Below are positions 1 to 64,000 of a stretch of 64,000 nucleotides of DNA, one piece after another. Position numbers and translations under genes: made by a program. This stretch comes from Conexibacter woesei Iso977N (lineage in GTDB: Bacteria; Actinomycetota; Thermoleophilia; Solirubrobacterales; Solirubrobacteraceae), in NCBI RefSeq assembly GCF_000424625.1, contig NZ_AUKG01000003.1:62001-126000 (forward strand), given 5' to 3'. The notes beneath the pieces are model-generated. The model worked only from the letters and a program-made list of their open reading frames with translations, made no database searches and was not told the origin of the DNA. Position 1 is the stretch's first letter, and every line of letters begins with the position of its first letter.

Positions 1-371
1 ACCTCCCGAGGGAGGGTCCCAAGGAGCAGAAGTACTCCGGCTTCGAGTCCGGCCTGCGCGACGCCGACGGCAAGGCGAAGCCCTCGCTGGACTCCTTCCG
101 CCTGCCCCTGGCCGCCAAGTTCACCGGCAGCTCCACGAAGGTCCAGCTCTGGGGCCTGGCACGCCCGGCCAAGGGCGTCACGAAGGTGACGATCCAGCAG
201 GCCTCCAACGGCACCTCGTTCACGACCCTGCGCACCGTGACCACGAACTCCCACGGCTACTGGACCTCCTCCGCCACCCGCGGCACCTCCAAGCGCGCCT
301 GGCGCGTGAAGTGGACCGATCCCTCGGGCAAGACCTGGACCGGCCCCGCAACCCACGCGATGGGCAAGTAG
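1..371 (+). CDS. C-terminal part of a secreted protein, possibly glycoside hydrolase-like (5' truncated)
   Basis: The reading frame is open from base 3 to the TAG at 369-371, so only the last ~122 residues are visible. The visible part begins with a segment (KYSGFESGLRDADGKAKPSL) resembling the end of a catalytic domain in which a summary of the protagonist's chain is followed by a beta-rich, Ser/Thr-rich tail ending in TGPATHAMGK. Such tails are common behind secreted carbohydrate-active enzymes of this clade; that is memory of the family style, not a search result. The catalytic part lies outside the window, so the function is open. Confidence 0.55.
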   Translation, partial: LPREGPKEQKYSGFESGLRDADGKAKPSLDSFRLPLAAKFTGSSTKVQLWGLARPAKGVTKVTIQQASNGTSFTTLRTVTTNSHGYWTSSATRGTSKRAWRVKWTDPSGKTWTGPATHAMGK

Positions 372-402
372 CGCCGAGCCACTGCGGCGGCCGCCCCGCG
401 GC

Positions 403-546
403 CGCCGCTTCTCGGTACACGCGGTCTCGGAAACGCTGCGGTGGCGCGGCCGGTCGTGTCCGCGGCCTCACCCGCGGTGCCGCGGGCGCTTGGAGTACCG
501 ATGCGTGAATCGAGCCCGCGCTTCGGAGCGGTTGCCGGTCTCCGCC
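403..546. repeat. Dispersed intergenic repeat, copy A
   Basis: The 262-nt gap between the truncated gene and the sixA-like gene holds a GC-rich repeat. It matches 30155-30292 in ordered blocks: TCGGTACACGCGGT, CCGGTCGTGTCCGCGGCC, an identical 25-nt block at 482-506 and GGTTGCCGGTCTCCGC. A second, diverged unit follows at 549-607: CGCCGCTTCTCGG recurs and GGTTGCGGGTCTCCGCC recurs. Both copies start just after a stop codon. No open frame is conserved between copies, so it is probably a non-coding element. Confidence 0.7.
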
Positions 547-633
547 GGCGCCGCTTCTCGGCACGCGCGGTGTCGCTCGCCGGGTTCCGCCGGTTGCGGG
601 TCTCCGCCCGCGCGGCTCATTAGGCTGCGCGGC

Positions 634-1104
634 ATGTCGATCCAGCTGTGGCTCCTGCGCCATGGAGAGGCTGAGCCTTATGAGGCGAAGGCCGATGATG
701 CTCATCGGGAGCTGACCGAGCGTGGGCGTGAGCAGGCGCGGGTGGCGGGGCGGGCGTTCGCCGTGCTCGGCTTGACGTTCGAGGCGGTCTACACGAGCCC
801 GAAGGTGCGGGCTCGGGACACCGCGCTGCTCGCGTGTGAGGCGCTCGGGGAGGAGCCGATCGTCACGCCGGTCCTCGCCAGCGACTTCACGGTCGCCGAT
901 GCGCGCGACCTGCTGCTCGGCGTCGAGCCCGACGGGCGCGTGCTGGTCGTCGGGCACAACCCGGACTTCGCGCAGGTCGTGTTCGACCTCACCGGCGCGC
1001 GCGTCGACTTCAAGAAGGGCGGCGTCGCGTGCGTCCGGCTCGAGGGCACCGCGAACGAGCTGCTCACGCTCCTGCGCCCGCGCGAGCTGGCCGCGATCGC
1101 CTAG
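634..1104 (+). CDS. SixA-like histidine phosphatase
   Basis: The 156-residue protein starts LWLLRHGEAEPYEAK, with the phosphate-pocket RHG motif at residues 9-11, and carries the second catalytic histidine in VVGHNPDF. Length and motifs fit the short SixA-type branch of the histidine phosphatase superfamily, which dephosphorylates phosphohistidine; the substrate here is unknown. An upstream in-frame start exists at 490, but it would place repeat-like sequence in the protein. ATG 634 is preferred because TAGGCT (621-626) lies 7 nt before it, as at many starts in this window. Confidence 0.85.
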   Translation: MSIQLWLLRHGEAEPYEAKADDAHRELTERGREQARVAGRAFAVLGLTFEAVYTSPKVRARDTALLACEALGEEPIVTPVLASDFTVADARDLLLGVEPDGRVLVVGHNPDFAQVVFDLTGARVDFKKGGVACVRLEGTANELLTLLRPRELAAIA

Positions 1105-1215
1105 CGGCGCGCGCGAAGCGGTACGCGCGATCCCGGTAAACGCAGGAAGACCTACCTCATCGTTGCGTTGAGCGATCGGCGATCGACGCGTATGTTGCGT
1201 CGTGCAACCGGTCTT

Positions 1216-1824
1216 ATGCTCGATTCCGCGAACGTCACCCCACTCGACGGTCGCGTCGCTCGATCGCGCCGCACTCGCGCCGCGATCGTCGAGGCGCTCG
1301 TCTCCCTCCTCGAGGAGGGCAACCCGCAGCCCACGGTGGAGGAGATCGCGGCGCGCGCGTCGGTCGCGCCCCGGACCGTGTTCCAGCACTACGCCGACCG
1401 CGAGGCGCTGTTCGCCGCGGTCAGCGAGCACCGCGAGGCGCAGCTGCGGACGCTCATGGGCCAGATCGACCCGGCCGCGCCGCTGGCCGTCCGGATCGAC
1501 GAGATCGTGGCGCAGCGCGCGCGGGTCTTCGAGTGGATCGCCGCGGTCCGCCGCGGCGCGCTGCTGATGGAGCCGTTCAGCGCGTCGGTGCACGCGGCGC
1601 TGGAGGGCTTCCGGGCCGAGAAGCGCGCCGAGCTGGAGCGCGTGTTCGCGCCCGAGATCGGCGCACGCCCCGAGGGCCCGGACCGCGCCGCGCTGGTCGC
1701 GGCGCTCGGCGTCGCGGGGTCCTGGTCGACGTGGGACGCGCTGCGCGGCCAGCAGGAGCTGGACATCGAGCAGTCGATGGCCACGCTGCGGCTGACGCTG
1801 ACCGCGCTGCTGCTGGCCAGCTGA
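1216..1824 (+). CDS. TetR-family transcriptional regulator
   Basis: About 202 residues. The N-terminal helix-turn-helix is clear (RSRRTRAAIVEAL, then TVEEIAARASVAPRTVFQHYADREALF), followed by a variable helical ligand domain. Possible starts are TTG 1168, ATG 1192 and ATG 1216; 1216 leaves about 17 residues before helix 1, as usual in the family. A 5-bp inverted repeat GTTGC-N5-GCAAC (1194-1208) lies just upstream and could be its own operator. Its target is unknown; the next gene, the NHL/thioredoxin protein, begins 34 bp downstream and is a candidate. Confidence 0.8.
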   Translation: MLDSANVTPLDGRVARSRRTRAAIVEALVSLLEEGNPQPTVEEIAARASVAPRTVFQHYADREALFAAVSEHREAQLRTLMGQIDPAAPLAVRIDEIVAQRARVFEWIAAVRRGALLMEPFSASVHAALEGFRAEKRAELERVFAPEIGARPEGPDRAALVAALGVAGSWSTWDALRGQQELDIEQSMATLRLTLTALLLAS

Positions 1825-1858
1825 AAGCTCCGGTCGCGGCTGCGGCACACTGGAGCGC

Positions 1859-3559
1859 ATGGATCGGGTGCGCGTCCGGGCTCCGGAGCTGGACGGAGAC
1901 GGTGGGTGGATCGGGGTCGACGGGCTGTCGCTCGCGCAACTGCGCGGCAAGATCGTGCTGCTCGACTTCTGGACGCTCGCGTGCGTCAACTGCCAGCGGG
2001 TCCTGGAGGAGCTGCGCGGGCTGGAGCGCCGGTTCGCCGACTCGCTGGTCGTCGTCGGCGTGCACTCGCCGAAGTTCCCGCATGAGCACGCCCACGAGGC
2101 CGTGAGGGCGGCGGTCGCGCGGCACCGGATCGAGCACCCCGTGCTGGACGACCCCGCGATGACGACGTGGAGCGCGTACGCCGTGAAGGCGTGGCCGACG
2201 CTGGTGCTGATCGACGCCGACGGGCGCGTCGCGCTGACCACGAGCGGCGAGGGGCATCATGTAGAACTTGCTCGCGCGATCGAGCAGCTGGTGGACGAGG
2301 CCGAGGCCGCCGGCACGTTGCGGCGTGGGGCGGTGGAGCTGGACGACGCGGTCGACGCGCAGGGCACGGGCGAGCTGGCGTTCCCCGGCAAGGTCGCGCT
2401 GGAGGACGGCGCGACGCGCGCGCCCCGGATCGCGATCGCCGACACCGGCCACGACCGCGTGCTCGTCGCGACGCTCGGCGGCGAGGTCGAGTTCGAGCTC
2501 GACGGCTTCTACCAGCCCCAGGGCGTGCGCTTCGACGGCGTGGGAGAGACCGCGTCGCTGCTGGTCTGCGAGACCGGCGCGGACCGCGTCTGGCGCGTGC
2601 CGCTCGACGGGCGCTCGCCGCGGGAGCTGATCACGGATCGCCTGAGCTCACCGTGGGACGTCGTGGTCTGGCACGGGCACGTCGTGATCGCCGAGGCCGG
2701 CAAGCACCGGCTGTGGGCGGTCGACCGCGCGGGCGAGCTGCAGGTGCTGGCCGGGACCGGCGCTGAGGCGCTCGTCGACGGGCCGGGGCTGGAGGCGGTG
2801 CTGGCGCAGCCGAGCGCGCTGGCCGTGACGGCCGAGGGCGACCTCGCGTTCCTCGACGCCGAGTCGAGCGCGCTGCGCGTGCTGCGGGCGGGGACGTTCG
2901 AGGTGCAGACGCTGTTCGGCACCGGGCTGTTCGGCTGGGGCGACGACGACGGCGACGGCATGCGCGCCACCACGCAGCACCCGCTGGGCCTGGCGCTCGG
3001 GCGCGGCGGCGAGCTGTACGTGGCCGACACCTTCAACAACTCGATCCGCGTCTGGCGCGGGTCGCACCTGTGGACGGTGCCGGTCGAGGGCTTCTCCGAG
3101 CCGGGCGGGATCGCGTGCCTGCCGGACGGCCGGCTGCTCGTCGCCGACAGCGGCAACCACCGAGTTGTACGGGTCGATCCGCTACGCGCGCGTGCGGTGA
3201 CGCTGGACGTCGGGCGGCCGTCGTCCAGCGACGCGCCCGAGGGGCAGCCGCTGTCGGTCGCGGGGACGATCGTGGAGCCCGGCGGGTCGCGCGTGACGGT
3301 CTCGCTGAACCTCGACCCCGGCGACGACGACCTCGATCCCGCGGGCGGGCCGCCGATCCGGGTCCGGGCGCTGAGCGACGTCCCGGGGCTGCTGCGCGAG
3401 CCGACCACGTGGACGGCGTCGGCGCTGCCCGTCTCCGTCGACCTCGCGCTCGGCGAGGGCTCCGGGCGGATCACGCTCGAGCTGCTGGCCGCCACGTGCG
3501 GCCCGGACGCGTGCCGCCTGCGCCGCACGCAGCGCGCGTACGACGTGCTGTTGACGTGA
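1859..3559 (+). CDS. NHLRC2-like protein: thioredoxin-like domain plus NHL repeats
   Basis: The 566-residue protein has a thioredoxin fold at about 1-155 with a CVNC active-site motif (residues 42-45) and a cis-proline segment KAWPTLVLID. A six-bladed NHL beta-propeller follows at about 175-445, with repeats such as DTGHDRVLVA, ADTFNNSIRVW and ADSGNHRVVRV, and then a C-terminal beta domain. This order matches NHLRC2-type proteins, whose precise role in bacteria is unsettled. No signal peptide or membrane helix is visible, so it is probably cytoplasmic. CACACT (1846-1851) lies 7 nt before the ATG. Confidence 0.85.
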   Translation: MDRVRVRAPELDGDGGWIGVDGLSLAQLRGKIVLLDFWTLACVNCQRVLEELRGLERRFADSLVVVGVHSPKFPHEHAHEAVRAAVARHRIEHPVLDDPAMTTWSAYAVKAWPTLVLIDADGRVALTTSGEGHHVELARAIEQLVDEAEAAGTLRRGAVELDDAVDAQGTGELAFPGKVALEDGATRAPRIAIADTGHDRVLVATLGGEVEFELDGFYQPQGVRFDGVGETASLLVCETGADRVWRVPLDGRSPRELITDRLSSPWDVVVWHGHVVIAEAGKHRLWAVDRAGELQVLAGTGAEALVDGPGLEAVLAQPSALAVTAEGDLAFLDAESSALRVLRAGTFEVQTLFGTGLFGWGDDDGDGMRATTQHPLGLALGRGGELYVADTFNNSIRVWRGSHLWTVPVEGFSEPGGIACLPDGRLLVADSGNHRVVRVDPLRARAVTLDVGRPSSSDAPEGQPLSVAGTIVEPGGSRVTVSLNLDPGDDDLDPAGGPPIRVRALSDVPGLLREPTTWTASALPVSVDLALGEGSGRITLELLAATCGPDACRLRRTQRAYDVLLT

Positions 3560-3595
3560 GTCACGCTTGACACGACCGCCTACTCTGGACGCGGG

Positions 3596-4459
3596 ATGCC
3601 TGAGCTGCCCGAGGTCGAGATCACGGCGCGGCGCCTGAGCGAGGCGCTCGCGGGGGCGACGATCGAGTCGACGATGGCGCCTGGGATCAACGCGCTGAAG
3701 ACGTTCGACCCGCCGCTGCACGCGCTCGACGGGCGCCAGATCGAGGGCGTCCGGCGGATCGGCAAGCACCTGGTCATCGACATCTCCGGCGACCTGCACG
3801 TGCTCTGCCACCTGATGAGCGCGGGCCGCTTGCAGTTGTATGACAAGCGCGCGTCGATGCGCGACCGGACCTCGCGGCTGCTGCTGCGGGTCGACGGCGG
3901 CAACGGCGAGCGCGAGCTGCGGCTGCGCGAGTTCGGCACCAAGCAGGCGGCGTGGGTGAAGGTCCTGACGCCCGAGGGCCTGGCGAGCGACGACGCGGTC
4001 GCGACGCTCGGGCCGGAGGCGTGGCCGGATCCGCCGGCCGACCTCGCGGCGCTGCTGAAGCCGGTCGGCGCGCGGCCGCTGCAGGCCGCGCTGCGCGACC
4101 AGAGGGTCATCACCGGCATCGGGCGCTCGTGGGTCGACGAGATCCTCTGGACCGCGAGGCTCTCGCCGTTCAAGCGCGCCAACGACCTGAGCGCGGAGGA
4201 GGCCGGAGCGCTCCGGGACGCGATCCTGGAGCGGCTCGGCGGGGCGATCGACCACTACGAGGAGCTCGTCCACCTCCCGATCCCGGACAAGCTGCCGCTG
4301 CCGCTGCAGGTCCACCGCCACGCGGGCGAGGCGTGCCCGCGCTGCGGCACGACGATCGAGGCGGTGCACTACGAGGACTACGTCCTCTGCTACTGCCCGC
4401 ACGACCAGACCGGCGACCGCGTGCTGAAGGATCGCCGGCTGTCGCGGTTGCTCAAGTAG
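3596..4459 (+). CDS. Fpg/Nei-family DNA glycosylase with altered zinc finger
   Basis: The 287-residue protein begins MPELPEVE, whose Pro2 and Glu3 are the catalytic residues of formamidopyrimidine-DNA glycosylase/AP lyases that remove oxidised bases. The helix-two-turn-helix and a C-terminal zinc finger follow, ending DRRLSRLLK as in actinobacterial relatives. The finger reads C247-x2-C250 ... C265-Y-C267-P-H-D270-Q: the fourth ligand, normally Cys before Gln, is Asp270, with His269 and Cys265 nearby. The gene overlaps the convergent cupin gene by 8 bp. TACTCT (3581-3586) precedes the ATG by 9 nt. Confidence 0.88.
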   Translation: MPELPEVEITARRLSEALAGATIESTMAPGINALKTFDPPLHALDGRQIEGVRRIGKHLVIDISGDLHVLCHLMSAGRLQLYDKRASMRDRTSRLLLRVDGGNGERELRLREFGTKQAAWVKVLTPEGLASDDAVATLGPEAWPDPPADLAALLKPVGARPLQAALRDQRVITGIGRSWVDEILWTARLSPFKRANDLSAEEAGALRDAILERLGGAIDHYEELVHLPIPDKLPLPLQVHRHAGEACPRCGTTIEAVHYEDYVLCYCPHDQTGDRVLKDRRLSRLLK

Positions 4460-5117
4460 CGGGCTTCGGGAACCCGGGGCGGTCGCGCAGCGGCGCGAGG
4501 TCGGCGTCGCCGGCCGCCCAGGTGGCGATCTGCTCGCGCTCGTCGCTCGCCAGCGCGCGCTCCAGCTGCGCCATCGCCTCGTCGAGGCGGCCGTCGCGCG
4601 CGAGGAAGCACGCGAGCGAGTAGTGGATCCGGGGGTTGCCGTCGTGCTCGGGGAGCGCCTCGCGGACAATGTCGACCGCGCTGCCGTAGTCGCCACGGCC
4701 GGCCGGGCCCTCGGCCGCGAAGTAGTACTCCCACGGCGAGATCTCATAGGCCTTGCCCGGCTCGCCGCCGACGGCGACGACGATCGTCCCGTCCTGCGCG
4801 GCCACCGCGCCGCGGCGCACCGCCGGGTCCGGGAGGAAGACCAAGGCGCCCGCGGGCACGTCGAACGACTGGCCGCCGACCGTGAACCGGGCGGCGCCCG
4901 CGACCACCAGGTAGACCTCCTCGTGGCCGCCGCTGCCCGACGACGACACCTCGTCGTGCTCCTCGATCACCTCCGCGCCGGCCGCGGCGGCGTAGGCGTT
5001 CATCCCGAACGCGCGGATCCCGAGCGTGCGGCGCAGCGGCCTCCACCGCAGCTCGCCGCCGTTGACGGGGATCTCCTCGATCTCGTCCAGCCTGACCACT
5101 CGATGGCTCGCGCTCAT
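4452..5117 (-). CDS. Cupin-domain protein with C-terminal TPR-like helices
   Basis: 221 residues. A cupin beta-barrel spans about residues 30-125, with metal-ligand-like residues in EEHDEV and GGHEEVYLVVAG followed by the PAGALVFLPDPAVRR turn. A helical segment from about 135 (RGDYGSAVDIVREAL, IHYSLACFLARDGRLDEAMAQLERAL) looks like two TPR-type repeats. The gene diverges from bcp with only 23 bp between the chosen starts, so the two promoters must overlap. The small molecule bound by the cupin is unknown. Confidence 0.75.
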   Translation of the reverse strand: MSASHRVVRLDEIEEIPVNGGELRWRPLRRTLGIRAFGMNAYAAAAGAEVIEEHDEVSSSGSGGHEEVYLVVAGAARFTVGGQSFDVPAGALVFLPDPAVRRGAVAAQDGTIVVAVGGEPGKAYEISPWEYYFAAEGPAGRGDYGSAVDIVREALPEHDGNPRIHYSLACFLARDGRLDEAMAQLERALASDEREQIATWAAGDADLAPLRDRPGFPKPAT

Positions 5118-5140
5118 GCCAGAGACCTATCATGAAGGCC

Positions 5141-5617
5141 ATGGGCAAGATCAAGGAAGGGACGCCGGCTCCGGACTTCGAGCTTCCCGACCAGAACGGG
5201 GAGCCCGTCCGGCTGTCGAGCTTCCGCGGCAGGACCGTCGTGTTGTACTTCTACCCCAAGGCCAACACGCCCGGGTGCACGACGCAGGCCTGCGGGATCC
5301 GGGACCACCTCCCGGACTTCAGCGACGCCGGCGCGGTCGTCCTCGGCGTCAGCCCGGACCCGGTCAAGGCCGTCAAGAAGTTCGCCGACAAGCAGCACCT
5401 CAACTTCGAGCTGCTCGCCGACGAGCACCACGAGGTCTGCGAGGCCTTCGGCGTCTGGGTCGAGAAGTCCATGTACGGCAAGACCTTCTGGGGCGCCAAG
5501 CGCGCGACGTTCATCATCGACGCCGAAGGCACCGTCCGCCGCGCCTTCAAGGCCAACCCCGAGACCCACGACCAAGACGTCCTGACCGCCCTCTCCGAGC
5601 TGGCGACCGCGGCCTAG
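5141..5617 (+). CDS. bcp: Bcp/PrxQ-type peroxiredoxin
   Basis: 158 residues with the PrxQ signature TPGCTTQAC: peroxidatic Cys46 and resolving Cys51 lie five residues apart, as in atypical 2-Cys Bcp enzymes that reduce peroxides with thioredoxin electrons. An upstream ATG (5132) is in frame, but it sits inside a TATCAT box (5128-5133) placed 7 nt before ATG 5141, so 5141 is preferred as a leaderless start. The neighbouring thioredoxin/NHL, glycosylase and cupin genes suggest a loose oxidative-stress grouping, but this is inference. Confidence 0.9.
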   Translation: MGKIKEGTPAPDFELPDQNGEPVRLSSFRGRTVVLYFYPKANTPGCTTQACGIRDHLPDFSDAGAVVLGVSPDPVKAVKKFADKQHLNFELLADEHHEVCEAFGVWVEKSMYGKTFWGAKRATFIIDAEGTVRRAFKANPETHDQDVLTALSELATAA

Positions 5618-5624
5618 CGGCACC

Positions 5625-6209
5625 GTGGACGCGCGGGAGACCGCCGCGTGGTGGACGGCGCGCGGCGAGGTCGAGCTGGGTCAGCTCCTGTACTGGCGCT
5701 GGGACCCGATCGGGCTCAACGACGTGTTCCCGAACACGGCCGGCGAGTACGACGACTACGCCTGGCCGCTGGCGCAGCTGGCGATCGACGGCGCCGGCCC
5801 CGACGCGATCGCCGAGTCGCTCCACCACATCGAATGCGACTCGATCGGCCTGTCGCCGCATCCCTCCCGCACCGAGGAGCACCGCCACGAGGTGGCCGAG
5901 GCGATCCTGTACTGGTACCAGGCGTCGATCGACCGCTGGGCGACGGATCGCGACCCGTCGCTGCGCTGGGTCCGGCGCAGCGCGAAGCCGGGGCGCGCGG
6001 GCACCGAGCTGACGTTCGAGTCCGCCGGCAGCGGCACGATGACGTTCCGGACCCCGGGCGGCGGCAGCCTCACGATCACGGTGACCGGGGACGCGCTGGA
6101 GGCGATCGGCACGCCCGACCTGCGCTGGGCGGTCGTCCGCTTCACGACGGCGACCTTCGAGCTGGCCGCCCGCAAGGGCGATCCGCCGCGCCCGGTCGAC
6201 CTGGCCTAG
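5625..6209 (+). CDS. Hypothetical protein
   Basis: 194 residues from a GTG start only 7 bp after bcp, so probably co-transcribed. The N-terminal half is rich in Trp, Tyr and acidic residues (TAAWWTARGEVELGQLLYWR, EYDDYAWPLAQLAIDG); the C-terminal half is beta-rich (GTMTFRTPGGGSLTITVTGD). No signal peptide or membrane helix is seen and I do not recognise the family. Its TAG stop shares the palindrome CTAG (6206-6209) with the stop of the convergent GNAT gene. Confidence 0.7.
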   Translation: MDARETAAWWTARGEVELGQLLYWRWDPIGLNDVFPNTAGEYDDYAWPLAQLAIDGAGPDAIAESLHHIECDSIGLSPHPSRTEEHRHEVAEAILYWYQASIDRWATDRDPSLRWVRRSAKPGRAGTELTFESAGSGTMTFRTPGGGSLTITVTGDALEAIGTPDLRWAVVRFTTATFELAARKGDPPRPVDLA

Positions 6210-6625
6210 CCGAGCGGCTTGACCCAGCGGCGCCAGTCGTCCTGGCGCTCGTAGCCGGCTGATGTCCAGAGGGACGCGCCGAGGTCGTTGGCATCGAGGA
6301 CCATCGCGTCGACCCGCGTGGCGCCGAGCGCCGTGAAGCGGGTGTGCGCCGCATCGAGGAGCGTCCCGCCGATGCCGCGGCGGCGGTGGTCCGGGTGGAC
6401 GGCGAGGCGGTAGAGGTGGAAGCGCCAGCCGTCCCACCCGGCGATCAGCGAGCCGATGATCGCGCCGCTGTCCTCCACGGCCAGCAGCAGCGCGTCCGGG
6501 TCGCGCTCCACGAGCGCCTCGACCATCTCGCGCCGGTCGCTCGGCCGCCCGTCGTTCTCGGCGGCGACTGCCCACAGCGCCATCACGGCGTCGATGTCGT
6601 CAACTACTCCGGAGCGCAGCCGCAT
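6206..6625 (-). CDS. GNAT-family N-acetyltransferase
   Basis: 139 residues from the ATG at 6625; an upstream ATG at 6643 would add six residues. The acetyl-CoA-binding motif A is plain: LYRLAVHPDHRRRGIGGTLL. The C-terminal motif LDANDLGASLWTSAGYERQ is typical of small-molecule or protein acetyltransferases. The start at 6625 has a GAGGAT box 8 nt upstream. Substrate unknown. Confidence 0.85.
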   Translation of the reverse strand: MRLRSGVVDDIDAVMALWAVAAENDGRPSDRREMVEALVERDPDALLLAVEDSGAIIGSLIAGWDGWRFHLYRLAVHPDHRRRGIGGTLLDAAHTRFTALGATRVDAMVLDANDLGASLWTSAGYERQDDWRRWVKPLG

Positions 6626-6657
6626 CGCCGCGCATCCTCGCACGCGGCATCTGAGGG

Positions 6658-7638
6658 CTAAACCACCAAGCGCCGCATACGATCTTCCGGCACGAGTTGC
6701 TCGAGGATCTGGAAGATCTTCGAGCCGAACTCGACCGCCTCGCTCAGGTGCTGCTGACGCGCCTCTCGGTCTCGGAACGCGGCCATCAACACGGCTTCTT
6801 CCTGTTGGACCGTCGCCAGAAAGCTCTCGTACGCGACGCCAAGTTGTCCTAGCAGATGGTCTGCTGTGCCGTTCCGGCCTGCAAGCGTCTCAAACCGCTC
6901 CATCGGCGTCATCAGGCACAGCTCCACCACTCGCTCATGCTCCACTGGCGGGGGCTCGCAGGCGAGGTGGGCGACCATGGAGAAGCAGGTCGCGAGGCGG
7001 CTGAACTTCAACTTGTAGTTCTTGAGTAGGCTCTTCGCTCGGGCGTCCTCGGCCGCTTGGCCTTCGAGGCCCTGGGTGGCCGTGAATCGGTCGTGCTCGT
7101 AGTTCAGCGTCAGCGTGCGCCAGAACCGCAGGATGTCGTTGGTGAGGAACGTCGGCACGAAGTCATCCTCGTGCCCTGTGTGATCGCGGAAGTAGAAGGC
7201 TGTCACACGCTCGATCAGCCGTCGGTAGCGCGACTCGTCCGAGATCGGTTGGCTCTCGAGCAGAAGCAACATCCGAGCAGTGAAGGCGTTGGTCGAGTCG
7301 TCGTCGCGGCTACCGAGTACGCGTTCCATCGCGTTGACGTCGAGGCTCTCCAGGTACTTGCCGTCGCCGGAGAACGGCGGGAACCTCATCTCTGCGGTCG
7401 TCTCGATCAACCGTCCGGCAAGGCGAAGGAACGTGAGGTACGACACCGCCTCCGTGTCCTCGTAGATGAAGAACAGATCGATGTCCGAGCCCGGCCAAGC
7501 TTCCAGTCGGCCATACGAGCCGGTGGCGTAGATGCACAGCTTGGCGCTGTCGAGCATCTCCTTGAGATCGTCGAGCCCTGCCGCGAGCTCGTCAAGACGC
7601 CGTCTGGAGTAGGCCTGACGAGGCTCCGGTTGCTGCAT
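6658..7638 (-). CDS. Nucleotidyltransferase-fold protein with helical C-terminal domain
   Basis: 326 residues from ATG 7638. The N-terminal part carries the DNA polymerase beta-type nucleotidyltransferase motif GSYGRLEAWPGSDIDLFF (G-S-x-G ... S-D-x-D) at about residues 40-58. A long helical region follows, including FLTNDILRFWRTLTLNYEHDR. Such proteins transfer nucleotides to proteins, RNA or small molecules; the target is not deducible. TAGGAT (7646-7651) lies 7 nt before the start, and a longer frame running into the divergent exonuclease gene is a shadow. The gene is less GC-biased than its neighbours and shares a 90-bp intergenic region containing an SOS box with the exonuclease, suggesting a horizontally acquired, DNA-damage-linked pair. 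Confidence 0.78.
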   Translation of the reverse strand: MQQPEPRQAYSRRRLDELAAGLDDLKEMLDSAKLCIYATGSYGRLEAWPGSDIDLFFIYEDTEAVSYLTFLRLAGRLIETTAEMRFPPFSGDGKYLESLDVNAMERVLGSRDDDSTNAFTARMLLLLESQPISDESRYRRLIERVTAFYFRDHTGHEDDFVPTFLTNDILRFWRTLTLNYEHDRFTATQGLEGQAAEDARAKSLLKNYKLKFSRLATCFSMVAHLACEPPPVEHERVVELCLMTPMERFETLAGRNGTADHLLGQLGVAYESFLATVQQEEAVLMAAFRDREARQQHLSEAVEFGSKIFQILEQLVPEDRMRRLVV

Positions 7639-7690
7639 CTTGCGGATCCTAAACCAACCTTGATCGGTCAAGTGGCGGGTTAAGGCCAGG

Positions 7691-7704
7691 CGAACATATG
7701 TTCC
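7691..7704. promoter_or_regulatory. LexA-type SOS box between divergent genes
   Basis: CGAACATATGTTCC contains the perfect 12-bp palindrome GAACATATGTTC (7692-7703) and fits every position of the Gram-positive LexA/DinR consensus CGAACRNRYGTTYC. It lies where the -35 region of the exonuclease promoter should be, 12 nt upstream of the -10-like TACGAT (7717-7722), and 53 bp from the start of the nucleotidyltransferase. LexA binding would be expected to block the exonuclease promoter at least. I noticed no other such box in the window. Confidence 0.7.
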
Positions 7705-7728
7705 CTGAAAAAGCGGTACGATCCTCGG

Positions 7729-8349
7729 GTGACGCCCCGGACCGACCTCTATATCTCGGCAGACGTCGAGACGGACGGTCCTATTCCCGGGCCGTACTCG
7801 CTGCTCTCGTTTGGTCTTTGTGTGGCTGGTACCTATGACGGCTCGACGTTCCGCCGGGTTGATCCACAGCAGAGCACGTTCTACGCAGAACTGAAGCCGA
7901 TCTCGTCTGAGTGGCAACCAGAGGCGATGCGGGTCAACGGACTGGACCGCGATCGCCTCAGCACGTGGGGTCGCGAGCCGGCGGCCGCAATGACCGAAGC
8001 CGCGCAGTGGGTCCTGGACGTTGCACGCGAGCATCGCCCGGTGCTGGTCGCCTACCCGGTGGCCTTCGATTGGGCGTTCCTTTACTGGTACTTCGTGCGT
8101 TACGCGAAGGACGGCTCGCCGTTCGGCTACTCGTCGTGTCTCGACATCCGAACTCTGTACCAAGCTCGGGCGCATACGGTGCATGACGAGTCCGGAAAGG
8201 CGAAGATGCCGGCGTTCTTGCTTCCTGCCCGCCCGCACACACATAATGCCCTTGATGATGCTGTGGAGCAGGCCGAGCTCTTCAGCAACGTGTTTGCATG
8301 GACGTTGTCGGCCGATCAACCGCCTACCCGACGAGCGCATGTCCAATAA
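7729..8349 (+). CDS. DEDDh-family 3'-5' exonuclease
   Basis: 206 residues from a GTG start placed 6 nt after TACGAT. The exonuclease motifs are SADVETDGP (Exo I, D-x-E), VAYPVAFDWAFL (Exo II) and HNALDDAVEQA (Exo III, with the DEDDh histidine), as in DnaQ/RNase T-like enzymes that trim DNA or RNA from the 3' end. Base composition is less GC-rich than around it. An SOS box overlaps the expected -35 region, so expression is probably induced by DNA damage. It is separate from any polymerase, so a repair, RNA-processing or defence role is possible. Confidence 0.85.
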   Translation: MTPRTDLYISADVETDGPIPGPYSLLSFGLCVAGTYDGSTFRRVDPQQSTFYAELKPISSEWQPEAMRVNGLDRDRLSTWGREPAAAMTEAAQWVLDVAREHRPVLVAYPVAFDWAFLYWYFVRYAKDGSPFGYSSCLDIRTLYQARAHTVHDESGKAKMPAFLLPARPHTHNALDDAVEQAELFSNVFAWTLSADQPPTRRAHVQ

Positions 8350-8475
8350 CTCGCCTCAGCAGCCTTCACCGCCCATCGCAACCGCGCCATCGTGGCTCAC
8401 GCCGTTGCTTCCCTCATCTGTCGTCAGGAAGTAGCTCGCCGACGGGGCAAGGCGAGGCCTGACAGGATCCCTGCC
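8350..8475. other. Intergenic stretch with no recognised element
   Basis: 126 nt between the exonuclease and the next gene. An open frame continues through it from 8392 into the following gene, but the composition is mixed and no start context supports coding. A CAGGAT box (8463-8468) sits 7 nt before the next ATG. I see no hairpin terminator. Confidence 0.4.
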
Positions 8476-8754
8476 ATGTCACGCCGCGAAGAGCTCGAGG
8501 CCCTCGGCTCCAAGGAGCTGCACGACCGCGCAGTGCACCGGGCCGAGCGCCACCTGGACGTCAGGTTCCTGTGGGGCCTGATGAAGCTGGTCCCCGCCGC
8601 CGAGGCGGCCGCGGGCCAGGTCGACCAGGGCGACTTCGACATCAACCACTGGTCCGGCCAGGTCGCCGACACGTTCCGCGACGACGACACCGCGCTGTCG
8701 GACGCGCTGCGCCCGGTCTACATCGACTACCTGGAGAAGCACGAAGACGGCTGA
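8476..8754 (+). CDS. Small hypothetical protein
   Basis: 92 residues, starting MSRREELEALGSKELHDRAV. It is predicted helical, acidic at the C-terminus, with no signal peptide or membrane segment and no recognised motif. The start at 8476 is preferred over an in-frame ATG at 8392 because high-GC codon use begins here and CAGGAT lies 7 nt upstream. Function unknown. Confidence 0.65.
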   Translation: MSRREELEALGSKELHDRAVHRAERHLDVRFLWGLMKLVPAAEAAAGQVDQGDFDINHWSGQVADTFRDDDTALSDALRPVYIDYLEKHEDG

Positions 8755-8859
8755 CCTGTCCGCCTGCGCCAACAGCGCTCAGGAATCCCGCACCCCTGCC
8801 GACCACCTCCAGAGAACGGTGGCAACCCCCAAGGGACCAAGGGACAGGGACTCTTCCGC

Positions 8860-9801
8860 ATGACGACGCAGGTGGCCGAGCGGTACCGACTGGTAACGCG
8901 CTCCGATTTCGACGGGCTGGTGTGCGCAGCGCTCCTCAAGGAGCTGGGCATCCTCGACGACATCCTGTTCGTCCATCCCAAGGACATGCAGGACGGCAAG
9001 GTCGAGCTGACCGACCGCGACATCACGACCAACCTGCCCTACGTCCCGGGCGTGCACCTGTCGTTCGACCACCACGACTCGGAGCTCATCCGCGTCGAGG
9101 AGTCGCCCGAGAACCACGTGATCGTCGCCGGCGCCAAGTCCGCCGCGCGCGTCGTGTACCGCTACTTCGGCGGGGCCGACGTCTTCACCGCCGTCGGCGA
9201 GGACATCATGATGGCCGTCGACAAGGCCGACGCCGCGGACTTCTCGCGCGACGACATCCTCGAGCCGCAGGGCTGGGACTACATCTCGTTCCTGATGGAC
9301 CCGCGCACCGGCCTCGGCCGCTTCCGCGACTTCAGGATCTCCAACTACCAGCTGATGATGCAGCTGATCGACGACATCACCACGAAGTCGATCGACGAGA
9401 TCCTCGCCTGCCCCGACGTCGCCGAGCGCGTCGACCTCTACCGCGAGCACGCCGACGCGGCGATCGACCAGGTCGCCCGCTGCGGCACCCAGCACGGCAA
9501 CCTCGTCGTCCTGGACATGCGCGACGAGGACACGATCTACGCGACCAACCGCTTCACGGTCTACGCGCTGTGGCCCCAGTGCAACATCTCGATCCACGTC
9601 CTGTGGGGCCTGCGCCAGCAGAACACGGTCTTCGCGACCGGCAAGTCGATCCTGGACCGCTCCTCGAAGACCGACGTCGGCGAGCTGATGCTGCGCTACG
9701 GCGGCGGCGGGCACGAGGCGGCCGGCACCTGCCAGGTCGGCAACGACGACGCCCCGCGCGTCCTCGGCGAGCTGATCGCCACCATCAACGCCGACGGCTG
9801 A
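8860..9801 (+). CDS. DHH-family phosphoesterase
   Basis: 313 residues with the DHH motif in HLSFDHHDSEL, an N-terminal SDFDGLVCAALL (first catalytic Asp) and the DHHA1 substrate loop RYGGGGHEAAGTC near the C-terminus. This set defines DHH/DHHA1 phosphoesterases, which include nanoRNases, cyclic-di-nucleotide phosphodiesterases and exopolyphosphatase-like enzymes; the substrate cannot be assigned. The distance between the two domains is somewhat long, with an inserted helical segment (ISNYQLMMQLIDDITTKSID). Confidence 0.85.
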   Translation: MTTQVAERYRLVTRSDFDGLVCAALLKELGILDDILFVHPKDMQDGKVELTDRDITTNLPYVPGVHLSFDHHDSELIRVEESPENHVIVAGAKSAARVVYRYFGGADVFTAVGEDIMMAVDKADAADFSRDDILEPQGWDYISFLMDPRTGLGRFRDFRISNYQLMMQLIDDITTKSIDEILACPDVAERVDLYREHADAAIDQVARCGTQHGNLVVLDMRDEDTIYATNRFTVYALWPQCNISIHVLWGLRQQNTVFATGKSILDRSSKTDVGELMLRYGGGGHEAAGTCQVGNDDAPRVLGELIATINADG

Positions 9802-9839
9802 GCGCCGCTCAGCGGTTTGCGCCGCTAGAGTCCGGCGCC

Positions 9840-10457
9840 ATGCCGGAGGTCCGCCCGGTTCAACACCATGATGTTGATGCTCTGACGCAGGCGCTGACGC
9901 GCGCGTTCGCCGACGACCCCGTCACCCGCTGGGTCTACGGCGGCGAGCCCGCGACGTCGCGCTGGTCGGAGCGCTTCTTCGCCTGGCAGCTGCGGCGGCT
10001 GCTGCCGCAGGACGTCTCCTGGACCACCGACGACGGCGCCGGCGGCGCCGCGCTGTGGGCGCTGCCCGACCAGTGGCGCGAGTCGGCGCGCGAGACGCTC
10101 GGGCTCGTGCGCGTGACGTTCCGCGGCGTCCTGCCGCGCCTGCCCCGGATCCTGCGCGGCCTCGGCCAGGTCGAGGTCCGCCACCCGTCGGAGCGCCACC
10201 TCTACCTCGCGGTCCTCGGCGTCGACCCATCCCGCCAGGGCCAGGGCGTCGGCTCCCAGCTGATCCGCGCCGGCCTCGACCTCTGCGACCGCGAGCACCT
10301 GCCCGCCTACCTGGAGACCGGCAAGGAGCAGAACCTCGCCTTCTACGGCCGCCACGGCTTCACGGTCGTCGACCGCCTGGAGCTGCCGAAGGGGCCACCG
10401 GTCTGGTTCCTGTGGCGGGAGCCAGGTGTGCGTAAGCTGCCAAATTTGGCTTCTTAG
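9840..10457 (+). CDS. GNAT-family N-acetyltransferase
   Basis: 205 residues. Acetyl-CoA-binding motif A is VLGVDPSRQGQGVGSQLI, followed by LETGKEQNLAFYGRHGF, typical of the PuaC/streptothricin-like GNAT group that acts on small molecules. TAGAGT (9826-9831) lies 8 nt before the ATG, suggesting a leaderless transcript. Its last codons overlap the first of five CANNTTTGGC repeats that lead into hipBA, so HipB binding could also touch the end of this gene. Confidence 0.85.
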   Translation: MPEVRPVQHHDVDALTQALTRAFADDPVTRWVYGGEPATSRWSERFFAWQLRRLLPQDVSWTTDDGAGGAALWALPDQWRESARETLGLVRVTFRGVLPRLPRILRGLGQVEVRHPSERHLYLAVLGVDPSRQGQGVGSQLIRAGLDLCDREHLPAYLETGKEQNLAFYGRHGFTVVDRLELPKGPPVWFLWREPGVRKLPNLAS

Positions 10458-10580
10458 GCCTTGAAACAGCCCTTTGCGTGTCATTTTTGGCGGGTTGCGA
10501 GATGGTTACGTGGAGTCATGGTAAGATGCCATATATGGCACGGTAGGCCCGAATTTGGCCTGTAATACGTCATGTTTGGC
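10441..10580 (+). promoter_or_regulatory. Five-copy repeat array upstream of hipBA (putative HipB operators)
   Basis: The consensus CANNTTTGGC recurs at 10441, 10482, 10530, 10550 (CGAATTTGGC) and 10571. The third copy is part of the perfect palindrome TGCCATATATGGCA (10527-10540). The last three copies are spaced 20-21 bp apart, about two helical turns, placing them on one DNA face directly before the hipB GTG. The stretch is visibly AT-richer than its surroundings. HipB-type antitoxins autoregulate through operators of this kind. Confidence 0.6.
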
Positions 10581-10585
10581 ACGTT

Positions 10586-10954
10586 GTGAGGATTGACCGC
10601 TACACCTCTGATGACGCGGTGCTCACCGAGCTCGGTGAGCGCCTCAAGCGCGCGCGCCTCGCCCGCAACGTCACGCAGGACGCGCTCGCGACGGAGGCCG
10701 GCGTCGGCCTCCGCACGATCGCGCGCATCGAAGACGGCGAGTCGACCTCCGTGGTCAACCTCGTGCGCGTGCTGCGCGTGCTCGGGCTCCTCGACGCGCT
10801 CGACGCGCTGATCCCGGCGAACACGATCAACCCGTTCACCGAGAGGGCGCAGACCGGGAGGGTCCGCCGGCGCGCGTCGGCGCCCGGCGCGAGCAGGCCG
10901 GGCGCGTCGGGCGGCAGGTGGGTCTGGGGTGACGAGACCGGTGAGCGGTCATGA
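10586..10954 (+). CDS. hipB: HipB-like antitoxin, XRE-type helix-turn-helix
   Basis: 122 residues from GTG 10586. The HTH is LGERLKRARLARNVTQDALATEAGVGLRTIARIEDGESTS (quoted here by its ends: LGERLKRARL and RIEDGESTS), a classic XRE/Cro fold at about residues 13-52. The C-terminal tail is Arg/Gly-rich and ends GGRWVWGDETGERS; a Trp-containing tail is known in HipB as the part bound by HipA. It overlaps hipA by 4 bp (ATGA), so the two are translationally coupled. It should bind the repeat array immediately upstream and neutralise HipA. Confidence 0.85.
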   Translation: MRIDRYTSDDAVLTELGERLKRARLARNVTQDALATEAGVGLRTIARIEDGESTSVVNLVRVLRVLGLLDALDALIPANTINPFTERAQTGRVRRRASAPGASRPGASGGRWVWGDETGERS

Positions 10955-12264
10955 GCCCGACGCGTGCCGAGGTCTGGCTCTGGGGAACGCGGATCGGCGC
11001 GGTCGTGCTGCCCGACGGCGGGCAGCACGCGACGTTCGCCTACGACCCGGACTTCGTGCCCAGCGGCATCCAGCTCGCGCCGCTGATGATGCCGCTGCGG
11101 ACCGACCCCTACAGCTTCCCGGCGCTGGCGCCCGAGAGCTTCCACGGGCTGCCGGGGATGCTCGCCGACGCGCTCCCGGATCGCTACGGCAACGTCCTGA
11201 TCGACGCGTGGCTGGCCGAGCAGGGCCGCCGCCCGGAGAGCTTCAACGCCGTCGAGCGCCTCTGCTACACGGGCAGCCGCGGCATGGGCGCGCTCGAGTT
11301 CCGGCCGGCCGCCGGCCCCGACCGCGGCGCGAGCACGGCGATCGACATCACCGCGCTGGTCCAGCTCGCCTCCGAGGTGCTGAGCGACCGCAAGCGCCTC
11401 TCGGCCTCCTTCGACGGCGAGTCGCGCGAGGACGCGATGCGCGACATCCTGCGCGTCGGGACGTCGGCAGGCGGCGCGCGGGCCAAGGCGGTGATCGCCT
11501 GGAACCCGGAGACCGGCGCGGTCCGCTCGGGCCAGGCGGCGGTCCCGCCGGGCTTCGAGCACTGGCTGCTGAAGTTCGACGGCGTCGCCGAGAACCGGGA
11601 CCGCGAGCTGGCCGATCCCAAGGGCTATGGGTTGGTCGAGTACGCCTACGCCAAGCTCGCGGCGCGCGCGGGCATCACGATGAGCGAGTGCCGGATCATG
11701 GCTGAGCACGACCGCCATCACTTCATGACGCGGCGCTTCGACCGGACCGCAGACGGCGACAAGCTGCACCTCCAATCGCTCGCCGCGCTGCGCCACTTCG
11801 ACTTCCGCTCGCCCGCCGCCTACTCCTACGAGCAGGCGCTGCTGATGATCCGCGAGCTGGGGCTCGGGCAGGCGACGATCGAGGAGCAGTTCCGGCGCAT
11901 GGTGTTCAACGTGGTCGCCCGCAACCAGGACGACCACGTCAAGAACATCGCTTTCCTGATGGATCGGGCGGGGCAGTGGTCGCTGTCACCCGCCTTCGAC
12001 GTCATGTGGGCCTTCAACCCCACCGGCGACTGGACCTCGCAGCATCAGATGTCGCTCAACGGCAAGCGCGACGGGTTCGCGCTCGCCGACCTCGACGCGG
12101 TGGCGAGCACGGCGGCGATGAGGCGTGGGCGCGCCGCCGAGATCCACGCCGAGGTCCGGGAAGCGGTTGCCGCCTGGCCGGAGGTCGCGGCCGAGGTCGG
12201 CGTCCCCGACGCGATGAGCGCGCGGATCGCGCAGACGCACCGGCTGGCGCTGGCGCCCGGCTAG
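10951..12264 (+). CDS. hipA: HipA-like serine/threonine kinase toxin
   Basis: 437 residues. An N-terminal HipA_N region (VWLWGTRIGAVVLPDG) precedes the kinase core: glycine loop GTSAGGARAK (about 170-179), ATP-binding Lys208 in HWLLKFD, catalytic loop NQDDHVKN (Asp327) and metal-binding Asp350 in SPAFDV. All catalytic residues are present, so it looks active. Classical HipA phosphorylates glutamyl-tRNA synthetase and causes dormancy; the target here is inferred only. The 4-bp overlap with hipB gives the usual antitoxin-first order. Confidence 0.88.
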   Translation: MSPTRAEVWLWGTRIGAVVLPDGGQHATFAYDPDFVPSGIQLAPLMMPLRTDPYSFPALAPESFHGLPGMLADALPDRYGNVLIDAWLAEQGRRPESFNAVERLCYTGSRGMGALEFRPAAGPDRGASTAIDITALVQLASEVLSDRKRLSASFDGESREDAMRDILRVGTSAGGARAKAVIAWNPETGAVRSGQAAVPPGFEHWLLKFDGVAENRDRELADPKGYGLVEYAYAKLAARAGITMSECRIMAEHDRHHFMTRRFDRTADGDKLHLQSLAALRHFDFRSPAAYSYEQALLMIRELGLGQATIEEQFRRMVFNVVARNQDDHVKNIAFLMDRAGQWSLSPAFDVMWAFNPTGDWTSQHQMSLNGKRDGFALADLDAVASTAAMRRGRAAEIHAEVREAVAAWPEVAAEVGVPDAMSARIAQTHRLALAPG

Positions 12265-12274
12265 CTTGTAGGGC

Positions 12275-12943
12275 GTGACCCCCACGTTCCCCGCCGCCGT
12301 CGTGTTCGACAACGATGGCCTGCTGCTCGACACCGAAGAGGCCTGGACCCGGGCTGAGACGACGTTGTTCGCCAACCATGGCTCGACGTTCACGTACGAC
12401 CACAAGCGGGAGCTGATCGGGTCGTCGCACTCGATCGCCGCGGGCAAGTTGGAGGTCATGCTCGAGCAGCCGGGCAGGGGCGAGGACCTGATGAACGAGC
12501 TGCACGCGCTGGTCATGGACGAGGCGCAACACGACATCGAGCCGCGCCCCGGCGCGCTGGAGCTGGTGGACGCCCTGCGCGACGCGGGCATCCCGATCGC
12601 GGTCGCGTCGAACTCGCAGCGGGCGTTCCTGGACCTGGTCCTCCACACCGCGGGCGTCGCGGATCGCTTCGCGATCACGGTCGCCGGCGACGAGGTCCCG
12701 CGCCCCAAGCCCTGGCCGGACATCTACCTCGAAGCCTGCGCGCGCCTGGACGCCGACCCGGCCCGCTCGTTCGGCCTCGAGGACTCCCCGACCGGCGCGA
12801 CCGCCGCCAAGGCCGCGGGCCTGACCGTCATCGGCGTCCCGTACCTCGCCGACATCGAGCTGCCGATGGCGGACATCACCGCGACCGCGCTCAACGACGC
12901 CGCGGTCTTCGAGGCGATCGGCCTCGTACTCTCCCCGGAGTGA
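12275..12943 (+). CDS. HAD-superfamily phosphatase, beta-phosphoglucomutase-like
   Basis: 222 residues from GTG 12275, with TAGCTT 7 nt upstream. HAD motif I is VVFDNDGLLLDTE (D-x-D), motif II ASNSQRAF, motif III RPKPWPDIY and motif IV LEDSPTGATAAKAAG, all intact; the helical cap lies between I and II. This subgroup hydrolyses small sugar phosphates. It overlaps the following membrane-protein gene by 4 bp (GTGA). Confidence 0.88.
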   Translation: MTPTFPAAVVFDNDGLLLDTEEAWTRAETTLFANHGSTFTYDHKRELIGSSHSIAAGKLEVMLEQPGRGEDLMNELHALVMDEAQHDIEPRPGALELVDALRDAGIPIAVASNSQRAFLDLVLHTAGVADRFAITVAGDEVPRPKPWPDIYLEACARLDADPARSFGLEDSPTGATAAKAAGLTVIGVPYLADIELPMADITATALNDAAVFEAIGLVLSPE

Positions 12944-13968
12944 CCCCGGACCCCGGAGCGCAGCTGATCACCGCCGGCGTCGGGGACTTCTTCGACGCCG
13001 CCGGCCAGTTCTTCTCCAACCTGGCCGACATCCGCTGGGGCGCGCTCGCGCTCGGCCTGCTCTGCTTCGGGACCTACCTCACGATCCGCAGCCGCGCCTT
13101 CTACAACGTCCTGCGCGCCGCGTACCCGACCGAGAACGTCCCGTTCAAGCGGATCTGGGGCGCCTACATCGCCGCCTACGGCTTCAACAACGTGGTGCCC
13201 GCGCGCGGCGGCGACGTCATCAAGGCGTTCCTGGTCAAGTCGTCGATCCCGAACTCGACCTACCCCGCGATCGCCGCCGCGTTCTTCGTCGAAGCGGGCT
13301 TCGACGCCTCGATGGGCGTCTTCATCCTCATCTTCGCGTTCACGCAGGGCGTCTTCCCCAAGCCGCCGGACTTCTCCAAGCTCCACGCATTCGACCTGTC
13401 GTTCTTCGCGTCGCACCCGCGCTTCCTGCTGTTCGTCATGACCGCGCTGGCGATCGCCGGCCTCGCCGCGTTCGCGCTGCTGTCGACCAAGGTGAAGGCC
13501 TTCTGGGCGCGCGTGCGCCAGGGCCTGACGATCATCTTCGACAGGCGTCGGTACTTCAAAGAGGTCTGGCTCGTCCAGTTCGGCGCGTGGCTGTTCCGGT
13601 TCACCGCGTTCTGGTTCCTGCTCGACGCGTTCCACATCGGTGGCTCGGTCAAGAACGTGCTGTTGGTCCTCGGCGTCAACGCGGTCGCAGCGGTCGTGCC
13701 GTTCACGCCCGGCGGCGCCGGCGTCCAGCAGGCGTTCCTGGTCAAGGTGTTCGCCGGGACCGCCACCGGCGCGACCGTCGCGGCGTACTCCGTCGGCCAG
13801 CAGATCGCGATCGCCGCGTTCAGCCTCGGCGTCGGGTTCGTTGCGCTCGTGACGATCTTCAGGTTCCGCTCCTTCAAGGAGGTCATCGCCGCCGGCAAGG
13901 CCTCACGCGCGGCTGAGCGCGACGCCGAGAACGCTCCGCAAGAGCCGGTCGGCAGCGGGCTACAGTAA
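12940..13968 (+). CDS. Lysylphosphatidylglycerol-synthase-TM/UPF0104-type membrane protein
   Basis: 342 residues with seven or eight hydrophobic segments, e.g. WGALALGLLCFGTYLTI, FLLFVMTALAIAGLAAFALL and FSLGVGFVALVTIF. The motifs NNVVPARGGDVIKAFLV and PFTPGGAGVQQAFLV are the two conserved loops of the flippase-like membrane domain found in MprF and related lipid-handling proteins. No catalytic synthase domain is attached, so a transport or flipping role is inferred. The C-terminal tail is charged and probably cytoplasmic. Confidence 0.82.
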   Translation: MTPDPGAQLITAGVGDFFDAAGQFFSNLADIRWGALALGLLCFGTYLTIRSRAFYNVLRAAYPTENVPFKRIWGAYIAAYGFNNVVPARGGDVIKAFLVKSSIPNSTYPAIAAAFFVEAGFDASMGVFILIFAFTQGVFPKPPDFSKLHAFDLSFFASHPRFLLFVMTALAIAGLAAFALLSTKVKAFWARVRQGLTIIFDRRRYFKEVWLVQFGAWLFRFTAFWFLLDAFHIGGSVKNVLLVLGVNAVAAVVPFTPGGAGVQQAFLVKVFAGTATGATVAAYSVGQQIAIAAFSLGVGFVALVTIFRFRSFKEVIAAGKASRAAERDAENAPQEPVGSGLQ

Positions 13969-13972
13969 GTCC

Positions 13973-14239
13973 ATGGAAGGCTTTGGCGGACTTTTCGGCG
14001 ACCCTGACGAGCTCCAGAAGCGCATGGCGGAGTTCGCCGACCAGATGCAGGGTCAGCAGCGCCTCGCGTGGGCCGACAACGCGATCGGCCTCGCGGTGCA
14101 GATGACGGTCGCGGCGGTCAACCGCGTCAACATCCAGGGCACCACGCAGGAGCAGGCGGAGCAGATCCGGGCGGTCATGGCGACCGTGTTCCCGGAGGCC
14201 GTGACGCTCGTGCGCGAAGCACGCCAAGGCCTGCAATAA
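13973..14239 (+). CDS. Small conserved-type hypothetical protein
   Basis: 88 residues, mostly helical: GDPDELQKRMAEFADQMQGQ, then AIGLAVQMTVAAVNRVNIQG. TACAGT (13961-13966) lies 6 nt before the ATG. No membrane segment or catalytic motif is visible. It sits in a same-strand run with the flippase-like gene and the small proteins downstream. Family not recognised. Confidence 0.65.
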   Translation: MEGFGGLFGDPDELQKRMAEFADQMQGQQRLAWADNAIGLAVQMTVAAVNRVNIQGTTQEQAEQIRAVMATVFPEAVTLVREARQGLQ

Positions 14240-14273
14240 GCGGCCGAGCGCCGCGCCATCTAGGATCCCCCGC

Positions 14274-14474
14274 GTGGCGCAGCTCTCGTCCCAACAGCTG
14301 ATCTGGCGCGGCCGCGTCGAGGCCGGCCTGCGCCTTGCGGCGCCGGTGCTGGATCTCGTCCTCGTGGCCGGCGACAAGATCTCCCGCACCGTGGATCGCG
14401 ACGAGCCGGAGCTGCTGATGCCCGGCCGCCTCGGCCACGACCACCAGCGCTCGCTGACCGATGGCCGCGACTGA
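14274..14474 (+). CDS. Very small hypothetical protein
   Basis: 66 residues from GTG 14274, with TAGGAT (14261-14266) 7 nt upstream. It has an amphipathic N-terminus (LIWRGRVEAGLRLAAPVLDLVL) and a charged tail, and its last codons overlap the start of the following membrane-protein gene by 14 bp. Codon bias matches real genes, but there is no recognised motif. Confidence 0.55.
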   Translation: MAQLSSQQLIWRGRVEAGLRLAAPVLDLVLVAGDKISRTVDRDEPELLMPGRLGHDHQRSLTDGRD

Positions 14475-15483
14475 TCCCGGGGACGACCTGGCGGTCACCC
14501 CGGCCCAGGTCGTCGAACACGAGGCGAGGCGGCGTCCGCGCACCGGGCTGATCGCGCTGGTCGCGGCGATCGTCACGGTCATCGCGAACGTCCTTCAGAC
14601 GTCGATCTTCAGCGACCTGCCGAAGGTCACGCCGATCGACGCGCTGCGCGAGACCGCCGGCGAGTCGCTGGGCGCGGGCCGCACCGGCCTCGCCAGCGAG
14701 CAGGCGCTGTACCTGCACCACCACGCCTCCGGCCTCGTCATCGCGACGATCCTGCAGGCGCTCGTCTACTTCGCGCTCGGCTACATCCTGCTCGAGCTGC
14801 TGCGGATGACGCTCGACCGCGCCGGCAAGGTCGCGCGGCCGACGCGGATCCTGGTCTACGTCGGGTCGGTCCTCGCCGGCGTCGGCGCGCTCGCCCGGAT
14901 CATCGGGCTGGTCAGGAACGCCGCGGACTTCGCGTCCTCCGACCACCAGACGACCGCGGCCGCCCACGACGTCGTGCGCAACGGCAGCCTGCTCGTCGGC
15001 GGGACGCTCGTCGGCCAGCTCGGCCTGTTCGCGCTCGCCGCCGCGATCGTGCTCGTGGCGCTGGCCGCGATGCGCGTCGGGCTGCTGCCGCGCTTCGTCG
15101 GGATCCTCGGCGCGATCGTCGGCGTCCTGCAGATCCTCGGCCCGCTGTCGGCGCTGTCGTTCGTCGTCACCGCGTTCTGGCTGGCGATGCTCGGCGCGAT
15201 GATGCTCGGCCGCTGGCCCGGCGGGATGCCGCCCGCGTGGGACGCGGGCGAGGCGGTGCCGTGGCCGAGCCCGCAGGAGGTCCGCGAGCAGCGCGACGCC
15301 GCGCGCGGGGAGCGGGGCGGCGGCGGTGGCTTCGGTGGCGGTGGCTTCGGGCGGCGCGGCCGACCGAGGGCGGAGCTGCCGGAGCCCGTGAGCAACGGGA
15401 ACGGCAACGGCGCCTCGGCGCCCGCGACCGAGACGCCCTCGCCGGCGACGTCGGCGCGCAAGAAGCGCAAGCGCCGCGGCTGA
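14461..15483 (+). CDS. Membrane protein with glycine-rich, basic C-terminal tail (DUF4386-like)
   Basis: 340 residues. Six hydrophobic segments lie between about 28 and 240, e.g. LIALVAAIVTVIANVLQ, ASGLVIATILQALVYFALGYI and LFALAAAIVLVALAAM. The hydrophilic tail from about 255 has GGGGGFGGGGFGRRGR and ends in SARKKRKRRG, a strongly basic end that could bind nucleic acid or phospholipid head groups. Fold resembles DUF4386-type proteins by topology only. Function unknown. Confidence 0.72.
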   Translation: MAATDPGDDLAVTPAQVVEHEARRRPRTGLIALVAAIVTVIANVLQTSIFSDLPKVTPIDALRETAGESLGAGRTGLASEQALYLHHHASGLVIATILQALVYFALGYILLELLRMTLDRAGKVARPTRILVYVGSVLAGVGALARIIGLVRNAADFASSDHQTTAAAHDVVRNGSLLVGGTLVGQLGLFALAAAIVLVALAAMRVGLLPRFVGILGAIVGVLQILGPLSALSFVVTAFWLAMLGAMMLGRWPGGMPPAWDAGEAVPWPSPQEVREQRDAARGERGGGGGFGGGGFGRRGRPRAELPEPVSNGNGNGASAPATETPSPATSARKKRKRRG

Positions 15484-15545
15484 CGTCCGCGTAACCCTCC
15501 GGACAGGGCCGGGAGGCTTCACCTTACGCCGCTACGGGAACACTT

Positions 15546-15561
15546 CTGACCAACTGGTCAG
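15546..15561. promoter_or_regulatory. Palindromic operator candidate upstream of satP-acs
   Basis: CTGACCA-AC-TGGTCAG is an inverted repeat with 7-bp arms located 24 bp before the satP ATG and just upstream of its AAAGGAG ribosome-binding site. ACCAACTGGT-type palindromes are typical of TetR and FadR-like regulators of acyl/acetate metabolism. Its position in the 5' leader or over the start of transcription suggests repression of the acetate operon. Confidence 0.5.
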
Positions 15562-15584
15562 GTTCCTGAAAGGAGCGTCCCAAC

Positions 15585-16244
15585 ATGGAGGCCTCGGCGG
15601 CCGATGCCCCGCGGTTCACCCGGTCCGAGCGTGCCGACGGACGGGAGGCCGTCGCACCCCAGGATCTGTCGTTCGTCCCGACGCCGATCGCCGACCCGGC
15701 CCCGCTGGGGCTGGCCGCGTTCGCGCTGACGACGTTCGTCCTCAGCATGTTCAACGCCAACCTGATCGGCGCGGGCGGAGAGCCCGTCGTGCTCGGGGTG
15801 GCGCTCGCCTACGGCGGCCTGGCGCAGTTCATGGCCGGCATGTGGGAGTTCCGCAACGGCAACACGTTCGGCGCGACCGCGTTCACGTCCTACGGCGGCT
15901 TCTGGCTCTCGTTCGCCGCGCTGGTGATCTGGTTCGAGAAGGACATCCCCGCGGCCGACGTCGGCCACGCGGTCGGGCTCTACCTGATCGCCTGGGGCAT
16001 CTTCACGACCTACATGTTCATCCCGTCGATGCGCGTGTCGGCCGCGGTGGCGCTCGTGTTCGGGCTGCTGGCCGTGACGTTCTTCCTGCTCGGCATCGGC
16101 AACGCCGGTGGACACCAGAACATCGTGCACATCGGTGGCTGGGTGGGCTTGGCGACGGCGGCTGCCGCGTGGTATGCCTCGTTCGCCGGGGTCGCCAACG
16201 CGACGTTCAAGCGGACGGTGCTCCCGGTCAAACCCCTCAACTAG
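15585..16244 (+). CDS. satP: Acetate/succinate uptake transporter, SatP/YaaH family
   Basis: 219 residues. The family signature is ADPAPLGLAAFALTTFVLS (NPAPLGL-like motif), followed by six transmembrane segments ending AWYASFAGVANATFKR. The preceding ~38-residue N-terminal tail is hydrophilic. A strong AAAGGAG site lies 9 nt before ATG. The acs gene starts 18 bp downstream, so the pair imports acetate and activates it to acetyl-CoA. Confidence 0.9.
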   Translation: MEASAADAPRFTRSERADGREAVAPQDLSFVPTPIADPAPLGLAAFALTTFVLSMFNANLIGAGGEPVVLGVALAYGGLAQFMAGMWEFRNGNTFGATAFTSYGGFWLSFAALVIWFEKDIPAADVGHAVGLYLIAWGIFTTYMFIPSMRVSAAVALVFGLLAVTFFLLGIGNAGGHQNIVHIGGWVGLATAAAAWYASFAGVANATFKRTVLPVKPLN

Positions 16245-16262
16245 ACGAAGAAGGACACCAAC

Positions 16263-18233
<1,971 letters not shown>

Positions 18234-18240
18234 GCCGCCG

Positions 18241-18267
18241 AAGGCTCGCCTGGCGGCTCACCTTCGG
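18241..18267 (+). repeat. 27-bp intergenic repeat, copy 1
   Basis: This 27-nt segment after the acs stop matches 20811-20837 at 24 of 27 positions (AAGGCTCGCCTGG at the left, TTCGG at the right). Here CCGAAGG (18238-18244) can pair with CCTTCGG (18261-18267). The two copies flank the PatA-like gene, each just downstream of a stop codon. Confidence 0.6.
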
Positions 18268-18269
18268 TC

Positions 18270-18298
18270 GCGGGTTTCGCCCAGGGGGCGAAACCCGC
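18270..18298 (+). terminator. Strong hairpin after acs
   Basis: A 13-bp perfect stem GCGGGTTTCGCCC / GGGCGAAACCCGC with a 3-nt loop lies 36 bp after the acs stop and 22 bp before the next start. There is no T tract, as is common in high-GC actinobacteria, so it could end transcription of satP-acs or insulate the next promoter. Confidence 0.6.
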
Positions 18299-18320
18299 AG
18301 CCAGGGATACCCTGACCCCG

Positions 18321-20804
18321 GTGATCGTCAGAGACGTCATCCTCCGCGACGGCTCCGCCCTGCGGCTGCGCTCACCGCAGCCGGAGGACGAGGAGGCGAT
18401 CCGGGCGTTCTTCGACGGGCTGTCGTTCGAGTCGCGCTACCTGCGCTTCCACGGCGCGGGGCGGTCGGACATCATCTCGCGCGACTACGCGCACGCCGAC
18501 GGGGACGCGCGGGTGCCGCTGCTGGCGCACCTGGGCGACCGCGTCGTCGCGGTTGCCGGCTACGACCGCCTGAACGAGCCCGACGCGGCCGAGGTCGCGT
18601 TCGCGGTCGCCGAGGACCAGCAGGGCCGCGGGCTGGCGACGAGCATGTTGCAGCAGTTGGCCGACGTCGCCGCGTCGCGCGGGATCACGCGCTTCGACGC
18701 CGAGGTGATGGGCGAGAACCGGCCGATGCTGCACGTCTTCGGCAGCGCGGGGTTCGGGGTGCGGCGGGCGTCGACCGCCGGGATCGTGCACCTCGCCCTG
18801 GACCTGTCGCCGACCGCGCAGCTGGCCGAGCGGATCGACGACCGGACGCACGCGGCGACGGTGGAGTCGCTGCGCGCGCTGCTGTCGCCGGGGTCGATCG
18901 CGGTGGTCGGCGCGTCGGCCCGTGAGGGGTCGGTGGGCGGCGCGATCTTCCGCGGGATCGTCGAGGGCGGCTACCGCGGCGTCGCCACGCCGGTCCACCC
19001 GGACCGGGGCGTCGTCGGCTCGACGCGGGCGGTCGCGTCGCTGGGCGAGATCGGCGAGGAGGTCGACCTGGCGGTCGTCGCGGTCGCCGCGCGGGAAGTG
19101 CTGGATGTCGCTCGCGAGGCCGCCGCTGCGGGCGTCCGGGCGTTGTTGGTGGTGTCGACCGGCTTCGCCGACACCGACGAGCCTGAGGGCGTCGCGCGCG
19201 AGGAGGCGCTCCTGGCCGAGGTGCGCGCGCACGGGCTGCGGCTGGTCGGGCCCAACGCGCTGGGGGTCGTCAACACGGATCCGTCGCTGCGGCTGCAGGC
19301 GCTGATCGGGCGCGTCCCGCTGCGCGTGGGCGGGCTCGGGTTGTCCTCGCAGTCGGGCGCTTTGGGGCTCGCGCTGCTCGGCCACGCGGCCGCGCGGCGG
19401 ATGGGCGTGTCGTCGTTCCTGGCGCTCGGCAACCGCGCCGACGTGTCGACCAACGACGTGCTGGAGCACTTCGCCGACGACGAGCGCACGACGGTCGTCG
19501 CGTTCTACGTGGAGTCGTTCGGCAACCCGCGGCGCTTCTCGCAGGTCGCGCGGCGGGTGTCGCGGCGCAAGCCGATCCTGGCGGTCAAGGGGTCGCGCGC
19601 GCGGGACGAGGGCGATGCTCCGGGGCGCCTGCGGATCGCGGGCGCGCTGACCGACGCGGCGCTGACCGAGGCGCTGTTCGCGCAGGCCGGCGTGCTGCGC
19701 GTCGAGTCGACGCAGACGCTGTTCGACGCGGCCGAGCTGCTGGAGCGCCAGCCGCTGCCGGCCGGGCGGATGCTCGGGATCGTCACGAACTCCGGCGGGC
19801 TCGGGACGGTCGCGGCCGACGCCGCGGCGGCGCGCGGGCTCGGGCTGGCGCGGGTGAGCGAGGCGACGCGGGCGCGGCTGGCAACCGCGCTGCCGGGCGC
19901 CGACCGCCTGGGCAACCCCATCGACTTGGGCGTGCGCGCGACGAGCGAGGACGAGCGCGTCGCGGTCGACGCGCTGCTCGACGACGACGCGGTCGACGCG
20001 GTCCTCGTCGTACATGTAGGCCTTGGCGGCGCCGATCCGGACGAGCGCCTCGCCGCGCTGGAGGACGCGGTCGAGACGCGCGCCGCCAACGCGGCGCTGT
20101 CCGCCGCGCCGCCGTCCGTCAAGCCGGTCGTGGCGTGCGTGGTGGGCGGCGACGGGCGGCTGCCCGAGCGCGAGCACCGGCGCGTGCCGAACTACCGCTT
20201 CCCGGAGGCCGCGGTGCGGGCGCTGGCGATCGCCGCCGACCGGCGCGACTGGCTGGGGCGGCGCCTCGGCCAGACGCCGGCGCTGGACGGCTTCGACGCG
20301 GCGGCCGCGCAGCAGGTTGTCGATGAAGCCGGCGAGGGCTGGCTCGACGGCGACGCGACGGTCGCGCTGCTGCGCGCCGCGGGGCTGGAGCTGGCCGACG
20401 CGCCCGGCGGCGACGCCGAGGCGGCGGCGATCGCCGTGCTCGTCGGCGCGGTCAACGACGCGGAGTTCGGCCCGGTCGTCGGCGTCGCCCCCGGCGGCGG
20501 GCTCGGCTGGGCCGGCCCGATCCCCGGCGACGCGTCGTTCCGGCTCGCGCCCCTGACCGATGTCGACGCCGAGGAGCTCGTCGACGGCCCACCCGCCGTC
20601 CGCGCCGCGCTCGCCACCGGCACCTTCGACCTCGCCGCGCTGCGCGACGCGATCCTCCGCCTCGGCGCCCTCGCCGACACCCTCCCCGACCTCGCCGAGG
20701 CCGAGCTTGACCCCGTCCTGGTCGGGGCGTCCGGCGTGATCATCAGCGGCGCCCGCGTCCGCCTCGCCCCGCCACCCGAACGGAGTCGCGCGAAGACGTG
20801 GTGA
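18321..20804 (+). CDS. GNAT / NDP-forming acyl-CoA-synthetase-like fusion, PatA-like protein acetyltransferase
   Basis: 827 residues from GTG 18321 (TACCCT 7 nt upstream). An N-terminal GNAT domain (about 1-155; AEVAFAVAEDQQGRGLATSML) is fused to a CoA-binding domain (SPGSIAVVGASAREGSVGG, about 190) and succinyl-CoA-ligase-like domains (LSSQSGALGLALLGHAAARR, LALGNRADVSTNDVLE). GNAT-first order matches actinobacterial PatA enzymes that acetylate and switch off acyl-CoA synthetases. The C-terminal ATP-grasp part is short and Gly/Asp-rich and looks eroded, so catalytic ligase activity is unlikely. It sits between acs and another acyl-CoA synthetase, its probable substrates. Confidence 0.85.
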   Translation: MIVRDVILRDGSALRLRSPQPEDEEAIRAFFDGLSFESRYLRFHGAGRSDIISRDYAHADGDARVPLLAHLGDRVVAVAGYDRLNEPDAAEVAFAVAEDQQGRGLATSMLQQLADVAASRGITRFDAEVMGENRPMLHVFGSAGFGVRRASTAGIVHLALDLSPTAQLAERIDDRTHAATVESLRALLSPGSIAVVGASAREGSVGGAIFRGIVEGGYRGVATPVHPDRGVVGSTRAVASLGEIGEEVDLAVVAVAAREVLDVAREAAAAGVRALLVVSTGFADTDEPEGVAREEALLAEVRAHGLRLVGPNALGVVNTDPSLRLQALIGRVPLRVGGLGLSSQSGALGLALLGHAAARRMGVSSFLALGNRADVSTNDVLEHFADDERTTVVAFYVESFGNPRRFSQVARRVSRRKPILAVKGSRARDEGDAPGRLRIAGALTDAALTEALFAQAGVLRVESTQTLFDAAELLERQPLPAGRMLGIVTNSGGLGTVAADAAAARGLGLARVSEATRARLATALPGADRLGNPIDLGVRATSEDERVAVDALLDDDAVDAVLVVHVGLGGADPDERLAALEDAVETRAANAALSAAPPSVKPVVACVVGGDGRLPEREHRRVPNYRFPEAAVRALAIAADRRDWLGRRLGQTPALDGFDAAAAQQVVDEAGEGWLDGDATVALLRAAGLELADAPGGDAEAAAIAVLVGAVNDAEFGPVVGVAPGGGLGWAGPIPGDASFRLAPLTDVDAEELVDGPPAVRAALATGTFDLAALRDAILRLGALADTLPDLAEAELDPVLVGASGVIISGARVRLAPPPERSRAKTW

Positions 20805-20810
20805 CCGCGA

Positions 20811-20837
20811 AGGCTCGCCTTGGGGGCTCGCGTTCGG
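20811..20837 (+). repeat. 27-bp intergenic repeat, copy 2
   Basis: Second copy of the element at 18241-18267, differing at three positions, lying 7 bp after the stop of the PatA-like gene and just before TAACGT (20840-20845), the -10-like box of the next gene. Here the ends pair less well than in copy 1. Confidence 0.55.
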
Positions 20838-20851
20838 GGTAACGTCTTCCC

Positions 20852-22441
20852 ATGGGTCGCTACGAAGAGCTGCGTGAGTCGCATACCTGGGATGTCCCCG
20901 AGCGCTACAACATCGCCGAGGACGTCTGCGACAAGCATCCGCGAGACAAGCTGGCGATGGTGTGGGAGCGGTTCGATGGGGTGCGGCGGGATCTGACGTG
21001 GGGTGAGCTGCAGGATCTGAGCAACCAGGCCGCGCATGTCCTCGGGCAACATGGTGTTGATCCCGGGGAGCGGGTGGCGGTCGTGCTGCCGCCGACGCCG
21101 GAGACCGCGGCGGTGTTCTTCGGCGCGTGGAAGCGCGGGGCGATCCTGCTGTCGATGTCGGTGCTCTACGGCGACGACGGGATCGCTCATCGCCTCAACG
21201 ACTCGCGCCCGCGCGTGCTGGTCACCAACCAGGCCAACGCGCACCGGTTCCGCGCGCACGTGGGGGAGACGGTCGGCGAGCTGCTGGTCCTCGACGAGGA
21301 CGGCGAGGGCTCGCTGCTCGAGGGCGCGCCGACCGACATGGTGTCCTACGACACGTCCGCCGACGACCCGGCGCAGTTGTACTACACCTCGGGAACGACC
21401 GGGCTGGCGAAGGGCATCGTCCACGCGCACCGCTACCTGCTGGCGCACGAGGAGTTCACCTACTGCCACGAGGTCCAGGACGGCGAGCGCTTCCACGGCA
21501 TGGGCGAGTGGGCGTGGGCGGCGGGCATCGCGCCGCTGCTCGGCCCGTGGCGGCTGGGCGCGGTCCAGGTCGTCATCCAGCGCGAGGGCGGGTTCGACCC
21601 GGTCCAGCAGCTCGACTTCCTGTCGCGCCACAGGGTCACCAACGTCTTCACGACCCCGACCGCGATGCGCTCGATGATGGCGATCGAGGACGCGGGCAGG
21701 AGGTACCCGTGCGAGTTCCGGCGCGTGTGCTCCGCGGGCGAGCCGCTGAACCCGGAGGCGATCCGCTGGTTCCGCGACCAGTACGGCCTGACCGTGCTCG
21801 ACTACTACGGGTTGACCGAGTCCTACCCCTTGGTCGCCAACTACCCGTGGCAGGAGGTGCGCGAGGGGTCGATGGGGCTGCCGATGCCGGGCTGGGACGT
21901 CCGGATCCTCGACGAGGACGAGCGCGAGGTCGCCCGCGGCGAGCGCGGCGAGATCTGCCTGCGGGCGCGCAGCAACCCGCACTACCCGCTCGGCTACTGG
22001 AACAACGACGAGGCCGCGGCCGAGACCTTCGGCGGCGACTGGTTCCACACCAAGGACGCCGCGACCCAGGACGAGGACGGCTACGTCTGGTACGCGGGCC
22101 GCGCCGACGACGTCATCATCGCCGCCGGCTACCGGATCGGCCCGTTCGAGGTCGAGTCCGCCTGCATCGAGCACCCCGCCGTGCGCGAGGCGGCCGCCGT
22201 CGCCTCGCCCGACGAGCGCCGCGGCTCGGTCGTCAAGGCCTTCGTCGTGCTCGCCGAGGGCCACGAGCCGAGCGACGCCCTCGCCGACGAGATCAAGGCC
22301 TTCGTCCGCGACCGCCTGTCGGCCTACGCCTACCCGCGCCGCGTCGAGTTCGTCACCGACCTGCCCAAGACGCTGACGGGCAAGATCCGCCGCATCGAGC
22401 TGCGCGAGAGGGAAGCCGAGGCCGCGCGCGCGGGCTCCTAG
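20852..22441 (+). CDS. AMP-forming acyl-CoA synthetase, medium-chain/benzoate-ligase-like
   Basis: 529 residues. Adenylation motif YYTSGTTGLAKGIVHAHR, DYYGLTESYPLVANYPW and C-terminal motif LPKTLTGKIRRIELR with the catalytic, potentially acetylated Lys. It lacks the extra N-terminal domain of Acs, and the short form resembles medium-chain or aryl acyl-CoA ligases. TAACGT lies 6 nt before the ATG. Its TAG stop shares CTAG (22438-22441) with the convergent epimerase gene. Confidence 0.88.
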   Translation: MGRYEELRESHTWDVPERYNIAEDVCDKHPRDKLAMVWERFDGVRRDLTWGELQDLSNQAAHVLGQHGVDPGERVAVVLPPTPETAAVFFGAWKRGAILLSMSVLYGDDGIAHRLNDSRPRVLVTNQANAHRFRAHVGETVGELLVLDEDGEGSLLEGAPTDMVSYDTSADDPAQLYYTSGTTGLAKGIVHAHRYLLAHEEFTYCHEVQDGERFHGMGEWAWAAGIAPLLGPWRLGAVQVVIQREGGFDPVQQLDFLSRHRVTNVFTTPTAMRSMMAIEDAGRRYPCEFRRVCSAGEPLNPEAIRWFRDQYGLTVLDYYGLTESYPLVANYPWQEVREGSMGLPMPGWDVRILDEDEREVARGERGEICLRARSNPHYPLGYWNNDEAAAETFGGDWFHTKDAATQDEDGYVWYAGRADDVIIAAGYRIGPFEVESACIEHPAVREAAAVASPDERRGSVVKAFVVLAEGHEPSDALADEIKAFVRDRLSAYAYPRRVEFVTDLPKTLTGKIRRIELREREAEAARAGS

Positions 22442-23388
22442 AGCCCGTGGACGAAGCCCTCGCGCCAGGTCGGCCACTGCGGCGTCCAGCCGAGCGTGCG
22501 CTTGGCCTTCGCGTTCGACGCGCCGCGGGACTCGGTCATCATCATGACCGGCGCCTCGCCCGCCGCGAGGCGGCCGAGCCAGACCGGGACGTGGCGCGGG
22601 GGCTTGGCGCCGACGGCGGCGCTCAGCGCCGGGAGCCACTCGGCGCTCGGCGCCGGGTCGTCGTCGACGATCTGGAAGATCCCGGTCGGGCCGCCCGGCT
22701 CCAGCGCGGCGAGCACCGCGCCCGCGGCGTCGTCGATGTGGGTGAACGACCACAGCCCGCCGCCCGCGCCGACGACCGGGAACTTGCGCCTGCGGATCAG
22801 CTCGGTGACCTCGCCGCCGTCGCGCGCGAGCCCCGTGCCCGGACCGTAGAACCCGCCGTAGCGCAGCACGACGCCCTCGATCCCGGCCGGCGCACCCGTC
22901 ACCGAGTCCTCCAACGCGCGGATCGCGGCGAGCGACTGCCGCATCGGCGCGGGCGGCGCCGGGTCCAGCGGCGCGTCCTCGCCCTTGACCGCGCCGCCCT
23001 CGCGCGCGAACGGCCAGCCTGTGAAGGACTGCGCGATGACACGCCGGACGCCGCTCGCGGCGGCCGCGTCGAGCAGGTTGCGCGTCCCCTCGGTCCGCAG
23101 CCGGTTGGTCTGGGCGAACATGCGGTCGAAGTGCCGCATGTCCGGGACGGCGGCGCCCAGCGCCGTCGCCTGGTGGACGATCACGTCCGGCTCCGCGCCC
23201 GCCACGGCGCCCAGCACGGCGTCGCGGTCGAGCACGTCGACCACGACCGGCAGCGCGCCCTGCGCCCGTAGCGCGCCGGCCTTCGACGGCGACGTCGTCG
23301 TGGCCACGACCTCGTGGCCCTGCTCGAGCAGCATCGGCACCAACCGCCCGCCGACCGCTCCGGTTGCTCCTGCGATGAAGATGATCAT
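22438..23388 (-). CDS. NAD(P)-dependent epimerase/dehydratase, likely ECF41 target
   Basis: 316 residues. The Rossmann dinucleotide motif is IFIAGATGAVGGRLVP at the N-terminus; an extended-SDR core follows with YGGFYGPGTGL. Oxidoreductases and epimerases of this kind are the classical neighbours and targets of ECF41 sigma factors. An ECF41-type promoter (TGTCACG-N16-CGTC on the minus strand, 23425 to 23399) ends 10 nt before this ATG, which would give an essentially leaderless transcript. Substrate unknown. Confidence 0.87.
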   Translation of the reverse strand: MIIFIAGATGAVGGRLVPMLLEQGHEVVATTTSPSKAGALRAQGALPVVVDVLDRDAVLGAVAGAEPDVIVHQATALGAAVPDMRHFDRMFAQTNRLRTEGTRNLLDAAAASGVRRVIAQSFTGWPFAREGGAVKGEDAPLDPAPPAPMRQSLAAIRALEDSVTGAPAGIEGVVLRYGGFYGPGTGLARDGGEVTELIRRRKFPVVGAGGGLWSFTHIDDAAGAVLAALEPGGPTGIFQIVDDDPAPSAEWLPALSAAVGAKPPRHVPVWLGRLAAGEAPVMMMTESRGASNAKAKRTLGWTPQWPTWREGFVHGL

Positions 23389-23398
23389 GGCGCCCTGA

Positions 23399-23452
23399 GA
23401 CGAAACAGCCGTTGCGGGCGTGACATGTCACATCGAGGTGGGCAGGATCGTC
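23399..23452. promoter_or_regulatory. Bidirectional ECF41-type promoter pair
   Basis: Two promoters face outward from a shared palindrome. Plus strand: TGTCACA (23426-23432), 16 nt, CGTC (23449-23452). Minus strand: TGTCACG (23425-23419), 16 nt, CGTC (23402-23399). Both match the published ECF41 consensus TGTCACA-N16-CGTC. The -35 elements abut, forming the perfect palindrome GTGACATGTCAC (23420-23431). Start codons follow the -10 elements by 9 and 10 nt, so both transcripts should begin at or next to the ATG. Confidence 0.8.
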
Positions 23453-23461
23453 TCCGAGCCC

Positions 23462-24385
23462 ATGCCGACCGAATCCGCCATGCTCACCGACCTCCGGCCG
23501 CTGGTGTTCTCGATCGCCTACCGGATGACCGGCAGCGTCGCCGAGGCGGAGGACATCGCGCAGGAGACGCTGCTGCGCGCGCACCGCGAGCTGGCGGACG
23601 GCACGCAGATCGAGTCGCCCAAGGCCTACATGACGGCGATCGCGACGCGGCTGGCGATCGACCACCTGCGCAGCGCGCGCGTGCGGCGCGAGGCCTACGT
23701 CGGGCCGTGGCTGCCCGAGCCGCTGCTGACGGCCGGCGGCGCGGACCCGCGCGTCGACCTGCCGCGCGACGCCGAGCTGGCCGACGACCTCTCGCTGGCG
23801 TTCCTGTTGGTGTTGGAACGCCTGACGCCGGTCGAGCGCGCGGTGTTCCTGCTGCGCGAGGCGTTCGACTACACCTTCGCGGAGATCGCCGAGGTGGTGG
23901 ACAAGACCCCGGACAACTGCCGCCAGATCGCCGCCCGCGCGCGCCGCCACGTGATCACCGAGAAGCCGCGCTTCGAGCCCTCGCGCGCGGCGCGCGAGTC
24001 GCTGGCCAGGCGCTTCCTGACCGCAGCCCAAGAGGGCGACATGGAGGGGTTGGTCGCGATGCTCGCCGACGACGCCGTGTTCACCGGCGACGGCGGCGGC
24101 GTCGCCAACGCGTTCAGGGTGCCGATCGTCGGCGGCGACCGCGTCGCGCGGGCGCTGGCCGGGATCTTCCGGGCCGCCGGGAAGATCGCGGGCGTGACCG
24201 TCGAGTTGGCCGAGGTCAACGGCCAGCCGGGGTGGATCGCGCGCGAGGCCGACGGCGCGATCGTCGTCGTCATGGCGCTCGACATCCTCGACGACCAGGT
24301 GCTCGGCGTCCGCTCGGTGGTCAACCCGGACAAGTTGACCCACCTCGGGCGCACGAGCGACCTGGCGCGCAGGCGCGAGCGCTAG
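23462..24385 (+). CDS. sigJ: ECF41-family RNA polymerase sigma factor, SigJ-like
   Basis: 307 residues from ATG 23462. Region 2 is LRPLVFSIAYRMTGSVAEAE, region 4 is LTPVERAVFLLREAFDYTFA; between them WLPEPLL is typical of ECF41. The C-terminal SnoaL-like domain has DGGG and the conserved NPDKL motif and in ECF41 proteins regulates activity in place of an anti-sigma factor. A longer frame from 23420 would put the -35 element inside the gene, so it is rejected. The divergent epimerase is the expected target, and the promoter facing this gene predicts autoregulation. Stop shares CTAG with the next gene. Confidence 0.9.
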   Translation: MPTESAMLTDLRPLVFSIAYRMTGSVAEAEDIAQETLLRAHRELADGTQIESPKAYMTAIATRLAIDHLRSARVRREAYVGPWLPEPLLTAGGADPRVDLPRDAELADDLSLAFLLVLERLTPVERAVFLLREAFDYTFAEIAEVVDKTPDNCRQIAARARRHVITEKPRFEPSRAARESLARRFLTAAQEGDMEGLVAMLADDAVFTGDGGGVANAFRVPIVGGDRVARALAGIFRAAGKIAGVTVELAEVNGQPGWIAREADGAIVVVMALDILDDQVLGVRSVVNPDKLTHLGRTSDLARRRER

Positions 24386-25038
24386 TTGATGGTGTAGATC
24401 GGGTTCGGCAGCTTGTAGGTCTTGCGCGCCGCGCCGCCGCTGAGGTCGCTCTGCTGGTCGCCGACGTTGAGGACGATCGTCGCGCCCTTCTTGACCAGCG
24501 CCTTCCGCGCGGCCGACTTGTAGGGGACGATCGAGTCGGTCGTGTAGGTCGCCGGACGGCAGGTGAGCGTGAACGGCTTCCTGATCCCCTGCGCGATCAG
24601 GTTCTTCTGGCGCAGCGCGCAGGTGGCCTGCGGGGCGCCGGTGATGAACGCGATCGCGACCCTCTTGGCGCGTGCGTGCTTGATGAAGGTCTTGGCGCCG
24701 GGGAAGGCCACCGACTTGCTCTGCACCACGCAGGTCGCGAGCCCGATCGTGACGTCGAAGTCGACCGCGTCCAGGCAGCCCCAGTTCGACATGGTGGTCT
24801 CGTCGATGTCGAGGACGACCGTCGGCTTCTTTGGGTGCTTGGCCAACTGCGCGTCGAGCAGCTTGGTGGCCTTGGTCCAGCCGGTCGCGACGGCCTTCTC
24901 GTAGGCGGCGTGACCGGCGCGCAGCTGGTCGGGCGTGGTGGCCGTGCGGGTCGTGGCGGCCAGCGCGGCGGTGGCGGTGAGCAGGAGCAGCGCGGCGAGT
25001 AGCAGCGCGGCCGGGACGGCGGTGAGACGGCGGGACAT
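24382..25038 (-). CDS. Secreted HAD-family acid phosphatase, class B-like
   Basis: 218 residues with a signal peptide (SRRLTAVPAALLLAALLLLT, cut near ATAALAA). Catalytic motif I is VVLDIDETTMSNWG (D-x-D-E-T) and IAFITGAPQ provides motif II; this is the acid phosphatase (plant VSP/HAD class B) family, acting outside the membrane on phosphomonoesters. Several Cys residues could form disulfides. Converges with sigJ on a shared CTAG. Confidence 0.85.
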   Translation of the reverse strand: MSRRLTAVPAALLLAALLLLTATAALAATTRTATTPDQLRAGHAAYEKAVATGWTKATKLLDAQLAKHPKKPTVVLDIDETTMSNWGCLDAVDFDVTIGLATCVVQSKSVAFPGAKTFIKHARAKRVAIAFITGAPQATCALRQKNLIAQGIRKPFTLTCRPATYTTDSIVPYKSAARKALVKKGATIVLNVGDQQSDLSGGAARKTYKLPNPIYTIN

Positions 25039-25048
25039 CGCCCGCAGG

Positions 25049-26008
25049 CTACTCGTAGACGACCACGTCGGGTCGCGGCGACATCGCCATCACCTGGTAG
25101 GGCCGCATCGTGTGCGGGTCCTCGTGGTAGAAGAGCTTGAAGCCGCGGTTCATCGTCGGCGTCGTCCTGACGAAGGACTGGTACTTGGCGATCTTCACCG
25201 AGTTGGTCCCGAAGCCGTCGACGTTGATGACCGTCCGGACGCCCGGGGCCTGCCTGAGCCGCTGCGCGCGGGTGATCATGTTGTCCGTGAACCGGTGGAC
25301 GATCAGGAGCCTCTCGGGCAGGTTGTAGGTCTTGACCAGCTTGGACAGGTACATGGCCGACGCGTTGACGACGTCGGCGTCGGTCTGGCCGATCACCTTG
25401 CCCGGCAGCTGGCCCGGGGCGACGTGCCACTCGGGATCCAGGGCAAGTCCTACATCTGGCTGCACGAGGAACGGGCGCAGCCGCTCGACCTCGGGTGCGA
25501 ACGAGCCGCGGCCCGGCTGGATGTCGAGCACCAGCAGCGCGCCGGCCTTCTTGGCCGCTGCGTGGTAGCGCCGGATCATGTTGAAGGACATGCGGTCGCG
25601 GTACTCGCCCGTCGGCCCGGGCGCGGCGGTCGCGACGGTCGTGATCAGCTCCATCGCGGGGAGCACCGGGCGCGACCTGCGGTTGTACGGCTGCGCCTGC
25701 TTCAGGAGCTTCCTCGCCGCCTGCGCGGGCGTCCCGATGCCGAGCTCGCCGAGCTCCCTGTCGCGCGGGTTGCCGTAGAACGCCACGACCCGCCGCTCCG
25801 GGAACAGCCTGCGCCCGCCGCCGGGCAGCTGCGCCGGCTTGGGCCTGTTGTCGCTGCTGGCCACCCTCTTCTCGGCGGCGCTCGACTGCGCGCCCCCGCC
25901 GCCGCCCGCGCCCGCGATCGCGCCGCCGACCAGCGCCGCGGCGGCGACCGCGCCGAGCACCGACATCGCGACGAGCCGCCGCTGGTGGATGGTGGCCGCG
26001 CTGGCCAT
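25049..26008 (-). CDS. Hypothetical secreted or membrane-anchored protein
   Basis: 319 residues from ATG 26008. A short N-terminus, one hydrophobic segment (LVAMSVLGAVAAAALVGGAI) and a Gly/Ser linker precede a soluble domain with alternating strands and helices: RRVVAFYGNP, GALLVLDIQPGRGSF, DVGLALDPEWHV, RLLIVHRF and RTVINVDGFG. This looks like a TIM-barrel, possibly hydrolase-like, but no family is recognised. It begins 10 bp before the acid phosphatase gene, so the two may be co-transcribed. A much longer frame upstream is the shadow of the divergent dehydrogenase gene. Confidence 0.68.
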   Translation of the reverse strand: MASAATIHQRRLVAMSVLGAVAAAALVGGAIAGAGGGGGAQSSAAEKRVASSDNRPKPAQLPGGGRRLFPERRVVAFYGNPRDRELGELGIGTPAQAARKLLKQAQPYNRRSRPVLPAMELITTVATAAPGPTGEYRDRMSFNMIRRYHAAAKKAGALLVLDIQPGRGSFAPEVERLRPFLVQPDVGLALDPEWHVAPGQLPGKVIGQTDADVVNASAMYLSKLVKTYNLPERLLIVHRFTDNMITRAQRLRQAPGVRTVINVDGFGTNSVKIAKYQSFVRTTPTMNRGFKLFYHEDPHTMRPYQVMAMSPRPDVVVYE

Positions 26009-26075
26009 GGTGCGCACATCATGCCCGACGCCCGAGGACCGCACTCCTCGTTCCTGGTGTCCTAGTATGCAAGTC

Positions 26076-26930
26076 ATGACTGACCTCGGTGAGATCGGCG
26101 TCGTCGGAGCGGGCTTCATGGGCTCGGGGATCGCGGAGTCCGCCGCCCGCGCGGGCGCCCGCGTCCGGATCCACGAGCCGGCGCAGGACGCGCTGGATCG
26201 CTCGCGGGGGAGGCTCCAGAAGTCGGTCGACCGCGCCGTGCAGCGCGGGAAGCTGTCCGAGGACAACGGCCGCGCGCTGGTCGAGCGCGTGACGTTCCAC
26301 ACCAACATCGAGGACCTGGCACCGTCGGCGCTGGTCGTCGAGGCGGTCTTCGAGGACCCCGAGGTCAAGGGGCCGATCTTCCGCGCGCTGGACGAGATCC
26401 TGCCGGAGGGGTCGATCATCGCCTCCAACACCTCGTCGATCCCGATCGCGCAGCTGGCGACGTGGACCGAGCACCGCGGGCGCGTGATCGGGCTGCACTT
26501 CTTCTCGCCGGTCCCGGTGATGGAGCTCGTTGAGGTCGTCGTCGGGCTGGAGACGAGCGACGACACCGTCAAGAAGGCCGAGGCGTTCGTCGAGGCGATC
26601 GGCAAGACGTCGATCCGGACCAAGGACCGCAGCGGGTTCATCGTCAACATGCTGTTGGTCCCGTACCTGATGGCCGCGGTCCGGATGGTCGAGGACGGCT
26701 TCGCCACGCGCGAGGACATCGACAAGGGCATGCGCCTCGGCGCGTCGCACCCGATGGGCCCGCTGACGCTGTGCGACTTCATCGGGCTCGACGTCCTGTA
26801 CGCGGTCTGCGACTCCCTCTACGAGGAGTTCAAGCGCCCGGAGTACGCGCCGCCGCCGCTGCTGAAGCGGATGGTGGTCAGCGGTCATCACGGGCGCAAG
26901 ACCGGGCGCGGGTTCTACGAGTACGCCTGA
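26076..26930 (+). CDS. 3-hydroxybutyryl-CoA dehydrogenase
   Basis: 284 residues. The NAD-binding motif is IGVVGAGFMGSGIAESAARAG, with catalytic His in GLHFFSPVPVMELVEV and the C-terminal dimer domain (SHPMGPLTLCDFIGLD). Length and motifs are those of Hbd/PaaH, which oxidises (S)-3-hydroxyacyl-CoA. ATG 26076 is preferred over 26067 because TAGTAT (26063-26068) lies 7 nt before it. It could serve fatty-acid, butyrate or phenylacetate degradation; no other beta-oxidation genes are adjacent. Confidence 0.9.
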   Translation: MTDLGEIGVVGAGFMGSGIAESAARAGARVRIHEPAQDALDRSRGRLQKSVDRAVQRGKLSEDNGRALVERVTFHTNIEDLAPSALVVEAVFEDPEVKGPIFRALDEILPEGSIIASNTSSIPIAQLATWTEHRGRVIGLHFFSPVPVMELVEVVVGLETSDDTVKKAEAFVEAIGKTSIRTKDRSGFIVNMLLVPYLMAAVRMVEDGFATREDIDKGMRLGASHPMGPLTLCDFIGLDVLYAVCDSLYEEFKRPEYAPPPLLKRMVVSGHHGRKTGRGFYEYA

Positions 26931-26981
26931 TCGGCGGGGTCGGTCCGCGTCTCGCGCGCGCGTGCGCGAGGATGTGCGCCT

Positions 26982-27782
26982 ATGGGTCACCTGGACGGCA
27001 AGAAGCTCCTGATCACCGGCGTGCTGACGGACCGCTCGATCGCGTTCGCGGTCGCGCGCCGCGCGCAGGAGGAGGGCGCCGAGATCGTCCTCACGGGCTT
27101 CGGCCGCGGCATGCGGCTGACGCAGCGGATGGCCGCGCGGCTGCCGTCGGAGCCGGAGGTCCTGGAGATGGACGTCACCGACGAGGAGCAGATCGCCGCG
27201 GTGGTGGCGGACCTGGAGTCCCGCTGGGGCGTGGTCGACGGGATCCTGCACGCGATCGCGTTCGTCCCGGCCGACGCGCTGGGCGGGCGCTTCCTCGAGG
27301 CGCCGGCGGCGTCGGCCATCGCCGCGTTCGAGATCTCTGCGTTCTCGCTGAAGTCGCTGGGCGCGGCGTTCGCGCCGCTGCTGGAGAAGAGCGAGAGCGG
27401 GTCGCTGGTCGGCCTGGACTTCGACGCGAGCAAGGCGTGGCCGATCTACGACTGGGCCGGCGTCTCGAAGGCCGCGCTGGAGTCGGTCAACCGGTACCTG
27501 GCGCAGTACCTGGGGCCGAGGGGGATCCGCTCCAACCTGGTCGCCGCGGGGCCGCTGCGCACGATGGCCGCGGGCGCGATCGAGGGCTTCGACAGGCTCG
27601 CTTCCGCCTGGGAGCAGGGCGCGCCGCTGGCATGGGCGCTGGACGACCCGGACCCGGTCGCCGACGCGTGCCTGTTCCTCCTGTCGCCGTGGGCGCGGGC
27701 GATCACCGGCGAGATCCTGCACGTCGACGGCGGCTTCCACGCGCTCGGGGTGCACGTCGGCCCGGACTCCCCATCGGCATAG
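26982..27782 (+). CDS. fabI: Enoyl-[acyl-carrier-protein] reductase (NADH), FabI/InhA type
   Basis: 266 residues. The N-terminal LLITGVLTDRSIAFAVARRA is the FabI cofactor-binding motif, and PIYDWAGVSKAALES carries the catalytic Tyr and Lys (Y-x6-K). It performs the last reduction of type II fatty-acid elongation in the cytoplasm. It lies 4 kb from the fabDHG-acpP-F operon, which lacks a reductase. GAGGAT lies 8 nt before the ATG. Confidence 0.92.
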   Translation: MGHLDGKKLLITGVLTDRSIAFAVARRAQEEGAEIVLTGFGRGMRLTQRMAARLPSEPEVLEMDVTDEEQIAAVVADLESRWGVVDGILHAIAFVPADALGGRFLEAPAASAIAAFEISAFSLKSLGAAFAPLLEKSESGSLVGLDFDASKAWPIYDWAGVSKAALESVNRYLAQYLGPRGIRSNLVAAGPLRTMAAGAIEGFDRLASAWEQGAPLAWALDDPDPVADACLFLLSPWARAITGEILHVDGGFHALGVHVGPDSPSA

Positions 27783-27799
27783 CCCTGAAGCTCACTAAT

Positions 27800-27889
27800 G
27801 CTCACCTTGCGTAGGTAGCTCAGCGTCCGGGGTTCCGGTAGCGTGGATCGCGACCGTCGGGAGGCGCTCACACTCAACGAAAGGTGAGC
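27800..27889 (+). repeat. 9-bp inverted repeat spanning the leader of the S53 peptidase
   Basis: GCTCACCTT (27800-27808) is the exact complement of AAGGTGAGC (27881-27889), which contains the ribosome-binding site of the peptidase gene. If transcription comes from upstream through fabI the site could be hidden; a promoter near TAGCGT (27839-27844) would exclude the left arm. Control by pairing is therefore speculative. Confidence 0.35.
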
Positions 27890-27893
27890 AGCC

Positions 27894-29480
27894 ATGAGCA
27901 ATGGCTCGCAGTACGTCGAGCTTCCCGGATCGGAACGGCAGCCCCTCCCGGGCGCCCGGCGCGTCGCGGACGCGCCGCCCGACGAGCCGGTCGATGTCAC
28001 GGTGCTCCTGCGCCGCAAGGACGGCGACGCGACCGACGCGTTCGCCGCGCACGCGGAGGCCGATCCGGTCGCGCGAGGGGACCTGAGCGTCGACCAGCTC
28101 GGCGCGCGCTTCGGCGCGGCCGACGACGACGTCGAGAAGGTCGAGCGGTTCGCGAAGGACCACGGGCTGGAGGTCGTCGACGAGAGCGCGGCCCAGCGGC
28201 GCGTCTTGCTGCGCGGCCCGGCCGCGGCGATGGGGGAGGCGTTCGGCGTCTCGCTCGGGCGCTACGAGAACGACGAGGGGCTGGCCTACCGCGGGCGGGA
28301 GGGCGCGGTGCAGGTCCCGGCCGACCTGGAGGGCGTCGTCACGGCGGTCCTGGGGCTGGACGATCGCCCGCAGGCGAGGCCGCGCCTCGTGAGGGCCGCC
28401 GCGGCGGCGCCGCCGAGGGCGTTCGCGGTCCCGGAGATCGCGAAGTTGTACAACTTCCCGACGAGCCAGGCGAGCGGCCAGTGGGTCGCGATCATCGAGC
28501 TCGGCGGCGGGTTCCGGCAGGCCGACCTCGACACGTACTTCAGGTCGATCGGGATGCCGACGCCGACGGTCGAGGCGATCCCGGTCGGCAGGGGCAGGAA
28601 CGACCCGGGCAGGCCGGCGGACGGCGAGGTGATGCTCGACATCGAGGTCGTCGGCGCGGTCGCGCCGGGCGTGAGGATCGCGGTGTACTTCGCGGAGAAC
28701 ACGACCGCGGGGTTCGTCAACGCGATCCTCGCCGCCGCGCACGACACGGCGAGGAGGCCGTCGGTCTTCTCGATCAGCTGGGGCAGCGCGGAGGAGAACT
28801 GGACGCCGCAGGCGGTCACCGCGATGAACCAGGCGTTCGCGGACGCCGGCTTCGTCGGCATGACCGTGACCGCGGCCGCCGGTGACGACGGCGCGCGGGA
28901 CGGGTCGACCGACGGGACCGCGCAGGCGGACTTCCCGGCGTCGAGCCCGCTGGTCCTGGGGTGCGGCGGGACGCGGCTGCTGGCCGACGGCGGCAGGATC
29001 AGCGGCGAGACGGTGTGGAACGACGGGCCGGACAGCGCCACGGGCGGTGGCGTGTCGGAGCGGTTCGCGGTGCCCACGTGGCAGACCGCGGCGAGGGTCG
29101 ACAGGAACGCGAACCCGCCTGGCAAGCCGGGGCGCGGCGTGCCGGACGTGGCGGGCGTCGGCGATCCGGAGACCGGCTACAGGATCCGGGTCGACGGCAG
29201 GGACGCGGTGTTCGGCGGGACGTCGGCCGTCGCCCCGCTGTGGGCGGGGCTGATCGCGCTGTACGACGACGCGCTGAGGACGCGGCTCGGGTTCCTGAAC
29301 CCCGCGTTCTACAGGTGGGGGCTCGCGGGCCAGGGGTTCCACGACATCACGCAGGGCAACAACATCGTGCCGGGCGCGCCGGGCTACACGGCCCGCGCGG
29401 GGTGGGATGCGTGCACCGGGCTGGGTTCGCCGGACGGCCAGGCGCTGCTTGCGCGACTGCGCGGGGGCACTGCGGCGTAG
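27894..29480 (+). CDS. S53-family serine-carboxyl peptidase (sedolisin/kumamolisin-like)
   Basis: 528 residues. A propeptide (about 1-170, VDVTVLLRRKDGD ... GRYENDEGLAYRGREG) precedes the catalytic domain with Glu245 and Asp249 (GEVMLDIEVVG), oxyanion Asp331 (AAAGDDGA) and nucleophile Ser444 (FGGTSAVAP); the Ca-site DITQGNN is present near 484. These enzymes are acid-active endopeptidases activated by removing the propeptide. No signal peptide is visible, as in kumamolisin, so export or release is unexplained. AAAGG lies 9 nt before the ATG. Confidence 0.92.
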   Translation: MSNGSQYVELPGSERQPLPGARRVADAPPDEPVDVTVLLRRKDGDATDAFAAHAEADPVARGDLSVDQLGARFGAADDDVEKVERFAKDHGLEVVDESAAQRRVLLRGPAAAMGEAFGVSLGRYENDEGLAYRGREGAVQVPADLEGVVTAVLGLDDRPQARPRLVRAAAAAPPRAFAVPEIAKLYNFPTSQASGQWVAIIELGGGFRQADLDTYFRSIGMPTPTVEAIPVGRGRNDPGRPADGEVMLDIEVVGAVAPGVRIAVYFAENTTAGFVNAILAAAHDTARRPSVFSISWGSAEENWTPQAVTAMNQAFADAGFVGMTVTAAAGDDGARDGSTDGTAQADFPASSPLVLGCGGTRLLADGGRISGETVWNDGPDSATGGGVSERFAVPTWQTAARVDRNANPPGKPGRGVPDVAGVGDPETGYRIRVDGRDAVFGGTSAVAPLWAGLIALYDDALRTRLGFLNPAFYRWGLAGQGFHDITQGNNIVPGAPGYTARAGWDACTGLGSPDGQALLARLRGGTAA

Positions 29481-29536
29481 CTGAGCGGTGGCGTTTTGGA
29501 AACCAACCGCCGCGCCGTCCGGCACAATGCCGGGCG

Positions 29537-30154
29537 GTGCGACGGATCCGCGACTTCATGCCCGCGACGCTCAGCGTCGGCGTGCGCCCCATGGAAGGCA
29601 TCGTCGCGGCGACGTCCAAGGACATCGCGTGGCTGCTGCCGCGCGATCCGCGGGACCCGACGCCGGGGCTGCTGCCGCGCCCGGCGCAGATCCGGTTCAT
29701 GCACCAAGGCCATTTGGTTGTGTTGCACGGGACCGCCGACCGGGCCGCTCAGGGGTGCGTGGCGTTCACCGCCGCCAGGGAGGGGCGCGTCGACAACCTG
29801 CGCGCGTCGCCGCGGCTCGACGTCCAGCTGCCGGTGACGGTCAGCGGGAGCGGCATGACGCGCGAGACGACGACGCTGAACGTGAGCGCAGGCGGCGCGT
29901 TCCTGTCCGGCGGCTTCTTCGGCGTCAGCAACTCGGCGGTCGAAGTGGAGATCCAGATGCCCCGCGACGGCGGCGCCGTCAAGGCCCGCGGCATCATCGT
30001 CCGGATCCTCCCCGAAGGCACCGGCATCCGCTTCACCGACATCGACCCCCAGTCCCAAGCAACGATCGACTCGATGGTGCTGGAGGTCCGGGCGGCCCTG
30101 GCCCGCCGCTTCGCGGAGAAGCAGACGCGCGAAGACGCCGCCCGCGGCAGGTAA
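29537..30154 (+). CDS. PilZ-domain protein, YcgR-like
   Basis: 205 residues from GTG 29537; ATG 29558 is an alternative. The GTG is favoured because CACAAT (29523-29528) lies 8 nt upstream. The N-terminal half is a YcgR-like beta domain, and the C-terminal PilZ domain carries both c-di-GMP-binding motifs: R89ASPR93 and N115VSAGG120. It probably senses cyclic-di-GMP; the output is unknown because no motility genes are in view. A much longer upstream frame overlapping the peptidase is rejected. Confidence 0.85.
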   Translation: MRRIRDFMPATLSVGVRPMEGIVAATSKDIAWLLPRDPRDPTPGLLPRPAQIRFMHQGHLVVLHGTADRAAQGCVAFTAAREGRVDNLRASPRLDVQLPVTVSGSGMTRETTTLNVSAGGAFLSGGFFGVSNSAVEVEIQMPRDGGAVKARGIIVRILPEGTGIRFTDIDPQSQATIDSMVLEVRAALARRFAEKQTREDAARGR

Positions 30155-30292
30155 CGCCGCTCGGTACACGCGGTATCGAGACGTCGCGGCCGCGCCACCG
30201 GTCGTGTCCGCGGCCACAGTCCCGCCGCTGCGGGCGCTTGGAGTACCGATGCGTTGTCGGGTGTGGCGCCGCAACCGGTTGCCGGTCTCCGC
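30155..30292. repeat. Dispersed intergenic repeat, copy B
   Basis: Begins at the base after the PilZ stop codon. It matches 403-546 in ordered blocks, including a 25-nt identical block (30230-30254, GCGGGCGCTTGG ... GATGCGT) and the blocks TCGGTACACGCGGT and GGTCGTGTCCGCGGCC. The internal unit duplication seen in copy A is absent here. Confidence 0.7.
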
Positions 30293-30341
30293 GGGCGGCC
30301 CGCCTTTCGCTGAGGTTGACCTCGGGGAGTAGCGTTGGGGT

Positions 30342-30536
30342 ATGAGTCCGATTCCGGGGGAGCCGTTGGATCCGAGGCAGCCTGATCTGGTGACCAGGGA
30401 TGGGAAGAAGGTGAGGTTGAAGATCCCGGGGTTGACGCCGTTGGGGAAGCCGACCAGGACGGAGGAGCGGGGTGGTGCTGAGCCGCCGCGGGAGGATCCG
30501 CGGCCGCCGGTCAACCCGGGGCACGCCGGGTTCTAG
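30342..30536 (+). CDS. Small proline-rich hypothetical protein
   Basis: 64 residues, hydrophilic and rich in Pro, Arg and Lys (LDPRQPDLVTRDGKKVRLKI, PREDPRPPVNPGHAGF). TAGCGT (30330-30335) lies 6 nt before the ATG, matching the leaderless pattern of the window. Third positions are less GC-biased than in flanking genes, which lowers confidence. Confidence 0.45.
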   Translation: MSPIPGEPLDPRQPDLVTRDGKKVRLKIPGLTPLGKPTRTEERGGAEPPREDPRPPVNPGHAGF

Positions 30537-30571
30537 CGCTTGGGATCCGGGGCACCGGGCACAACGCTCGA

Positions 30572-31039
30572 ATGCTGAGGCGAGTGGTGTGGGTCGGAGT
30601 GGTGGCGGCAGGGGCGATGACGGTGAGTGGGATCGCGCTGGCCGATGCTCCCCTCAAGGGCGCTCGATACACCGGCCACACGTCGCAGCACCGCAAGGTC
30701 TCCGCGCGCGTCACGGGCGACGGCAGGACCTTCCAGTTCCGCTTCAACCAGATCTCCACGTGCAACAACGGGCATAGGCGAATCGCCGAGGCGAAGTACC
30801 TGCACCAGGCGCCGACGATCAGGGCGGACGGCACGTTCTCCTATCACAAGGTCTACAAGGACGCGCCGGGCATCCCGGGCTTGAACGAGGTCCACACGGA
30901 GGACCAGACGGTCACGGGTGCGTTCAGCGATGGCGGCCGACGGGTCGAGGCAACCGTCAAGGAGACGGTGACCGCCAGGAAGAGCGGGTTGATCTGCAGG
31001 TCGAGGGTGACGTTCAGCGCGAAGGCCGCTTCGGCTTGA
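30572..31039 (+). CDS. Secreted hypothetical protein
   Basis: 155 residues with a signal peptide (LRRVVWVGVVAAGAMTVSGI, cut near ALADA). The mature part is a small beta-rich domain with two Cys (STCNNG, GLICRS) that may pair. Many Lys, Arg and Thr, no catalytic motif. Its 3' end overlaps the convergent MmcQ-like gene by 26 bp. Confidence 0.65.
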   Translation: MLRRVVWVGVVAAGAMTVSGIALADAPLKGARYTGHTSQHRKVSARVTGDGRTFQFRFNQISTCNNGHRRIAEAKYLHQAPTIRADGTFSYHKVYKDAPGIPGLNEVHTEDQTVTGAFSDGGRRVEATVKETVTARKSGLICRSRVTFSAKAASA

Positions 31040-31346
31040 CCAGGTCGTAGGAGTCCTGGATCAGGTCCAGGACCATCTGGTCGCCGGCGTCCTCGCCGAC
31101 GGTGATCGTCAGCCAGTGCTTCTTGTTGAGGTGGTAGCCGGGCACGATCGACGCGTAGGACGCGCGCAGCGACTCCCCCAACAACGGCTCGCACCTCAGC
31201 GACAGCTTCAGCGGCGCGGCCCCGAGGCGCGACAGGACGAAGATCTTCCCCGCGATCTTGAAGACGGAGGTCTCGGGCGCGAAGGGGAACTCCTCCACGG
31301 CGCCCGGCATGGACAGGCACCAGTCCCGCAGCTCCGAGGCCTTCAT
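31014..31346 (-). CDS. MmcQ/YjbR-family protein
   Basis: 110 residues. The family hallmarks are RDWCLSMPGAVEEFPFAPET at the N-terminus, VFKIAGKIFVLSR, and PGYHLNKKHWLTITV. These small single-domain proteins have a double-wing DNA-binding-like fold but no proven general role. A longer frame upstream is not supported: ATG 31344-31346 gives the usual family start MKASELRDW. Confidence 0.85.
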   Translation of the reverse strand: MKASELRDWCLSMPGAVEEFPFAPETSVFKIAGKIFVLSRLGAAPLKLSLRCEPLLGESLRASYASIVPGYHLNKKHWLTITVGEDAGDQMVLDLIQDSYDLVKPKRPSR

Positions 31347-31372
31347 CGACGACCTCGGGCCCGCGCCGGCGC

Positions 31373-32008
31373 TCAGTCGTCGTCGGCCGGCAGCGGCTCG
31401 GCCGGCTTCGAGTACACCGCGCGCCACCAGAGCTCCGCCAACACCCGGATCGACTGGTGGGCGTCGCCGCCGCCTTGGATCAGCTCGAGCGTGACGTGGC
31501 GTTCGACCATCGCCAGCAGGGCCTGCGCCGCCAGGCGCGGCGGGATGTCGGAAGGCGCGATGCCGCGGGCCTGGTCGCGGGCGATGCGGTCGGTCGCGGC
31601 CGCGACGAACCGCACCACGTAGGGCAGCCACTGCGGCGGCAACCGGTCTTCCTCGCCGGACAGCATCGCCGCCAGCGTCAGGACGTGGCCGTCGCGGTCG
31701 ATGATCCGGACGGTGCGGGCCAGGCCGCGGCGCAGCTCGGCGCGCGGGTCGCCGCTGCCGTCCAGGTACGGCGACGCCGCCTCGTACATGTCCAGGAACG
31801 CGCGCGAGATCAACCGATCCACCAGCGCGCGCTTGTTCGGGAAGTAGAAGTACAACGCGGTCCGCGAGACGAACGCCCGCTTCGCGATGACGTCCATCGT
31901 CAGGCGCCGGTACTCCGTGTCGGCGAGCGCGTCGCGCGCGGCGTCGAGGATCGCTTCCTCGGTCGCGTTGCGGGACTCCTCCCTGAGGCGCTCGCCGTCC
32001 GGGTTCAC
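31373..32008 (-). CDS. TetR-family regulator at the end of the fatty-acid operon
   Basis: 211 residues from GTG 32008, overlapping accD by 4 bp. The HTH reads AILDAARDALADTEYRRLTM then DVIAKRAFVSRTALYFYFPNKRAL. As the last cistron of fabD-H-G-acpP-F-accD it probably controls this operon or membrane lipid genes, similar in role to FasR-like TetR regulators; its ligand may be an acyl-CoA. No operator was identified with confidence. Confidence 0.85.
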   Translation of the reverse strand: MNPDGERLREESRNATEEAILDAARDALADTEYRRLTMDVIAKRAFVSRTALYFYFPNKRALVDRLISRAFLDMYEAASPYLDGSGDPRAELRRGLARTVRIIDRDGHVLTLAAMLSGEEDRLPPQWLPYVVRFVAAATDRIARDQARGIAPSDIPPRLAAQALLAMVERHVTLELIQGGGDAHQSIRVLAELWWRAVYSKPAEPLPADDD

Positions 32009-33369
32009 GCCTTGGCCATGTGCAGGACGTGGGCGATGCGATCGCGCGTCTCCGACGGCGCGACGACCTCGTCCACGAACCCCGCGGCGGCCGCAACGCG
32101 AACGGGCAGGTGCTCTGCCTCGTACGCGTCGGCCAAAGCCACTGCGTCTGCGCCGGCCGCGATCTCGCGGCGGCGGACCAGCTCGACGGCCTGGCGCGCG
32201 CCCATGACACCGATCCGGGCCTCAGGCCAGGCAAGCGTCAACGTCGCACCAAGATCGCGGGAGTTCATGACGATGTGCGCTCCACCATACGCCTGACGGA
32301 GCGTGACCGTCACCCGCGGGACCGTCGCCGCGCCGAACGCGCGCAGCAGCGATGCGCCGTGACGCAGCACGGCAGCCGCTTCCTGCTTGGCTCCGGGCAG
32401 GAAGCCCGGCGTGTCGCTCAGGACGACCAACGGGATCCCAAAGCGATCGCAAAGCTCCACGAACCACGCGCCCTTCTCGGCGGCGGCGGCATCGAGGCAG
32501 CCGCCGAGGTGCTTGGCCTGGTTGGCGATCACGCCGACCGACCTTCCCTCGATCCGGCCGAAGCCGACGACCAGGTTGCGCGCCCACTTCGGCGCGATCT
32601 CCAGGAACCCGCCGCGGTCGAGCAGCCGCTCGGCGATCAGCCGCACGTCGTAGACCTGGCGCGGGGACTCCGGCAGCACGTCACCCGGATCCTCGTCCGG
32701 CGCGTCGGCCGGCGGGACCAGCGGCGCGCCCTGGCCACCGACGCGGTCCGGCAGGTACGTCAGCAGCTGGCGCGTCAGCTCCGCGGCGTGGACGTCGTCG
32801 CGCGCCAGCAGCTGCGCGACCCCGTTGGCGCCGTGGACCTTCTGCCCGCCGAGGTCCTCCGAGGAGATCACCTCGCGCGTCACGCGCTCGATGATCTTCG
32901 GCCCCGTGAGGAACATGTAGGCCTCGGCCGTCATGATCACGAAGTCGCCCAGCGCGGGCGAGTACGCGGCGCCGCCGGCGCACGGCCCGGAGACCACGGA
33001 GATCATCGGGACCGTCGCGATCGACTGCGCGCGGAAGATCCGGGCGTAGGCAGTCAGCGCCGCCACGCCCTCCTGCAGCCGCGCGCCGCCGGAGTGCGGG
33101 AAGCCGACGACCGGGACGCCCAGCGCGTCGGCACGCTCGATCGTCCGGGCGATCGTCTCGCCACCGGCGCTGCCCAGCGAGCCGCCCTTGAACGACCCGT
33201 CCTGCGCCCACGCGACCACGGGGCGGCCCTGGACGCGCCCGGACCCCGACAGCACGCCGTCGCCGACCGCGGTGCGGATCGGCCGGAACGTGCCCGGGTC
33301 GAAGAGCAGCTCCAGCCGCGCCCGGGCGGCGAGGTGGTGCTCGAGGGTGACGTCGAAGACGGCGCTCAT
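32005..33369 (-). CDS. accD: Acyl-CoA carboxylase carboxyltransferase subunit, AccD type
   Basis: 454 residues. Carboxyltransferase halves are visible: N-terminal GGSLGSAGGETIARTIERA and SGGARLQEGVAAL, C-terminal GGCLDAAAAEKGAWFVELCD, SDTPGFLPGAKQEAA and RQAYGGAHIVMNS. Both halves are in one chain, as in actinobacterial AccD/PccB enzymes that transfer carboxyl from biotin to acetyl- or propionyl-CoA. The biotin carboxylase/carrier subunit is not in the window. Location in the fab operon supports malonyl-CoA supply. Confidence 0.9.
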   Translation of the reverse strand: MSAVFDVTLEHHLAARARLELLFDPGTFRPIRTAVGDGVLSGSGRVQGRPVVAWAQDGSFKGGSLGSAGGETIARTIERADALGVPVVGFPHSGGARLQEGVAALTAYARIFRAQSIATVPMISVVSGPCAGGAAYSPALGDFVIMTAEAYMFLTGPKIIERVTREVISSEDLGGQKVHGANGVAQLLARDDVHAAELTRQLLTYLPDRVGGQGAPLVPPADAPDEDPGDVLPESPRQVYDVRLIAERLLDRGGFLEIAPKWARNLVVGFGRIEGRSVGVIANQAKHLGGCLDAAAAEKGAWFVELCDRFGIPLVVLSDTPGFLPGAKQEAAAVLRHGASLLRAFGAATVPRVTVTLRQAYGGAHIVMNSRDLGATLTLAWPEARIGVMGARQAVELVRRREIAAGADAVALADAYEAEHLPVRVAAAAGFVDEVVAPSETRDRIAHVLHMAKA

Positions 33370-33379
33370 GAGTGCGGTC

Positions 33380-34561
33380 CTATGCTTCCTGCAACACGAG
33401 GGTTGCGTTCTGTCCGCCGAAGGCGAACGAGTTGCTCAGCGCGACCTTCAGGTCGGGCGCTTCGCGCGGCGCGCCGGCGATGTGATCGGCGGCGCACTCG
33501 GGGTCGACGTCTTCCAGGCCCAGCGTGGGCGGCAGGGCGCCGCGGCGCAGCGCCTCCACGCAGGCCAGCGCCTCGATCGCGCCGGCCGCGCCGAGCGTGT
33601 GCCCGACGGCGCCCTTGGTCGAGGAGACCGGCGGGCCGGAGTCCTCGCCGAAGACCTTGCGCAGCGCGAGCGTCTCGACGCGGTCGTTGATCGGCGTCGA
33701 GGTGCCGTGCGCGTTGACGTAGCCGATGTCGGCCGGCGTCAGGCCCGCGTCGGCGAGCGCCTCGGTCATCGCCTCGACCGCGCCGCGCCCGTTCTCCTCG
33801 GGCTGGGTGATGTGGAACGCGTCGTTGGACGCGCCGTAGCCGGTCACGCGCGCGAAGATCTGGGCGCCGCGAGCGCGCGCATGCTCCTCGCGCTCCAGCA
33901 CGAGCACGGCCGAGCCCTCGCCCATCACGAAGCCGTCGCGGCGCGTGTCGAACGGGCGCGACTCGCCGACGCGCGACAGCGCGCCCATGCGCCGGAACGC
34001 CGCGATGCACAGGCCGACGAGCGCGGCCTCGGTGCCGCCGGCGACCATCGCGTCGACCTCGCCGCGCTGGATCATCCGCGCGGCCTCGCCGATCGAGTGC
34101 GCGCCGGTCGAGCACGCGGACGCGATCGAGAAGCCGGGGCCGTGCAGGCCCAGGCGCATCGCGATCTGCCCGGCCGCGGCGTTGGGCATCATCATCGGGA
34201 CGAAGAGCGGCGAGACCGCGCGGTCGCCCTCCTCCAGCCACGTCTTGCACTCGGCCTGCAGGGTGGTCAGCCCACCCACGCCGGTGCCGACGATGACGCC
34301 GATGCGGCGCGGATCGACCCCGTTGGGCAGATCCGCCTCGGCCGCGGCCTGATGCGCGGCGTCGATCGCCAGCTGCGCGAAGCGATCGGTGCGCCGCGCC
34401 TCCTTCGGCGTCATCGTCGTCTCCGGGTCGAAGTCGGCGCACGGCGCGAGCCCATCCTCGGAGATCCCGCCCTGCATGCCGAGCAGCGCGTCGAAGAACG
34501 CGTCCACGCCCGTGGCGACCGGGGACACGATGCCCCGTCCGGTGACGACGATGCCGTCCAT
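33380..34561 (-). CDS. fabF: 3-oxoacyl-ACP synthase II
   Basis: 393 residues with the Cys-His-His triad: Cys in IASACSTGAHSIGE, His in NAHGTSTPINDRVE and His in KGAVGHTLGAAG. It condenses malonyl-ACP with acyl-ACP in chain elongation. The start codon directly abuts the acpP stop (34562). Confidence 0.94.
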   Translation of the reverse strand: MDGIVVTGRGIVSPVATGVDAFFDALLGMQGGISEDGLAPCADFDPETTMTPKEARRTDRFAQLAIDAAHQAAAEADLPNGVDPRRIGVIVGTGVGGLTTLQAECKTWLEEGDRAVSPLFVPMMMPNAAAGQIAMRLGLHGPGFSIASACSTGAHSIGEAARMIQRGEVDAMVAGGTEAALVGLCIAAFRRMGALSRVGESRPFDTRRDGFVMGEGSAVLVLEREEHARARGAQIFARVTGYGASNDAFHITQPEENGRGAVEAMTEALADAGLTPADIGYVNAHGTSTPINDRVETLALRKVFGEDSGPPVSSTKGAVGHTLGAAGAIEALACVEALRRGALPPTLGLEDVDPECAADHIAGAPREAPDLKVALSNSFAFGGQNATLVLQEA

Positions 34562-34816
34562 CTACGCTGCGGCCCCCTGGAGGCGCTCGACGAGGGAGAT
34601 GGCGTCGCCGACGGAGGCGATGCCCTTCAGGTCCGGGTCGGCGATCTGGACGCCGAAGCGGTCCTCGAGCGCCTTGACGAGCTCGACGAGGTCGAGCGAG
34701 TCGACGTCGAGCTGCTCCCACGTCGTGTCGGGCTGCGCGGTCTCGGCGTCGGGCACCTTGATCGCGGCGAGCTCGGCGCGGATGGCTTCCAGGATCTCCT
34801 GCTGGTCGGCGGCCAT
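34562..34816 (-). CDS. acpP: Acyl carrier protein
   Basis: 84 residues, acidic, four-helix pattern. The phosphopantetheine serine lies in the motif VDSLDLVELV. AAGGAG is 10 nt before the ATG, giving strong translation as expected for ACP. The longer linker at the end (ERLQGAAA) is unremarkable. Confidence 0.94.
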   Translation of the reverse strand: MAADQQEILEAIRAELAAIKVPDAETAQPDTTWEQLDVDSLDLVELVKALEDRFGVQIADPDLKGIASVGDAISLVERLQGAAA

Positions 34817-34876
34817 GATGGTGGTGTTCTCCTTGTTGATGTTCTCGGGAATGAAGATGAAGTTCTTGCTGCGCGG

Positions 34877-35560
34877 CTACGCGCCGAGCCCGCCGTCCAC
34901 GGCGAGCGTCGCGCCGTTGACGTAGGCGGCGTCGTCGGAGACCAGGAACGCGACCGCGGCCGCGATGTCCTCCGGCTGCCCGAGCCGCCCGGCCGGGACC
35001 GCCTTGGCGATCTCGTCCTTGGGCAGGTCGGCGGTCATGTCGGTCTCGACGAACCCGGGCGTCACGGCGTTGGACGTGATGTTGCGCTTGCCCATCTCCT
35101 TGGCGACCACGCGCGTGTAGCCGAGCAGCCCGGCCTTCGCGGCGGTGTAGTTCGCCTGGCCGGAGTTCGCGCGCTCGGCGCTCACCGACGAGATGTTGAC
35201 GATCCGGCCCCAGCGAGCCCTCAACATGTCCTCCAAGCCGCGCTTGGTGCAGTTGAAGGCGCCGGTCAAGTTGGTGTCGATGACGCGTGCCCAGTCGTCG
35301 TCGGGCATCCGGATCGCCAGGCCGTCGGCGGTCACGCCGGCGTTGTTGACCAGGATCAGCACGGGGCCGTAGTTCGCGCGCACCTCGTCGAACGCCTTCT
35401 GGACCGACTCGGCGTCGGCGACGTCGGCCTGCACGTCGCCGCCGGAGCGGCCCAGCGTCGCGACCCTGTAGCCGTCGGCGCGCAGGCGGTCGGCGATCGC
35501 GGCGCCGATGCCGCGGGTGCCGCCGGTGACCAGCGCGACCTTCTCGCTCTGCTCAGGCAT
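34877..35560 (-). CDS. fabG: 3-oxoacyl-ACP reductase
   Basis: 227 residues, an SDR with cofactor motif ALVTGGTRGIGAAIAD, NNAGVT, the catalytic Ser in SSVSAERANS and Tyr/Lys in YTAAKAG. It reduces 3-oxoacyl-ACP with NADPH. It is about 20 residues shorter than most FabG, mainly in the region after the cofactor motif (GDVQADVADAESV), but keeps all catalytic residues. Its start overlaps fabH by 8 bp. Confidence 0.92.
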   Translation of the reverse strand: MPEQSEKVALVTGGTRGIGAAIADRLRADGYRVATLGRSGGDVQADVADAESVQKAFDEVRANYGPVLILVNNAGVTADGLAIRMPDDDWARVIDTNLTGAFNCTKRGLEDMLRARWGRIVNISSVSAERANSGQANYTAAKAGLLGYTRVVAKEMGKRNITSNAVTPGFVETDMTADLPKDEIAKAVPAGRLGQPEDIAAAVAFLVSDDAAYVNGATLAVDGGLGA

Positions 35561-36638
35561 AGACGTCCTGGCGCTCCTTCCAGGAGACGACGCCCGCGCC
35601 CCACACGAAGCCGGCGCCGAAGGCCGCGAGGCCGACGGTCATGCCGGGCTTGAGGAGGCCGTCGGCCTCGGCCTGGGCGAGCGCCAGCGGGATCGAGGCG
35701 CTCGACGTGTTGGCCACGCGGTCGACGTTGAGCGCGAGCTTCTCGGCGGGGAGGCCGAGCTCGCGGGCCGCGGCCTCGATGATCCGGGCGTTGGCCTGGT
35801 GGGCGACGAACAGGTCGAGGTCGGCGGTGCTCAGGCCGGCGGCGTCGAGCGCGTCGCGCGAGGCCTCGACCATCCGGGCGACCGCGTGGCGGTAGACCTC
35901 GCGGCCCTGCATCCGCAGCTTGCGGTCCTCGTTGTCGGCGAAGAGGAGGTCGCCCTGCTCGGGGTCGCAGCCGAGGACCATGCGCGCGACGCCGCGCTCC
36001 AGCTCGCCGGCCGCGACGACCACGGCGCCGGCGCCGTCGCCGAAGAGGACGGCGGTGCCGCGGTCCTCGGTGTCGGTGAGGCGGGAGAGCGCTTCGGCAC
36101 CGCAGACCAGGACGACGTGGGCGCGGCCGGTCTCGACCAGCGCGGCGGCCTGGTCCAAGGCGTACAGGAACCCGGCGCAGGCGGCGTTGAGGTCGACCGC
36201 GGCGGCGCCGTGGGCGCCGATCAGGCGCGCGACCTCGGGGGCGAGGCCCGGCGTGACCTTGTCGGGCGTGATCGTCGTGACGATCACCTGGTCGACCTCG
36301 TCGGGCAGGCGGCCGGCGTCGGCCAGCGCGGCGGCGCAGGCCTGGGCGGCCAGCGGCGCGAGCGGCTCGCCCGGCTCCAGCCAGCGGCGCGTGCGGATGC
36401 CGGTGCGGCGGACGATCCACGCGTCGTCGGTGTCGAGCCGCTGCTCCCAGTAGGCGTTGTCGATCTCGGTCTCCGGCAGCGCGGCGCCGACGCCGAAGAG
36501 GCCGGCGGTCAGCCCGCGCGGAAGCGGGCGCCGGTTGCGCGTGCGCGGGGTCGAGGCCGGCGCGCGGCGCTCGGTCGTCGTGATGCGCGTGGGCGCCTCA
36601 GTTGTAGGAGTCGCTTCGGTGACCGTCGCTGCCTGCAT
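35553..36638 (-). CDS. fabH: 3-oxoacyl-ACP synthase III with N-terminal extension
   Basis: 361 residues. The catalytic triad is Cys in NAACAGFLYALDQA, His in VAHQANARI and Asn in RVANTSSASI. It starts chains by condensing acyl-CoA with malonyl-ACP. Canonical FabH begins at about Gly42 (GLTAGLFGVGAALPE); the preceding ~41 residues are Thr/Pro/Arg-rich and look disordered. The ATG 36638 lies just 2 bp beyond the fabD stop. An alternative internal start would remove the extension. Confidence 0.9.
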   Translation of the reverse strand: MQAATVTEATPTTEAPTRITTTERRAPASTPRTRNRRPLPRGLTAGLFGVGAALPETEIDNAYWEQRLDTDDAWIVRRTGIRTRRWLEPGEPLAPLAAQACAAALADAGRLPDEVDQVIVTTITPDKVTPGLAPEVARLIGAHGAAAVDLNAACAGFLYALDQAAALVETGRAHVVLVCGAEALSRLTDTEDRGTAVLFGDGAGAVVVAAGELERGVARMVLGCDPEQGDLLFADNEDRKLRMQGREVYRHAVARMVEASRDALDAAGLSTADLDLFVAHQANARIIEAAARELGLPAEKLALNVDRVANTSSASIPLALAQAEADGLLKPGMTVGLAAFGAGFVWGAGVVSWKERQDVYA

Positions 36639-36640
36639 GA

Positions 36641-37471
36641 CTACGCCGCCGCCAGGGTTCGCTTGACCAATCCGGTGAGCACCGCGCCGGGACCATGCTC
36701 GACGTAGCGCTCGATGCCGGCCGCGCGCAGCGCCAGCATCGTCTCCCGCCACCGGACGGCGCGCAGGAGGTTCTCGCTCAACTCACGGCGGACGTCGGTG
36801 AACGGCGCGGCCGTCCCGTTGGCGTACACCGGGAAGTGCGGGGTGCCGATCTCCACCTGCGCGAGCGCCGTCGCCAGCCGGGCGGCGGCGGGCTGCATCA
36901 GCGGCGAGTGGAACGCGGCGGAGACCTGGAGGCGGCGGGCGCGCGCGCCGGTCTCGTCGCGGGCGAGCTCCTCGGCCTGGTCGATCGCCTCGACGGCGCC
37001 GGACAGGACGAGCTGGCCGGGCGCGTTGTCGTTGGCGACGGTCAGGCCCAGGCGGTCCGCCATCGCCCGGACGGCGTGGTCGTCGCCGCCGAGCATCGCG
37101 ACCATCGAGCCGGGGTGCAGGTCGCCGGCGTCGGCCATCGCCGAGGCGCGCTCGTTGACGAGGGCGATCGCGTCGTCGAACTGCAGGACGCCGGCGGCGA
37201 CCAGCGCGGCGTACTCGCCGAGCGAGTGGCCGGCGGCGGCGCGGACGTCGGACAGCTCGTCCGGGTTCTCCGCGCGCCAGAGGTCCCAGGCGGCGACGGA
37301 GCAGAGGAAGATCGCGGGCTGCTGGAAGCGCGTGCCCTCGTCCAGGCGCTCGAACGGGTCGAAGCCCAGCAGCTCCAGGCCGCGCTCGAACGCGGGCTGG
37401 CCGCGGTAGGGCTGGTCCATGTCGGGCGCGTGTGAGCCCTGCCCGGGGAAGATCGCGGCGATCGAAGGCAC
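36641..37471 (-). CDS. fabD: Malonyl-CoA:ACP transacylase
   Basis: 276 residues from GTG 37471. The N-terminal AIFPGQGSHAPDM, catalytic serine in AAGHSLGEYAAL and histidine in AAFHSPLM are diagnostic. It loads malonyl groups onto ACP. First gene of the fab operon. Confidence 0.94.
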   Translation of the reverse strand: MPSIAAIFPGQGSHAPDMDQPYRGQPAFERGLELLGFDPFERLDEGTRFQQPAIFLCSVAAWDLWRAENPDELSDVRAAAGHSLGEYAALVAAGVLQFDDAIALVNERASAMADAGDLHPGSMVAMLGGDDHAVRAMADRLGLTVANDNAPGQLVLSGAVEAIDQAEELARDETGARARRLQVSAAFHSPLMQPAAARLATALAQVEIGTPHFPVYANGTAAPFTDVRRELSENLLRAVRWRETMLALRAAGIERYVEHGPGAVLTGLVKRTLAAA

Positions 37472-37478
37472 TAGTCAC

Positions 37479-37508
37479 ACTTAGCGCGCCCAGGTACGCA
37501 GGTTTCAC
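37479..37508 (-). promoter_or_regulatory. Candidate promoter of the fab operon
   Basis: On the minus strand GTGAAA (37508-37503), 18 nt, CTAAGT (37484-37479), then 7 nt to the fabD GTG. The -35 matches TTGACA at four positions and the -10 is a variant of the TANNNT pattern. The 105-bp gap to the next upstream gene contains no other element I can name. Confidence 0.4.
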
Positions 37509-37576
37509 GATCTCGACACGGGGCCTGAGAGTGTCGAATCACGTCGAACGCACCCGTTGGAGGGGGCCTCGGCGTG

Positions 37577-38596
37577 CTAGCGCGGTGCGACGACCGTCAA
37601 CGCGGCGAGGACGGTGCGCCGCGAGGCGGCATCCGGGCCGTACGTGACGAGCCAGTTGGGCCCGATTCTCCGGGCCGTGATGTTCGGCGCTCCGAGCGGC
37701 AGATCGGCGGCTTTGAAGGCCGGACCGGCGACGTCGGTGAGCACCGCCGCGGTCACGCGATGCCTGCCGTAGGAATAGAGCGCGGCCGCGCAGGTCCGGA
37801 ACGCCCGTCCGAGAACCGGTGCGGCGCCGCGCGCGATCGGGACCCCGACGACCTTCTGGTCCTGCGCCGACAGGTGGGGGAGCGCGCGGTGGTGGATCGC
37901 GCAGGGGCGGTCCGGGGGGTTCCTCGCGTTCACGGAGACAACCGGCAGCGCGGCCACTCCGCGCGGCGAGCGGTCGGTGTCGACCTCCGAGTTGGCGATC
38001 GGGTGATCGGCCGCGTCGAGCAGCCTGAAGACCTGTGGCGCCGGTGGTTGGCTGCGCAGCGCGGCGAACGCGACGACCGCGGTCCAGCCGAACGGGAGCC
38101 CGCGGTCGGGACGCGGCGTGATCCGGCGGCCGCCCGGGAGGACCACCGTCGCGACGCGCGGCGCGAGGATCCGGAACTCGATGTCGTGCCACGTGCCGGC
38201 GCCGCGCGTGGGGCGGCCGAGCATGAGGTCGCCGCCCGCGATCTGAGCGGCGTCAGCGGACGGCGCCGAGCCGCAGCCCAGCGCCCCGCCGCCACCGAAG
38301 TGCATCGTCCAGCACCAACCCGCCTCGCCTGCGCCGAGGTTGGGGCGCAGGGAGATCGAGTAGTGCTTGATCCCGGTGCCCGGCGGCGTGTCGCCGTGCA
38401 GCGGCGGCGACGGCTCGCCGCCGGTCAGCGAGACGACCGCCGCCGTCGCGCTGCCGCCGAGCGCCAGCACGGTGATCGCGACGAGCAGCGGGCGGCGGCC
38501 CCGGAGCCGCCGCGGCTTGGCGGGCGCGGGCGGCGCGGCCAGGCGCTGCTCGGCGGCGCGCAGCTCGTCGCGGAGGGTGGCGAAGGGGTCGGTCAT
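37577..38596 (-). CDS. Membrane-anchored hypothetical protein paired with ECF sigma factor
   Basis: 339 residues. A short cytoplasmic N-terminus (TDPFATLRDELRAAEQRLAA, Pro/Ala-rich) precedes one membrane helix (PLLVAITVLALGGSATAAVVSL, about 36-57) and a large extracytoplasmic domain with several Cys residues. It starts within the sigma gene (4-bp overlap), so it may be a regulator or sensor of that sigma factor, but no known anti-sigma fold (zinc HxxxCxxC, ASD) is visible. Function inferred only from context. Confidence 0.6.
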   Translation of the reverse strand: MTDPFATLRDELRAAEQRLAAPPAPAKPRRLRGRRPLLVAITVLALGGSATAAVVSLTGGEPSPPLHGDTPPGTGIKHYSISLRPNLGAGEAGWCWTMHFGGGGALGCGSAPSADAAQIAGGDLMLGRPTRGAGTWHDIEFRILAPRVATVVLPGGRRITPRPDRGLPFGWTAVVAFAALRSQPPAPQVFRLLDAADHPIANSEVDTDRSPRGVAALPVVSVNARNPPDRPCAIHHRALPHLSAQDQKVVGVPIARGAAPVLGRAFRTCAAALYSYGRHRVTAAVLTDVAGPAFKAADLPLGAPNITARRIGPNWLVTYGPDAASRRTVLAALTVVAPR

Positions 38597-39111
38597 GCGG
38601 GGTTCTCCAGGGTTCGGCGCAGACGGGCCAGGCCGCGGGAGACGCGCTGGCGGATGACCTGCTCGGAGGTGCCGATCGAGGCGGCGATCGCGGTGTAGGA
38701 CTCGTCGGCGAGGACGCGGCGCAGGACCGCCTCGCGCTGGTCGTCCGGGAGCGCGGCGAGCGCGCCCGCGAGGTCGTGGGACGCGCGCACCTCGACGGCC
38801 CGCAACGCGTCGTCGTCGAGCGCGATCGGCGCCATGCCGAGCCGGATCCGCGCCGCGGCGTCGACGCGCCGCCGCGCGGCGGCGTCGGCCAGCAGGTTGC
38901 GGGCGATCCCGATCAGCCACGCGATCTCGGGCCCGCGGTCCGGGTCGTGCTGCGCCCGGCGCTCCAGCGCCCGCGCGAACGTCTCGGCGACGACGTCGAA
39001 CGCCAGGTCGGCCCGGCCGCCGACGCGCCGCGCGACGTACGCGGTCACGACACCTACATGTCGCTCGTAGAAGGCGGCGAAGTCGTCGTCCACATCCACC
39101 TCTACCGGCAA
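38593..39111 (-). CDS. ECF-type RNA polymerase sigma factor
   Basis: 172 residues. Region 2 (FAAFYERHVGVVTAYVARRV, ADLAFDVVAETFARAL) and region 4 (LPDDQREAVLRRVLADESYT, then AIAASIGTSEQVIRQRVSRG) are complete. The start is a TTG at 39111; GTG codons at 39099 and 39093 are alternatives. The overlapping membrane protein downstream is its probable control partner. It is distinct from the ECF41 factor at 23.5 kb. Confidence 0.85.
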   Translation of the reverse strand: MPVEVDVDDDFAAFYERHVGVVTAYVARRVGGRADLAFDVVAETFARALERRAQHDPDRGPEIAWLIGIARNLLADAAARRRVDAAARIRLGMAPIALDDDALRAVEVRASHDLAGALAALPDDQREAVLRRVLADESYTAIAASIGTSEQVIRQRVSRGLARLRRTLENPA

Positions 39112-39130
39112 CCCCGCCGGTTTGTGACCG

Positions 39131-39901
39131 CTAGACCCTGCCGCGCGCCGGGACCCACGTGCCGTCGGCCTCGCGCGTGAAGTCCTGGAACAACGACGGG
39201 GCCTCGGCCACGGCGATCGACGCCACCATGTCGAACACCAGCCGCAGCTCCTCCTCCGCGCCCGGCGCGGTGCGCAGCGCGATCACGTGGCGCAGCGTCC
39301 GGGCGTTGGCGGTCCAGACGATGTCGGTGGACAACCCCAGCGGCGCGAGCCGCCGCAGCGCGCTCGTCGCCTCCTTCTTGACGGCGAACGGCACGCCGTC
39401 CTCGTCGAGCCCCAGCTCCTGCGCCGCGCGGACCTGCAGCTCCTCGAGCTGCTCGACGATGGAGATCACCCGCTCGCGCATCGGCTCCAGCGCGGGCGGG
39501 ACCCGGAAGCCGATCTCGCTCAGCCGCACGTAGCGCAGCGACTCCTGCGAGAACGCGCTGCCCGCGCGGTGGCGCACCAGCTCGTGCGTGAACACGCGCG
39601 AGACGTCGCGGAACGCGAACGTGAACGACGCGTGCTCCAGCACGCTCCCGTGCCCGGACGCGAGCACGTTGTCGAGGTACTCGCGCTGGTCGGTCCGGAT
39701 CCTCGTGACGTTCGGGTTCAGCCCCGGCTCCCACGAGCGGTAGCACGCGCGGCCCGCGAACTCGACCAGCGCCTCGGCGTCGGAGCCCGCGCGGCGGTCC
39801 AGCCACGACGCGCCCCCGACCGCCTCCAGGTAGCCGCGCAGGCCGTCCGGATCGAGCGCCGGACGGGCGATCAGGAACACCTGCGGCGTCGTCTCGCGCA
39901 C
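39131..39901 (-). CDS. thyX: Flavin-dependent thymidylate synthase
   Basis: 256 residues from GTG 39901. The ThyX motif is RHRAGSAFSQESLRY (R110-H-R112 to S121): one residue longer than the usual RHR-x7-S. FAD and dUMP segments such as LASGHGSVLEHASFTF match. It makes dTMP from dUMP using methylene-tetrahydrofolate and FAD. TAGGCT (39908-39913) is 6 nt before the start. Confidence 0.9.
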   Translation of the reverse strand: MRETTPQVFLIARPALDPDGLRGYLEAVGGASWLDRRAGSDAEALVEFAGRACYRSWEPGLNPNVTRIRTDQREYLDNVLASGHGSVLEHASFTFAFRDVSRVFTHELVRHRAGSAFSQESLRYVRLSEIGFRVPPALEPMRERVISIVEQLEELQVRAAQELGLDEDGVPFAVKKEATSALRRLAPLGLSTDIVWTANARTLRHVIALRTAPGAEEELRLVFDMVASIAVAEAPSLFQDFTREADGTWVPARGRV

Positions 39902-40020
39902 GCCCTGAGCCTAACTGGCACAGGCTTCCCGACTACCTCCGTCTTTCCTACAAGCTTGCTGTACACTGCCGAACTCCTGAATCCCGAGTGCGATTACCCC
40001 CTTTTGGAGGACCCGACCCC

Positions 40021-41049
40021 GTGAAGTCCAAGCTCCTGCTCTCCACGCTCGCCATCGGCGCCCTCGCGGTCGCCGGCTGCGGCGGCTCGTCCGACTCGAG
40101 CGACAGCTCGTCCGCGTCCGCGGGCGGCAGCTCCAGCGGCTCGAAGGGCTCGATCTCGCTGGTCGCCTACTCGACCCCCGAGGTCGTCTACGACCAGATC
40201 ATCCCCGACTTCCAGAAGACCGCCGACGGCAGGGGCATCGGCTTCAAGACCTCCTACGGCGCGTCCGGCGACCAGTCGCGTGCGGTCGCCGCGGGCCAGA
40301 AGGCCGACGTCGTCGCGCTCTCGCTCGCGCCCGACGTCGACAAGCTCGTCGACCCCAAGCTGGTCCCGGCCGACTGGGTCGACCAGACCGCGGCCGACGG
40401 CGGCAAGGGCGGCTTCGTCTCCACGTCGCTGGTCTCGTTCGTGGTGCGCAAGGGCAACCCGAAGGGCATCCACGGCTGGGACGACCTCCTCAAGCCCGGC
40501 GTCAAGGTCGTCACCCCGAACCCGTTCACGTCCGGCTCCGCGAAGTGGAACCTGATGGGCGCCTACCAGCACGGCGGCATCGGCTACGTCAAGAAGCTGC
40601 TCACCGACCACGTCCCCGTGCAGCCGAAGTCCGGCCGCGAGGCGCTGCAGACGTTCACCGGCGGCGAGGGCGACGTCCTCATCTCCTACGAGAACGAGTA
40701 CTACACCGCGGTCAAGAAGGGCGAGAAGGACATCCAGCTCGTCCAGCCGCAGGACACGTTCCTGATCCAGAACCCGATCGCCGCCACGTCGTCGGCCACG
40801 CCGGCCGCCAGGGCGTTCGTCAAGTACGTGTTCTCCGACGCCGCCCAGCAGCACTTCGCCGACTGGGGCTACCGCCCGGTCGTCGCGTCGGTGCTGGAGA
40901 AGAACAAGTCCAGGTTCCCCGATCCCAAGACCGTCAAGACCATCGACGACTTCGGTGGTTGGAAGAAGGTCAACGACGAGCTGTTCGACCCCGAGAAGGG
41001 CTCGGTCGCCAAGATCGAGGACGACGCGGGCGTCTCGACGGCCAAGTAG
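40021..41049 (+). CDS. sbp: Sulfate ABC transporter, substrate-binding lipoprotein
   Basis: 342 residues from GTG 40021, preceded by GGAGGA. The lipoprotein signal is KLLLSTLAIGALAVAGC, with lipidated Cys20, followed by a Ser-rich spacer. The mature protein (AYSTPEVVYDQIIPDFQ, SLVSFVVRKGNPKGIHGWDD, FLIQNPIAATSSATPAAR) is the sulfate/thiosulfate-binding family. It captures sulfate outside the membrane and delivers it to CysT/CysW. Confidence 0.92.
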   Translation: MKSKLLLSTLAIGALAVAGCGGSSDSSDSSSASAGGSSSGSKGSISLVAYSTPEVVYDQIIPDFQKTADGRGIGFKTSYGASGDQSRAVAAGQKADVVALSLAPDVDKLVDPKLVPADWVDQTAADGGKGGFVSTSLVSFVVRKGNPKGIHGWDDLLKPGVKVVTPNPFTSGSAKWNLMGAYQHGGIGYVKKLLTDHVPVQPKSGREALQTFTGGEGDVLISYENEYYTAVKKGEKDIQLVQPQDTFLIQNPIAATSSATPAARAFVKYVFSDAAQQHFADWGYRPVVASVLEKNKSRFPDPKTVKTIDDFGGWKKVNDELFDPEKGSVAKIEDDAGVSTAK

Positions 41050-41052
41050 GCG

Positions 41053-41892
41053 ATGGGCGTCGCGACGATCACCGGACGAGCGCGCGCCCGCGTGGGCGAG
41101 CGCGCCGGCTCCCGGTCCCTCACGGGGCTGGGCGTCGGCATCGTCACGCTGTGGCTGAGCCTGATCGTGCTGCTGCCGCTGGCGGCGCTGACCGCGAAGT
41201 CGCTGGACGGCGGCCTCGGCCACTTCTGGGACTCGATCAGCAGCCGTCAGGCCGTCGCGGCGCTCAAGTTCACGGTGATCATCTCGGTGGTCGTCGCGGC
41301 CATCAACGCGATCGCCGGCCTGGCGATCGCGTGGACGCTCGTGCGCGACGACTTCCCGGGGCGCAAGTTCGTCAACGCGGTCATCGACCTGCCGTTCGCG
41401 ATGCCGACGATCGTCGCGGGCATCACGCTGCTGGCGCTCTGGGGCCCGCAGTCGCCGGTCGGCGTCAACCTCGCGTTCACGCAGGTCGCGGTCGCGCTGG
41501 CGCTGCTGTTCGTGACGCTGCCGTTCGGCGTGCGCGCGGTGCAGCCGGTGCTGATGGAGCTCGACCAGGAGATGGAGCAGGCCGCGGCGTCGCTGGGCGC
41601 GGGGCCGTGGCGGGTCTTCCGCTCGATCATCCTGCCCGCGCTCGGGCCCGCGATCCTGAGCGGTGCCGCGCTGGCCTTCGCCCGCGCGGTCGGCGAGTTC
41701 GGCTCGATCGTCCTGATCTCCGGCAACAGGCCGTTCGACACGCAGGTGTCGTCGGTGTTCATCTTCAAGCAGATCGAGAGCGACAACCCGTCCGGCGCCG
41801 CGGCGGTGTCGGTCCTGTTGTTGTTGGTGTCGCTCGTCATGCTGATCGCCCTGCGCGCGATCGAGTACTGGGGGAACCGGCATGACCATTAG
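41053..41892 (+). CDS. cysT: Sulfate ABC transporter permease
   Basis: 279 residues with six membrane segments. The permease coupling motif is EMEQAAASLGAGPWRVFRSI, i.e. EAA-x3-G-like. It begins 3 bp after sbp and overlaps cysW by 11 bp (41882-41892). Confidence 0.92.
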   Translation: MGVATITGRARARVGERAGSRSLTGLGVGIVTLWLSLIVLLPLAALTAKSLDGGLGHFWDSISSRQAVAALKFTVIISVVVAAINAIAGLAIAWTLVRDDFPGRKFVNAVIDLPFAMPTIVAGITLLALWGPQSPVGVNLAFTQVAVALALLFVTLPFGVRAVQPVLMELDQEMEQAAASLGAGPWRVFRSIILPALGPAILSGAALAFARAVGEFGSIVLISGNRPFDTQVSSVFIFKQIESDNPSGAAAVSVLLLLVSLVMLIALRAIEYWGNRHDH

Positions 41893-42688
41893 CGCCCCAG
41901 GCCGGATCGGCCTGCGCATCGTCGCGCTCGGCTACCTCGCGCTGCTGCTGCTGGTCCCGATCGGCGTCGTGCTGTACCGGACGTTCGAGCCGGGCCTCGG
42001 CGCGGTGATCGACTCGATCACGACGCCCGCGGCGGTCAGCGCGTTCTGGCTGACGGTCGAGATCGCGGCGATCGCGGTCCCGTTGAACACCATCTTCGGG
42101 ATCGTCGCGGCGCTGCTGCTCGTGCGCTCCAACGTCAGGGGCAAGCGGCTGCTGGAGGCCGTGATCGACCTGCCGTTCGCGATCTCGCCGGTCGTCATCG
42201 GCCTCGCGTTGTTCCTGCTCTACGGGCGCGAGGGCTGGTTCGGCCCGACGCTCAGCAACGCCGGGATCCAGATCATCTTCAGCGTGCCGGGCATGGTCCT
42301 GGCGACGATCTTCGTCTGCCTGCCGTTCGTCGTGCGCGAGGTCACGCCCGTGCTGCGCGAGATCGGCGACGAGCAGGAGCAGGCGGCCGCGACGCTCGGC
42401 GCGTCGCGCACGCAGACGTTCCTGCGTGTGACGCTCCCGGCGATCCGCTGGGGCGTGGCCTACGGCATCGTGCTCTCGACCGCGCGGGCCATCGGCGAGT
42501 TCGGCGCGGTCAGCGTCGTCTCGGGCAAGATCGCGGGGGAGACGATCACGCTCCCGCTGCTGGTCGAGAACCGCTACTCGAACTTCGACCTGGCCGGCGC
42601 GTACGCGGCGTCGGCCCTTCTCGCCGTCATCGCGCTCGCGACCCTGCTCGTGATGACGGTCCTGCAACGCAAGGGTGATGCACGATGA
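41882..42688 (+). CDS. cysW: Sulfate ABC transporter permease
   Basis: 268 residues, six membrane segments; coupling motif [20 protein letters not shown]. It pairs with CysT as a heterodimeric channel. Overlaps cysA by 4 bp (ATGA), so translation is coupled. Confidence 0.92.
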
Positions 42689-43650
42689 TCGCGGTCTCCG
42701 ACGTCAACAAGCACTACGGCGACTTCCACGCGCTCCACGATGTCTCGATCGACATCGCGCCCGGCAAGCTGACCGCGCTCCTCGGCCCGTCGGGCTCGGG
42801 CAAGTCGACGCTGCTGCGCGTGATCGCGGGGCTCGAGGTCCCGGACTCCGGCCGCGTGATCATCGAGGACCAGGACGTCACCAACGTCCCGCCGCAGCGG
42901 CGCGACATCGGCTTCGTGTTCCAGCACTACGCGGCGTTCAAGCACATGACGGTGCGCGACAACGTCGCGTTCGGGCTGAAGGTGCGCAAGCGCCCCAAGA
43001 ACGAGATCACCGCCAAGGTCGACGAGCTGCTCGGCATCGTCGGGCTGGCCGGCTACCAGGAGCGCTACCCGTCGCAGCTGTCCGGCGGCCAGCGCCAGCG
43101 CATGGCGCTGGCCCGCGCGCTGGCGATCGAGCCCAAGGTGTTGTTGTTGGACGAGCCGTTCGGCGCGCTGGACGCCAAGGTCCGCGCCGAGCTGCGCGCG
43201 TGGCTGCGCCGGCTGCACGAGGAGGTCGACGTCACGACGGTCCTGGTCACGCACGACCAGGAGGAGGCGATGGAGCTCGCCGACCGCATCGTCGTGCTCA
43301 ACGACGGCCGCATCCAGCAGGTCGGCGCGCCGCGCGAGGTGTATGACAACCCGGCCAACGAGTTCGTCATGGGCTTCCTCGGCCCGGTGGCGAGGCTCGG
43401 CGGCGGCCTCGTCCGGCCCCACGACCTCGTGCTCAAGCCCGACCCCGAGTCCGGCGCGATCGAGGCGCAGGTCACCCGCGTCGTGCACCTCGGCTTCGAG
43501 GTCCGCGTCGAGCTGGAGCTGGCCGGCGACGGCGCGGTCGCCGCGCAGCTGACCCGCAGCGAGGCCGAGCAGCTCGAGCTCGCCGAGGGCGACATCGTCT
43601 ACGTCCGCCCCGACACCCACGCAGAGCTGACGCTGGCCGAGGCCAGCTAG
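42685..43650 (+). CDS. cysA: Sulfate ABC transporter ATPase
   Basis: 321 residues. Walker [15 protein letters not shown], signature [15 protein letters not shown], Walker [14 protein letters not shown] and switch TVLVTHDQ are intact; a C-terminal TOBE-like domain follows from about 240. Its stop shares CTAG (43647-43650) with the Rrf2 gene. Confidence 0.93.
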
Positions 43651-44108
43651 CGGCGGGTCATCCAGGCCTCGGGGTCCTTGACCAGGGCCTCGACACCCTT
43701 GGGCAGCTTGTTCGCGGCGAGGTCGGCGAGCGTGACCTGCTCGACGACGCTGCGCAGCGCGGCGCGGACGCCGATCCAGACCTTCTGCAGCGGCTCGGCG
43801 GTGCCGGAGTAGTCGACGTCCTCGGGGCGGCCGCCGCGGACGGTCGCCAGCGGGCCCTCGACGGCGCGGATGATGTCGGCGACCGTGATCTCCTCGGCCG
43901 GCCGGGCGAGCCAGTAGCCGCCCTCGGCGCCGCGGCGCGACGTCACGAGCCCGGCGTGGCGCATGTCGGCGAGGATGTTCTCCAGGAACTTCAGCGGGAT
44001 CCCCTGGGCCTGCGCGACCGCGTCGCCCTTCGTCGGTCGCTCGTTGCCGGCGACGGCCAGCTCGATCGCGGCCCGCACGGCGTAGTCGGCTTTCGCGGAG
44101 ATGCGCAC
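43647..44108 (-). CDS. Rrf2-family regulator without Fe-S cysteines
   Basis: 153 residues. Winged HTH at the N-terminus ([20 protein letters not shown], then [20 protein letters not shown] and [11 protein letters not shown]). The protein contains no Cys, so it cannot bind an iron-sulfur cluster as IscR/NsrR do; it resembles CymR-like members that control sulfur genes. Convergence on the sulfate transporter supports that role, as inference. Confidence 0.82.
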
Positions 44109-44133
44109 CTCCGCATCGTTCCAGACCGGGCGG

Positions 44134-46716
44134 TCAGGCGACCCCGACGCTCTTGCGCACCGTGCGCGCCGGCCCGCTGCCGGCCTGCGGCCTGGTCGTG
44201 ATCGTGACGTCGTAGCGGCCGCGCCTCAGGCCGGTCACCGTGACCGAGCGCGCACCCCTGGCCAGCGACTTCCTGATGGTCTTGGTCGCCCTGCGGGCGC
44301 CGTGACGCTTGACGCTGACCGTGACGACCGCCGCGCGCGAGAGCGTGAACCGCAGCACCACGCGGCCGTGCGTCCGGCCGGAGAGCGTGAGCCTGGTCAG
44401 CCCGACCGGGACCGTGTCGAGCGTCGCGGTGGCGGCCGGGGCCTGGGGCCTGGTCGCGGGCACGCCGCCGGGCGCGGGGACCGGCGTCGTCACGCCGCCG
44501 ACCTGCTGACCGCCGTCGCTCGCGGGTGGCGGCGGCTGCTGCTGCGACGGCGCGGGGGCCGGCGTGGCGTCGACCACGACCGCGAACGTCCCGCTCGCCG
44601 CGTTGCCCGACGCGTCGGTCGCCGTGCACGTCACGGTCGTCGTGCCGACCGGGAACGCCGACCCGGACGCCGGGTCGCACGCGACCACCGGGCTCGGGTC
44701 CTGGTCGTCGGTCGCGGCCGGCAGCGTCCACGTCGCGACCGCGCCGGTCGCGCCCGCCGGCGCCGTCAGCGTCTGGTCGCCGGGCACCGTGAAGACCGGC
44801 GACGTCGTGTCGAAGCCACCCGACGCCGCGGCCGCCGCCGCGCCGCCAACGACGGGCAGCGCGACCGTGGTGGTCTTGGCGTTCATCGTGATGTTCGTCG
44901 CCGGCCCGGTGCCCCGGATCGACGGGAAGCCCGTGTCGTCGCCGACCAGGATCACGCCGATCTGGTGGCCCGCGGCGAACACGTGGTCCTGCGGGACCAG
45001 GATGATCGGGAACTCGGTCTCGACGCCGATGGTGGCCAGCGCCGGGCCCGACAGCGACGTGCGGTTCGACGAGTCCAGGATCCCCTTGGTCACGCGCCAC
45101 GGCGCGCCCGGGGCGACGGTCGTCCGCGGCTGCGTGACCTCGAGGTAGCAGGCGCTGAAGTCGCCGGTCTGGGCCGTGTCGTCCTGGCCCCAGCAGGTCC
45201 TCGTCGTCGTGTTGCTCAACCCCTCGCCGTTGCGCGTGACCTGGGTGCTCGGCGTGGTCCCGCCGTAGTCCACCAACAACGCGCCGAGGTTCGTCTGCGT
45301 CTGGTCGAGCGAGGCCTTCAGGTCGACCAGCGGCGTGCCGGAGATCCGGAGGTCGCGCTTGAGCGGCGCCGACAGGAACACGCGCCGCGACGCCTGCGAG
45401 CCGCCCGGCGTGTTCATCATCGTCGTCTCGCTCTGGCTGGGCGCGTCGAGCCAGGACAGCGTGTCGAGCGTGCCGCCGGAGGTCAGCGCGACGGTCCCGG
45501 CGTCGGTGCTCGCCGCGCCGCTGCGCAGGTGCAGGTCCACGCGCCCGACGCCCGGGTCGGGCCAGTCGCTGAGCGTGCTCCACGACTCGTCGGCGTTCTC
45601 GAGGTCGACGCGCGGCTGGTCCATCACGTCGTTGGGGATCCCGTAGAGCCAGTGGTCGAACCACTTGTGCAGCGTGTCGACCCAGGCCGCGCGGCGGACG
45701 TCGAACGGGTCCGCGTGGCCCGCGCGCAGCAGCCACAGCTTGCGCGGCACGCCGGCCAGCTTCAGCCCCGCCCACCACGACGCGAGCTGGTCCAGGCGCA
45801 CGTTGTCGTCCTGCAGCCCGTGGGTGGCGAGGACCGACGCCGTCACGTTCGAGACGTTGGTGAGGTAGTCGCGGGCGTCCCAGAACGCGTTGCGGTCGCC
45901 GGTCGCGTCGCCGTCGTCGGCGTCCAGCGTGGCCCACGGCCCGGCGCACGCGGCGCGGTCGGCGGCGTCGGTCACCGCCGACGACAGCGTCCTCGGGTAG
46001 TGCGTGTTGAACCGGATCCCGCCCATGCGCGAGTAGCCGTACCAGTCGTCGATCGCCGACTCCGGGACGATCGTCTTCAGTCCGGACACGCCGGTCGCCG
46101 CGACGCCCTCGGCCAGCGTGCCGTCGTAGGACTTGCCGATCATCGCCGAGCTGCCGTCGTGCCAGGTCGCGGTGACCGCGCCGCCGGTGCTGTTGGGTCC
46201 CGTGAAGCCTGCGACGCGCCCGTTGAGCCAGTCGACGACCGACTTCATGGCGTTGATGTCGGTGGGCCCGCCGTGCATCACGCAGCCGGTCCCGTTCGCC
46301 GTGCCCAGCGCCTCGGCGTAGATCACCGCGTACCCGCGCGGGACGAAGTAGTTGTCCAGGAACAGCGGCCACCTGTCGTTGACGCCGTTGGCGTCGGTGT
46401 CCCCGATGCACTGGCCTTCGTTGCCGCGGCACAGCGACGCGTAGTACGGGCTCGGGTCGATGATCGCCGGGACCTGCCTCGCCGGCCCGGAGCCGGCCGG
46501 GCGCATGATCTCGATCGCCACGTCGTCGGTGACGCCGTTGCCGTCGGTGTCGACGCCCAGCTGCGGGATGTAGACCCGCTCGCGGACCGCCGCGTGGTAG
46601 TTGTAGGCCTCGGCGGTCTCGCCGTCCGACCCGAGGGTGTAGGACGTCGCGTTCGCCACGCCCGGCACGAGCAGGGCGAGGCAGAGGGCGGCCAGGACGA
46701 CGTGCGCGCGACGCAT
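44134..46716 (-). CDS. Secreted CocE/NonD-type X-Pro dipeptidyl-peptidase-like hydrolase
   Basis: 860 residues with a signal peptide (RRAHVVLAALCLALLVPGVA). The alpha/beta-hydrolase nucleophile is Ser196 in IGKSYDGT; the candidate Asp and His lie in THGLQDDNVRLDQ and LLRAGHADPFD. The C-terminal jellyroll of X-Pro dipeptidyl-peptidases follows, then an HYR domain (SPVFTVPGDQTLTAPAGATG to VTCTATDASGNAASG) and a Pro/Gln linker with a final beta domain. It probably cleaves peptides or esters outside the cell. Confidence 0.85.
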   Translation of the reverse strand: MRRAHVVLAALCLALLVPGVANATSYTLGSDGETAEAYNYHAAVRERVYIPQLGVDTDGNGVTDDVAIEIMRPAGSGPARQVPAIIDPSPYYASLCRGNEGQCIGDTDANGVNDRWPLFLDNYFVPRGYAVIYAEALGTANGTGCVMHGGPTDINAMKSVVDWLNGRVAGFTGPNSTGGAVTATWHDGSSAMIGKSYDGTLAEGVAATGVSGLKTIVPESAIDDWYGYSRMGGIRFNTHYPRTLSSAVTDAADRAACAGPWATLDADDGDATGDRNAFWDARDYLTNVSNVTASVLATHGLQDDNVRLDQLASWWAGLKLAGVPRKLWLLRAGHADPFDVRRAAWVDTLHKWFDHWLYGIPNDVMDQPRVDLENADESWSTLSDWPDPGVGRVDLHLRSGAASTDAGTVALTSGGTLDTLSWLDAPSQSETTMMNTPGGSQASRRVFLSAPLKRDLRISGTPLVDLKASLDQTQTNLGALLVDYGGTTPSTQVTRNGEGLSNTTTRTCWGQDDTAQTGDFSACYLEVTQPRTTVAPGAPWRVTKGILDSSNRTSLSGPALATIGVETEFPIILVPQDHVFAAGHQIGVILVGDDTGFPSIRGTGPATNITMNAKTTTVALPVVGGAAAAAASGGFDTTSPVFTVPGDQTLTAPAGATGAVATWTLPAATDDQDPSPVVACDPASGSAFPVGTTTVTCTATDASGNAASGTFAVVVDATPAPAPSQQQPPPPASDGGQQVGGVTTPVPAPGGVPATRPQAPAATATLDTVPVGLTRLTLSGRTHGRVVLRFTLSRAAVVTVSVKRHGARRATKTIRKSLARGARSVTVTGLRRGRYDVTITTRPQAGSGPARTVRKSVGVA

Positions 46717-46766
46717 GGCCGCGCACTGTCGCGTCCGCGCCGGACGGCGTCAAGCGCGCCGGAGGA

Positions 46767-46922
46767 TCAGGCGTCGCCGTCGCCCTCCGGCGAATCGCCG
46801 TCGTCGGCGGCCGGTTCCTCGGTGGTCTCCGGGTAGCCCTCGGAGCCCTGGTCCTGCCTGCGCGGGTCCTCGGTGTGGTCCGGCTGGTCCTGCGTGGGGT
46901 GCTTCTCGTCCTCGTCGTTCAT
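46767..46922 (-). CDS. Small acidic hypothetical protein
   Basis: 51 residues: begins MNDEDEKHPTQDQPDH and ends DSPEGDGDA. It is almost wholly Asp, Glu, Gln, Pro and Gly, so probably disordered. ATG at 46920-46922, TGA at 46767-46769. No strong ribosome-binding site is visible. It is too short for length-filtered gene calls and lies between the hydrolase and nuoN. The clean high-GC codon use supports it moderately. Confidence 0.5.
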   Translation of the reverse strand: MNDEDEKHPTQDQPDHTEDPRRQDQGSEGYPETTEEPAADDGDSPEGDGDA

Positions 46923-46953
46923 CACGACGAGGGCTACCCGAACCGCGCGGGGG

Positions 46954-48489
46954 CTAGAGCAGGCCCAGCGCCTTGCCCGCGTGGTCGGCGAGGTTCAGCA
47001 GCGGGGAGGGGATGACGCCGAAGACGACGATCGCCGCGCCGGCCAGGACGGCCACGAGCGTGACCTCCCAGTCGTTGCGGTCGGTGACGGGGTCGGCGCC
47101 GGCCAGGCGCGGGGCGCCGGCGGCGTCGACGGTCGCGACCTCGGCGGCACTCGCCGGACGCATCCACATCGCGGCGATGACCTTCAGGTAGTAGCCGAGC
47201 GAGATGATCGAGCCGATCACGATCACGATGCCCAGCCACGTGTAGCCGCCGTCGGCGGCCGCGTCGATCAGCGTGAACTTGCCGATGAAGCCCGCGGTCG
47301 CCGGCATCCCGGCCAGCGACAGCATCGCCAGCGTCAGCGGCCACGCCAGGAGCGGCTTGGACCAGCCGAGGCCGGCGATCGAGCGGATGTCGTCGCCGTA
47401 GGGCGTCGCGCGCTCGCGCGCCGCGATCACCGCGAAGGCCGCCATGTTCATGAACAGGTAGATCGACAGGTAGAAGACCGTCGCCTGCACGCCGAGGCGC
47501 GTCGCGACGACCACGCCCGCCAGCAGGTAGCCCGCCTGCGCGACCGACGACCACGCCAGCAGGCGCTTCAGCGACGACTGCGACAGCGCGCCGACGTTGC
47601 CGACGATGATCGTCACGGTCGCCAGCGTGGCCAGCGCGGGCGCCCAGTCCTGGTGGGCGTCGATCAGCGCGACGTCGAGGATGCGCAGCGCGCCGCCGAA
47701 CGCGGCGGCCTTGGTCGCGACGGCCATCCACGCGGTGACCGGCGTCGGCGCGCCCTGGTAGACGTCCGGCGTCCACTGGTGGAACGGCGCGACCGACGCC
47801 TTGAAGGCGAGGCCGACGATCGTCAGGCCGATGCCGGTCAGCAGCAGCGCGTCCTTGGCGACGTCGCCGTTGATCGCGCCCGCGATGTCGCGGAAGTCCG
47901 TGTGGCCGGTGCCGCCGTAGATGAAGGCCAACCCGTACAGGAACGTCGCCGAGCCGACCGAGCCGATGATGAGGTACTTCAGGCCGGACTCCAGCGAGCG
48001 CTCGCGCCGCATCTCGGTCGCGCAGAGCACGTAGAGCGGGACGCTCAGCAGCTCCAGGCCGAGGAAGACCGTGACGAGGTTCTGGCCGGCGGCCAGGATG
48101 ACCATGCCCGCGGCGCTCGTCAGCATCAGCGCGAAGTACTCGCCGTGCGCGGCCTCGCGGGGCGCCAGCGCGCGCCACGACAGCAGCGTCGCGCCGATGC
48201 CGGTGATCGCGACGATGAACAGGATCATCAGCGTCAGGTCGTCGGAGCGCAGCGCGCCCTGGGAGCCCTTGGCGACGAACAGGTCCTTGGCGTCGTCCCA
48301 CTGCCAGACGCCGAGCCCGATCGCGGCGCCGAAGGCGACGATCGTCAGGAACGGGACGATCTGCTCGCGCACGAAGCGCCCGCGCAGCAGGCCGGCGAGC
48401 AGCACGACGATCGACCCGCCCAGCAGGGCGATGAGCGGGGAGACCCCGGCCCAGTCGATGGATGGCTTGGAGACGACTGCGAGCAACAT
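46954..48489 (-). CDS. nuoN: NADH-quinone oxidoreductase subunit N
   Basis: 511 residues, about 14 membrane helices, a proton-pumping subunit of complex I. The conserved Glu of the pump helix is kept (FLGLELLSVPLYVL), as are the Lys-bearing KASVAPFHQWTPDVY and SQSSLKRLLAWSSVAQAGYL. Last gene of the operon. Confidence 0.93.
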   Translation of the reverse strand: MLLAVVSKPSIDWAGVSPLIALLGGSIVVLLAGLLRGRFVREQIVPFLTIVAFGAAIGLGVWQWDDAKDLFVAKGSQGALRSDDLTLMILFIVAITGIGATLLSWRALAPREAAHGEYFALMLTSAAGMVILAAGQNLVTVFLGLELLSVPLYVLCATEMRRERSLESGLKYLIIGSVGSATFLYGLAFIYGGTGHTDFRDIAGAINGDVAKDALLLTGIGLTIVGLAFKASVAPFHQWTPDVYQGAPTPVTAWMAVATKAAAFGGALRILDVALIDAHQDWAPALATLATVTIIVGNVGALSQSSLKRLLAWSSVAQAGYLLAGVVVATRLGVQATVFYLSIYLFMNMAAFAVIAARERATPYGDDIRSIAGLGWSKPLLAWPLTLAMLSLAGMPATAGFIGKFTLIDAAADGGYTWLGIVIVIGSIISLGYYLKVIAAMWMRPASAAEVATVDAAGAPRLAGADPVTDRNDWEVTLVAVLAGAAIVVFGVIPSPLLNLADHAGKALGLL

Positions 48490-48496
48490 GAAGGCC

Positions 48497-50032
48497 TTAC
48501 CGGATCACGGTGATGTCGTGGGCACGGGCGTCGCTGACCGTGTCTTCGTTGTGCTGGATCAACGCGGCCGGTGCGACGGCCTTGGCGATCGAGGGCTCGG
48601 CCTTGTGCAGGGCGAGCTGCGGGTACAGCGCGAAGAACAGGATCACCGCGACGAGCGGCACGAGGACGAGGCCCTCGCGGAAGCTGATCTCGTGGCTCTC
48701 GACCTCCGGCCCGACGCGGTTGTGCATCGTCCGGATGAAGAGGCGCAGCGAGTAGACGGCGGCCATCCCGACGCCGACGAACGCGATCGACGCGATCACC
48801 AGCTTGGAGTGGAAGACGCCGAGCAGGATCATGAACTCGCCGACGAAGTTCGACGAGCCGGGCATCGCCAGGTTGGCGAGCGCGACGATCAGGAAGAGCG
48901 TGGCCAGGACCGGCGCGCGGAACGCGATGCCACCCATGTCCCGGATGTCCTCGGAGCCGTGCGTGCGCTCGGCGAGGTAGGCGACGACCACGAACGCCGG
49001 CGCGACGACCAGCCCGTGGTTGATCGACTGCAGGATCGCGCCCTGCGCGCCGTCGCCGCTCAGCGAGAAGATCCCGAGCGTGATGAAGCCCAGCTGGGCG
49101 ACCGACGAGTACCCGAGCACGAGCCGCGACTCGGTCGTCGTGAACGCCATCGCCGACCCGTAGAGGATCGAGCCGAGCGCGAGCACCAGCATCAGGTCCT
49201 GGAAGTGCGCGGAGGCGTCCGGGAAGGTCGGCAGCACGACGCGCAGGAAGCCGTAGGCGGCGACCTTGCTCAGCACGGCCGAGAAGACGGCCAGCACCGG
49301 CAGCGGCATGTTGCGGTAGCCGTCGGGCATCCAGCCGTGGACCGGGAACGCCGGCATCTTGACCCAGAACGCGGCCGCGAAGCAGAGGAAGATCCACTCC
49401 TGCGAGCTCTTCGGCAGGATCGCGATCTGCGCCTGCAGGTCGCTGAAGGCGAACGAGATGTCGTGGCCCGTCTGCTGCGAGACCAGGACGCCCGTGGCGA
49501 TCGCCGCGGCCAGCATCAGCAGCGAGCCGACCAAGGTGTAGATGAACAGCTTGGTGATCGCCGCGACCCGCGTGCCCTCCGGGCCCCAGACGCCGGCCAG
49601 GAACAGGAACGGCAGCAGCATCAGGTCGAAGAACAGGACGAACAGCGCCAGGTCCTGCGCCATCAGCGCGCCGAGCACAGCGCTCTCTGCGACGCCCATG
49701 AAGAAGAAGAACTGCGGGGCGTGGTCCCATTCCTGCGTCGCGGCCCAGACGATGCACGCCAGGAAGATGAACGCGGCCAGCGCGATCAGGAACAGGTTGA
49801 GCCCGTCGACGCCCAACTTGTAGTGGATGCCCAGCGGCTTGATCCACATCTGGTCGGTGACGTCCTGCAGGCCGACGCCGCGGTGGAAGTCGGCGATCGC
49901 CCAGATCGTCCAGGCGAACGTGCCCAGCGCGCCGATGATCGTCACGACGCGCGAGATCGCGCCGGGCAGCAGCAGCCCGAGGAACGCCGCGGCGGCGGGC
50001 AGCCAGAGGGGGATGGAGAGAGGAAGGCTCAC
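48497..50032 (-). CDS. nuoM: NADH-quinone oxidoreductase subunit M
   Basis: 511 residues from GTG 50032 (overlaps nuoL by 4 bp). The Lys-bearing segment FWVKMPAFPVHGWMPDGY and TESRLVLGYSSVAQLGFI are typical. The normally invariant Glu of the fifth helix (WELMLVP in E. coli) is Asp136 here, in FFDLMLLPFLFL (codon at 49625-49627). Longer frames upstream are shadows of nuoL. Confidence 0.93.
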   Translation of the reverse strand: MSLPLSIPLWLPAAAAFLGLLLPGAISRVVTIIGALGTFAWTIWAIADFHRGVGLQDVTDQMWIKPLGIHYKLGVDGLNLFLIALAAFIFLACIVWAATQEWDHAPQFFFFMGVAESAVLGALMAQDLALFVLFFDLMLLPFLFLAGVWGPEGTRVAAITKLFIYTLVGSLLMLAAAIATGVLVSQQTGHDISFAFSDLQAQIAILPKSSQEWIFLCFAAAFWVKMPAFPVHGWMPDGYRNMPLPVLAVFSAVLSKVAAYGFLRVVLPTFPDASAHFQDLMLVLALGSILYGSAMAFTTTESRLVLGYSSVAQLGFITLGIFSLSGDGAQGAILQSINHGLVVAPAFVVVAYLAERTHGSEDIRDMGGIAFRAPVLATLFLIVALANLAMPGSSNFVGEFMILLGVFHSKLVIASIAFVGVGMAAVYSLRLFIRTMHNRVGPEVESHEISFREGLVLVPLVAVILFFALYPQLALHKAEPSIAKAVAPAALIQHNEDTVSDARAHDITVIR

Positions 50033-52041
50033 GAGGACTGGATCAGGAAGTACAGGAGCACGGCGGCGGCACCGACCAGCAGCAGCGCCGCGTAGGCGCG
50101 CAGGAAGCCGGACTGCAGCGCGCGGACGGCGGCGGAGCCCGCCCGGACGATGCCGGAGGACCCGCCGACGAGCGTGCCGTTGACGAAGATGCGCTCGAAG
50201 GTCTGCTGGCCGAAGCGGCCGAACCAGGCGAACGGGCGGACGACGACGATGTCGATCAGCTCGTCGAAGTACCACTTGTTGATGAAGAGCTTGTGCAGCG
50301 CCGGGACCCGCTCGCGCAGGCGCACGGCGATCTCGCCGTTGGCCTTGCCCCAGATGGTGTAGGCGATGAAGATGCCGCCGAGGCCGAGGACCGCGCCGAG
50401 GACGAGCCCGAACCAGAGCTTGCCGTCGCTGGCCTGGACGTGGATCGTGGAGTCGGCGAACGTCGGCTCCAGGAAGGTGTCCAGCCAGTTGGTCACGTGC
50501 GGGATCTCGACGACGCCGCCGATGGTCGCGAGCACCGCGAGCGTGCCCATCGCGGCCCTCATGCCGAAGGCGGTCTCGGCGATGTGGTGCTCGGGGCCCG
50601 GGAACCCGACGTCGGTGTCCTCGACCTCGCCGTTGGCGGGGTTGGTCGCCTGCGCGGGGTGGAAGAGGTGCCCGTGCTCGAGCTCCTTGGCCTCCTCGCA
50701 CGGCTCGCCGAAGAACGCCCGGAAGATCATCCGCCAGGTGTAGATGGCGGTCATGAACGCGGTGATGTAGCCGACCACGTAGAGGACCCAGTGCCAGCCG
50801 CCGGCCTCGGCCTGGAACAGCAGGATGTCGTCCTTGGAGAAGAACCCGGAGAACGGCGGGATGCCGGCAAGCGCGAGGCCGCCGATGACGAAGCAGCCGA
50901 ACGTGTACGGCATCGCCCTGCGGAAGCCGCGCATGTCGTCGAGGTTCTGGTTGGACCCCATCGCGCTGATCAGCGAGCCGGCCGACATGAACAGCAGCGC
51001 CTTGAAGAAGGCGTGCGTCATGAGGTGGAACATGCCCGCGACGTAGGCGCCGGAGCTGACGCCCATGATCATGTAGCCGATCTGGGACATCGTCGAGTAG
51101 GCGATGACGCGCTTGAGGTCGGTGACGACCATGCCGATCGTCGCGGCGACGAAGAGCGTGACGCAGCCGATGATCATGCCGACGTCGGCGGCCGCGGCCG
51201 ACTGCTCGATCAGCGGGTGCATGCGGGCGATCAGGTAGACGCCCGCGGTGACCATCGTCGCGGCGTGGATCAGGGCGCTGACGGGCGTCGGGCCCTCCAT
51301 CGCGTCCGGCAACCACGTGTGGAACGGGATCTGCGCCGACTTGGCGAACGCGCCGATCAGCAGCAGGATCAGGCCCGCGGTGAGGTCGCCGTGGTGCAGC
51401 TTGCCGATCGCCTCGGCCTTGTGGAACGTCGACATGAAGTCGAGCGTCCCGGAGGACTTCAGGATGAAGAACGCGCCCAGCGTCAGGCCGATGTCGCCGA
51501 CGTGGTTTATGACGAACGCCTTGATGCCCGCGCTGGTCGCCGTCGTGCGGCGGTACCAGTAGGAGATCAGCAGGTAGGACGCCGCGCCGACGAAGGCCCA
51601 GCCGACGATCAGGAGCAGGAAGTTGCCGGCCAGGACCAGCAGCAGCATGCTGAAGACGAAGTAGTTGAGGTACGCGAAGAAGCGCGTGTACCCGCGGTCG
51701 CCCGACATGTAGGCGTACGAGTAGAGGTGGATCAGCGTCGAGACGCCGGTGACCACCAGCATCATCATGATGCTCAGCGGGTCGACGAGGATCGACAGCT
51801 TGGCGTCGATCGAGCCGACGACCGCGTAGTCGTACAGCGAGGAGACGATCTGCCGGTGCTCCTCGCCGCGACCCTGCAGCGAGAAGAACGCGATGACCGC
51901 GAAGACGAACGCGAGGGCGAGCGCGAACGTCCCGATGACGCCGGACGTCTTGCCCTTCCAGACCTTGAACCCAAGGCCGTTGATGACGGCACCTGCGAGC
52001 GGACTCGCAAGCGCCAGCCAGGCGGCGGTGGTGGGACTCAT
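50029..52041 (-). CDS. nuoL: NADH-quinone oxidoreductase subunit L
   Basis: 670 residues. The antiporter-like core is plain: KSAQIPFHTWLPDAMEGPTP and SALIHAATMVTAGVYLIAR retain the key Lys and His residues, and the long lateral helix is at the C-terminus. The helix that normally reads GWEGVG has GWAFVG: the conserved Glu (E144 in E. coli) is Ala149, codon 51595-51597. The start ATG directly abuts the nuoK stop. Confidence 0.93.
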   Translation of the reverse strand: MSPTTAAWLALASPLAGAVINGLGFKVWKGKTSGVIGTFALALAFVFAVIAFFSLQGRGEEHRQIVSSLYDYAVVGSIDAKLSILVDPLSIMMMLVVTGVSTLIHLYSYAYMSGDRGYTRFFAYLNYFVFSMLLLVLAGNFLLLIVGWAFVGAASYLLISYWYRRTTATSAGIKAFVINHVGDIGLTLGAFFILKSSGTLDFMSTFHKAEAIGKLHHGDLTAGLILLLIGAFAKSAQIPFHTWLPDAMEGPTPVSALIHAATMVTAGVYLIARMHPLIEQSAAAADVGMIIGCVTLFVAATIGMVVTDLKRVIAYSTMSQIGYMIMGVSSGAYVAGMFHLMTHAFFKALLFMSAGSLISAMGSNQNLDDMRGFRRAMPYTFGCFVIGGLALAGIPPFSGFFSKDDILLFQAEAGGWHWVLYVVGYITAFMTAIYTWRMIFRAFFGEPCEEAKELEHGHLFHPAQATNPANGEVEDTDVGFPGPEHHIAETAFGMRAAMGTLAVLATIGGVVEIPHVTNWLDTFLEPTFADSTIHVQASDGKLWFGLVLGAVLGLGGIFIAYTIWGKANGEIAVRLRERVPALHKLFINKWYFDELIDIVVVRPFAWFGRFGQQTFERIFVNGTLVGGSSGIVRAGSAAVRALQSGFLRAYAALLLVGAAAVLLYFLIQSS

Positions 52042-52341
52042 CTACCCGTGCAGCTCCCGCATCTCGTCGACGTCGATCGGCAGGCGGCGGCGGAACATCG
52101 CCACCACCAGGCCCAGGCCGATGCAGACCTCGCACGCGGCGACCACCATCACGATGATCGCGAAGATCTGGCCGTCGCCGTTGCCCCACATGCGGGAGAA
52201 CGCGATCAGGCTCAGGTTCGCGGCGTTGAGCATCAGCTCCAGGCAAAGGAGGATCACCAGCGGGCTGCGGCGCGTGAGCACGCCGGCCGCGCCGATGCAG
52301 AAGACCAGGGCGGAGACGGTGAGGTACCAGCCGATGTTCAT
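52042..52341 (-). CDS. nuoK: NADH-quinone oxidoreductase subunit K
   Basis: 99 residues, three membrane helices. Both functional Glu residues are present: LCLELMLNAANL and AACEVCIGLG. Overlaps nuoJ by one base (TAATG). Confidence 0.93.
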   Translation of the reverse strand: MNIGWYLTVSALVFCIGAAGVLTRRSPLVILLCLELMLNAANLSLIAFSRMWGNGDGQIFAIIVMVVAACEVCIGLGLVVAMFRRRLPIDVDEMRELHG

Positions 52342-53033
52342 TACCAGCCGCCTTCCTCGATCGCGGGGCGATCGTCGTCGGGGTCGACGCCGCGGGCGGC
52401 GGCGACGGACGCCGACTCGATCCGCGCGGTCGGGTTGATCGTGCCGACGCCCTCCGCGATCGAGCCCATGCCCTGCGGCAGGCGCGTGGCGATCGGGTGG
52501 ACGAACTCCTCGTCGGAGCCCTCCAGCCCGCCGCGGCGGCGCGCCAGCACGACGGCGCCGACGGCGGCCATCAGCAGCAGGAACGAGGCGGCCTCGAACG
52601 GGAACAGGAAGCGCGTCAGCAGCAGCTCGCCGATCGCGCCCGGCGTGCCGAAGCCCGGGGCGTAGTCGGCGCCCTTGCCGTCGATGCCCTTCAGGCCCGA
52701 GCCGAGCACGGCGATGAACAGCTCGACTGCGAGCAGCCCGGCGAAGACGATCGACGCGGCCTTCAGGCCGGGACCGCCGGCGGGCCGGACGGGCTCCTCT
52801 TGGGTGCCGACGTAGGCGACCACGAAGACGTAGAGCACCATGACGGCGCCCGCGTAGACGACGACCTGCGCCGCGGCGATGAACTCCGCGCGCAGCAGCA
52901 GGAAGAGCGCGGCCAGCGACAGCAGGTGGCAGACCAGCGACAGGACGGCGTAGAACGGGTTCGGCAGCGTCGCGACGCCGATCGCGCCGACGATCGCCCC
53001 GATCCCTGCGATGAAGAAGAAGACAGCGGACAT
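52341..53033 (-). CDS. nuoJ: NADH-quinone oxidoreductase subunit J
   Basis: 230 residues, five membrane helices, with the pi-bulge region VYAGAVMVLYVFVVAYVG. The long tail after residue ~165 (LEGSDEEFVHPIATRLPQGM, GVDPDDDRPAIEEGGW) is hydrophilic. Confidence 0.9.
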   Translation of the reverse strand: MSAVFFFIAGIGAIVGAIGVATLPNPFYAVLSLVCHLLSLAALFLLLRAEFIAAAQVVVYAGAVMVLYVFVVAYVGTQEEPVRPAGGPGLKAASIVFAGLLAVELFIAVLGSGLKGIDGKGADYAPGFGTPGAIGELLLTRFLFPFEAASFLLLMAAVGAVVLARRRGGLEGSDEEFVHPIATRLPQGMGSIAEGVGTINPTARIESASVAAARGVDPDDDRPAIEEGGW

Positions 53034-53071
53034 GGTGGTGACCTTGGACCTGGACCGCCCAGCGGCCGAGG

Positions 53072-53611
53072 CTACTCGCCTTCCTTGCGCAGCGGCGTGC
53101 GCTCGAAGGGCTCCGCGAGCAACATCTCCTTGGTGAAGATGAGGTCGTGGCGGGCGTAGTCGGACATCTCGAAGTCGTTGCCCATCGTGATCGCGTCGAA
53201 CGGGCAGGCGACCTCGCAGTAGCCGCAGAAGATGCAGCGGCTGAGGTTGATCTCGTAGACCGCGGCGTAACGCTCACCGGCGGACACGCGGTTGTCCGGC
53301 GTGTTCTCGGCGGCGACGACGCGGATGCAGTCCGACGGGCAGGCGGCGGCGCACAGCGAGCAGCCGACGCACTTCTCCAGCCCCGTGTCCTCGAACTTGT
53401 GGAGGCGATGCCGCCCGCGGAAGCGCGGGTAGACCGGGATCTTCTCCTCGGGGTAGGAGACGACGGACACCGGCGCGACGGACTGGCGCAGCGTGGTCTT
53501 CAGACCACGCAGCGTCTCGCCGAAGGCGCGGTAGAAGGAGCCGGGACCGCCGAGGCGCTTGGGCGCGTCGACGACGATCAGCTCGTCCGCTGAAGGGGGC
53601 CAGGGGGCCAT
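53072..53611 (-). CDS. nuoI: NADH-quinone oxidoreductase subunit I
   Basis: 179 residues with two 4Fe-4S motifs, CVGCSLCAAACPSDCI and CIFCGYCEVACPFDAI, carrying clusters N6a and N6b. The C-terminal part is somewhat longer than in E. coli. Start adjoins the nuoH stop. Confidence 0.94.
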   Translation of the reverse strand: MAPWPPSADELIVVDAPKRLGGPGSFYRAFGETLRGLKTTLRQSVAPVSVVSYPEEKIPVYPRFRGRHRLHKFEDTGLEKCVGCSLCAAACPSDCIRVVAAENTPDNRVSAGERYAAVYEINLSRCIFCGYCEVACPFDAITMGNDFEMSDYARHDLIFTKEMLLAEPFERTPLRKEGE

Positions 53612-54631
53612 CTAGTCGGTCACCACCAGGACGATCGCGGTCACGAGGGCATTGAGCGTCGCCAGCGGAAGGAGGACCTTCCAGCCCAGCGACATCAGCT
53701 GGTCGTAGCGCAGACGCGGGAACGTCGCGCGGGCCCAGACGAAGAAGAAGATGAAGAACATGGTCTTGCCGATCACGACGATCGGCTGGACCCAGCCGGG
53801 CGGGTGGATCCCGAACGGGAGCCACCAGCCGCCGAGGAAGACCGTGACCATGATGAACGAGGCCACGATCATGTTGAGGTACTCGGCGAAGTAGTAGGTG
53901 GCGAACTTGCCGCCGCCGTACTCCGTGTTGTACCCGCCGACCAGCTCGCCATCGGCCTCGACGAGGTCGAACGGCGGGCGGTTCGTCTCGGCGAACGAGG
54001 CGATCAGGAAGATGATGAAGCCGACGAACTGCGGCACGATGTACCACATGCCGGCCTGGCCCTTGACGATGTCGACCAGTGACAGGCTCTGCGCCGTCAT
54101 GACGACGCCGACGAGCGCCAGGCCCTGGGCGACCTCGTAGGAGATCAGCTGCGCCGCGGCGCGCATGGCGCCCAGGAACGAGTACTTGGAGCCGGACGAC
54201 CAGCCGCCGAGCATGATCCCGTAGAACGCGACCGCGCCGAAGGCGAACAGGTAGAGCGGGCCGATCGAGGCATCGACGCCGTAGAGCCCGGTCTTGGTGC
54301 CGAAGATGTCCTGGACGTCGCCGAACGGGACGATCGCCAGCGCGGCGACGGCCGCGACGATCGAGATCAGCGGCGCGATCGCGAACATCCAGCCGATCGA
54401 CGAGTTCGGGCGGAACTGCTGCTTGAACAGCAGCTTGCCGATGTCGGCGATCGGGGTCAGCGCGCCGAACGGGCCGACGCGGTTGGGCCCGTAGCGGTTC
54501 TGCATGCGGCCCATGACCTTGCGGTCGGCCATCAGCGCGATCGGGACGATCTGCAGGCCGACGGCGAAGATGACGATCGCCTTGGCGATCTGCATCCACC
54601 ACGGCTCGTAGTAATAGATGTTGGCGATCAC
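53612..54631 (-). CDS. nuoH: NADH-quinone oxidoreductase subunit H
   Basis: 339 residues from GTG 54631, eight membrane helices. The quinone-site loop GRMQNRYGPNRVGPFG and AETNRPPFDLVEADGELVGG are diagnostic. It links the quinone cavity to the membrane arm. Confidence 0.94.
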   Translation of the reverse strand: MIANIYYYEPWWMQIAKAIVIFAVGLQIVPIALMADRKVMGRMQNRYGPNRVGPFGALTPIADIGKLLFKQQFRPNSSIGWMFAIAPLISIVAAVAALAIVPFGDVQDIFGTKTGLYGVDASIGPLYLFAFGAVAFYGIMLGGWSSGSKYSFLGAMRAAAQLISYEVAQGLALVGVVMTAQSLSLVDIVKGQAGMWYIVPQFVGFIIFLIASFAETNRPPFDLVEADGELVGGYNTEYGGGKFATYYFAEYLNMIVASFIMVTVFLGGWWLPFGIHPPGWVQPIVVIGKTMFFIFFFVWARATFPRLRYDQLMSLGWKVLLPLATLNALVTAIVLVVTD

Positions 54632-54656
54632 GTTCGTGGGCTCAGCTCAAAAGGGA

Positions 54657-57104
54657 CTACGAGTGGGAGGGCACGGGAGCGCCCTTGCGGATCTCGACGA
54701 GCGGGCCGTCGACGCCGTTGCCCTCCAGGAACACGCTGCCGGCGGGGACCGCGGCGCGCAGGGAGACGGTCGCGTCCACGTGGCCGGGACCGTCACCACC
54801 GACGACGACCTTCTCGCCGTCGAAGAGGCCGAGCTTCTTGGCGTCGGCCGGCGACAGCTCGACCCGCGAGCGCGCCTTCAAGAACTGCAGAGCGGGGGAG
54901 TTCGCGACCTCCGGGCCCGCCCACACGGAGCGGTAGGTCCCGAGGCGCAGGCGGCCGCCGATCTCGTCCGGCCCGGCGTCCGGTGCGGCGATCGACCCGG
55001 CCGCGGCGGGCGCGGTCTCCGGAGCCGGCCACGCGGCGGCGTTCTCGGCCGACGCGACCCAGCGCAGGCCCTTGCCGCCGATCAGGTCGAGCGTGAGGCC
55101 GCTGTAGAACGGCACCGCGGTGAAGAGGATCTGGCTGGCCTGCGAGCCGGTCAGGACGCTGAGGTCCTGCTGGCCCAGGCGCTTGGCGAGCTCGGTGATG
55201 ACCCACCAGCCCGGGCGCGTCTCGCCCTGGCGGCTGATCGCCTGGCGCAGGCGCTGGACGCGGCCGTCCGGGTGGACGATCGTGCCCTCGTGCTCGGCGT
55301 GCGACTCGGCCGGGAAGACGACCGTCGCGTGCTCGCGCACGCCCGCGGTCAGGTAGCCGGCGTGGGCGATGATCGTCGACGCGCGCTCCAGCCCCTCGTC
55401 CCAGAGGGCGCGGTGCGGGTGCGTCTCGAGCGGGTCGGTGCCGACCAGCCACAGCGCGGCGAGCTCGCCGTCGGCGGCGGCCTGGGCGATGGCAGCGGTG
55501 TCGCGGCCGGCGGCGGCGGGCGCCAGGCCCGGACCCGCGAACGGCAGGACGCCGGCCTCGCGCAGCCCGCGGGCGTTGGCCGAAGACGGGATGCCGAGCA
55601 GGCCCGCGCCGTCGCGGCCGCGGAGGCCGAGCGCGTCGGCGAGGGCGACCAGCGCCTGGGCGCCGGCCGGATCGGCCAGCACGCGCTCGCCGTAGAGGAC
55701 CACGACGTCGTCGCCGCCGTCCTTGAGCAGGGTCACCAGGTCGGCGAGCTGCTCCGGCACGTCGGTGCCGCCCGCGATCGCGTTGGCGAGCAGCGCGGCG
55801 GCGCGCGCCTCGTCGCCAGGGGCGAAGCGGACGACCTGCTTGGCGTTGCTGTCCAGCGAGGACGGGCGCGAGGTCGCGACGGCGAGCGCGACGCGGTTGC
55901 GGCGCACGCCCTTGCGGATCCGCAGGTCCACGATCGGCATGTCGTCGACCGGCTCGGCGCCGAGGACGAGGACCGTGTTGGCGAACTCGAGGTCCGGGAC
56001 CGTCGCCTGCAGCGCCGGGTCGTTGAGCGCGAGCAGCTCGTCGCGGCCGAGCGCGTCGAACGTGCGCGAGTCGATGTCGTTGGTCCCGAGGGCGCGCGCG
56101 ACGTGCTGGAGGAGGAAGCCCTCCTCGTTGGTCGTGCCGCCGCCCGCCAGGACGCCGACGCGGCCGGCCGCGCGCCTGAGGCCGCCGGCGGCCTCGTCGA
56201 GGGCGCGCTCCCACGAGACGGGGCGCAGCTCGCCGCCGTCGCGGACCATCGGCTGGGTGATGCGCTCGTCGACGTGGATCGCCTGGTAGGCGAAGCGGCC
56301 GCGGTCGCAGAGCCAGCCGTCGTCGACCTCGTCGTGGTCGCGGGCCATGACGCGCAGGACGCGCTCGTCGCGGACGGTGAAGGTCAGGTTGCACTGGCCC
56401 GGGCACAGCGTGCAGACGCCGCCGGCGCCCTCGATGTCCCACGGGCGCGCGCGGAAGCGGTAGGGCTGCGAGGTCAGCGCGCCCACCGGGCACAGCTCGG
56501 TGATGTTGCCGGAGAACGGCGCGACGTACGGGTGGCCGTCGAAGGTCCCGACGAACGTGTGCGCGCCGCGCTCCTGGAAGACCAGCTGGTAGTCCTCGGA
56601 GATCTCCTGCGAGAAGCGCACGCAGCGGTAGCAGAGGATGCAGCGCTCGCGGTCGATCGCGATCAGCGGCGACAGCTCCAGCGGCTTCTCGAAGTGGCGC
56701 TTGGGCTCGATGAAGCGCGACTTGCCGTTGCCCCAGCCGAAGGAGATGTCCTGCAGCGGGCACTCGCCGCCCTTGTCGCAGACCGGGCAGTCGAGCGGGT
56801 GGTTGATCAGCAGGAACTCGACGACCGCCTGCTGGGCGGTCTTCACGCGGTCGGTCTGCGTGTGGACGACCATGCCGTCCTTGACCGGCGTGGAGCACGC
56901 GGTCTGCAGCTTCGGGATGCCCTCGATCTCGACGAGGCACATGCGGCAGGCGCCGACCGGCGCGCCGAGCTTGGGCTCGTAGCAGAAGACGGGGATCTCG
57001 ACGTCGCCGTACTTGGCGCCGTCGACCAACATGATGTTCTCGGGCGCGGTGACCTCGCGGCCATCGATCGAGAACGTGACCTGCTTGACCTCAGGGCGGG
57101 GCAT
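54657..57104 (-). CDS. nuoG: NADH-quinone oxidoreductase subunit G
   Basis: 815 residues. The 2Fe-2S ligands are in CYEPKLGAPVGACRMCLVE and CSTPV; 4Fe-4S motifs CDKGGECPLQ, CILCYRCVRF and CTLCPGQCNL follow, the last being the N7-type site. The molybdopterin-oxidoreductase-like domain (about 240-690) lacks a cofactor in complex I. The C-terminal domain (from about 720) is of the formate-dehydrogenase type. The start at 57104 lies 3 bp beyond the nuoF stop. Confidence 0.93.
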   Translation of the reverse strand: MPRPEVKQVTFSIDGREVTAPENIMLVDGAKYGDVEIPVFCYEPKLGAPVGACRMCLVEIEGIPKLQTACSTPVKDGMVVHTQTDRVKTAQQAVVEFLLINHPLDCPVCDKGGECPLQDISFGWGNGKSRFIEPKRHFEKPLELSPLIAIDRERCILCYRCVRFSQEISEDYQLVFQERGAHTFVGTFDGHPYVAPFSGNITELCPVGALTSQPYRFRARPWDIEGAGGVCTLCPGQCNLTFTVRDERVLRVMARDHDEVDDGWLCDRGRFAYQAIHVDERITQPMVRDGGELRPVSWERALDEAAGGLRRAAGRVGVLAGGGTTNEEGFLLQHVARALGTNDIDSRTFDALGRDELLALNDPALQATVPDLEFANTVLVLGAEPVDDMPIVDLRIRKGVRRNRVALAVATSRPSSLDSNAKQVVRFAPGDEARAAALLANAIAGGTDVPEQLADLVTLLKDGGDDVVVLYGERVLADPAGAQALVALADALGLRGRDGAGLLGIPSSANARGLREAGVLPFAGPGLAPAAAGRDTAAIAQAAADGELAALWLVGTDPLETHPHRALWDEGLERASTIIAHAGYLTAGVREHATVVFPAESHAEHEGTIVHPDGRVQRLRQAISRQGETRPGWWVITELAKRLGQQDLSVLTGSQASQILFTAVPFYSGLTLDLIGGKGLRWVASAENAAAWPAPETAPAAAGSIAAPDAGPDEIGGRLRLGTYRSVWAGPEVANSPALQFLKARSRVELSPADAKKLGLFDGEKVVVGGDGPGHVDATVSLRAAVPAGSVFLEGNGVDGPLVEIRKGAPVPSHS

Positions 57105-57107
57105 GAC

Positions 57108-58433
57108 TTACGCGAAGGCTCCTTCGATGAGCGCGAGCTCGGGGGCGTCCGCCGGGTCGTCGGCGATCCCGAGCTTGGCGCGCGCCGCCTCGATGTGGGC
57201 CTCGAACTCGCCGCGGAACTTGGCGACCATCGAGCCGACCGGCATCGCCATCGCGTCGCCGAGGACGCAGAGGCAGTTGCCGATGATCTGCTCCTGGACC
57301 GAGGCCATGATGTCGAGGTCCATCGGGGTCGCGAGGCCGGACTGGATGCGCTCGAGCATCTTGACGGTCCAGTTGGTGCCCTCGCGACAGGGCGTGCACT
57401 TGCCGCAGGACTCGTGCCGGTAGAACTCGGCGAGCCACAGGCAGACGTCGACGACCGAGTTGGAGTCGTCGACCACGATGATCGCGCCCGAGCCCAGCAT
57501 GGACCCGGCCTTGGCCAGCGTGTTGAAGTCGTAGGCGAGGTCGAGGTCGTCGGCCGTCAGGACCGGGGACGACGAGCCGCCCGGGAACCAGAACTTGACC
57601 TCGCGCCCGTCGTCGGGACCGCCGGCCAGGCCGTAGATGATGTCGCGCGAGGACATGCCCAGCTCGATCTCGTAGTTGCCCGGGCGCTTGACGTTGCCCG
57701 AGATCGAGATCAGCTTCGTGCCGGTCGAGCCCTCGGCGCCGATCTTGGCGTACTCGGCGCCGCCCATCTCGACGATCAGCGGCACGGTCGCCAGCGTCTC
57801 GACGTTGTTGATGAGCGTCGGGCCCTGGTACAGGCCCTGGTTGGCGGGGAACGGCGGCTTCAGGCGCGGGTTGCCGCGCTTGCCCTCGAGGCTGTCGAGG
57901 AGGCCGGTCTCCTCGCCGCAGATGTAGGCGCCCGCGCCGCGGTGCACGGCGAGGGAGAGCGTGTGGCCGGTGCCGAGGATGTTCTCGCCCAGGAAGCCGG
58001 CCTCGTAGGCCTCGACCAGCGCGGCGTCGAGGATGTCGGCCTGCTGGACGTACTCGCCGCGGATGAAGATGAACGCGCGGTTCGCGCCCGCCGCGTGGGC
58101 GGCGATGATCATGCCCTCGATCAGCAGGTGCGGGATCTTCTGCATGAGCTCGCGGTCCTTGAAGGTCCCGGGCTCGGACTCGTCCGCGTTGCAGACGAGG
58201 TACTTGTCCATCGTGCCCTTGGGCATGAAGGACGCCTTCATGCCCATCGAGAAGCCGGCGCCGCCACGGCCGCGCAGGCCGGACGCCTTGAGCTCCTCGA
58301 CCAGCGCCTCCGGCGGCAGCTGGAGCGCCTTGCGCAGGCGGTCGCCGTAGCCACCGCGGCGCTTGTAGACCTCGAGCGTGTGCAGACCAGGCTCGTCGAT
58401 GTCCTGGAAGATCAGCGGCTGCTGCGTGCTCAT
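57108..58433 (-). CDS. nuoF: NADH-quinone oxidoreductase subunit F
   Basis: 441 residues from ATG 58433. FMN site GRGGAGFSMGMK, NADH site GAYICGEETGLLDSLEGKRG and 4Fe-4S motif ESCGKCTPCREGTNW. It accepts electrons from NADH. The 4-bp overlap with nuoE sets the start; longer frames are shadows. Confidence 0.94.
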   Translation of the reverse strand: MSTQQPLIFQDIDEPGLHTLEVYKRRGGYGDRLRKALQLPPEALVEELKASGLRGRGGAGFSMGMKASFMPKGTMDKYLVCNADESEPGTFKDRELMQKIPHLLIEGMIIAAHAAGANRAFIFIRGEYVQQADILDAALVEAYEAGFLGENILGTGHTLSLAVHRGAGAYICGEETGLLDSLEGKRGNPRLKPPFPANQGLYQGPTLINNVETLATVPLIVEMGGAEYAKIGAEGSTGTKLISISGNVKRPGNYEIELGMSSRDIIYGLAGGPDDGREVKFWFPGGSSSPVLTADDLDLAYDFNTLAKAGSMLGSGAIIVVDDSNSVVDVCLWLAEFYRHESCGKCTPCREGTNWTVKMLERIQSGLATPMDLDIMASVQEQIIGNCLCVLGDAMAMPVGSMVAKFRGEFEAHIEAARAKLGIADDPADAPELALIEGAFA

Positions 58434-59197
58434 GCAGGCTCCTCGGGCGGATCCGGGGTCCCCATCGGGGGCCCGAAGGAAGAAGGCTCGGCCGGCAGCG
58501 GCGAGTTGCCGGGCGCCGGGCGGTCGATCTCGGACTCGACCTCGGCGAAGTCGGTGCCCGGCGCGTCCCACTCACGCGAGTTGGCGTGCGGGTCGGCCGA
58601 CGGGCGCTTGATCAGCTGCTTGGCCGGAAGTGGGTCCTCGCCGTCGCGCACCTGGCGCGCCAGCTCGGCGACGTCGTCGCTCTCGACCGGGCCGAGGAAG
58701 ACGCCGTCGACCGAGACCATCGGGGCGATGTCGCAGGCGCCGAGGCACTCGAAGCCGCGCACCTGCACGTCGGGGTCGTCGCCGACCGCCTCGGTCAGCT
58801 CGCCCAGCAGCTTGCGGCCGCCGCGCAGCGAGCACGAGATGTTGGTGCACACGTAGACGCGCTTGTGGCCCACGGGCTGCGTGTCCAACATGTCGTAGAA
58901 CGACGCGACCGCCACCAGGTAGGCGGGGGTCAGGCGCATCACGCACGCGACCTGGCGGAAGGCCTCGGGCGAGCACCAGCCGTGCAGCTCCTGCGCGGCC
59001 GCCAGCGCCGGGATCGCGGCGGAGCGCCGGTCCGGGTACTTGGCGATGTGGCGCTCGATCTCCTCGCGCAGCTCCGTGGGAACCGGCGTGGTCGCCGGAT
59101 CCGGGATCTCCTGCGGGTCCTTGGAGAGGTCGACGGCGTCGTCCCAGCCGGGGACGCGGGAGCCGTGCGAGTAGCGCTTGACGTCGGGCATCGACAT
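58430..59197 (-). CDS. nuoE: NADH-quinone oxidoreductase subunit E with C-terminal extension
   Basis: 255 residues. The 2Fe-2S ligands are in VCTNISCSLRGG and FECLGACDIAPM. The last ~65 residues (RPSADPHANSREWDAPGTDF to PMGTPDPPEEPA) are Pro/Glu-rich, look disordered and are absent in most short NuoE proteins. Confidence 0.92.
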   Translation of the reverse strand: MSMPDVKRYSHGSRVPGWDDAVDLSKDPQEIPDPATTPVPTELREEIERHIAKYPDRRSAAIPALAAAQELHGWCSPEAFRQVACVMRLTPAYLVAVASFYDMLDTQPVGHKRVYVCTNISCSLRGGRKLLGELTEAVGDDPDVQVRGFECLGACDIAPMVSVDGVFLGPVESDDVAELARQVRDGEDPLPAKQLIKRPSADPHANSREWDAPGTDFAEVESEIDRPAPGNSPLPAEPSSFGPPMGTPDPPEEPA

Positions 59198-59219
59198 GAA
59201 GTGGTTGCTCCTCCGTGCC

Positions 59220-60482
59220 TTACCGGTCCACGCCGCCGAGCACCGGGTCCATCATCGCCAGCGTGGCGATGAGGTCGGCGATGTAGGCGTCCTTGACCAT
59301 CGGGAGCGTCGCCTGCAGGTTCACGAACGAGGGGTCGCGCATGTGCACGCGCGCGGGCTTGCTCGATCCGTCGGAGCGGATGAACACGCCGTACTCGCCG
59401 CGCGGGCCCTCGATCGGGTAGTAGACCTCGCCCGGCGGGACGCGGAAGCCCTCGGTCACCAGCTTGAAGTGGTAGATCAGCGCCTCCATCGACGTCGCCA
59501 GCTCGTGGCGCGGCGGGAGCGCGACCCTGCGGTCGTCGGTGATGTACGGGCCCTCGGGCAGGCCTTCCAGCGCCTGCTCCATGATCCGGATCGACTGCCG
59601 CATCTCCTCCATCCGGACGGCGAAGCGGTCGTAGTTGTCGCCGTTCTCGCCGACCGCGATCTTGAAGTCGAAGTCCTCGTAGGAGGAGTAGGGCATGGCC
59701 TTGCGCAGGTCCCACGGGTCGCCGGCCGCGCGCAGCAGCGGGCCGGTCACGCCGAGGCCCTGGAGCGTCTCGACGTCGAGGGGGCAGGTGCCGCGCAGGC
59801 GCCGCAACGCGATCTCGTTGCGGTTGAGCAAGTCCATGTACTGGTCGATCTTGCTCGGCATGTCCTTCAGGAACTTGGCGAGCTTCTCGGCCCAGCCGGC
59901 CGGGATGTCCTCCATGACGCCGCCGACCTGGAAGTAGCGCGTGTGCATGCGCTGGCCGGAGCTGTACTCGAAGAGGTCCAGGATCGTCTCGCGCTCGCGG
60001 AAGCAGTACCACCAGACGGTGACCGCGCCGAGGTCGAGCATCGAGGTGCCGAGCCAGACCAGGTGCGACATGATCCGGTTGAGCTCCATGTGGATCACGC
60101 GCAGGTACTGGGCGCGCTTGGGGACCTCGACGTCGAGCAGCGTCTCGGTCGCCCCGCAGAAGGCCATCGCGTTGAAGTAGTACGCGAGGTAGTCCATCCG
60201 CTCGATGATCGGGATGCCCTTCCAGTACGACTTGTCCTCGGCGGTCTTCTCGATGCCGGTGTGGACGTAGCCGATGATGGGCTTCAGATCGCGGACCACT
60301 TCCGCTTCCAACGTGACGAGCAGGCGCAGCACCCCGTGCGTGGCGGGGTGGTGCGGACCCATGTTGAGGGTCAGCAGCTCCTGGTCGGGCGCGGGCGCCC
60401 CCAGCGTCTGGGCGCGCTGGAAGACGTCGACGCGCTCTTCCTGAGCGCGGTAGTCGCTGCCGGTGACGTCCGTGGAGCTCAT
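59220..60482 (-). CDS. nuoD: NADH-quinone oxidoreductase subunit D
   Basis: 420 residues, hydrogenase-large-subunit-like. NMGPHHPATHGVLRLLVTLE and YVHTGIEKTAEDKSYWKGIP carry the quinone-binding His and Tyr neighbourhood. Overlaps nuoC by 4 bp. Confidence 0.94.
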   Translation of the reverse strand: MSSTDVTGSDYRAQEERVDVFQRAQTLGAPAPDQELLTLNMGPHHPATHGVLRLLVTLEAEVVRDLKPIIGYVHTGIEKTAEDKSYWKGIPIIERMDYLAYYFNAMAFCGATETLLDVEVPKRAQYLRVIHMELNRIMSHLVWLGTSMLDLGAVTVWWYCFRERETILDLFEYSSGQRMHTRYFQVGGVMEDIPAGWAEKLAKFLKDMPSKIDQYMDLLNRNEIALRRLRGTCPLDVETLQGLGVTGPLLRAAGDPWDLRKAMPYSSYEDFDFKIAVGENGDNYDRFAVRMEEMRQSIRIMEQALEGLPEGPYITDDRRVALPPRHELATSMEALIYHFKLVTEGFRVPPGEVYYPIEGPRGEYGVFIRSDGSSKPARVHMRDPSFVNLQATLPMVKDAYIADLIATLAMMDPVLGGVDR

Positions 60483-61009
60483 GCCTCACCGTCGATTCCG
60501 AAGGTGTAGTCCTTGCCGGCCGTCTCGGCGGCCGTGAAGAGGACGGGCTCGCCGCCGAGCGGGAAGTCGCGGCGCTGCGGGTGGCCCTCGTAGTCCTCGG
60601 GCATCAGGATGCGACGCAGGTCCGGGTGGCCGTCGAAGACGACGCCGAACATGTCGTAGACCTCGCGCTCCTGGTGGTTGGCGGTCGGCCACGCGTCGGT
60701 GACCGACGGCACGTTGGGCGTGTCGAGCGGCACGCGCAGCTTGACCGAGACGCGGTCGAGCGCGTCGCGGTCAAGCAGCTCGTAGTGCACGCCGAGGCGC
60801 GGCTCCTCGGGGTAGTAGTCGACCCCGTGGACGCTCATCAGGTGCTGGAAGCCCTTGCCGCGCAAGGTCTCCAGGACCTCGCCGATGTGGGTGGGCGCGA
60901 CGTTGATCGCGCCCTTGGCCCGGAAGTGCTCGGTGCCGAGCACGGCGTCGTCGCCGTGCGCGTCGCGCAGCGCCTGGGCCAGCAGCTCGGTGCCGGGGGC
61001 GTCAGGCAT
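60479..61009 (-). CDS. nuoC: NADH-quinone oxidoreductase subunit C
   Basis: 176 residues. The hallmark [20 protein letters not shown] and [16 protein letters not shown] are present. It overlaps nuoB by 8 bp. Confidence 0.93.
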
Positions 61010-61688
61010 TCTGCGACGCGCCCTCGTCGCCGGGGACGTTGACGGCGGACTCGGCCTTGATCAGCGCCTCGCCCTCGTCGGGCAGGACCTCGACGGTGCC
61101 GTCGGCGCCGTAGCGGTCGCGCCAGCCCATGGCCGGGTCGCTGTGGACCATCGAGCGCAGCTTCAGGATCCCGTGCATCAGCGCCTCCGGGCGCGGCGGG
61201 CAGCCCGGGACGTGGACGTCGACCGGCAGGAACTTGTCGGCCGGGACGATCGCGTAGTTGTTGAAGACGCCCATCGACGACGAGCAGGCGCCCATCGCGA
61301 TCGCGTACTTCGGGTCGAGCATCTGGTCGTAGATGCGCCGGACGATCGGCGCCATCTTGATCGACACGCGGCCGGACAGGATCAGCAGGTCGGCCTGGCG
61401 CGGCGAGGCGCGGAACGCCTCGAAGCCGAAGCGCGCGATGTCGAGGCGCGCGCCGACCACGGACATCATCTCGATGGCGCAGCAGGCGAGCCCGAAGGTC
61501 GCGGGGAACAGCGAGTTGCCGCGCGCCCAGTTGGCGGCGCGGTCCAAGGTGGTGGTGATGACCCGTTCCTGCACGTACTGCTCGAGGTCGTCGCCCTCGA
61601 TGTCGCCGCGCAGCATGTCGCGGGCCTGCAACTGGCGGATGCGGAAGTCGTCCGCAGCACCCGCCTTCTCACGCTTGATGATCTCCAT
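61002..61688 (-). CDS. nuoB: NADH-quinone oxidoreductase subunit B
   Basis: 228 residues. Cluster N2 ligands are in [20 protein letters not shown] and [11 protein letters not shown]. An N-terminal ~50-residue and a C-terminal ~35-residue extension ([20 protein letters not shown]) are longer than in E. coli. Confidence 0.93.
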
Positions 61689-61713
61689 GGCCAGTTCCTG
61701 TTCTAGCGCTTGT

Positions 61714-62076
61714 CTAGCGCCACTCGAGCGCGCCGCGTCGCCACACGTAGATGAAGGCCACGACCAGCAACACGATGAACACGACCGTCTCGATCAGCGC
61801 GAAGCTCCCGTACGCCCGCAGCTGCACGGCGATCGGGTAGAGGAAGACCACTTCGATGTCGAACAAGATGAACAACATCGCGATCAGGTAGAAGCTGATC
61901 CCGAAGCGGAAGCCCTGCTGGACTTCGGAGGGCATGCCCGACTCGTAGGGGTCGCCCTGGTAGGTCGTGGGCGTCTTCGGCTTCGGCCCGAGCAGTGAGC
62001 CGGCGGAGATGAAGAGTCCGCCGACGAGACCGCCGAGGATGACGAAGACGATGGCTGGAAGGTAGTCCCGGAGCAC
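61714..62076 (-). CDS. nuoA: NADH-quinone oxidoreductase subunit A
   Basis: 120 residues from GTG 62076, three membrane helices, with the conserved [24 protein letters not shown]-like GGGAGA lies about 6 nt before the start. First gene of the nuoA-N operon, which is complete and in the standard order. Confidence 0.93.
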
Positions 62077-62089
62077 TCGGTCTCCCGTT

Positions 62090-62119
62090 GTATCACCAAC
62101 TTGTAACTTGCTGCCACAA
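62090..62119 (-). promoter_or_regulatory. Candidate nuo operon promoter
   Basis: Minus strand: TTGTGG (62119-62114), 18 nt, TGATAC (62095-62090), then 13 nt to the nuoA GTG including GGGAGA. Both hexamers match the housekeeping consensus at four positions. Operator-like symmetry was not found. Confidence 0.4.
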
Positions 62120-62149
62120 AGTGGCTACCCGCACTTGGATACCACCGCT

Positions 62150-62593
62150 GTGACCGACGCTGCCAACGTCCTTGCCCTGATGGTCGCGATCTCAAATGGG
62201 ATCGCGGGGCTGGTGTCCGCCTTTCTGTGGTGGCGCGTGTCGCCGCAGCCCTGGGCGTGGTGGCTGATCCGCGCCGGTCAGGCCGCCGCGATCGCCGGCG
62301 CGCTGGGCACCGGCGTTCTCGCTGCAATGGGGCTGCATCCGGCCGACAGCCTGTACTGGTTGTACGCCTTGCTCCCGGTCGCGGTGTCGTTCGTCGCCGA
62401 GCAGCTGCGCCTGGTCTCGGCCCAGATGGTCTTGGACTCGCGTGATCTCGAAGACGCCCAGGCCGTGGGCGCGCTGCCGGAGTCCGAGCAGCGCTCGATC
62501 GTGCTCCAGATCGTCCGGCGCGAGATGGGCGTGATGGCCGCCTCGGCGCTGGTCGTCTGCTTCCTGTCGCTGCGCGCGCTGGGAACTGTGTAA
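62150..62593 (+). CDS. Small membrane protein of unknown function
   Basis: 147 residues from GTG 62150 with four hydrophobic stretches: VLALMVAISNGIAGLVSAFL, AAAIAGALGTGVLAAMGL, YALLPVAVSFVAEQL and MAASALVVCFLSLRAL. A helical charged loop (DSRDLEDAQAVGALPESEQR) separates the last two. It diverges from nuoA with 73 bp between starts. A start at 62108 in frame is less likely. No family recognised. Confidence 0.72.
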   Translation: MTDAANVLALMVAISNGIAGLVSAFLWWRVSPQPWAWWLIRAGQAAAIAGALGTGVLAAMGLHPADSLYWLYALLPVAVSFVAEQLRLVSAQMVLDSRDLEDAQAVGALPESEQRSIVLQIVRREMGVMAASALVVCFLSLRALGTV

Positions 62594-62606
62594 GCGTTCT
62601 GACGCG

Positions 62607-63107
62607 CTAAGCGAGCCGGCCGAAGCCGCCGCGGAAGAACAGCAACGGATCGTTCGTCGCACCGGGGCTGTCGTCGGCGCTCAGGTGCGTCACGCGGCCG
62701 ATCCCGATCGTGTGATCCCCGGCGGGCGTCAGCGACTCCAGGTCGCAGGCGATCCAGGCGAGGGCGTCGTCGAGGACCGGGACGCCGTGGGCGACCGTGT
62801 GGGTCGCGGCGTCGAACTTCTCGGTCGCCTCGCGCTTGGAGGCGAAGACGCGGGCGAGGTCCTCCTGGCCGGCGCGCAGGACGTTGACCGCGAAGCGGCC
62901 GGCGGACTGCACGATCGGCAGCGTGCGCGACCCGTTGTCGAAGCAGACGATCAGCAGCAGCGGGTCGAGGCTGAGGCTCGTCACGGCGTTCGTGGTCAGA
63001 CCGGCGGGACCGTCCGGGCCGTGGGCGGTGACGATCGCCACCCCGGTCGCGAAGCTCCCGATGACCTCGCGGTAGCGGGCCGGATCGACTGCGGGCGTCG
63101 TCTCCAT
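62607..63107 (-). CDS. Flavin reductase-like FMN-binding protein
   Basis: 166 residues. GSFATGVAIVTAHG, GLTTNAVTSLSLDPLLLIVC and RFAVNVLRAGQ are the flavin-binding segments of the HpaC/NADH:FMN oxidoreductase family that supplies reduced flavin to two-component monooxygenases; no monooxygenase gene is nearby. TACCCT (63117-63122) lies 9 nt before the ATG. Confidence 0.87.
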   Translation of the reverse strand: METTPAVDPARYREVIGSFATGVAIVTAHGPDGPAGLTTNAVTSLSLDPLLLIVCFDNGSRTLPIVQSAGRFAVNVLRAGQEDLARVFASKREATEKFDAATHTVAHGVPVLDDALAWIACDLESLTPAGDHTIGIGRVTHLSADDSPGATNDPLLFFRGGFGRLA

Positions 63108-63127
63108 CGGGGGCTCAGGGTAGTTCA

Positions 63128-63217
63128 GACGCGGGCGCCGACCAGGTTGCCGCCGTATCGAGAGCGATCGCGTGAACGTCGTTATGAAGCGATCGAATCG
63201 AGGTCGGCGCCCGCGTC
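63128..63217. repeat. 16-bp perfect inverted repeat with nested stem
   Basis: GACGCGGGCGCCGACC (63128-63143) is the exact reverse complement of 63202-63217. Inside the 58-nt loop, CGATCGC and GCGATCG can form a second, 7-bp stem. It lies between two minus-strand genes, 21 bp beyond the flavin reductase start. It is too long-looped for a simple terminator and no T tract is seen. Confidence 0.65.
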
Positions 63218-63239
63218 GGTCCGGAGTTCGCGACGGACG

Positions 63240-63644
63240 TCACGATCCCTTCGCCGACGTGACCTTCAGCTCGCCGTACTGGCCGAGGTCGTCGTGGTTG
63301 CCGATCGTGTCGGTGAGCCGGTACTTCCCGGGCTTCAGCGTGATCGGCTCCTGCTCGGTGCCGGTCTGGCCGGGGTGCAGGGTCGGGGTCCGGCCGTAGA
63401 GCTTGGGCTCCTCGCCGTCCTCCTTCTCCCACGCCTCGACGGCGAGGTTGTGGGTCAGGCGACCCTTGTTGGTGGCGACGATCCGGACGCGTCCCGCAGG
63501 CACCGTGAGGTTCTGCGGGATCACGCGGTACTCGTCGAGCGTGATGTGGAGCGTGCCGCCGTTCGCGTGGGTGTAGGAAGGTCCGCTCCCGCACCCCACG
63601 ACCGTCAGCGCGCCCAGGAGGGGTAGGGCGGCAAGCCAGCGCAT
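63240..63644 (-). CDS. Cupredoxin-fold lipoprotein with a degenerate copper site
   Basis: 134 residues. Lipobox LTVVGC gives lipidated Cys18. The beta-sandwich is cupredoxin-like: VIPQNLTVPAGRVRIVATN then LTHNLAVE (His65). In the copper loop, where a Cys, His and Met are expected, the sequence is DTIGNHDDLGQYGELKV: His117 stays, but Cys and Met are replaced. It may have lost copper binding. Its start is 28 bp from a divergent cytochrome c gene. Confidence 0.75.
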   Translation of the reverse strand: MRWLAALPLLGALTVVGCGSGPSYTHANGGTLHITLDEYRVIPQNLTVPAGRVRIVATNKGRLTHNLAVEAWEKEDGEEPKLYGRTPTLHPGQTGTEQEPITLKPGKYRLTDTIGNHDDLGQYGELKVTSAKGS

Positions 63645-63672
63645 GAAAGGGTCCCGTATGATGCCCGGCCGC

Positions 63673-64000
63673 ATGCCTCGCCGTCCCCTGATCGCCCTCG
63701 CCGCCGTCACCGTCGCCGCTGCTGCGGCCGTCGGCTGCGGCCAGGAGAGCAACGACATCAAGCAGCCCACGGCCTCAACGCCGCACTTCAAGGGCATCGA
63801 GGACCAGTACGCGCCGGGCGCGCAGCTCTTCGTCGAGCGCTGCTCGGCCTGCCACAACCTCGGCATCGTCGGTGCCGAGGGCGGCGCGCTGGTCGTCAAG
63901 AACCGTGAGCGCGTCGACGGGCCGAACTTCAACGTGCGCAAGGAGGACAAGGACTCCGTCCTCTACGCGATCCGCAACGGCGGGTTCTCCGGCGCGATCA
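63673..64000 (+). CDS. Cytochrome c-family lipoprotein (3' end cut by window)
   Basis: 109 residues are visible. The signal peptide PRRPLIALAAVTVAAAAAVGC gives lipidated Cys22, and one c-type haem motif CSACH follows at residues 57-61. TATGAT (63657-63662) lies 10 nt before the ATG at 63673; in-frame ATGs at 63658 and 63661 lie within that box. It is probably a membrane-anchored electron carrier. Confidence 0.85.
   Translation, partial: MPRRPLIALAAVTVAAAAAVGCGQESNDIKQPTASTPHFKGIEDQYAPGAQLFVERCSACHNLGIVGAEGGALVVKNRERVDGPNFNVRKEDKDSVLYAIRNGGFSGAI

Follow-up and report, generated by a model that had tools for sequence, protein, structure and literature searches.

A 64,000-nucleotide stretch of Conexibacter woesei Iso977N DNA, hereafter the window, holds a SigJ-like ECF41 sigma factor gene and an epimerase gene that diverge from two ECF41-type promoters whose -35 elements touch. 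Our preferred reading of this locus, which we consider probable and which is also the simplest, is a self-contained, self-amplifying divergon in which the ECF41 holoenzyme would drive both genes through leaderless transcripts, a SnoaL-like domain of the sigma factor would presumably gate its activity, and a single holoenzyme would most likely be bound at a time. As a minimal circuit, with two genes, 73 bp between their start codons and a single protein that presumably acts in both directions, the window provides a clean test case: can two holoenzymes, placed back to back, both initiate when their -35 elements touch?

Promoters and genes of the divergon

The epimerase promoter, TGTCACG-N16-CGTC, lies on the minus strand at 23399-23425 (-35 element at 23419-23425, -10 element at 23399-23402), and the promoter of the ECF41 gene, TGTCACA-N16-CGTC, lies on the plus strand at 23426-23452 (-35 element at 23426-23432, -10 element at 23449-23452). 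Reading of the sequence together with pattern matching gives a gap of 0 bp between the two -35 elements, and both motifs, their positions and their abutment agree to the base with the original prediction. From the two abutting -35 hexamers is built a perfect 12-bp palindrome, GTGACATGTCAC, at 23420-23431. The original prediction had spoken of a palindrome shared by the promoters and of one site serving both; the palindrome is present and the promoters do abut, but they overlap nowhere and each contributes one half, so this wording is inexact. The ATG of the epimerase gene (23388, minus strand) lies 10 nt past its -10 CGTC and that of the ECF41 gene (23462, plus strand) 9 nt past its own, the distances that had been claimed, and 73 bp separate one ATG from the other.

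ECF41 factors drive a TGTCACA-n16-CGTC motif, with a spacer of 16 ± 1 bp, found upstream of COE genes, ECF genes or both, and COE genes are the sole targets detected for them (PMC3426412). The promoter on the ECF41 side of the window is identical to that published consensus, and the epimerase-side promoter has G at position 7, where the consensus has A; this match to the consensus form bears out the assignment of both promoters to the ECF41 type. An extended -10 element, GGCYR-like by eye, was considered and dropped: no column from 8 to 23 exceeds 0.31 bits across 80 dissimilar promoters (0.39 in 34 ECF-side promoters).

The plus-strand gene (23462-24385; 307 aa) encodes a SigJ-like ECF41 sigma factor, as had been proposed, with scores above the cut-offs of both TIGR02957 (340.6 bits against 323.25, residues 9-295) and NF007214 (323.6 against 271). 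Its product carries the sigma2 and sigma4 regions found in ECF factors (PF04542, 1.3e-16; PF08281, 8.9e-12), and a SnoaL-like C-terminal extension (PF12680, 28.6 bits, cut-off 27). DGGG and NPDKL occur in its translation and may belong to the three conserved motifs of the ECF41 extension. Its best solved relative is SigJ of Mycobacterium tuberculosis (PDB 5xe7; E 1.1e-45, residues 10-294), a likeness in sequence only. The sigma2-sigma4 linker contains WLPEP (VGPWLPEPLL), a linker motif called characteristic of ECF41, a class whose C-terminal extension measures about 100 aa (PMC3426412). The sigma factor might instead start at a second in-frame ATG, 27 nt downstream of the -10 element.

The minus-strand gene (22438-23388), the COE partner, encodes an epimerase-type NAD(P)-dependent SDR (PF01370, 1.6e-23), which confirms that the sigma factor gene faces an epimerase gene. 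Because its best NCBIfam model, NF058621, scores below cut-off (264.9 against 400), we assign it no finer function than that. Its nucleotide-binding loop, GATGAVG, starts at residue 7, and the gene can therefore hardly start further in, making its start secure. The outer neighbours, genes for a CoA ligase and an acid phosphatase, face inward, and each shares 4 bp with the divergon in a tail-to-tail overlap (22438-22441 and 24382-24385), so that the divergon forms a closed two-gene unit; these flanking genes include no adjacent anti-sigma gene.

By itself the single motif is weak against chance, and the composite of two divergent motifs is strong. The window has two matches to the single motif, against a mean of 0.42 in shuffled sequence and two or more in 5 of 100 shuffles. 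The composite, searched at gaps of 0-30 bp, was matched in 50 of 1788 genome entries (8/396, 13/397, 1/299, 22/297, 3/201 and 3/198 genomes by sample, the sole match in the sample of 299 being the centre genome itself); at least 13 of these 50 entries are the window's genome or had been found previously, and one or more genomes entered the count twice. A reversed control over the same gaps gave no match among the rows listed, and at gaps of 31-61 bp the 50 known genomes gave 3 composite matches against 1 control match. The start of an ECF41 homologue lies within 300 bp in 65 of the first 80 of at least 120 composite loci.

Conservation of the layout and predicted leaderless starts

Within the window's family, we surveyed 146 genomes for ECF41 matches at E ≤ 1e-60, scoring up to 15 candidates per genome. 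Matches were present in 50 genomes and numbered 70 among the candidates scored; of these 70 loci, all scanned by script, 14 have an epimerase gene adjacent to the sigma factor gene and divergent from it. These 14 exclude L084/L085, where the epimerase match is about 1 kb off, and L040, which has both promoters and no epimerase match; the epimerase match of L086 is weak (30%). Upstream of the epimerase gene, the form TGTCACN-N15..17-[CT]GT[CT] is found in 12 of the 14 adjacent divergent loci and in 16 of 16 codirectional family loci. Both promoters are present in four divergent loci, namely the window and G005 (gap 0), G006 (gap 10) and G131 (gap 19). Because another eight carry the epimerase promoter only and two carry neither, we would not regard self-activation as universal among divergent ECF41/epimerase loci.

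Two further arrangements stood out among the family loci. In the divergent ECF41/epimerase pairs L029, L030, L035, L041, L046, L048, L049 and L052, the -35 element of the epimerase promoter is found near or within the beginning of the ECF41 gene, before which the script scan found no strict-form promoter. In L040 (genome G108), an ECF41 gene is preceded by back-to-back ECF41-type promoters separated by 26 bp.

A parallel comes from the congener G005, whose intergenic region is 73 bp long, as in the window, with 65 of 73 bases identical; across both genes, 216 of 309 four-fold sites are identical between the two. All 27 bases of the epimerase promoter are the same in G005, as is the distance from the -10 element to the ECF41 ATG. 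By this sequence comparison, the divergon layout is conserved in two species of the genus. Abutment, judged in the same way, is not required, because the same two promoters lie 10 bp apart in the congener G006 and 19 bp apart in G131. On the epimerase side of the intergenic region, the stretch from 23389 through the spacer and the palindrome to 23431 is identical at 42 of 43 positions between the window and G005 (L021), the sigma-side spacer is variable, and the epimerases are 70% identical; an extra element may perhaps reside in this stretch.

Leaderless translation occurs in actinobacteria, and the distance at which ECF promoters usually initiate served as background for reading the spacing between promoters and start codons. 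Among family epimerase promoters, the distance from the -10 element to the ATG falls into two classes, 8-11 nt and 30-50 nt, with none between. The short class comprises eight divergent loci and the codirectional L036 at 8 nt, the window and G005 at 10 nt, and L086, the weak match, at 11 nt. On the ECF side, among the loci listed, the first in-frame start past the -10 element lies at 8-10 nt in 23 of 81 clusters, with the remainder at 6-7 nt (3), 11-13 nt (5), 14-22 nt (2) and 23 nt or more (48). An SD-like site precedes 2 of the 23 starts at 8-10 nt, as against 33 of the 48 at 23 nt or more. The share at 8-10 nt varies with the level of collapse (34/105, 23/81 and 14/69 clusters; 38/136 rows uncollapsed), and in the uncollapsed rows SD-like sites precede 5 of 47 starts at 6-13 nt versus 53 of 75 at 18 nt or more. 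The cluster counts pass over starts less than 6 nt from the -10 element, where the first in-frame start lies in 13 of 136 rows; the 6-nt limit is an assumption about how early +1 can fall, and it is consistent with the sharp peak and with SD-like sites being lost.

We conclude that predicted leaderless starts form a real class behind ECF41 promoters. Both genes of the window look leaderless as well, given their distances, a two-peaked distribution of leader lengths in whose short class SD-like sites are lost, and the conservation of the arrangement in G005, and this part of the original prediction is upheld as a prediction. Counting against it, the ECF41 leaders mapped previously measure 22/23 nt and so are not leaderless (PMC3426412). 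The word leaderless is absent from the main text of that study, which, as far as the part drawn on here goes, treats neither leaderless starts nor the spacing between divergent promoters (PMC3426412). Leaderless starts indicated for many genes behind ECF41 promoters would tie promoter geometry to translation and bear on the annotation of start codons.

Promoter spacing and competing explanations

The wider collection, made up of at least 120 loci from a contig scan together with later samples, gave 174 site rows, which reduce to 103 clusters when gaps are limited to 30 bp and similar flanks with equal gap are collapsed. Some genomes were sampled twice (L210 and L261 are one site), and G005, G006 and G131 appear in the tree without belonging to the 103 clusters. 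The spacing tests exclude L219-L221 (3 rows, gap above 30 bp), and loci with no detectable ECF41 neighbour enter the tests on all loci and stay out of those on loci near an ECF gene. A 0-bp gap is rare among divergent ECF41 promoter clusters, occurring in 2 of 103 among the loci listed, with gaps of 0-2 bp in 4 of 103. The second case of gap 0 comes from two Kutzneria species (L096, L141), in which both starts are of the leaderless type, the sigma factor gene starting 9 nt and its partner 8 nt past the -10 element; the sigma factor is about 35% identical to that of the window, and the N-terminus of the partner, MIL(I/V)TGASGTVG, is by eye an NAD(P)-binding signature. In Kribbella (L128) the gap is 1 bp, and the first start lies at 9 nt for the ECF gene and at 10 nt for the partner, a short ORF.

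Position 7 of the Kutzneria -35 elements is T rather than A, and their palindrome reaches AAAGTGACATGTCACTTT. In Paraburkholderia and Burkholderia (L125, L155, L158, L160, L165 and others) the divergent ECF41 promoters are usually separated by 20 bp, in some cases by 18 or 21 bp. The gap often contains an A/T tract, of which AAAAATATT is one example, and this tract might act as an UP element in both directions.

Short leaders and short gaps go together: the ECF start lies 6-13 nt past the -10 element in 4 of 4 clusters at gaps of 0-2 bp versus 32 of 87 at larger gaps (Fisher p=0.022), and therefore abutment belongs to the most compact form of these promoters. Loci with the ECF start at 6-13 nt also have smaller gaps overall (p=0.003), and gap 0 shows no enrichment over other gaps. 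All three results favour the view that abutment is a mere end point of compaction in a short divergent region and carries no regulatory meaning, an explanation that is compatible with a self-amplifying divergon and that we hold to be a serious possibility, if somewhat short of probable. Against it, the 0-bp, doubly leaderless design is met again in Kutzneria and the 73 bp are kept in G005; drift allows such recurrence and conservation but does not explain them.

A more demanding explanation ascribes the spacing to the DNA helix, a turn of which measures 10.5 bp. Gaps would then be held to whole turns (0, about 10.5 and about 21 bp), allowing a pair of ECF41 holoenzymes to be bound together with their sigma4 domains on opposite faces, the window representing the zero-turn form, and whole-turn spacing would, if real, couple the output of sigma factor and enzyme. 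The ECF41/epimerase gaps in the window's family (0, 0, 10 and 19 bp) fit this scheme, and the 103 clusters show gap peaks at 9-12 and 20-24 bp, 6 clusters at 13-16 bp where 15.9 are expected, and a periodicity at 10.5 bp with R = 0.317 (p<0.001). On ideal B-DNA the thinly filled bins are those that would place both factors on one face, and a statistic for this stayed at p=0.006 and 0.03 under two stricter levels of collapse; that statistic, however, was devised after the histogram had been seen. Clusters found only in the later samples are null (n=28, R=0.07, p=0.87), stricter collapse raises the periodicity p to 0.08 (n=70) and 0.16 (n=45), the best-fit period of the 103 clusters is 11.75 rather than 10.5, differences between sister pairs carry no signal, and L040, where there is no epimerase, has its two promoters 26 bp apart. 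Helical phasing, which had seemed strong on the initial scan, is thus a lead only, not replicated, and we consider it unlikely.

Least probable is that the palindrome serves as the operator of a dimeric regulator, its resemblance to promoters being incidental or secondary. A perfect palindrome, GTGACATGTCAC, between divergent genes does invite this interpretation. The 5.70-Mb genome nevertheless holds a single exact copy, that of the window, so the element is not dispersed; the half sites lie 10 or 19 bp apart in relatives, each keeping its own -10 element at 16-bp spacing, which a fixed dimer disallows; and the sigma factor is the only regulator among the four genes examined. Given the single genomic copy and the half sites that separate in relatives, we rejected the operator.

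Proposed working and known systems

According to the self-amplifying divergon that we favour, RNA polymerase with the SigJ-like ECF41 sigma factor would recognise both promoters, and the two transcripts would begin at or a few bases from the start codons. The sigma factor would activate its own gene, providing positive feedback, together with that of its epimerase partner. Because no anti-sigma gene is adjacent, we presume that the C-terminal SnoaL-like domain gates this activity. The original prediction described the arrangement as a symmetric switch, a term we do not retain: a switch needs opposing inputs, and since one sigma factor would drive both directions, no toggle is implied.

Because the -35 elements touch, each would lie where the upstream contacts of the opposite holoenzyme fall. 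For other ECF factors, RNA polymerase with sigmaE is cited as occupying DNA to -60 and the HrpL holoenzyme reaches beyond -130 (PMC5263251). With such footprints and with touching -35 elements, mutual exclusion of the two holoenzymes is likely by analogy. The likeliest course is that a single holoenzyme would be bound at once, with competition mattering only at high sigma activity, and this competition would fix the ratio of sigma factor to enzyme and cap the feedback rather than act as a toggle.

Divergent ECF41/COE pairs are known to have the promoter on both sides in many cases, and our main additions are the predicted leaderless starts and the recurrence of the design in Kutzneria. ECF41 factors occur in 10 phyla, and their signal has been called unknown (PMC3426412). 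Table 4 of that survey covers 55 divergent loci, with the motif before the ECF gene in 36 and before the COE gene in 41 (Wecke et al. 2012, PMC3426412), and the window resembles its divergent loci of the form <ECF< >COE> in having an ECF41 factor, a COE partner, a two-sided motif and no anti-sigma gene. A single COE target is likewise reported for S. meliloti RpoE9 (PMC6180224).

Two other systems offer partial parallels. At hrpL-hrpJ of Pseudomonas syringae, an ECF sigma factor gene also diverges from a target, and the ECF holoenzyme bound at the target promoter represses the promoter of the sigma factor gene itself (PMC5263251), a precedent that, by analogy, also favours exclusivity in the window. 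Unlike the divergon of the window, which has the same ECF promoter on both sides, hrpL depends on sigma-54 and is switched down by the protein it encodes (PMC5263251). At E. coli bidirectional promoters, RNA polymerase binds near-symmetric DNA in either of two orientations, as it would in the window; there, one binding event blocks the other and competition appears when one side is strongly activated, so by the same token competition in the window would show mainly at high activity (PMC12825309). The E. coli promoters share -10 bases between directions (PMC12825309), whereas the -10 boxes of the window (23399-23402 and 23449-23452) are outermost and have no bases in common, and a bidirectional promoter with a shared -10 was rejected on this ground.

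Beyond the divergon, the ECF41 regulon may extend past the epimerase, given single sites elsewhere in the genome. The whole genome contains 20 sites of the single motif, compared with 10 for a control with shifted spacing and 1 for the reversed motif. Among the 18 sites outside the divergon, 13 have a mechanically called ORF start (at least 90 aa) within 160 nt and 5 have none, a count that is little proof in GC-rich DNA. One of the 18 precedes a second ECF41-like gene in the same genome (L011/L270, C2:1861886-1862769), whose product is about 34% identical to the window's sigma factor and which has its own TGTCACA-N16-CGTC, with candidate starts 25-47 nt past the promoter.
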